Assembly (NCBI GenBank): GCA_934456315.1
Contig: CAKSHG010000011.1
Coordinates: 1 to 24,033, forward strand
DNA: 24,033 nt
DNA from: an uncultured Oscillospiraceae bacterium
GTDB taxonomy: Bacteria > Bacillota > Clostridia > Oscillospirales > Ruminococcaceae
Reading direction: 5' to 3'
Each line of letters begins with the position of its first letter. Within the stretch, counting starts at the first letter, position 1. Shown piece after piece: positions 1-24,033 of the stretch. The notes below the pieces were generated by a model. The model ran no database searches, was not told the origin of the DNA, and was given only the letters and a program-made list of their open reading frames with translations. The position numbers and the translations under genes are program-made.

Positions 1-6
1 AAACCA

Positions 7-1281
7 ATGAATAATGATATTTCTTTTGTAAAAACTCCCCCTATGGGCTGGAACAGCTGGGACTGCTACGGCGCAGCTGTCGATGAAGCGACCGTCCGTG
101 CTAACGCCGACTTCATGGCAAAACACCTGAAGCAGTACGGCTGGCAGTACATCGTTGTCGATATCCAGTGGAGCAATCCGATCGCGAAGAACCATGAGTA
201 CCAGCCGTTCACCGAGCTGTGCATGGACGAATATTCCAGGCTCGTCCCTGCCGTTGAGCGCTTCCCGTCCGCAGAGGGCGGAAAGGGATTCGCGCCCCTT
301 GCGGAATACGTTCATTCCCTAGGGCTGAAATTCGGCATACACATCATGCGCGGTATCCCGCGTCAGGCCGTCCACAGGAACACATCGATAAAGGGCACTT
401 CCAGAACCGCCCGGGAGATTGCCAAGACCTCCAGCATCTGCCAGTGGAATACCGATATGTATGGCGTAGACCCCGAAAAGGAGGGCGCGCGCGAATACTA
501 CGACAGTCTGTTCGAACTTTATAAAAGCTGGGGCGTTGATTTCATCAAAGTGGACGACATCTGCCGCGAGCTGCCACACGAGGAATCCGAGCTTGTCATG
601 CTTAGCGAGTCGCTGCACTCCTGCGGGCGTGACATGGTGCTTAGCCTCTCGCCGGGCGCTGCGCTCCCCGAGAAGGCCGAGCTTTACAAGCAGGTCAGCA
701 ACATGTGGCGAATCACCGACGATTTCTGGGACAACTGGCCGCAGCTGCTCGACATGTTCAGCCGCGCGCAGACATGGTGCATTCACGCAGGCGCGGGACA
801 TTTCCCCGACGCGGACATGCTGCCCATCGGCGCGATACTCCAGGATTACGGTCCGGACGGCTGGACGAAATTCACGGAGGACGAGCAGAAAACGATGATG
901 TCGCTCTGGAGCATTATGCGCTCCCCGCTGATGATAGGCGGAGAAATGACTAAGTTCGACGAATTCACGATGAGCCTGCTGACGAATCCTGACCTCATCG
1001 ACTGCCTTAACAACACGCATTCGGCTCACCCGCTGTTCCGCAGGGCGGTTGACGGGAACGAGCAGATCGCCTGGTTCACGACCCACACCGACGGAAAGAC
1101 TTTCTACGCGGCGCTGTTCAACTGCGGCGAAACCGAATGCACGATAACCGCCGACCTTCCTGTGGAATGTGCACTTTCCGCTCACGAGATATGGACGGGT
1201 GCTGATTCCAGCGTAAGCGGCAGCATCTCTGCGAGCGTAAAGCCGCACGGCGCTGCAATGTTCAGGCTGACGCGCGCATGA
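7..1281 (+). CDS. GH27 alpha-galactosidase (cytoplasmic)
   Basis: This 424-aa protein is a glycoside hydrolase family 27 enzyme, expected to release terminal alpha-linked galactose by a retaining mechanism. It opens with the family hallmark PPMGWNSWDCYG (residues 11-22). The nucleophile motif is DFIKVDD (178-184, with D183 the likely nucleophile), and WRITDDFWDNW (234-244) carries the likely acid/base D239. The catalytic barrel is followed by a short C-terminal beta domain of about 85 residues, normal for the family. There is no signal peptide, so it should act in the cytoplasm on imported oligosaccharides. The ATG sits 7 bases from the window edge, so its ribosome site cannot be judged, but the family N-terminus begins right there. 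Its stop overlaps the next start (ATGA), so it is co-translated with the GtrA-like gene. The family is confident. The exact sugar specificity (alpha-galactosidase versus the related alpha-N-acetylgalactosaminidase or isomalto-dextranase activities) is less so. Confidence 0.9.
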   Translation: MNNDISFVKTPPMGWNSWDCYGAAVDEATVRANADFMAKHLKQYGWQYIVVDIQWSNPIAKNHEYQPFTELCMDEYSRLVPAVERFPSAEGGKGFAPLAEYVHSLGLKFGIHIMRGIPRQAVHRNTSIKGTSRTAREIAKTSSICQWNTDMYGVDPEKEGAREYYDSLFELYKSWGVDFIKVDDICRELPHEESELVMLSESLHSCGRDMVLSLSPGAALPEKAELYKQVSNMWRITDDFWDNWPQLLDMFSRAQTWCIHAGAGHFPDADMLPIGAILQDYGPDGWTKFTEDEQKTMMSLWSIMRSPLMIGGEMTKFDEFTMSLLTNPDLIDCLNNTHSAHPLFRRAVDGNEQIAWFTTHTDGKTFYAALFNCGETECTITADLPVECALSAHEIWTGADSSVSGSISASVKPHGAAMFRLTRA

Positions 1282-1844
1282 AATTCGGCAGGGATTCCAT
1301 ACGCGAAATAATGACCGGGCTAAAGACCCGAGATGGCAGGCACGGTCTGTACGCAAAATATCGCGAGATAATAATGTACGTCGTGTTCGGCGTGCTGACC
1401 ACCATCATCAGCTTTGCGAGCTACTACGCCGCACGGTGGGTATTTCCAGACGCGCAGTCCGTTCCGGGCTGGCTAAGATGGATATTCAATATCACCTCGG
1501 TTTTCGGGACCGACAGCGCGACAGCGCTCCCGGTCATTATTTCCTGGATATTGTCGGTAACGTTCGCTTTCGTCACCAACCGCACTGTGGTTTTCCGCAG
1601 CTCTGAAAAGCGCGCGGCAGGAGTGTTCCGCGAGGCGGTTTCGTTCTACGCGGCCAGGCTCGCCACGCTGTTCGTTGATCTTGTTATAATGTTCCTGCTG
1701 GTCGACCTGACCGGTATCCAGAACAGCTGGTACGAGCTTGGGTGCAAGCTGTTTTCGAATGTCGTTATACTTGTGCTGAACTATATTCTTAGCAAGCTTC
1801 TCGTTTTCAGGAAGAAAAAGAGCGATGAAAGGACAAAGGATTGA
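1278..1844 (+). CDS. GtrA-family membrane protein
   Basis: A 188-aa integral membrane protein of the GtrA/DPMS type. After a basic cytoplasmic stretch (residues 1-30) there are four hydrophobic segments at about 31-52, 75-105, 118-145 and 150-176, and the protein ends in a lysine/arginine-rich tail. The pattern YVVFGVLTTIISFASYY followed by ISWILSVTFAFVTNRTVVF is characteristic. Family members help flip or handle polyprenyl-linked sugars for cell-surface polysaccharide or teichoic-acid glycosylation, and many are of unknown function. The ATG overlaps the stop of the upstream galactosidase by 4 bases, and the gene's own stop overlaps the next start (TTGA). The three genes therefore form one translation-coupled unit. 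The link between a galactosidase and this protein is contextual only. Confidence 0.8.
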   Translation: MKFGRDSIREIMTGLKTRDGRHGLYAKYREIIMYVVFGVLTTIISFASYYAARWVFPDAQSVPGWLRWIFNITSVFGTDSATALPVIISWILSVTFAFVTNRTVVFRSSEKRAAGVFREAVSFYAARLATLFVDLVIMFLLVDLTGIQNSWYELGCKLFSNVVILVLNYILSKLLVFRKKKSDERTKD

Positions 1845-2530
1845 GTAACCTGACCTATGAGTATATCCGCAGAAACAAGGATATACAGACCTACATCAAT
1901 TACGCCGACGCCGCGCTAAGCACCATCGGCTATACGGAGCATTCCAACGCGCATGTCGAGCGCGCTGCGGCTTCCGCGTTCATGATACTGACGGAACTGG
2001 GATACGAACAGCGCACCTGCGAGCTTGCCGAGATAGCCGCTTACATGCACGACATCGGCAACGTAGTGAACCGCGTCGACCACGCGCAGAGCGGCGCTAT
2101 AATGGCTTTCCGACTGCTTGACAACCTCGGTATGCCCGCTAACGAGATATCCCTGATAATCTCCGCGATAGGCAACCACGACGAAGGCACCGCTGCGCCG
2201 GTAACTCCCATCGCGGCGGCGCTCATCATTGCGGATAAATCCGACGTGCGCCGTTCCAGAGTGCGTTCTGCGGACGGTCCGTTCGTCCCCAGCTCCGAGA
2301 ATCTCGCAAAGGATATCCACGACCGCGTGAACTACGCGGTTGAAAAGTCCTCGCTGTACTTCTCGGAGGATAAAAAGGAGCTTTTCCTCGACCTGACCAT
2401 CGACCAGTCTATCTCCTCGATCATGGAATATTTCGAGATATTCCTCGACAGAATGAAGCTTTGCAGGCGCGCTGCGGAATTTCTGGGCGTGGTGTTCCGG
2501 CTGCGAATAAATGACGCAGTGCTGCTTTAA
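1841..2530 (+). CDS. HD-domain metal-dependent phosphohydrolase
   Basis: A 229-aa HD-superfamily protein. The metal ligands can be traced as H38 (in EHSNAHVERAAA), H70-D71 (in AAYMHDIGN), H113-D114 (in IGNHDEG) and D132 (in IIADKSD), which is the order expected for an active HD hydrolase. No second domain is present, so it could be a nucleotidase or phosphodiesterase, and the substrate cannot be read from sequence. The start is a TTG at 1841 that overlaps the upstream TGA. It is supported by AAAGGA (1828-1833) seven bases before it, and by the lack of a closer ATG with a ribosome site. This is the last gene of the GH27-GtrA-HD group. A small GC-rich palindrome with a T-run follows at 2563-2582. 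Confidence 0.8.
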   Translation: MSNLTYEYIRRNKDIQTYINYADAALSTIGYTEHSNAHVERAAASAFMILTELGYEQRTCELAEIAAYMHDIGNVVNRVDHAQSGAIMAFRLLDNLGMPANEISLIISAIGNHDEGTAAPVTPIAAALIIADKSDVRRSRVRSADGPFVPSSENLAKDIHDRVNYAVEKSSLYFSEDKKELFLDLTIDQSISSIMEYFEIFLDRMKLCRRAAEFLGVVFRLRINDAVLL

Positions 2531-2562
2531 ATGTATTTTACTGATATATTGCCGGATTTTTG

Positions 2563-2582
2563 GCACAATTGTGCAGCTTTTT
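2563..2582 (+). terminator. Weak candidate terminator after the HD gene
   Basis: The perfect palindrome GCACAATTGTGC (2563-2574) can form a 4-bp stem with an AATT loop and is followed by AGCTTTTT. The stem is short, so it is only a weak intrinsic-terminator candidate separating the HD gene from the pur promoter. Confidence 0.35.
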
Positions 2583-2613
2583 GATAAATTTTGTTGAATT
2601 TTTAAAAAAGCAC

Positions 2614-2642
2614 TTGAAATTCCGGCAATTATATAGTAAAAT
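2614..2642 (+). promoter_or_regulatory. Promoter of the purine operon
   Basis: TTGAAA (2614-2619) and TAAAAT (2637-2642) are separated by exactly 17 bases, a good sigma-A promoter, embedded in AT-rich DNA. The expected start of transcription is near 2649, leaving a leader of about 210 nt before purE. No PurR-box pair of the B. subtilis type was recognised by eye. Confidence 0.75.
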
Positions 2643-2714
2643 ATATGTATAGTTTATTTCGGCTTACAAACTGCGGTTATAAACTGGAAGTAATCTGTAA
2701 AGGGAGAGCAAATA

Positions 2715-2801
2715 ATGAGATGTCAGTTATCATTTCATACCTGCTGCGGCGGAGTTACGGTTTCTTTTTACAGAATAAGTGCAACCATAAGACAATTGTA
2801 A
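2715..2801 (+). CDS. 28-codon Cys-rich small ORF in the pur leader
   Basis: A short reading frame beginning ATG (2715) and ending TAA (2799-2801), inside the purE leader. An SD-like AGGGAG (2701-2706) lies eight bases ahead, well placed. The peptide contains the run FHTCCGGVTVSF, with tandem Cys and tandem Gly codons at 2742-2753. Its stop codon lies only five bases before the terminator stem (2807), so a terminating ribosome would cover the 5' arm. The SD itself is sequestered by the 12-bp helix 2695-2706/2762-2773. These features fit a leader peptide or a regulated small ORF, but short frames also occur by chance in structured RNA. Nothing homologous is recognised with certainty. Confidence 0.35.
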   Translation: MRCQLSFHTCCGGVTVSFYRISATIRQL

Positions 2802-2806
2802 CTTTT

Positions 2807-2839
2807 TAGCTGTATTCCGCATACAGCTATTTTTATTTT
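2807..2839 (+). terminator. Intrinsic terminator / attenuator before purE
   Basis: Perfect 9-bp stem TAGCTGTAT (2807-2815) with ATACAGCTA (2821-2829), loop TCCGC, followed by TTTTTATTTT (2830-2839). It sits between the pur promoter (2614-2642) and the purE start (2863), so it can only act on leader transcripts, as expected for attenuation. Confidence 0.75.
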
Positions 2840-2862
2840 GAAACAAAGGAAAGGAAGATATT

Positions 2863-3366
2863 ATGTCAGAGAAAAAAGTCGGCATAGTTATGGGCAGCGA
2901 CAGCGATTTCCCCGTTGTGCGCAAGGCCGCGGAGGCTCTCAAGGAGTTCGGTATCCCGTTCGAGATGAGAGTTCTTTCAGCTCACCGCTCCCCTAAGGAG
3001 GTCGCGGAGTTCGCGCAGAACGCCCGCCAGAACGGATTCGGAGTTATCATCGCGGCAGCTGGTATGGCCGCTCACCTTGCGGGAGCTATCGCAGGCAACA
3101 CTACCCTGCCTGTCATCGCTATCCCGGTAAAGGCTAAGGCACTCGAGGGCGTTGACGCGCTGCTTAGCTCCGTCATGATGCCCCCTGGAGTTCCCGTTGC
3201 TACGGTAGGTATCGACGCCGCCGCCAACGCCGGCTATCTTGCAGCCGAGATCCTTTCAGTGAGCGACGATTCCATCGCGGAGAAGCTGCTCGCTTTCAAG
3301 AAGAAGCAAAACGAGAAGAACCTCGCAGCTGACGCAAAAATGCAGGAAACTGCAAAGGAGATCTAA
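2863..3366 (+). CDS. purE: N5-carboxyaminoimidazole ribonucleotide mutase PurE (class I)
   Basis: This 167-aa enzyme rearranges N5-CAIR to CAIR in de novo purine synthesis. The family motifs are intact: GSDSD (residues 11-15), SAHRSP with catalytic H41 (39-44), and the glycine-rich [15 protein letters not shown] followed by LPVIAIPV. Length and motifs fit class I, the mutase that depends on PurK to make N5-CAIR. purK is not in this window. The ATG at 2863 follows a strong purine-rich ribosome site (AAGGAAAGGAAG). It is the first structural gene after the leader terminator and is followed 53 bases later by purC. The C-terminal tail is short and charged. Function is secure from motifs and operon context. 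Confidence 0.96.
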
Positions 3367-3374
3367 GTCTATCC

Positions 3375-3388
3375 CCTGCCCCGGCAGG
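3375..3388 (+). other. Intercistronic hairpin purE-purC
   Basis: CCTGC-CCCG-GCAGG can form a 5-bp GC-rich hairpin between purE and purC. It lacks a T-run, so it is not an intrinsic terminator. A role in mRNA stability or processing is possible. Confidence 0.35.
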
Positions 3389-3419
3389 AAATATACAGAA
3401 TATCAAAGGAGATATAACC

Positions 3420-4142
3420 ATGAGCTACACAAAGGCAGAACAGCTTTACGAAGGAAAGGCAAAGAAGGTTTTCGCTATCAAGGAGAACCCTGACTACGTT
3501 ATGGTATCCTACAAGGACGACGCTACCGCTTTCAACGGTCTGAAGAAGGGTCAGATCCACGGCAAGGGCGTTATCAACAACAAGATGACCAACTACATGT
3601 TCGGTCTTCTCGAGAAGGAGGGCATTCCTACCCACCTCGTTGAGGAGATAAACGACCGCGAAACCGTTGTTAAGAAGGTCGAGATCGTTCCGCTGGAAGT
3701 TATCGTAAGAAACGTAGCAGCCGGCAGCTTCTCCAAGAAGCTCGGCATCGAGGAGGGTACTCCCCTCAAGACCCCTACTCTGGAGTTCAGCTACAAGAAC
3801 GACGACCTCGGCGATCCGTTCATCAACAGCTACTATGCGCTCGGTCTGGGTCTTGCTACCCAGGAGGAGATCGACACCATCTCTAAGTACGCATTCGCAG
3901 TCAACAAGTTCATGCTCGGCTTCTTCAAGAAGCTCAACATCGACCTCATCGACTTCAAGATCGAGTTCGGACGCTACCACGGTCAGATAATCCTCGCTGA
4001 CGAGATCTCCCCGGATACCTGCCGCTTCTGGGATTCCACTACCCACGAAAAGCTCGACAAGGATCGTTTCCGCAGAGATATGGGCGGCGTAGAGGACGCT
4101 TACCAGGAGATCATGCACCGTATCTTCGGCGACAACAAGTAA
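3420..4142 (+). CDS. purC: Phosphoribosylaminoimidazole-succinocarboxamide (SAICAR) synthase PurC
   Basis: This 240-aa enzyme condenses CAIR with aspartate using ATP to make SAICAR. Recognisable family elements are YEGKAKKVF near the N-terminus (ATP loop), the conserved core [18 protein letters not shown] (about residues 91-108), FKIEFGR, and the SPDTCRFWD motif (about 199-207) near the active site. The size is normal for the bacterial short form. The ATG at 3420 follows AAAGGAGATATAACC, a strong ribosome site. Codon use is strongly biased to C- and G-ending codons, as expected for a highly expressed gene. It lies between purE and the PurF paralog with short gaps, so it is co-transcribed. Confidence 0.96.
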
Positions 4143-4175
4143 TCAATTCAGGGATCGGGATATTACGCTGACTAT

Positions 4176-4201
4176 CCGGAGCAGGAAAAGTCCTGCCCCG
4201 G
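4176..4201 (+). other. Intercistronic hairpin purC-PurF paralog
   Basis: CCGG-A-GCAGGA (4176-4186) pairs with TCCTGC-C-CCGG (4191-4201) around an AAAG loop: 10 bp with one A-C mismatch. Only three Ts follow, so termination is unlikely. It shares CCTGCCCCGG with the hairpin after purE. mRNA processing or stabilisation is inferred. Confidence 0.4.
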
Positions 4202-4239
4202 TTTAGTTAGTACAGACAGAAAAGGCGGTATAACTTTAT

Positions 4240-5664
4240 ATGGGCGGTTTTTTTGGAGCAGCTGCTGAACATAACTGTATCAGCGATGTATTTTTCGGCA
4301 CCGACTACCATTCTCACCTCGGCACACGCAGGGGCGGTATGACTGCATATTCCCCCGAAAAGGGATTCCAGCGGAGCATTCACAGCATTGAAAATTCACC
4401 CTTCCGCACCAAGTTCGAGCACGACGTCGAGGCAATGGAGGGCAACCTCTGCATAGGCAGCATCAGCGATACTGATCCGCAGCCTATCCTCCTCAAGTCA
4501 AGGCTCGGCACATACGCAGTCTGCAACATCGGTATCATCAACAACGACGAGGAACTCTGCAACGAGCTGCTTAGCAGCTCCAGCGCAAGCTTTGAGGCAA
4601 TGAGCAGCGGAAAGGTAAACTCCTCTACGCTTATCGGCGGACTTATCGCGCAGCGCGACAACATCGTCGACGGCATCAAATACGCGCAGGAAAAGATCAA
4701 CGGCACTATGTCCCTGCTGATTCTTACCGAGGACGGCATTATCGCTGCCCGCGACAAGAACGGCAGACTGCCTATTTTAATAGGTAGGCGCGACGACGGT
4801 TACTGCGTATCCTTTGAAAGCTTCGCTTTCCAGAAGCTCGGCTACGAGATCTACCGTGAAATGCTCCCCGGCGAGATCGTGAAGATAACCTCCAAGCGCG
4901 CAGAAGTGCTTAGCGAGGGTCACATCGACGACCTCAAGATCTGCACGTTCCTGTGGACCTACTACGGCTATCCCAACTCCGTATACGAGGGCGTGACCGT
5001 AGAAACCATGCGTACCAGAAACGGCGAGATAATGGCGGAGCACGATATCAACAGCGGCACACTTCCTGATGTCGACTTTATCTGCGGCGTTCCGGATTCC
5101 GGCGTTCCCCATGCCATCGGCTATGCCAACAGAAGCGGCATTCCGTTCGCACGTCCATTTATAAAGTACACCCCCACCTGGCCGCGCAGCTTTATGCCGC
5201 AGAGCCAGTCCATGAGAAACAAGGTTGCAAAGATGAAGCTTATCCCCGTTCACGAGCTTATCGAGGGGAAAAAGCTCCTGTTCGTAGACGACAGTATCGT
5301 CAGAGGCACGCAGCTCCGCGAAACTGTTGAGTTCCTGTACGCAAACGGCGCGAAGGAGGTCCACATGCGTTCCGCATGTCCTCCCATCATGTACGGCTGC
5401 AAGTATCTCAACTTTTCGCGCAGCACCTCCGAGCTTGACCTTATCGCCCGCCGTATAATCCACGAATTCGAGGGCGAGGAGGGTGTAAGATACATCAACG
5501 AATACAGCGACACCAACACCGAGCGTGGCAAGCGCCTTAGATCAGAGATCTGCAAGCGCCTCAAGCTCACATCGCTCGAATTCCAGTCGCTGGAGGGCAC
5601 TATAAAGGCTGTCGGACTTCCTGAATGCAGGCTTTGCAGCTACTGCTGGAACGGAAAGGAATGA
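4240..5664 (+). CDS. PurF paralog with degenerate glutaminase domain
   Basis: This 474-aa protein has the two-domain layout of amidophosphoribosyltransferase, but its glutaminase half looks catalytically dead. The N-terminal nucleophile cysteine is replaced by glycine (MGGFFG instead of ..CGVFG). The glutamine-binding and oxyanion motifs seen in the neighbouring PurF (GHVRYSTTG, AHNGNL, HSTSDTE) read IGSISDTDP, CNIGII and VNSSTLI. The phosphoribosyltransferase half is intact: VPDSG (284-288), the flexible-loop sequence MPQSQSMRNKV (319-329) and the PRPP loop LFVDDSIVRGTQ (347-358). C235, C380, C466 and C469 parallel the Fe-S cysteines of the PurF next door. The protein may use free ammonia, serve as a partner or regulator of PurF, or act on another substrate. 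The ATG at 4240 lacks a strong SD (GGCGG about 11 bases before). It ends 6 bases before purF. Confidence 0.85.
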   Translation: MGGFFGAAAEHNCISDVFFGTDYHSHLGTRRGGMTAYSPEKGFQRSIHSIENSPFRTKFEHDVEAMEGNLCIGSISDTDPQPILLKSRLGTYAVCNIGIINNDEELCNELLSSSSASFEAMSSGKVNSSTLIGGLIAQRDNIVDGIKYAQEKINGTMSLLILTEDGIIAARDKNGRLPILIGRRDDGYCVSFESFAFQKLGYEIYREMLPGEIVKITSKRAEVLSEGHIDDLKICTFLWTYYGYPNSVYEGVTVETMRTRNGEIMAEHDINSGTLPDVDFICGVPDSGVPHAIGYANRSGIPFARPFIKYTPTWPRSFMPQSQSMRNKVAKMKLIPVHELIEGKKLLFVDDSIVRGTQLRETVEFLYANGAKEVHMRSACPPIMYGCKYLNFSRSTSELDLIARRIIHEFEGEEGVRYINEYSDTNTERGKRLRSEICKRLKLTSLEFQSLEGTIKAVGLPECRLCSYCWNGKE

Positions 5665-5670
5665 TCCCCA

Positions 5671-7095
5671 ATGTCAGGTAATATCCACGAGGAATGCGGC
5701 GTTTTCGGTATTTACTCCAACACGCCGTCCGATGTGGCGCACTCCGCTTATTTCGGACTGTATGCGCTTCAGCACAGAGGTCAGGAAAGCTGCGGCATCG
5801 TTGTGAACGACCGCGGCGTGTTCAAGGCTCACAAGGGTCTTGGGCTTGTAAACGAAGTGTTCAACGAGCGCGTGCTTTCGGAATTCGGTCAGGGCAAGAT
5901 AGCAGTCGGTCATGTGCGCTACTCCACGACGGGTAACGTAAACACCGCGAACTGCCAGCCGATGACCGTTCGCCATGTCAAGGGCGCCCTCGCCATCGCG
6001 CACAACGGAAATCTCATAAACGCACTGGAATTAAGACGGCAGTACGAGCTGAAAGGCGCTATCTTCCACAGCACCAGTGATACTGAGGTCATTTCCTACG
6101 CAGTTACCGAGGCAAGGCTTGAAACCGGCTCCATTCAGGAGGCGGTCGAGAAAGCAATGTATAAAATCAAAGGCGCATACTCCCTTGTAGTCATGTCGCC
6201 GAAAAAGCTGATCGCGGCGCGCGACCCGCAGGGATTCCGCCCGCTGTGTATCGGTAAGCTCCCGGAAGACGCAGGCTATGTGTTCGCCTCCGAAAGCTGC
6301 GCCCTCGACAGTATCGGCGCGGAGTTCATCAGAGATGTTGAGCCCGGCGAGATCGTTGTCGTGGACGAGAATGGAATCCAGTCCATCAGAACGCACTGCG
6401 GTCAGAAAAGCTCGATGTGCGTTTTCGAGTTCATTTATTTCGCGCGTCCCGATTCGGTCATCGAGGGAGCAAGCGTACATCGTGCCAGACTCCGTGCCGG
6501 GCATTACCTTGCGCTTGAGCACCCCGTCCAGGCTGACGTGGTCATAGGCTGCCCGGACAGCGGTCTTGACGCCGCCCTCGGATTCGCCCAGCAGAGCGGT
6601 ATCCCCTACGGCGTCGGCTTCATCAAGAACCGCTACATAGGCAGAACGTTCATTCAGCCGACCCAGGGCATGCGCGAAAACTCCGTCAAAATAAAGCTCA
6701 ACGCCATTTCTGAAACGGTAAAGGGAAAGCGCGTGGTCCTCATCGACGACAGTATCGTCCGCGGAACTACCTCGGCAAAGGTAGTGAAGCTGCTCCGTCA
6801 TGCCGGGGCGACCGAGATCCACATGCGTATTTCTTCCCCGCCGTTCGTCAGCGAGTGCTTCTTCGGAACTGACATCGACAGTAAGGAAAACCTCATCGCG
6901 AACAAGCATTCCGTTGAGGAGATCGCGAAGATAATCGGCGTTGATTCCCTCGGATTCCTTAGTACGGACAGCGTTGTAAAGATCGCCGAGAATGCGGGCT
7001 GTGGATTCTGCACAGGCTGCTTTACCGGAAAATACCCCGTTGAAGTCCCCAAGGAGATCCCGAAAGACAAGTTTGAAATGAAGTTCGACGAGTAA
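5671..7095 (+). CDS. purF: Amidophosphoribosyltransferase PurF
   Basis: This 474-aa enzyme commits PRPP and glutamine to purine synthesis, forming phosphoribosylamine. An eight-residue propeptide precedes catalytic C9 (HEECGVFGIY). The other glutaminase motifs are complete: LQHRGQES (33-40), GHVRYSTTG (80-88), AHNGNL (110-115) and HSTSDTEV (133-140). The transferase domain has GCPDSG (293-298), TFIQPTQGMRENSVK (326-340) and the PRPP loop LIDDSIVRGTT (357-367). C250, C396, C447 and C450 match the B. subtilis-type Fe-S cluster and propeptide-processing class. The start at 5671 is set by the propeptide/Cys geometry and an AAAGGAATG ribosome region that overlaps the paralog's 3' end. It is followed after 73 bases by purM. 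Confidence 0.96.
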   Translation: MSGNIHEECGVFGIYSNTPSDVAHSAYFGLYALQHRGQESCGIVVNDRGVFKAHKGLGLVNEVFNERVLSEFGQGKIAVGHVRYSTTGNVNTANCQPMTVRHVKGALAIAHNGNLINALELRRQYELKGAIFHSTSDTEVISYAVTEARLETGSIQEAVEKAMYKIKGAYSLVVMSPKKLIAARDPQGFRPLCIGKLPEDAGYVFASESCALDSIGAEFIRDVEPGEIVVVDENGIQSIRTHCGQKSSMCVFEFIYFARPDSVIEGASVHRARLRAGHYLALEHPVQADVVIGCPDSGLDAALGFAQQSGIPYGVGFIKNRYIGRTFIQPTQGMRENSVKIKLNAISETVKGKRVVLIDDSIVRGTTSAKVVKLLRHAGATEIHMRISSPPFVSECFFGTDIDSKENLIANKHSVEEIAKIIGVDSLGFLSTDSVVKIAENAGCGFCTGCFTGKYPVEVPKEIPKDKFEMKFDE

Positions 7096-7120
7096 ATCTC
7101 GAACTAATATTATATGAAAT

Positions 7121-7152
7121 TAAGGTGCTCCGTATCCTGCGGCGCTTCCTTA
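7121..7152 (+). other. Intercistronic imperfect hairpin purF-purM
   Basis: TAAGG (7121-7125) pairs with CCTTA (7148-7152), and inner GC and CCG/CGG segments add five more pairs with two mismatches. No T-run follows, so it is probably not a terminator. It occupies most of the 73-base gap. Confidence 0.3.
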
Positions 7153-7168
7153 GAGAAAGGGCAGTAAA

Positions 7169-8203
7169 ATGAAAAGTTTCAGCGAAAGCTATAAGGCAGC
7201 AGGCGTAGACGTTACCGCCGGATACGAGTCAGTAAGACTGATGAAGGAGCATGTTGCCCGCACAAACACCGCCGGCTGCATTTCCGGAATAGGCGGTTTC
7301 GGCGGTCTGTTCATGCCTGACCTGACCGGAATGAAAGAACCCGTTCTGGTAAGCGGCACTGACGGCGTAGGAACCAAGCTCAAGCTCGCTATGCTCATGA
7401 ACAAGCACGACACTATCGGTATCGACGCAGTTGCAATGTGCGTTAACGACATCATCTGCTGCGGCGCAAAGCCCCTGTTCTTCCTGGACTACATCGCTAT
7501 CGGAAAGGTAGTTCCAGAGAAGGTAGCGGCTATCGTCAAGGGCGTGGCTGACGGCTGCGTAATGGCAGGCTGCGCACTGGTAGGCGGTGAAACCGCAGAG
7601 CACCCCGGCATGATGGCAGAGGACGAGTACGACATCGCGGGCTACAGCACCGGTATCGTCGACAAGTCCAGGATCCTGGATCCCTCCACCGTTAAGCCCG
7701 GCGACGCTATCGTTGGTATCGCCTCCAGCGGCGTGCACTCCAACGGCTTCTCCCTGGTAAGAAAGGTGTTCAACGTAAACGAGCAGAACCTCAAGACATT
7801 CTACCCCGAGCTTGGCACTTCCCTCGGCGACGCTCTCCTTGCTCCTACCAGAATATACGTTAAGCCCGTGCTTGATGTTATTTCCAAGATCAACGTCAAG
7901 TCCATCAGCCACATCACCGGCGGCGGATTCTACGAGAATATCCCGCGTGCGCTCCCGGACGGCGTTGCAGCTAAGATCAGCAAGAACAGCTACGAAGTTC
8001 CCGCTATCTTCAATCTCCTCCAGAAAACCGGAAACATCTCCGAGCACGATATGTACAACACCTTCAACATGGGTATCGGTATGATGCTGGTAGTCGACAA
8101 GGCTGACGCAGCAAAGGCTGTCGAGATACTCAAGGCAAACGGCGAGAATGCTTTCGTCATCGGCGAAACCGTTGCAAGCAACGAGGGCGTTATAATCGAA
8201 TAA
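7169..8203 (+). CDS. purM: Phosphoribosylformylglycinamidine cyclo-ligase PurM
   Basis: This 344-aa enzyme closes FGAM to aminoimidazole ribonucleotide with ATP. The PurM-family signatures are VSGTDGVGTKLKLA (around residues 61-74), the metal- and ATP-binding DAVAMCVNDIICCGAKPLFF (around 85-106), GGETAEHPGM, and the C-terminal HITGGGFYENIPRALP. Length is typical. The ATG at 7169 follows AGAAAGGGCAGTAAA, with the SD AAAGGG about eight bases upstream. Its TAA overlaps the ATG of the next gene (TAATG), so that unknown gene is translationally coupled to purM. Codon bias is strong, as in purC. Confidence 0.96.
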   Translation: MKSFSESYKAAGVDVTAGYESVRLMKEHVARTNTAGCISGIGGFGGLFMPDLTGMKEPVLVSGTDGVGTKLKLAMLMNKHDTIGIDAVAMCVNDIICCGAKPLFFLDYIAIGKVVPEKVAAIVKGVADGCVMAGCALVGGETAEHPGMMAEDEYDIAGYSTGIVDKSRILDPSTVKPGDAIVGIASSGVHSNGFSLVRKVFNVNEQNLKTFYPELGTSLGDALLAPTRIYVKPVLDVISKINVKSISHITGGGFYENIPRALPDGVAAKISKNSYEVPAIFNLLQKTGNISEHDMYNTFNMGIGMMLVVDKADAAKAVEILKANGENAFVIGETVASNEGVIIE

Positions 8204-8745
8204 TGTTCGGATTATTCAGGAAAAAGACCGCTGCTCCCTTCACTGGGGAGCAGTGCGTGGTCGATATCTCAAGGGACGGTCTGGTCATAAACGGCACAAA
8301 GCTCGACGTGCTTGTACACCTCGACGCCGCTGAAAAGCTGCTCGGAACGCCGCGCGGCAAGAAATACCGCACTTCTGCGGAGGACCGCGAGTTACTCGAG
8401 GAAACCCACGGCGAGGGAATGGTGTCGAACCGTGTGAACTACACCTGGGACGACCTCGGGATCTACTGCTACACAATGAACGGCAAGGTCATCAGCAGTT
8501 TCGGATTCATGTTCCACAACGAGATGGAGCTGAAGCACTCCCCCAGGAAAATGTTCAGCGGAACGCTGACGATAAACGGCGAACCCTGGCAGAAAACCGT
8601 CCTGAACGGAACAGACTGCGAGTTTTTCCGGGAGCTGGTGCTTGGCGGTTACACTGTCATCGCCGAATACACCGACCCCTTTTCCGGAGAAACGCCGGAC
8701 GAGGGCGGATACAATTGCGTTGAGATCTCCCTGACCGGAGAATAG
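8203..8745 (+). CDS. Unknown 180-aa protein coupled to purM
   Basis: I do not recognise a function. The protein begins MFGLFRKK, a basic hydrophobic N-terminus that is not a clear signal peptide, then becomes an acidic, mixed alpha/beta protein. Visible features are LDAAEKLLGTPRG (about residues 40-52), YTWDDLGIYCY (80-90) and VIAEYTDPFSGE (about 152-163). Its YxWDDLGI motif with a late Y-x-D-P segment resembles small uncharacterised bacterial proteins, possibly the DUF7738 type; this assignment is tentative. It starts at an ATG overlapping the purM stop and is followed 12 bases later by purN with its own GGAGG site. The position inside a purine operon suggests co-expression, not necessarily a purine role. 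Gene reality is well supported by length and coupling. Confidence 0.75.
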   Translation: MFGLFRKKTAAPFTGEQCVVDISRDGLVINGTKLDVLVHLDAAEKLLGTPRGKKYRTSAEDRELLEETHGEGMVSNRVNYTWDDLGIYCYTMNGKVISSFGFMFHNEMELKHSPRKMFSGTLTINGEPWQKTVLNGTDCEFFRELVLGGYTVIAEYTDPFSGETPDEGGYNCVEISLTGE

Positions 8746-8757
8746 CGGAGGTACATT

Positions 8758-9381
8758 ATGAAAAATATCGTTGTGCTGGTTTCCGGCGGCGGAACTAATC
8801 TTCAGGCGCTCATCGACGCAGAGAAGCGCGGCGAGATAAAGGGCGGAAAGATCACCTGCGTTATCGCCAGCAAGGCTGACGCCTACGCGCTGACCCGCGC
8901 AGCCGACAACGGGATAAAGACCCGTGTGCTGGTACGCAGGGATTTCCCGGACGTAAAAAGCTACAGCAAGGCAATGCGTGACGCACTTGTTGAGGAAAAT
9001 GCGGATCTGGTGGTATACGCCGGATTCATGACGATACTTGACGAGCAGGTGTGCGACGCATTCCCTAACAGAATGATAAATATCCACCCTGCACTGATCC
9101 CGAGCTTCTGCGGAAAGGGATTCTACGGGCTGCACGTTCACGAAGCCGCGCTTGCAAAGGGCGTAAAGGTTTCCGGCGCGACAGTGCATTTCGTAACGGC
9201 AGACTGCGACGCAGGTCCGATCATACTACAGAAAGCTGTTGAAGTAAAGAACGGCGATACCCCCGAGGTACTCCAGAAGCGTATCATGGAGGAAGCCGAA
9301 TGGAAGATACTTCCCCAGGCAGTTTCACTGTTCTGTGAGGACAGGATAATTGTTCACAACGGCGTCACCGAAATTCGATGA
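8758..9381 (+). CDS. purN: Phosphoribosylglycinamide formyltransferase PurN
   Basis: This 207-aa enzyme transfers a formyl group from 10-formyl-THF to GAR. Family motifs are VLVSGGGTNLQALI (residues 5-18, phosphate loop), INIHPALIPSF (about 104-114) containing the catalytic Asn-His pair, and SGATVHFVTADCDAGPII (about 140-157) with the catalytic Asp. Formate-dependent PurT is not seen in the window, so GAR formylation here is THF-dependent. The ATG at 8758 follows GCGGAGGTACATT, a strong site. A short ATGA overlap at its end opens a 31-codon frame that runs into the next gene. Confidence 0.95.
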   Translation: MKNIVVLVSGGGTNLQALIDAEKRGEIKGGKITCVIASKADAYALTRAADNGIKTRVLVRRDFPDVKSYSKAMRDALVEENADLVVYAGFMTILDEQVCDAFPNRMINIHPALIPSFCGKGFYGLHVHEAALAKGVKVSGATVHFVTADCDAGPIILQKAVEVKNGDTPEVLQKRIMEEAEWKILPQAVSLFCEDRIIVHNGVTEIR

Positions 9382-9473
9382 GCAGGATCGTTATCACTGG
9401 AGAAAGGCTCACGCCTCCTGTCCGCGGCTGGCAGGATGTATACGTCGGGGAGGGTAGATATGAACGAGGATAA
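9378..9473 (+). CDS. Candidate 31-codon coupling ORF between purN and methyltransferase
   Basis: An ATG overlaps the purN stop (ATGA) and opens a frame through the 78-base gap, ending at TAA 9471-9473, inside the start of the methyltransferase. It begins MSRIVITGERLTPP. There is no SD of its own. Its main plausibility is that it bridges two genes by translational coupling, and it could equally be chance. Confidence 0.2.
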   Translation: MSRIVITGERLTPPVRGWQDVYVGEGRYERG

Positions 9474-10206
9474 ATTCTCTGGTAAAGCGGCGATTTATGC
9501 GAAATACCGCCCCTCCTACCCCACCGCAGTTATCGACAGGCTGTATGAACTGACACATGCAGGCAATGTCGCTGACATCGGCGCGGGAACCGGCAAGTTC
9601 ACCGAAAAGCTGCTGCTAAAACCCTGGAACGTTACCGCTGTTGAGCCTAATACCGACATGTGCCGCGAGCTGCTGAAATGTGTAGGCGGCAGAGCCGAGA
9701 TAGTGATGGCGTCGGCGGAAAGCACCGGGCTTCCGGAGCATTCGTTCGGACTTGTCACGACCGCGCAGGCGTTCCATTGGTTCGATGCGGAGAAATTCCG
9801 CGGGGAATGCAAACGGCTGCTCAAGCCCGACGGACGGCTGGCGATAGTTTTCAACAGCCGAATGAAGGGCGATATAACCCAAAAGCGCGATGAGATTTAC
9901 ATGAAATACTGCCCCGCTTTTTCAGAGCGCTCCGGACATGTCGGGAAACGCTCCGATGAGGAGGGCGACAAATATCTGCGTAATGAGTACTTCTCGTCGG
10001 TGGACGTTTTCAAGATGGAAACCCCCGTTGTTATGACGAGGGAACACTTCCTCGGCGACGCGCTCTCGAGGTCATACGCTCCGAAGGAGGGCGACGAAAA
10101 CTACAAGGCGTTCGTTGCTGAACTGCTTTCCCTTTTCGACAGGACGCATAAATACGGCAAGGTCGCCGTAAGCTACACGACAACATGCTACACAGGAAAA
10201 TTCTGA
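9460..10206 (+). CDS. SAM-dependent class I methyltransferase
   Basis: A class I methyltransferase of about 248 aa. From the chosen start, motif I is NVADIGAGTGKFTEKLL (about residues 36-52), the acidic end of strand 2 is VTAVEPN, and the post-motif region LPEHSFGLVTTAQAFHWFD resembles the ubiquinone/menaquinone and small-molecule methyltransferase group. The C-terminal third has no motif that fixes the substrate. I chose ATG 9460 because GGGGAGGG (9447-9454) lies five bases ahead and the family start MNEDKFSGKAAIYAKYRPSYP-like sequence begins there. An in-frame ATG at 9436 would add eight residues but has GGCAGG directly against it. It is located between purN and purO, so it is co-expressed with purine synthesis. 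The functional link is unknown. Confidence 0.8.
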   Translation: MNEDKFSGKAAIYAKYRPSYPTAVIDRLYELTHAGNVADIGAGTGKFTEKLLLKPWNVTAVEPNTDMCRELLKCVGGRAEIVMASAESTGLPEHSFGLVTTAQAFHWFDAEKFRGECKRLLKPDGRLAIVFNSRMKGDITQKRDEIYMKYCPAFSERSGHVGKRSDEEGDKYLRNEYFSSVDVFKMETPVVMTREHFLGDALSRSYAPKEGDENYKAFVAELLSLFDRTHKYGKVAVSYTTTCYTGKF

Positions 10207-10219
10207 AAGGATACACGAT

Positions 10220-10954
10220 ATGAACTACATTGAGCTTGACAAGGAACTGAATTCCCTTGCCTACCACGGCAGAGGAATCATCATCGGCAAGTCCCCGGAC
10301 GGCAAGAAAGCAGTCACCGCTTACTTCATCATGGGCAGAAGCGAGAACAGCCGCAACCGCGTTTTCGTTGAGGACGGCGAGGGTATCCGCACCCAGGCGT
10401 TCGACCCCTCCAAGATGGTAGACCCGCACCTCATCATTTACGCTCCGGTGCGCGTTCTCGGCAACAAGACCATCGTCACCAACGGCGACCAGACCGACAC
10501 CATCTACGAGCTGATGGACAAGCAGATGACATTCGAGCAGTCCCTGCGCACCCGCGAATTCGAGGACGACAAGCCCAACTACACACCGCGTATCTCCGGT
10601 ATTATCCACCTCGAGAACGGCGCTATGAACTACGCCATGTCTATCCTGAAATCCGCAGAGGGCGACGGCAGCTCCTGCCGCAGATACACCTACGCCTACA
10701 GCAATCCCCTGGCCGGCAGGGGCAGCTTTATCCACACCTACGCTGGCGACGAGGTGGAGCAGGACGGCGTTCGCAGACTTCCCAGCTTTGAGGGCGAGCC
10801 GAAGAATGTTATAATTCCCGATATGGACATCGACAAGCTGACAGACTTCCTGTGGACAAACCTCAATAAGGACAACAAGGTTTCCCTGTTCGTAAGATAC
10901 ATCGACCTCGAAACCGGCAGATATGAAAGCAGAATAGTTAATAAGAACGTATAA
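10220..10954 (+). CDS. purO: IMP cyclohydrolase, PurO-like
   Basis: A 244-aa protein of the PurO-type IMP cyclohydrolase family, which closes FAICAR to IMP. Family-like features are LAYHGRGIIIGKSPDGKKAV near the N-terminus, YFIMGRSENSRNRVF (about residues 35-49), YAPVRVLGNKTIVTNGDQT and the NYTPRISG segment (about 125-132). The identification is strengthened by the next gene, which encodes only the AICAR transformylase half of PurH, so a separate cyclohydrolase is needed. The ATG at 10220 has AAAGGA eight bases before it. The 13-base gap from the methyltransferase and 12-base gap to the transformylase place it firmly in the operon. The protein replaces the usual N-terminal cyclohydrolase domain of bifunctional PurH. 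Confidence 0.9.
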   Translation: MNYIELDKELNSLAYHGRGIIIGKSPDGKKAVTAYFIMGRSENSRNRVFVEDGEGIRTQAFDPSKMVDPHLIIYAPVRVLGNKTIVTNGDQTDTIYELMDKQMTFEQSLRTREFEDDKPNYTPRISGIIHLENGAMNYAMSILKSAEGDGSSCRRYTYAYSNPLAGRGSFIHTYAGDEVEQDGVRRLPSFEGEPKNVIIPDMDIDKLTDFLWTNLNKDNKVSLFVRYIDLETGRYESRIVNKNV

Positions 10955-10966
10955 AAAGGAGATACT

Positions 10967-12145
10967 ATGAAGGAATTCGAATTAAAATACGGCTGCAACC
11001 CCAACCAGAAGCCCGCAAGAATTTTCATGGAAAACGGCGCAGATCTTCCTATCGAGGTGCTGAACGGCCGTCCCGGCTACATCAACTTCCTGGACGCATT
11101 CAACGGCTGGCAGCTCGTCAAGGAGCTCAAGGCTGCGACTGGCTACCCCGCTGCCACCAGCTTCAAGCATGTTTCCCCGGCTGGCGCCGCTATCGGTCTG
11201 CCGCTCACTGAAACCCTCGCTAAAATTTACTGGGTAGACGACCTCGGCGAGCTTTCCCCGCTCGCATGCGCTTACGCAAGAGCAAGAGGCGCTGACAGAA
11301 TGAGCAGCTACGGCGACTTCATCGCGCTGTCCGACGTCTGCGACGTTTCCACTGCAAGGATAATCCACCGCGAGGTTTCCGACGGCGTTATCGCTCCCGG
11401 CTACGAGCCGGAAGCACTTGAGATACTCAAGAGCAAGAAGAAGGGCAACTACAACATAATCAAGATCGACCCGGACTACGTTCCCGAGCAGATCGAGCGC
11501 AAGCAGGTCTACGGCATTACCTTCGAGCAGGGACGCAACGAGCTGGTCATCAACGACGAGCTGTTTGCGAACATTCCCACCGAGGCTAAGGACCTCCCGG
11601 AGAGCGCAAAGCACGACCTCGCGATCGCGCTTATCACGCTGAAATACACACAGTCCAACTCCGTTGCATACGCATGCGGAGGTCAGGCGATCGGTATCGG
11701 CGCTGGTCAGCAGTCCCGTATCCACTGCACCCGCCTTGCCGGAACAAAGGCTGACAACTGGTATCTCCGTCAGTCCCCGCAGGTAATGGGGCTCCAGTTC
11801 GTTGACGGTATTCGCCGCGCTGACCGCGACAACACTATCGACCTGTACATCGGCGACGACTATATGGACGTTCTTGCCGAGGGCGAATGGCAGAAGTTCT
11901 TCAAGGTAAAGCCCGCTGTGTTCACCCGTGAGGAAAAGCGCGCATGGCTCGATACCATGAAGGGCGTTTCCCTTGGCTCTGACGCATTCTTCCCGTTCGG
12001 CGACAACATCGAGAGAGCGCACAAGAGCGGCGTTCAGTACATTGCGCAGCCCGGCGGCTCTATCCGCGACGATAACGTTATCGAGGTGTGCAACAAGTAC
12101 GGCATTACAATGGCATTCACAGGCATTCGTCTGTTCCATCACTGA
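10967..12145 (+). CDS. purH: Stand-alone AICAR transformylase (PurH transformylase half)
   Basis: This 392-aa protein converts AICAR to FAICAR using 10-formyl-THF. It corresponds to the AICARFT domain alone, without the N-terminal IMP cyclohydrolase domain of the usual ~510-aa PurH. Key motifs are LKYGCNPNQKPA (residues 6-17), the catalytic Lys-His in FKHVSPAGAAIG (66-77, K67-H68), GIGAGQQSRIHCTRLAG and the C-terminal SDAFFPFGDNIERAHKSGVQ. The end TGIRLFHH matches the family C-terminus, so the gene is complete. ATG 10967 has AAAAGGAGATACT in front of it. The missing activity is supplied by the adjacent purO-like gene. The symbol purH is used for homology; purV is used by some for this single-domain form. 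Confidence 0.93.
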   Translation: MKEFELKYGCNPNQKPARIFMENGADLPIEVLNGRPGYINFLDAFNGWQLVKELKAATGYPAATSFKHVSPAGAAIGLPLTETLAKIYWVDDLGELSPLACAYARARGADRMSSYGDFIALSDVCDVSTARIIHREVSDGVIAPGYEPEALEILKSKKKGNYNIIKIDPDYVPEQIERKQVYGITFEQGRNELVINDELFANIPTEAKDLPESAKHDLAIALITLKYTQSNSVAYACGGQAIGIGAGQQSRIHCTRLAGTKADNWYLRQSPQVMGLQFVDGIRRADRDNTIDLYIGDDYMDVLAEGEWQKFFKVKPAVFTREEKRAWLDTMKGVSLGSDAFFPFGDNIERAHKSGVQYIAQPGGSIRDDNVIEVCNKYGITMAFTGIRLFHH

Positions 12146-12160
12146 TAAACGGAGGTAATC

Positions 12161-13702
12161 ATGTCCCACGAGTTAGTTCTGGTTCTCGATTTCGGCGGTC
12201 AGTACAACCAGCTTATCGCCCGCCGCGTCAGAGAACATAAAATTTACTGCGAGGTAAAGTCATACAAGACCCCTATCGAGGAAATACGCGCGATGAATCC
12301 CAAGGGTATCATCTTCACGGGCGGTCCGAACAGCGTTTACCTTGAGAATTCCCCGAGAATGTCCAAGGAGATATTCGAGCTGGGCGTTCCGGTTCTCGGT
12401 ATCTGCTACGGCGTTCAGTTCATGGCGTACTCCCTCGGAGGCGAGATAGGTACCGCAGTTGACAGCTCCCTGTCCGAGTTCGGCAGGACTGAAACCGATG
12501 TAGACACATCTTCCGCGCTGTTCAAGGGTATCGACAAGACGACCATTACCTGGATGAGCCACAACGATTATATCAAGAAGCTCCCCGAGGGATTCGAGGT
12601 CTGCGGTCACACCGCAAAGTGCCCCTACGCTGCTATCCAGAACGTTGAAAAGAAGTTCTACGGCGTGCAGTTCCACCCGGAGGTCAACCACACCGAGCGC
12701 GGCTTTGACATGCTGGGCAACTTCCTGTACAACGTCTGCGAATGCCGCGGCGACTGGACAATGGAGAGCTACGCTGAAACCGCGATCAGAAATATCCGCG
12801 AGAAGGTCGGCGACGGCAAGGCGCTGCTGGCTCTTTCCGGCGGCGTTGACAGCTCCGTTGCGTGCAAGCTTCTTGCAAAGGCTATCGGAAGCCAGCTGAC
12901 CTGCATTTTCGTTGACCACGGACTGATGAGAAAGAACGAGGGCGACGAAGTAGAGGCTGCGTTTGCGGACAGCGGTGTTAACTTCGTTCGCGTAAACGCT
13001 GGCGAGAGGTTCCTCGGCAAGCTTGCCGGAGTTACCGAGCCGGAAGCAAAGCGTAAGATAATCGGCGAGGAATTTATCCGCGTATTCGAGGAAGAAGCAA
13101 AGAAGATCGGTAAGGTCGACTACCTTGTTCAGGGTACTATTTATCCTGACGTCATCGAATCCGGTCTTGGCGACGCGGCAGTCATCAAGAGCCACCACAA
13201 CGTTGGCGGACTGCCTGACTACGTTGATTTCAAGGAGATAATCGAGCCGCTCCGCCTGCTGTTCAAGGACGAGGTCCGCGCTCTGGGCACAACGCTTGGT
13301 CTGGACGAAAAGCTCGTTTGGCGTCAGCCGTTCCCGGGTCCTGGACTTGCTATAAGGATCATCGGCGACATCACCCCTGAAAAGGTAGCTATTCTCCAGG
13401 ACGCAGACGCTATTTTCCGCGAGGAGATCGCCAATGCTGGTCTTGACAGGAGCATCAACCAGTACTTCGCAGTGCTGACCAACATGCGCTCCGTCGGCGT
13501 AATGGGCGACGGAAGGACCTACGATTATACTCTGGCGCTCCGCGGTGTGTCTACAAGTGACTTCATGACCGCTGATTTCTCCCGTATCCCCTACGATGTG
13601 CTGGAAAAGGTATCCGTCCGCATCGTTAACGAGGTCAAAAATATTAACCGTATCGTTTATGACATCACTTCCAAGCCGCCGGCTACCATAGAATGGGAAT
13701 AA
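12161..13702 (+). CDS. guaA: GMP synthase (glutamine-hydrolysing) GuaA
   Basis: This 513-aa enzyme aminates XMP to GMP. The N-terminal class I glutamine amidotransferase domain has FTGGPNSVY (residues 52-60), nucleophile C82 in LGICYGVQ and FHPEVNH for the His-Glu pair. The ATP pyrophosphatase domain begins with the PP-loop [10 protein letters not shown] (about 225-234). The dimerisation domain carries KPPATIEWE at the extreme C-terminus, the normal end. ATG 12161 follows ACGGAGGTAATC, an excellent site. It is the last gene of the operon and is followed within 20 bases by a strong terminator. Its presence biases the operon output toward GMP; guaB (IMP dehydrogenase) is not in the window. Confidence 0.97.
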
Positions 13703-13717
13703 AATAGTAAAAAACGA

Positions 13718-13760
13718 CCCCGGAAATCGCGTAGCAACGCCGATTCCCGGGGTTTGTTCT
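13718..13760 (+). terminator. Intrinsic terminator of the purine operon
   Basis: CCCCGGAAATCGCG (13718-13731) pairs with CGCCGATTCCCGGGG (about 13738-13752) with small bulges, followed by TTTGTTCT (13753-13760). It lies 16 bases after the guaA stop and closes the + strand operon. Confidence 0.85.
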
Positions 13761-13808
13761 GTCATAGATCCGAGCAGACGCATTTTATGCTAAAGGTGAG
13801 GGCATAGC

Positions 13809-14081
13809 TTATGGAACAATATACTCCATCTCAACATCAGCTTTTCCTGAATGCCAGATTTCCTTTCTATACGGTACCTCAACAAAGCCGAACTTTTTAT
13901 ATAAGTGAATTGCAGGTTTCAATCCGGAAATGGTTATAAGACAAAGCTTCCTCGCGCCATGGGCGACGGCATAGTCAATGCAGGCTTTTAATACTGCCGA
14001 CCCTGCGCCGGTACCAGTATACTGACCTTCCGCTGCCAACTTGCAAACCTCCCAGACGTCATCGCCCAAAGGTTCTATACT
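13809..14081 (-). pseudogene. GNAT acetyltransferase, 3' fragment
   Basis: Only the C-terminal half of a GNAT N-acetyltransferase remains. It reads IEPLGDDVWEVCKLA, then the acetyl-CoA loop region EGQYTGTGAGSAVLKAC and LKPAIHLYKKFGFVEVP, and ends MEYIVP-stop, a normal GNAT C-terminus. A normal member is about 150-170 aa and needs upstream strands before IEPL. Those are absent, and the sequence before 14081 (minus strand) is unrelated. The only start-like codon in the recognisable part is a TTG at 14067-14069, with no ribosome site. It stands head-to-tail with the MATE 5' fragment, as if a deletion fused the two. Substrate unknown. A truncated functional peptide is unlikely. Confidence 0.7.
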
Positions 14082-14130
14082 GCTGTCGTGGCAAGGCTGA
14101 TCGGATATGCAGTCATTATCGTTCGGAACG

Positions 14131-14382
14131 TCATGTTTTGCGAAAAGACAAGCTGTATACAGGCGATACGCACGCCGGATTAACTATAAGGCTGATTATA
14201 GGACTGTTCGCGCCTAGCGCCGCGGCCGCCGCTGTACGCTCATCTCCGGAAAAGTTCCCGACTATCGCAACATCGGACGCATTGAAAATCTGCTCCAGTA
14301 TCGCGGTTGCAGCCACCGGAAGAGCGAACCTCGGAATGCGGCTCCAGATGGAGCCATTCAGCACATCAAGCTGCTTACTCAT
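14131..14382 (-). pseudogene. MATE-family efflux protein, 5' fragment
   Basis: This 83-codon frame starts MSKQLDVLNGSIWSRIPRFA and continues with ATAILEQIFNASDVAIVGNF, the first helix region of MATE (NorM/DinF-like) multidrug transporters, which are normally about 450 aa. The similarity stops at about residue 68 (SLIVN, near 14179), and the last 15 codons are foreign. Everything after the first and part of the second helix is missing, so this is a dead remnant. Its 5' end is well preserved: AGGAG ribosome site, TATAAT/TTGCTA promoter (14416-14444) and a palindrome upstream (14450-14470). Decay by a 3' deletion is therefore likely recent. Confidence 0.7.
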
Positions 14383-14415
14383 ATTATCTCCTCTTTCTTT
14401 TATGTTCTCTGATTT

Positions 14416-14444
14416 ATTATATCACTGTTGCTGTTCAATAGCAA
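14416..14444 (-). promoter_or_regulatory. Promoter of the MATE fragment
   Basis: On the minus strand, TTGCTA (14439-14444) and TATAAT (14416-14421) with a 17-base spacer. It points toward the MATE start at 14382 and abuts the palindrome at 14450-14470. Confidence 0.6.
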
Positions 14445-14449
14445 ATACT

Positions 14450-14470
14450 TATGATAAACGGTTTATCATA
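14450..14470. promoter_or_regulatory. 21-bp perfect palindrome, operator-like
   Basis: Arms TATGATAAAC and GTTTATCATA flank a single central G, a perfect 10+1+10 inverted repeat. It lies just upstream of the MATE -35 box. Size and symmetry fit a dimeric repressor such as MarR, BlaI or TetR families. No such regulator gene is nearby. Confidence 0.6.
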
Positions 14471-14500
14471 GTTGACTGGAATGATAAAAGGTGATATGAT

Positions 14501-14596
14501 GTATACAGCGTGAGCTACGCTCTCGTCTGGAAGCGAACCGCGGTTCTGTCAAAGGCCTCGCGCGCTTTCCTGGACCTGATCAGGGAGATAGACTGA
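14501..14596 (+). pseudogene. LysR-type regulator, 3' fragment
   Basis: The frame from 14501 to TGA 14594-14596 encodes YSVSYALVWKRTAVLSKASR followed by AFLDLIREID. This closely resembles the last 30 residues of a LysR effector domain (aromatic-x-LVW-x-R ... LS-x-A-x-R-AFLDxIRE). An in-frame stop at 14492 and the absence of anything LysR-like further upstream in that frame show that only the tail remains. It is not part of the intact LysR gene at 15821-16696, whose C-terminus differs. Identification is by pattern only. Confidence 0.5.
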
Positions 14597-14725
14597 CTGT
14601 TTTCTGCAGTTGTTGTCTGCCTGTATCAAGCGCTCTGCGCACAGTAATTAAGCGGAGCGAATTCCTGCCTGTCTGCTTAGTCTTGCAGTCGACCTGCTAT
14701 TATTTTCGAATTCCCGGAAATTTTA
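14597..14725. other. Non-coding remnant DNA before the DNA methyltransferase
   Basis: No convincing gene. It holds a possible hairpin, CGCTCTGC (14631-14638) with GCGGAGCG (14652-14659), 8 bp with one G-U pair and no T-run. The rest shows no recognisable coding or repeat signal. Confidence 0.4.
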
Positions 14726-14754
14726 TTGCTATAGCCAAAAAAATATGCTATAAT
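14726..14754 (+). promoter_or_regulatory. Promoter of the DNA methyltransferase
   Basis: TTGCTA (14726-14731) and a perfect TATAAT (14749-14754) with a 17-base spacer. Transcription from about 14761 leaves a 135-nt leader that contains a 21-codon small frame (14790-14855). Confidence 0.7.
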
Positions 14755-14789
14755 TGAAGTATTGTGTACTTAGCCAGGAGATGAACGTA

Positions 14790-14855
14790 ATGGGATCAGA
14801 TAACAATGAAGAATCCCGACCGCTCATCGACGGAAAAATAAAAAGGGCGATTTAA
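14790..14855 (+). CDS. Candidate 21-codon small ORF ahead of the methyltransferase
   Basis: The frame begins ATGGGATCAGATAAC after AGGAG (14776-14780, nine bases) and encodes a small charged peptide ending DGKIKRAI. It has a usable ribosome site and promoter but no recognisable homology. It may be a real leader peptide or the stub of a deleted gene. Confidence 0.3.
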   Translation: MGSDNNEESRPLIDGKIKRAI

Positions 14856-14894
14856 GCGAAGCAGCTAAATCTACCCTGAAAAGGAGAAACTGAA

Positions 14895-15818
14895 ATGAGC
14901 GCTGATAACTACAGTTCAAAGCCGACAGGTACGAACGGCGTGGAAAATAATACGGCAAACCCGCTTGAGGGGCTTCTGAATCAGGTGTTTCAAGCAGATT
15001 GTATTGAAAAAATGAAGGATATTCCCGATGGCTCCATTGACATGATCCTGTGCGATCTGCCCTACGGTATTACGCAGAACAAGTGGGACTGCGACATTCC
15101 GCTTGACCTGTTATGGGAACAGTACCTGCGTGTTATAAAGCCAAACGGCGTAATCGCGCTGACGTCAAACGGCATATTCACCGCAAAGCTGATACTTAGT
15201 CAGGAGAAGCTGTTCAAATACAAATGGGTCTGGGAAAAATCAAAGTCCACTAATTTCCTGAATGCGAAAAAGCAGCCGCTAAGAAAACATGAGGACGTAT
15301 GCATATTCTACAAGCGCCAGCCAACCTATAATCCCCAGATGACCCAGGGCGAGGCCTACGACAAGGGAGTGCGCAAGAATCAGCTTACGGGAAGCTATGG
15401 CGACTTCAACCCCGTCCACGTCCAGAGCAGCGGGGAACGTTACCCAACCGACATCGTTTACGTCAAAACCGCCGAAACGGAGGGGGAGGTATTCCACCCC
15501 ACGCAGAAGCCTGTCGAGCTGGGTCGGTACTTCATTCGCACCTACACGAACCCCGGCGAAGTGATACTTGACAACACATGCGGAAGCGGGTCCTTCCTAG
15601 TTGCTGCCATGCTGGAGGGCAGAAACTTTATCGGCATAGAAAAGAACGAGGACGTTGCATTATTCAAGAAACAGGAGATCGACTATATACAGATTTGCAG
15701 GGACCGCTTGTTTAAGGCGTGGAGCTCACTGAACGACGATGTCCGGAACAGCATTTACGTCAGTCCGCTCATTTTGTCATTTATCGGGGATCTGAATAAT
15801 GCCGAAGAAAGCAGATAG
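14895..15818 (+). CDS. Orphan adenine/cytosine-N4 DNA methyltransferase (beta class)
   Basis: A 307-aa N6-adenine/N4-cytosine DNA methyltransferase. The catalytic motif CDLPYG (residues 53-58) precedes the target and SAM regions. HPTQKPVELGRYFIRTY (201-217) leads into the SAM motif NTCGSGSFLVAAMLEGRNF (227-245). The order catalytic motif then SAM motif marks the beta class. DLPYG with HPTQKP is typical of phage and mobile-element orphan enzymes. ATG 14895 follows AAAAGGAGAAACTGAA, a strong site. No restriction enzyme gene is adjacent: the LysR gene on the other strand ends 2 bases after its stop. The recognition sequence cannot be read. It may be a leftover of a mobile element, given the gene fragments upstream. 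Confidence 0.9.
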   Translation: MSADNYSSKPTGTNGVENNTANPLEGLLNQVFQADCIEKMKDIPDGSIDMILCDLPYGITQNKWDCDIPLDLLWEQYLRVIKPNGVIALTSNGIFTAKLILSQEKLFKYKWVWEKSKSTNFLNAKKQPLRKHEDVCIFYKRQPTYNPQMTQGEAYDKGVRKNQLTGSYGDFNPVHVQSSGERYPTDIVYVKTAETEGEVFHPTQKPVELGRYFIRTYTNPGEVILDNTCGSGSFLVAAMLEGRNFIGIEKNEDVALFKKQEIDYIQICRDRLFKAWSSLNDDVRNSIYVSPLILSFIGDLNNAEESR

Positions 15819-15820
15819 CT

Positions 15821-16696
15821 TTACTTGTTAAGATTCATCAGATAATAGGTGAACTTCTTGACGCTTTCCGGGAAGAATGCGGTTTCTTTATAAATAAGTA
15901 CGATCTCGGTTTCTATCGGGCAGTCGACTATCTGATGATACTCCGCCTTTTCGGAATGCAGCAGGTCCGCCGCAGACCCCGGGACCAGCGATATTCCGAC
16001 GGCGCGCTCCGCAAGGTCGACCGCAGTCCTCGCGTCGTCGCAGATGCATATATAACGCGGCTCCAGCCCGCTCTCGTGGAAAGCTTCCCTGATTATCGGC
16101 TCCCAACGGCGGTATAATATAAGCGGATACTTCTCAAGTATGCTCATCGTCACCCTGTCCGGCAGTCGCCTTTTGGCGCCTACCGCTATCATCTTTTCCC
16201 GGGCAAGCGGCCTCACGCTGAACTCGTTATCCGGGAACGGCGTTCTGACAAGCGCGGCATGTATCTGGTCAGTGCGCAGCTTTTCTATAAGCGAATAAGT
16301 GTTGCTTTCAGTTATCTCCATGATGACATCGTCGTTTTTCTTCAGGAAGTCTGATATCCACTCCCCCGCCCTGGTGCAGATCACCGAGGACACAACGCCT
16401 ATCCTTATAGTGTCCTTTTCGGTGCGGGCGCACGCTTCCACGTCCTGGCGAAGCGTCGTTTCCATTCGAAGCAGGGTCTGCGCCCTTTCGTACAGAAGTC
16501 TGCCAGTTTCGGTCAGGCGGATATGCTTCTGCCCGCGCTCGAAAAGGGAGCAGCCAAGCTCCTGCTCAAGCAGCTTCATCTGCGTGCTAAGCGGCGGCTG
16601 CGACATGAATAGCTTCTTTGCGGCGGCGCTTATCGTGCCCTCCTCCGCTACGGTCGTAAAATATTTCAGCTGTTTCAGGTCCATTTTTGTTACCAT
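15821..16696 (-). CDS. LysR-family transcriptional regulator
   Basis: An intact 291-aa LysR regulator. The winged helix-turn-helix spans about residues 5-64 (LKQLKYFTTVAEEGTISAAA through LGCSLFERG), with SQPPLSTQMKLLEQELG as the recognition region. The effector domain runs from about 95 (IRIGVV) to the end. It is transcribed away from the ABC exporter genes across a 130-base shared control region that contains CTATAC/GTATAG inverted repeats, so it probably senses an effector and controls that operon. The first ATG (16696) has AAAGGAT almost touching it and an alternative ATG lies four codons in, so the exact start is uncertain. The effector is unknown. Confidence 0.9.
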   Translation of the reverse strand: MVTKMDLKQLKYFTTVAEEGTISAAAKKLFMSQPPLSTQMKLLEQELGCSLFERGQKHIRLTETGRLLYERAQTLLRMETTLRQDVEACARTEKDTIRIGVVSSVICTRAGEWISDFLKKNDDVIMEITESNTYSLIEKLRTDQIHAALVRTPFPDNEFSVRPLAREKMIAVGAKRRLPDRVTMSILEKYPLILYRRWEPIIREAFHESGLEPRYICICDDARTAVDLAERAVGISLVPGSAADLLHSEKAEYHQIVDCPIETEIVLIYKETAFFPESVKKFTYYLMNLNK

Positions 16697-16713
16697 ATCC
16701 TTTGGCTATATTT

Positions 16714-16732
16714 CTATACAAAAATAGTATAG
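16714..16732. promoter_or_regulatory. LysR-box-like inverted repeat
   Basis: CTATAC (16714-16719) and GTATAG (16727-16732) form a perfect inverted repeat with a 7-base spacer, matching the T-N11-A geometry of LysR sites. Another CTATAC lies at 16745-16750, 31 bases (three helical turns) downstream, as expected for recognition and activation sub-sites between the lysR and ABC genes. Confidence 0.55.
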
Positions 16733-16755
16733 TTATTTTCATATCTATACCTTTA

Positions 16756-16779
16756 AAATATTCTACATTTATGATATAC
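16756..16779 (+). promoter_or_regulatory. Possible promoter of the ABC exporter operon
   Basis: A TATACT -10 box (near 16774-16779) is preceded after about 17 bases by TTTAAA (around 16752-16757), a poor -35. A weak -35 next to LysR-type repeats would fit activator-dependent transcription. Coordinates are approximate. Confidence 0.35.
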
Positions 16780-16826
16780 TATTAATCGTGATTTGTCAAG
16801 ACATATATGAAAGGAAGGGAAACATT

Positions 16827-18548
16827 TTGTTCAAACTGCTTGTACACATCAAGAAATACAAAAAGGAATGTATCCTCGGTCCGCTGTTCAAGCTGCTGGA
16901 AGCTCTGCTGGAGCTTTTCGTGCCGCTCGTCATCGCCTCGATAATCGACGACGGTATCGCCAACGGCGACAAGGGTTACGTTATCGGAATGGTCGCCCTG
17001 CTGATAGGGCTGGGCATCGTAGGACTTGCGTTCTCGATAACAGCGCAGTACTTTGCGGCAAAGGCGGCTGTCGGATTCTCCTCAAAGGTGAAGCACGAAC
17101 TTTTCCGCCACATCGAGAGCCTTTCCTGGTCTGAAATCGACCACATAGGCACCTCCACACTCATCACCAGAATGACCAGCGATATGAACCAGATCCAGAA
17201 CGGCGTCAACCTTACGCTCCGTCTGCTGCTGCGTTCTCCGTTCGTGGTTTTCGGCGCTATGATAATGGCGTTCACCATCAACGTCCAGGCTGCGCTTATC
17301 TTCGTTGCGGCAATTCCGGCGCTTTCGGTAGTCATCTTCGGAATCATGCTCTGGTGCATTCCGCTTTACAAGAAGGTTCAGGCAAGGCTCGACAAGGTGC
17401 TCGGCATCACCCGTGAGAACCTCACCGGCGTCCGCGTTGTCCGCGCGTTCTGCAAGGAGGACCAGGAGATCGAAACCTTCACCAGGAGCAACGCCGAGCT
17501 GACCGCCGGTCAGAAATTCGTCGGCAGGATCTCCGCGCTGATGAACCCGCTGACCTACGTCATAATCAACCTGGCGATAATCTGGCTGATCCAGACCGGC
17601 TCCGTGCAGGTCAACGACGGCACCCTTTCCCAGGGCGACGTTGTGGCGCTATACAACTACATGTCGCAGATCCTCGTTGAGCTGATCAAGCTTGCGAACC
17701 TTATAATCAGCCTTACAAAGTGCGTTGCCTGCGGTAACCGCGTCCAGGCTCTGTTCGACATCAGATCCTCGCAGGAGGTCACCGCGGACAAGGAAGTTGT
17801 CGGCAACGCAGACTACGCCGTTGAATTCCGCGGAGTTTCCCTCAAGTACAAGAACGCCGGAGAGGATTCCCTCACCGGAATGGACTTTGCGGTCAAGCGC
17901 GGCGAAACCGTCGGGATCATCGGCGGCACCGGCTCGGGTAAATCCTCGCTGGTCAACATGATACCGCGATTCTACGACGCGACCAGCGGCGAGGTGCTCA
18001 TCGGCGGGCGCGATGTAAAGAGCTTTGAGATCCCCGAGCTGCGCGAGCGTATCGGTATCGTTCCGCAGAAGGCCGTACTTTTCAAGGGCACGATACGCGA
18101 CAACATGCGCTGGGGCAAGGACGACGCCACCGACGAGGAGATCCTCGCCGCTGCGAAAACCGCCCAGGCTGCTGACGTTATCGAGAGCAAGGGAGGTCTT
18201 GATTTCGAGATAGAACAGGGCGGCAAGAATCTCTCCGGCGGTCAGCGGCAGCGTTTCACCATCGCACGCGCGCTTGTAAGAAAGCCGGAAATACTGATAC
18301 TCGACGACAGCGCCTCCGCGCTCGACTATGCAACTGACGCGGCTCTGCGTAAGGCTATCCGCGAGATGGACAGCGCTCCGACGGTGTTCATCGTATCCCA
18401 GCGCACCTCCTCGATCCAGCACGCCGACAAGATCATCGTGCTCGACGACGGTAAGATTGCAGGGATCGGCAAGCACGACGAGCTGCTGAAAACCTGCCCG
18501 GTTTACAGTGAGATCTACAATTCCCAGTTCAAGAAGGAGGCGGTATAA
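16827..18548 (+). CDS. ABC exporter subunit A (degenerate-site half)
   Basis: An exporter half-transporter of 573 aa from the TTG at 16827, which has AGGAAGGGA five to six bases ahead. An upstream in-frame GTG at 16788 has no ribosome site. About six membrane helices (residues 10-305) precede the ATPase domain. Walker A is GGTGSGKSS (about 365), the signature LSGGQRQRF (about 468) is normal, but Walker B reads ILILDDSASALD, with Asp replacing the catalytic Glu, and the switch is IVSQRT, with Gln replacing His. These are exactly the losses found in the non-catalytic half of heterodimeric exporters (TM287, BmrC type). The stop directly abuts the ATG of the partner gene. Substrate unknown, probably drugs or lipophilic compounds. 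Confidence 0.9.
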   Translation: MFKLLVHIKKYKKECILGPLFKLLEALLELFVPLVIASIIDDGIANGDKGYVIGMVALLIGLGIVGLAFSITAQYFAAKAAVGFSSKVKHELFRHIESLSWSEIDHIGTSTLITRMTSDMNQIQNGVNLTLRLLLRSPFVVFGAMIMAFTINVQAALIFVAAIPALSVVIFGIMLWCIPLYKKVQARLDKVLGITRENLTGVRVVRAFCKEDQEIETFTRSNAELTAGQKFVGRISALMNPLTYVIINLAIIWLIQTGSVQVNDGTLSQGDVVALYNYMSQILVELIKLANLIISLTKCVACGNRVQALFDIRSSQEVTADKEVVGNADYAVEFRGVSLKYKNAGEDSLTGMDFAVKRGETVGIIGGTGSGKSSLVNMIPRFYDATSGEVLIGGRDVKSFEIPELRERIGIVPQKAVLFKGTIRDNMRWGKDDATDEEILAAAKTAQAADVIESKGGLDFEIEQGGKNLSGGQRQRFTIARALVRKPEILILDDSASALDYATDAALRKAIREMDSAPTVFIVSQRTSSIQHADKIIVLDDGKIAGIGKHDELLKTCPVYSEIYNSQFKKEAV

Positions 18549-20327
18549 ATGGCTGAAAAGTCCAAAAAGAAGAATACCGCACAGAAAGGTACTCTCAAAA
18601 AGGTGCTGAAATACGTTCAGCGCCACGGATTCTTCATGGTGCTTTCGATACTCTTTGCGGCTGTCACGGTCGCGCTTACGCTTTACACGCCTATCCTCAT
18701 CGGCGACGCTATAGACCTCATCGTCGGGAAGGGTCAGGTGGATTTTGAGGGTATTGCCGCAATCCTCATCAAGACTGGTATCATCATCGGCATTACGGCT
18801 CTGCTCCAGTGGCTGATGAACACCATCAACAACCGCATAACCTACCATGTTGTGCAGGATATCCGCAACGAAGCTTTCCGGAAGATAGAAATACTCCCGC
18901 TTAGCTACATCGACGCGCACCCCTACGGCGACATCGTGAACCGCGTTATCGCCGACGCGGACCAGTTCGCGGACGGTCTGCTGATGGGCTTTACACAGCT
19001 TTTCACTGGTATCGTCACGATACTCGGCACGCTGTTCTTCCTGTTTTCTATAAGCTGGCAGATCGCAGTCGTTGTCGTACTCGTTACCCCGCTTTCGCTG
19101 TTCATTGCGCGTTTCATCGCAAACCGCACCTACCGTATGTTCAGGCTCCAGTCGGAAACCCGTGGTCAGCAGACCGCGTTCATTGACGAGATGATCGGCA
19201 ATCAGAAGGTCGTTCAGGCGTTCTCGCATGAGGGCGAGGCTCTTGAGGAATTCGACAAGATAAACGACCGCCTTGCGGACTGCTCGCTGAAAGCTACGTT
19301 CTTCTCATCGCTGACCAATCCCTGCACGCGTTTCGTAAACAGCGTGGTTTACGCGGGAGTTGCCCTCGCGGGCGCGCTCATCTGCATTGCGACCGCCGGA
19401 GCGGTGAATCCGTTCACGATAGGTCAGCTTTCCGCCTGCCTTTCCTACGCAAATCAGTACACCAAGCCGTTCAACGAAATTTCCGGCGTTGTTACTGAAT
19501 TACAGAACGCCCTCGCCTGCGCTTCCAGACTGTTCGAGCTCATCGAGGAAGAACCGCAGATCCCCGAGCCTGCTGACGCGGTTGCGCTTACAGACGTCAA
19601 GGGCACTGTCGGGCTGAACGATGTTTCGTTCTCCTACGTTCCTGACAGGAAGCTCATCGAGGGTCTGAACCTCAATGTTAAGCCCGGTCAGCGTATCGCT
19701 ATAGTAGGTCCCACCGGCTGCGGAAAGACCACGATAATCAACCTGCTGATGAGATTCTACGACGTCAACAGCGGCTCCATCACAGTCGAGGGAACTGATA
19801 TCCGCAATGCTACGCGTAACAGCCTGCGCAGCAGCTACGGAATGGTTCTCCAGGAAACCTGGCTGCGCTCCGGAACGATACGCGACAACATCGTAATGGG
19901 CAAGCCTGACGCTACTGACGAGGAAGTCATCGAAGCCGCAAAGGCTTCCCACGCGCACAGCTTCATCAAGCGCCTCCCGCAGGGCTACGACACTGTTATC
20001 ACCGAGGACGGCGGCAGCCTTTCCCAGGGTCAGAAGCAGCTGCTCTGCATTACCCGCGTAATGCTCTGCCTGCCGCCTATGCTGATTCTAGACGAGGCTA
20101 CCTCCTCGATAGATACCCGTACCGAAATCAAGATACAGGATTCCTTTGCGAAGATGATGAAGGGACGTACAAGCTTCATCGTTGCGCACCGTCTGTCAAC
20201 TATCCGCGAGGCTGACGTTATCCTTGTAATGAAAGACGGACACATCATCGAACAGGGAAATCACGAGGAGCTCCTCGCAAAGAACGGATTCTACGCGAAT
20301 CTCTATAACAGCCAGTTTGCTGTATAA
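18549..20327 (+). CDS. ABC exporter subunit B (catalytic half)
   Basis: This 592-aa partner half-transporter begins with a lysine-rich cytoplasmic tail, then about six membrane helices (residues 28-310) and an ATPase domain. Walker A is VGPTGCGKTT (about 385-394), Walker B is MLILDEATSSID with the catalytic Glu, and the switch His is in VAHRLST. Its signature is LSQGQKQLL rather than LSGGQ. The altered signature faces the degenerate nucleotide site of the first subunit, and the intact Walker B/His pair works with the first subunit's normal LSGGQ. This complementary pattern is diagnostic of a TM287/288-like heterodimer. ATG 18549 immediately follows the first gene's TAA, with AAGGAGG upstream. 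A terminator follows at 20335. Confidence 0.93.
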   Translation: MAEKSKKKNTAQKGTLKKVLKYVQRHGFFMVLSILFAAVTVALTLYTPILIGDAIDLIVGKGQVDFEGIAAILIKTGIIIGITALLQWLMNTINNRITYHVVQDIRNEAFRKIEILPLSYIDAHPYGDIVNRVIADADQFADGLLMGFTQLFTGIVTILGTLFFLFSISWQIAVVVVLVTPLSLFIARFIANRTYRMFRLQSETRGQQTAFIDEMIGNQKVVQAFSHEGEALEEFDKINDRLADCSLKATFFSSLTNPCTRFVNSVVYAGVALAGALICIATAGAVNPFTIGQLSACLSYANQYTKPFNEISGVVTELQNALACASRLFELIEEEPQIPEPADAVALTDVKGTVGLNDVSFSYVPDRKLIEGLNLNVKPGQRIAIVGPTGCGKTTIINLLMRFYDVNSGSITVEGTDIRNATRNSLRSSYGMVLQETWLRSGTIRDNIVMGKPDATDEEVIEAAKASHAHSFIKRLPQGYDTVITEDGGSLSQGQKQLLCITRVMLCLPPMLILDEATSSIDTRTEIKIQDSFAKMMKGRTSFIVAHRLSTIREADVILVMKDGHIIEQGNHEELLAKNGFYANLYNSQFAV

Positions 20328-20334
20328 CAAAATG

Positions 20335-20367
20335 CCCGCTTTTCGTCAAGAGAAGCGGGTATTTATT
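20335..20367 (+). terminator. Terminator of the ABC operon
   Basis: CCCGCTTTTC (20335-20344) pairs over 10 bp with GAGAAGCGGG (20350-20359), loop GTCAA, followed by TATTTATT. It starts 7 bases after the ABC subunit B stop. Confidence 0.8.
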
Positions 20368-20376
20368 GTAGTATGA

Positions 20377-20399
20377 AAAGCCCGGCATTGCCGGGCTTT
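20377..20399 (-). terminator. Terminator of glgA (bidirectional hairpin)
   Basis: AAAGCCCGGC (20377-20386) and GCCGGGCTTT (20390-20399) form a perfect 10-bp stem with an ATT loop. On the minus strand it lies 14 bases past the glgA stop and ends in CTTTTC. It may also back up the ABC terminator on the plus strand. Confidence 0.8.
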
Positions 20400-20413
20400 A
20401 CTTGCATATTAAA

Positions 20414-21844
20414 TCAGAGTAACTCGCCGCAGAGTTCCTTATACAGACCGATATAAAGCTTAGCGGACTGCGCCCAGCTGAAATCAGCCTTCATTGCTCT
20501 GGTCACGAGCCTGCCCCAGGACATACGGTTATCGTATGCGCCCTTAGCGCGCTGGATAGCGCCGAGCATATCGTGAGCATTGTAGCTCTGGAATGTGAAG
20601 CCGATACCGTTATCGCCGTAGTCGACGATACTGTCCTTAAGACCACCAGTCGCGCGTACTATCGGAACAGTACCGTAGCGCGCGGAGATCATCTGCGCAA
20701 GTCCGCAGGGCTCACTCTTAGACGGCATCAGGAACATATCCGCGCCGGCGTATATCCTCTTTGCGAGCGCGGGGTTGAATCCGCGGTAGAATCCTACCTT
20801 GTCAGGATAGCGCCAGTGCATGTTCTGGAAGAACTCCTCGTACTGGCTCTCACCGGAGCCGAGTATTACTACCTGCATGTCAGTTGCGATTATGTCATCG
20901 AACACAGCGCGCACCAGGTCGAAGCCCTTATGGTCTGCAAATCTGGATATCATCGCGAGGAGCGGTATCTTATATTCGGGCATTCCGAATTCACTGAATA
21001 TTGCGCTCTTGCAGGCAGCCTTTCCCTTGTGGTCCTTGGCGCTGAAATTCGCAGCGATCTCCTTATCGGTTTCCGGATTGTACATGTCAGTATCAATACC
21101 GTTGAGGAATCCGCAGGTCTTGTACTGCTTGCTGGCAAGTATTCTGTCAAGCCCGTGAGAGAACCAGGGGTCCAGGATCTCCTTGGCATAGGTCGGGGAT
21201 ACGGTCGTAACCTTGTCAGCGACCTCGATAGCGCCCTTCATGAAGTTGATGTCGCCGTCGTACTCGATGATGTTTACCTTGTGGGGAGGTATTCCGACGA
21301 TATCCTTTACCAGGTCAAGACCATACTGTCCCTGATATCCGATGTTGTGGATAGTGAATACATGCTTGATATTGTCGTAGCAGCCGCCCGCGTTTCTGTA
21401 GAACAGGTCGTAGTACACAGGGATAAGCGCGCACTGCCAGTCGTTGGAGTTAATGACCTGCGGCTTGAACTCGATATACTTTAGCATTTCAAGAACTGCG
21501 CGGCTGAAGAAAACGTATCTCTCGGCATCGTCATAGTAGCCGTAAAGACCGTTGTCGCGCTTGAAATAGAACTCGTTATCAATAAAGAAGTATGTAACTC
21601 CATCGACCTGCTGTGAGAAAAGTCCGCAATACTGACTTCTCCAGCCCACCGGAACGGTGAAGTTGGTGATGTAGTTCATCTTTTCCTTCTGCTCGGGCTT
21701 GAGTGTGTTAACGTAGTAGGGCATGACAACGCATGCTTCCTGACCGGCAGCGCACAGCGCCTTCGGCAGAGAGCCAGCCACATCGGCAAGACCACCGGAA
21801 GCGGCAAAGGGACGAGCTTCACTTGCAGCATAAAGAATTCTCAT
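20414..21844 (-). CDS. glgA: Glycogen synthase GlgA (ADP-glucose, GT5)
   Basis: This 476-aa GT5 enzyme extends alpha-1,4-glucan chains from ADP-glucose. It begins MRILYAASEARPFAASGGLADVAG-like sequence and contains NSNDWQCALIPVY, HNIGYQGQYG, VTTVSPTYAKEI, FLNGIDTDMYNP and EPCGLAQM, then YGTVPIVRATGGLKDSI near the C-terminus. The start is the ATG at 21844, preceded by GGAGG. A 40-codon in-frame extension upstream has no SD, is not family-like and overlaps the promoter. Unusually, the N-terminal substrate loop reads ASGGL where most bacterial GlgA have KTGGL, so the loop lysine is absent. The gene stands alone with its own promoter and terminator. Other glg genes are not in the window. Confidence 0.93.
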   Translation of the reverse strand: MRILYAASEARPFAASGGLADVAGSLPKALCAAGQEACVVMPYYVNTLKPEQKEKMNYITNFTVPVGWRSQYCGLFSQQVDGVTYFFIDNEFYFKRDNGLYGYYDDAERYVFFSRAVLEMLKYIEFKPQVINSNDWQCALIPVYYDLFYRNAGGCYDNIKHVFTIHNIGYQGQYGLDLVKDIVGIPPHKVNIIEYDGDINFMKGAIEVADKVTTVSPTYAKEILDPWFSHGLDRILASKQYKTCGFLNGIDTDMYNPETDKEIAANFSAKDHKGKAACKSAIFSEFGMPEYKIPLLAMISRFADHKGFDLVRAVFDDIIATDMQVVILGSGESQYEEFFQNMHWRYPDKVGFYRGFNPALAKRIYAGADMFLMPSKSEPCGLAQMISARYGTVPIVRATGGLKDSIVDYGDNGIGFTFQSYNAHDMLGAIQRAKGAYDNRMSWGRLVTRAMKADFSWAQSAKLYIGLYKELCGELL

Positions 21845-21935
21845 CGTAAATAATCCTCCGATTTTTTTGCAGAACAATATATAATCGGCAGCGTTCTTGC
21901 AGACCTGCCTGTATATACTTATCCACCTTATATAT

Positions 21936-21964
21936 ACTATAGCACAAAAGTTATAATAAATCAA
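21936..21964 (-). promoter_or_regulatory. Promoter of glgA
   Basis: On the minus strand TTGATT (21959-21964) and TATAGT (21936-21941) are separated by 17 bases. Transcription would start near 21929, leaving an 85-nt leader before the glgA ATG. Confidence 0.7.
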
Positions 21965-22025
21965 GTATGTTTTCTAATTTTTTCAATAACGGCAGCAAAA
22001 CGTCAACTGCAAAAGTCGGATATTG

Positions 22026-22622
22026 TCATCTTTTCCTGAAGGAGTAGTCGCACATGTTCCCTCCCCTGCCTATCTGCTGGGTATAGATGAACTCCGCGCG
22101 GGGAAGCTCGCTGTACATCATGTCGTCCACCTGGCAGAATACGGCGGTGAACTCCGGCATTCCGTACCGGCTGAAAATGTCGTGGTATATGCACCTGTGG
22201 GTTACCAGCGAGTAGGTGTCCCCGGGGCATTTCGGGAATTCCACGTCCCAGCCGTACCCGACGGTGTTCCCGAACTTCAGCGGCATGGTAATTTTCAGTA
22301 TCCTCACGAAGCAGCCGAGGCTTGCAAGTTTCTGCATTTTCGGCACCATCGGTTTCAGGAAGTCGTACATCGCGTTTGCCACGGTTTCCTGCGCTTCCCT
22401 GCGGGGCTTTCCGTTTTCCTCAAGGACCTGCTCCATCGCAAGCGCCGTTATCAGGTTGCACAAATGCGAGTAGTTCTTGCTGTCGGCGTACTCGCTGTTT
22501 TCCCCGAGAAGCTGCGACATTCTGCTTATCAGGTGGAGCTTATCGTTCGGCTCCCATGTGGTGTAATAGTTGCGGAATCTGCTTTTCGCTATCATTTTTT
22601 CCGGGTCGTATTTTTTATTCAA
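22026..22622 (-). CDS. ATC-hydrolase-family protein
   Basis: This 198-aa protein resembles the L-2-amino-thiazoline-4-carboxylate (ATC) hydrolase-like family common in Clostridia. Visible hallmarks are the C-terminal run RCIYHDIFSRYGMPEFT (about residues 143-159), FCQVDDMMYSELPR (161-174) and the ending IGRGGNMCDYSFRKR. The N-terminal half is helical and soluble. Named members hydrolyse ATC in cysteine synthesis, but most family proteins are uncharacterised, so a role in cysteine metabolism is only possible. The start is a TTG at 22622 with AGGAG eight bases ahead. The gene is divergent from a ketopantoate-reductase-like gene, and both share a control region with paired operator-like repeats. 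Confidence 0.75.
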   Translation of the reverse strand: MNKKYDPEKMIAKSRFRNYYTTWEPNDKLHLISRMSQLLGENSEYADSKNYSHLCNLITALAMEQVLEENGKPRREAQETVANAMYDFLKPMVPKMQKLASLGCFVRILKITMPLKFGNTVGYGWDVEFPKCPGDTYSLVTHRCIYHDIFSRYGMPEFTAVFCQVDDMMYSELPRAEFIYTQQIGRGGNMCDYSFRKR

Positions 22623-22640
22623 GGTGATGCTCCTTTGAAA

Positions 22641-22656
22641 GTTAGCCTATACTACT
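22641..22656. promoter_or_regulatory. Operator-like repeat, copy 1 (ATC-hydrolase side)
   Basis: GTTAGCCTATACTACT lies 5 bases downstream of the minus-strand -10 box (22662-22667), over the likely start of transcription. It matches copy 2 (22761-22776) at 13 of 16 positions. Confidence 0.5.
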
Positions 22657-22661
22657 TTGAT

Positions 22662-22690
22662 ATTTTACCACGGAAACGCTGTATTGTCAA
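22662..22690 (-). promoter_or_regulatory. Promoter of the ATC-hydrolase-family gene
   Basis: On the minus strand a perfect TTGACA (22685-22690) and TAAAAT (22662-22667) with a 17-base spacer. It is a very strong predicted sigma-A promoter, pointing to the TTG start at 22622. Confidence 0.8.
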
Positions 22691-22725
22691 GACATAAATT
22701 AATTGTAATCCCAGTCTAACTTCTG

Positions 22726-22754
22726 TTGACAAATCACGACTACAGTGTTATAAT
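22726..22754 (+). promoter_or_regulatory. Promoter of the ketopantoate-reductase-like gene
   Basis: TTGACA (22726-22731) and TATAAT (22749-22754) with a 17-base spacer, fully consensus. It is flanked by inverted 8-mers AGTCTAAC (22713-22720) and GTTAGACT (22761-22768). Such a strong promoter is normally held off by a repressor. Confidence 0.85.
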
Positions 22755-22760
22755 TGTTCT

Positions 22761-22776
22761 GTTAGACTAAACTAAT
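22761..22776. promoter_or_regulatory. Operator-like repeat, copy 2 (reductase side)
   Basis: GTTAGACTAAACTAAT lies 6 bases downstream of the -10 box. TTAG and CTAA form an imperfect palindrome of the size bound by TetR-type repressors. The AGTCTAAC at 22713-22720 is an inverted half-site on the other side of the promoter. Confidence 0.5.
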
Positions 22777-22789
22777 CGGAGGTAGCACA

Positions 22790-23830
22790 ACGAAAATACT
22801 GGTATGCGGTTCCGGCGTGATCGGAAGTCTGCTGATTCACATTCTGGCGCAAAACGGAAACGAAGTAACCGTCCTGGCTCGCGGAAAGCGCCGCGAGGAG
22901 CTTGAAAAATACGGACTCCGCACGAAATTCCACGGGAAAAAGGAGATCAACACCGATAAGCCCCGTGTTGTCGGCGAAATCCCCGCAGAACATTTCGACG
23001 TCGCGTTCTCGGTGATGCAGCACGAACAGCAGTGGAAACTGCTGAAAACGCTCGGCGAAGCGGACTGCTCCGCTGTAGTGCTGGTGGGAAATAACCTGTC
23101 CGCGCCCGAAATGAAGCAGCAGATAATCGAAGCCGGCGGCAGGACAGTTCTGTTCGGATTCCAGGGCACCGGCGGAAACCGCTATTCGGATTACACCGAA
23201 GTCCTCTCGCTCCACAAGCCGTCGATGGTTATCGGCGGGCTGGGCGAAGCGGTCCCTGCTGAAGTAACGCATATATTGAACGAAGCGTTTACCGGAGCCG
23301 ATTACGAACTCAAATGGACGGACGACATGGACGCCTGGTACAAGTGCCATGCTGCGTTTATCGTCCCTATTGCACGTCTGTGCTACATAGTCGGCTGTGA
23401 GCTCCGGAAATGCACCGGAAAGCAGCGCAAAATGCTCCTGGACGCTACATCCAACGCGTTTGAAGCGCTCAAGAAGTCAGGCTGCCCGATAAGACCCGAG
23501 GGCGAGGACGCGTACTATAAATCCGGCGCAAAGCGCGGCATGATGAACGCAATGCTGAACATCATGTTCAAGACCAAGCTGGGAGAAATGGCGGCTTCCG
23601 ACCATTGCAGGCACGCAGTTTCCGAGATGGAGGGACTGGCGGTAAAGATGGACGAGATAGTCCTGAACTCCGGCTTGGAATGCTCCGCCTACAAGGAACT
23701 CAAAGAAGCCGCTCCGTCCTGGGAGGAGCTTCACAGAATATACGACAAAAAAAGATTATTTCAAGGGGACTGTAAAATAACTCAACATCGAAGCCCGAGC
23801 AACCATCCTAAGGAAGCTCGGGCTTGCTGA
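22790..23830 (+). CDS. Ketopantoate-reductase-family (PanE/ApbA-like) protein
   Basis: The protein has an N-terminal NAD(P)-binding Rossmann fold, KILVCGSGVIGSLL (about residues 2-15), then a mostly helical C-terminal domain, the layout of PanE/ApbA-like reductases. The canonical catalytic Lys/Glu context is not clear, so the substrate is unknown and pantoate synthesis is not assured. The Rossmann strand requires a start before 22793. The only codon in the right place is ACG at 22790, seven bases after GGAGG (22778-22782). The first normal in-frame start, GTG 22817, would remove the glycine-rich loop. At the 3' end a run of seven A (23747-23753) precedes a 26-residue tail that reads through a hairpin. 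Removing one A gives KKDYFKGTVK and a stop at 23778-23780. It may be a mutated but recent gene. Confidence 0.75.
   Translation, partial: TKILVCGSGVIGSLLIHILAQNGNEVTVLARGKRREELEKYGLRTKFHGKKEINTDKPRVVGEIPAEHFDVAFSVMQHEQQWKLLKTLGEADCSAVVLVGNNLSAPEMKQQIIEAGGRTVLFGFQGTGGNRYSDYTEVLSLHKPSMVIGGLGEAVPAEVTHILNEAFTGADYELKWTDDMDAWYKCHAAFIVPIARLCYIVGCELRKCTGKQRKMLLDATSNAFEALKKSGCPIRPEGEDAYYKSGAKRGMMNAMLNIMFKTKLGEMAASDHCRHAVSEMEGLAVKMDEIVLNSGLECSAYKELKEAAPSWEELHRIYDKKRLFQGDCKITQHRSPSNHPKEARAC
23791..23825. terminator. Hairpin at the 3' end of the reductase gene
   Basis: AAGCCCGAGC (23791-23800) and GCTCGGGCTT (23816-23825) form a perfect 10-bp stem with a 15-base loop. No long T-run follows on the plus strand, so it would be a weak terminator. 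It begins 10 bases after the stop of the alternative reading frame. Confidence 0.45.
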
Positions 23831-23922
23831 TGCTGCAAAAAAGAAGCATGAACCGAAAAAAGTGTATAACAAACAAGCCGGCAGGAAAATACCATGCACG
23901 AAATGATGTTGTATAATAAAAC

Positions 23923-23951
23923 TTGACACCCCACGCTCAAAAGAATATACT
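23923..23951 (+). promoter_or_regulatory. Promoter of the IS transposase
   Basis: TTGACA (23923-23928) and TATACT (23946-23951) with a 17-base spacer, directly ahead of the AGGAGGG site and ATG 23973. Confidence 0.7.
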
Positions 23952-23972
23952 AAAACCAGGAGGGTGAAGGAC

Positions 23973-24033
23973 ATGTCAGAAGCAAAGAAATACGACAGGA
24001 GCTACAAGGAGCAGTCAGTAAAGCTGGCGCTGG
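23973..24033 (+). CDS. IS3-family transposase OrfA-like, partial
   Basis: Only the first 20 codons are in the window. They read MSEAKKYDRSYKEQSVKLAL, the typical basic start of IS3-type OrfA helix-turn-helix transposase subunits (KxYxxxFKxxxVxLxL pattern). The ATG has AGGAGG nine bases ahead. OrfA binds the IS ends and is normally joined to OrfB by programmed frameshifting, but that part is outside the window. Confidence 0.7.
   Translation, partial: MSEAKKYDRSYKEQSVKLAL

Follow-up and report, generated by a model that had tools for sequence, protein, structure and literature searches.

Control of purine synthesis is so far known to be exerted by repressors and riboswitches. A purE leader in which no riboswitch core is recognised raises the question of how the operon behind it is switched. 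Such a leader lies in the window, by which we mean the whole stretch of 24,033 nucleotides from an uncultured Oscillospiraceae bacterium that was analysed. Its purine operon (2863-13702) starts with purE, which is preceded by a leader of 220 nt, and continues with purC, a PurF-like gene, purF, purM, a DUF7738 gene, purN, a methyltransferase gene, the genes for IMP cyclohydrolase and a stand-alone AICAR transformylase, and guaA. A preliminary description had read the leader as an attenuator and had suggested that it might be a new RNA sensor or a peptide-dependent attenuator.

We compared the leader with two sets of relatives. For the genus, 43 genomes were selected by taxonomy, 38 of which have a PurE match, and the resulting 35 leaders comprise the window, its six close relatives (L001-L006, obtained by a PurE scan of public genomes), 24 leaders from the genus scan and four more regions. 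For the family outside the genus, 297 genomes were drawn and 260 gave a PurE match; we used 69 of the best of these, a sample that is biased towards the PurE of the window. Setting aside three with a ZTP-like core left 66, of which 53 combine a sufficient length of leader with a terminator that exceeds the threshold; removal of near-duplicates reduced these to 45.

Results

Leader anatomy and search for known purine regulators

The promoter, the long helix with its two enclosed hairpins and the terminator that had been described upstream of purE are all present (Table 1). The promoter matches 10 of 12 consensus positions, and the 901-nt region scanned holds four promoter-like sites versus 1.3 ± 1.2 in shuffles. 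The predicted fold of the leader is better than 200 of 200 dinucleotide shuffles (z -3.9), and in its minimum-free-energy form the helix described as 12 bp (2695-2706/2762-2773), here called P1, is extended to 2694-2707/2761-2774 and encloses hairpins with stems at 2715-2722/2731-2738 and 2739-2744/2749-2755. The terminator pattern alone is expected about once per shuffled region of that size; in the genus, a terminator over threshold stands in 34 of the 35 leaders, and the window and the six leaders closest to it share TAGCTGTAT...ATACAGCTA without change.

Table 1. Features of the purE leader, in coordinates of the window
Feature	Position	Strand	Basis
Sigma-70-type promoter of the purine operon, TTGAAA-17-TAAAAT	2614-2642	+	Consensus scan; same element in aligned relatives
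5' hairpin of the leader	2650-2686	+	Fold; not conserved in alignment
P1 5' strand, core CTGTA 2695-2699; covers the uORF Shine-Dalgarno	2694-2707	+	Fold; core covariation in genus
Shine-Dalgarno AGGGAG of the uORF	2701-2706	+	Sequence; SD-like sequence precedes the uORF in relatives
uORF, 28 codons and stop TAA 2799-2801	2715-2801	+	Translation; frame, stop-placement and shuffle tests
Two hairpins within the P1 loop, 2715-2738 and 2739-2755	2715-2755	+	Fold
P1 3' strand, core TACAG 2769-2773	2761-2774	+	Fold; covariation
Conserved motif TACAGAATAAGTGCA, read as a putative elemental pause	2769-2783	+	Motif in 32/35 genus leaders; pause-consensus enrichment in family
Intrinsic terminator, putative attenuator; stem 2807-2829 (9 bp) and T-run	2807-2839	+	Pattern scan; stem invariant in seven leaders
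purE	2863-3366	+	Pfam PF00731; operon genes

A search of the window with the covariance models of Rfam 15, known riboswitch classes included, gave no match at gathering score and, between 2500 and 2900, none better than E 1.4. The view that the leader has no recognised riboswitch core thus came through the scan that had been named as a means of refuting it, and we rule out a known riboswitch for want of an Rfam match. Control by PurR was likewise discarded, because its PuR_N domain (PF09182) was found in 0 of 43 genus genomes, a set to which the window's own genome does not belong; the control search was positive in three of 14 genomes, B. subtilis and L. lactis included. The ZTP riboswitch (RF01750) is absent from the window and was found in 0 of the 43 genus genomes, under strict filters that lose weak matches and with only part of the candidates scored, while Rfam places it in the purE leaders L023, L031 and L034, three of 20 loci scanned. 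A viral_contigs scan returned no relative. When a pattern for the element was sought at other operons, backward-pattern controls gave counts of the same order in many genomes, the pattern being loose.

A short open reading frame ends at the terminator

The preliminary description had overlooked a short upstream open reading frame (uORF) whose stop codon ends 5 nt upstream of the terminator stem, and whose Shine-Dalgarno sequence lies within the 5' strand of P1 while its 3' part forms the 3' strand. We scored a leader as carrying such a uORF if it had a terminator over threshold and a start codon with a Shine-Dalgarno sequence, a length of 15-50 codons and a stop lying -25 to +12 nt from the stem. 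This automatic criterion selects 31 of the 35 purE leaders of the genus, in which the uORF stops next to or inside the terminator, at positions from -14 to +12 relative to the stem; 30 of these uORFs start with ATG. The leaders that fall outside it do so for different reasons: the Shine-Dalgarno type of L006 is absent from the pattern list, the terminator of L132 scores 16 against a threshold of 18, the uORF of L115 ends within the terminator 3' arm, and L136 is without such a uORF. L132 and L136 are natural variants, the former with extra sequence in the terminator loop and the latter with extra sequence in place of the lost motif and uORF.

The arrangement extends to the family, where 23 of the 45 non-redundant leaders have an ATG uORF that stops at the terminator (shuffles 0.8 ± 0.8, at most 3 in 100 runs) and 29 have one if any start codon is allowed (shuffles 2.6 ± 1.6, at most 7), leaving 22 and 16 leaders, respectively, without one by the criterion; shuffling lessens the effect of relatedness on these comparisons without removing it. 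By crude gene calling, none of 22 terminator-bearing leaders of other genes, drawn from 201 genes with an upstream gap of at least 180 nt in 800 kb of six genomes, has a uORF that stops at the terminator. Of 68 non-genus purE leaders from more distant relatives, a terminator is present in 28, an abutting uORF in 10 and a ZTP core sequence in 12, and none of these 12 has an abutting uORF.

The reading frame is also kept relative to a conserved sequence near the uORF end. The distance from the start codon to this motif varies between 39 and 54 nt, yet it is divisible by three in 30 of 32 motif-bearing genus leaders (L001 being counted by an in-frame start). As a control, the distance from the motif to purE falls into each of the three phases about equally often (9, 9 and 10 leaders, 28 in all, with L135, L137, L138 and L139 left out). 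In L116 and L122 the frames are shifted, and the stops still lie 5 and 7 nt upstream of the stem.

Conservation of the nucleotide motif and of the stop position

As far as sequence comparison can tell, two things are conserved, the nucleotide motif TA[CT][AG]G.A[TC]..[GT]TGCA and the position at which the uORF stops. Among 23 pairs of related uORFs the in-frame dN/dS is 0.82, against 1.03 and 0.53 in the shifted frames, which makes for a noisy frame test given that one shifted frame is also low; variability is highest at the second codon position. The peptide is therefore apparently not conserved, and translation of the uORF seems to matter rather than its amino acid sequence.

These results bear on an arrest-peptide attenuator of the TnaC or Erm kind, in which the nascent peptide would sense a purine-pathway metabolite and stall the ribosome at its C-terminus. 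The uORF C-termini in the genus look alike at first sight (Y-G/R-I-x-A), some ending exactly there (YYYGISA), and a ribosome stalled on the stop codon would sit over the terminator. However, we gave up a conserved peptide after the frame and dN/dS comparisons. Within the motif, codon 4 is constant at its third base, variable at its first two, and invariably followed by GCA; in L116 and L122 the motif nucleotides persist out of frame; and in family leaders the motif, read by eye, stands in other frames. We regard stalling by the peptide as very improbable. From the earlier suggestion of a peptide-dependent attenuator we thus retain the uORF and its conserved stop position but not the dependence on the peptide, and because the place of the stop is conserved and the amino acid sequence is not, dependence on translation is the better reading.

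Helix P1 and the proposed antiterminator pairing

The motif contains the 3' core of P1, and comparison across the genus indicates that this core covaries with its partner, so that the search for covariation among relatives did not refute the helix. In counts that include near-duplicates, TACAG is matched by CTGTA in five of six leaders, TATGG (10 leaders) by CCATA in five, CTATA in three and CCGTA in one, and TACGG (16 leaders) by CCGTA in five and CTGTA in one; CCATA also occurs in three TACGG leaders, where it does not match. Among 25 non-redundant genus leaders, 11 carry the Watson-Crick complement of their own core, versus 0.60 ± 0.76 expected. Together with the negative Rfam search and the conserved terminator, the covarying core supports reading the leader as an attenuator that lacks a known riboswitch core. 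The 5' strand of P1 covers the Shine-Dalgarno sequence in the window's clade but lies upstream of it in most of the genus, and no common helix of this kind was found at the family pause sites (see below) outside the genus.

The same helix could serve a new riboswitch or RNA-binding-protein switch in which a ligand closes or opens P1 and the uORF is incidental, and its covariation in the genus, the strong predicted fold of the leader and the conservation of the motif at the nucleotide level would all suit such a switch. Yet the sequence enclosed by P1 is variable among relatives and holds no conserved core, no Rfam model matches, and P1 is not general in the family, whereas the placement of the uORF stop is. 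A ligand-operated P1 therefore strikes us as quite improbable, and the earlier proposal of a new RNA sensor was not borne out, given that the P1 loop is variable and that, beyond the genus, we detected no common helix at the motif and no conserved antiterminator.

The preliminary description had further proposed that TACAG (2769-2773) pairs alternatively with CTGTA (2811-2815) in the terminator. This pairing is possible, but as an antiterminator it is only moderately special: in 24 genus leaders the TAYRG segment scores better, on average, than 77% of the remaining segments of the leader, and in the window better than 62%. On such a pairing would depend a trp-type attenuator, in which a ribosome stalled at particular uORF codons frees TACAG from P1, TACAG and the terminator 5' arm form the antiterminator, and the signal is the charging of one tRNA. 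All the pairing options that this needs (1:2, 2:3 and 3:4) exist in the window, and antiterminator duplexes in the genus have a small advantage over shuffled sequences (mean z -0.65, se 0.21, n=27). Leaders of the family show no such signal (mean z -0.04 ± 0.13, n=45), and we set aside a trp-type antiterminator, the signal for which is weak in the genus and not seen in the family. Codon content also speaks against it, as the window uORF has no run of regulatory codons and no codon family dominates in 29 family uORFs, where the residues K, F, C, G and A are raised, Gln is not and Asp is low. Moreover, since the stop abuts the terminator, a ribosome that finishes the uORF would block the terminator rather than the antiterminator, and we consider trp-type control improbable. 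As a separate observation, a second segment (e.g. ATTACGGCTT, ATCGGCTC), present about 50 nt upstream of the terminator in the purE leaders L001-L003, L119 and L130, complements the terminator 5' arm better than TAYRG in several genus leaders.

A putative RNA polymerase pause site

G-11, T-3 and G-2 belong to the consensus of the bacterial elemental pause. This consensus also includes G-10, Y-1 and G+1, according to excerpts of one account (PMC12288461). The genus motif, which is missing from L115, L129 and L136, reads G-11 G-10 N6 T-3 G-2 Y-1 R+1 and so has the shape of an elemental pause. In the window the putative positions are G-10 at 2773, C-1 at 2782 and A+1 at 2783, and position -11 is A, where most of the genus has G. 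The preferred +1 base is A, as against G in the consensus; A follows the putative pause in 32 of 32 genus motifs, by definition of the motif, and makes up 52% of the next 18 nt in the genus and 28% in the family.

The pause consensus was spotted in these sequences before it was tested on them. In the 45 family leaders, GGN6TGYR often stands in the 3' part of the uORF, with 19 leaders carrying it versus 5.4 ± 1.9 in shuffles (at most 11); on the other strand the excess is small (5 of 45 versus 2.4 ± 1.5), and 8.8% of composition-matched background windows of family genomes contain the sequence. When the gap is varied from 0 to 12, the excess peaks at the consensus spacing of 6 (19 leaders versus 5.2 ± 2.1), with gaps of 4, 5 and 7 raised too, and the commonest tetramers after GGN6 are TGTA (11 leaders) and TGCA (7). 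The enrichment of the consensus makes the motif a candidate elemental pause site. A hairpin-stabilised pause was discarded: P1 is strongest when its 3' end lies 5-9 nt from the putative RNA end, and known pause hairpins lie 10-13 nt from it in the excerpted account (PMC12288461). Because of this misfit, and because the family pause sites are not preceded by a common hairpin, we claim only an elemental pause.

The pause is also what separates our reading from a plainer attenuator in which uORF and terminator simply report translation or growth, for example through the initiation rate or the supply of GTP or formyl-Met, and GGN6TGYR serves another purpose or is incidental to P1. The uORF with its stop placement is the most widespread feature of these leaders, and the full pause consensus is absent from 26 of the 45 in the family, both of which would fit such coupling without a pause; however, the motif has the spacing and the end bases of the pause consensus, and its enrichment is far greater on the sense strand. 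We rate this simpler alternative as rather unlikely, though deserving of serious attention.

Two copies of the pause consensus stand 31-33 nt apart in the family leaders L098, L106, L152, L158, L162 and L171. Among the 13 motif pairs in the 45 leaders, six have this spacing, which was picked after inspection and includes the similar leaders L106 and L162; random placement gave 0.53, and none of 2000 trials reached six. The spacing corresponds to about one ribosome footprint or three turns of DNA.

Discussion

Taken as a whole, we think it likely that the leader is a translation-coupled transcription attenuator similar to that of pyrBI, in which a pause of RNA polymerase holds a helix open while the ribosome loads. 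RNA polymerase coming from the purE promoter would transcribe the uORF and then reach a terminator whose stem starts almost at the uORF stop. If a ribosome follows closely, it would cover the stop codon and the terminator 5' arm, the hairpin would be blocked and the operon transcribed; if no ribosome arrives in time, the terminator would fold. There is precedent for the effect of such an arrangement in E. coli, where shifting a stop codon towards a terminator, from a distance of 28 bp to one of 5 bp, lowered termination from ~90% to <10%, and removal of translation restored termination, as reported in excerpts of that study (PMC4824070). The window leader shares its anatomy with the construct whose stop lies 5 bp before the terminator (PMC4824070).

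We infer a second step from the segment TAYRG-N-AY-NNN-TGCA, which carries the P1 3' core together with the pause consensus. A polymerase paused at TGC|A would keep the P1 core inside, so that P1 could not yet close over the ribosome-binding region of the uORF. With an RNA end at 2782, polymerase would hide ~2771-2782, judging by the footprints excerpted from PMC4824070, and since this is most of the P1 core, the helix could not close and the Shine-Dalgarno sequence would stay free. The open helix would give the ribosome time to load, and the pause could in this way gate ribosome loading. Gating fits the window's clade best, where P1 covers the Shine-Dalgarno sequence itself, because P1 was not seen at the family pause sites and its 5' strand lies upstream of the Shine-Dalgarno sequence in most of the genus. 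The uORF, the position of its stop, the motif, the covariation of P1 in the genus and the terminator are read directly from sequence, and the model deduces from them that the uORF is translated, that polymerase pauses at the motif and that the steps follow in this order.

As to the signal, we propose that the purine-nucleotide pool, which we judge the most likely candidate, acts on escape from the pause, where the next base is A. In pyrBI the signal is UTP-sensitive pausing, and by analogy low purine NTP would prolong the pause, allow the ribosome to load and turn the operon on. Carried to its full extent, this idea makes the leader a purine counterpart of pyrBI with RNA polymerase as the purine sensor: a programmed pause before A (or G) would hold the helix open over the uORF ribosome-binding region and last when purine NTP is low, the ribosome would load and run to the stop at the terminator, the operon would be on, and this device would stand in for both PurR and riboswitches across a large clostridial group. 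We put this extended proposal forward tentatively, as one that may well prove wrong. A switch made of ribosome and polymerase would work without a dedicated sensor molecule and would account for the control of a costly pathway in Clostridia without a detected PurR or ZTP riboswitch.

The comparison with known systems is instructive. The pyrBI leader ORF, pyrL, spans its attenuator. Excerpts on pyrBI of Escherichia coli describe tight coupling over this ORF as preventing the terminator from forming (PMC5021804). Both leaders have an ORF that runs up to the attenuator of a nucleotide-synthesis operon, and two traits of pyrBI-type control recur here: a ribosome on the leader ORF could cover the attenuator in the window, as in 31 of the 35 leaders of the genus and 23 of the 45 of the family, and the peptide sequence appears unimportant, as judged by evolutionary evidence. 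In contrast to pyrBI, the operon here is for purines rather than pyrimidines, the uORF ends at the stem instead of spanning the attenuator, the genus has the additional helix P1, and sensing of NTP is our hypothesis. In Bacillus subtilis, the vmlR leader has a short uORF, a terminator and programmed pausing together with antiterminator and anti-antiterminator structures, and the yxjB leader has an ORF with programmed RNA polymerase pausing, as excerpts of these studies state (PMC9226507; PMC6851288). They share with the purE leader the short uORF, the terminator and the polymerase pause, putative in our case, but they answer ribosome-stalling antibiotics through a NusG-dependent pause, whereas the purE leader has a GGN6TGYR-type motif and precedes a biosynthetic operon. 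The mgtCBR leader of Salmonella, with the ORF mgtM, ties transcription of the coding region to cytoplasmic ATP, according to its excerpted description (PMC3641672). Here the likeness that we consider is one of mechanism, a leader ORF with a link to ATP or, hypothetically in our case, to purine NTP; unlike in our model, which requires low purine NTP, a rise in ATP promotes transcription there.

The purE leader or promoter is also where the purine riboswitch, the ZTP riboswitch and PurR exert control, and excerpts of a purine review place the B. subtilis guanine riboswitch and the ZTP riboswitch at the purE leader (PMC10912719). Our leader differs from the riboswitch-controlled ones in matching no riboswitch model and from PurR systems in that PuR_N was found in 0 of 43 genus genomes. 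Leader ORFs with programmed pausing and an ATP-linked leader ORF are thus known already, and we found no earlier case in purine synthesis: the excerpts of bacterial RNA motif surveys and the purine review that we searched mention no uORF attenuator for purE (PMC11109978, PMC8632094, PMC6429828, PMC10912719), in a literature search that covered main texts and few subscription papers. The many natural leaders with a uORF stop at the terminator and a consensus pause upstream make transcription-translation coupling in Clostridia directly testable.

Finally, the operon itself has some unusual members. Next to the normal purF, 4240-5664 encodes a PurF-like protein with weak Pfam matches that starts MGGFFG, where PurF has CGVFG; going by the sequence rules for PurF, it probably lacks the catalytic cysteine. 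The stretch 8203-8745, between purM and purN, encodes a DUF7738 protein (PF24880). The last two steps to IMP are assigned to separate genes (10220-12145), one for an IMP cyclohydrolase (PF07826), which we take to be of the archaeal type, and one for an AICARFT-family protein that matches profile positions 76-311.
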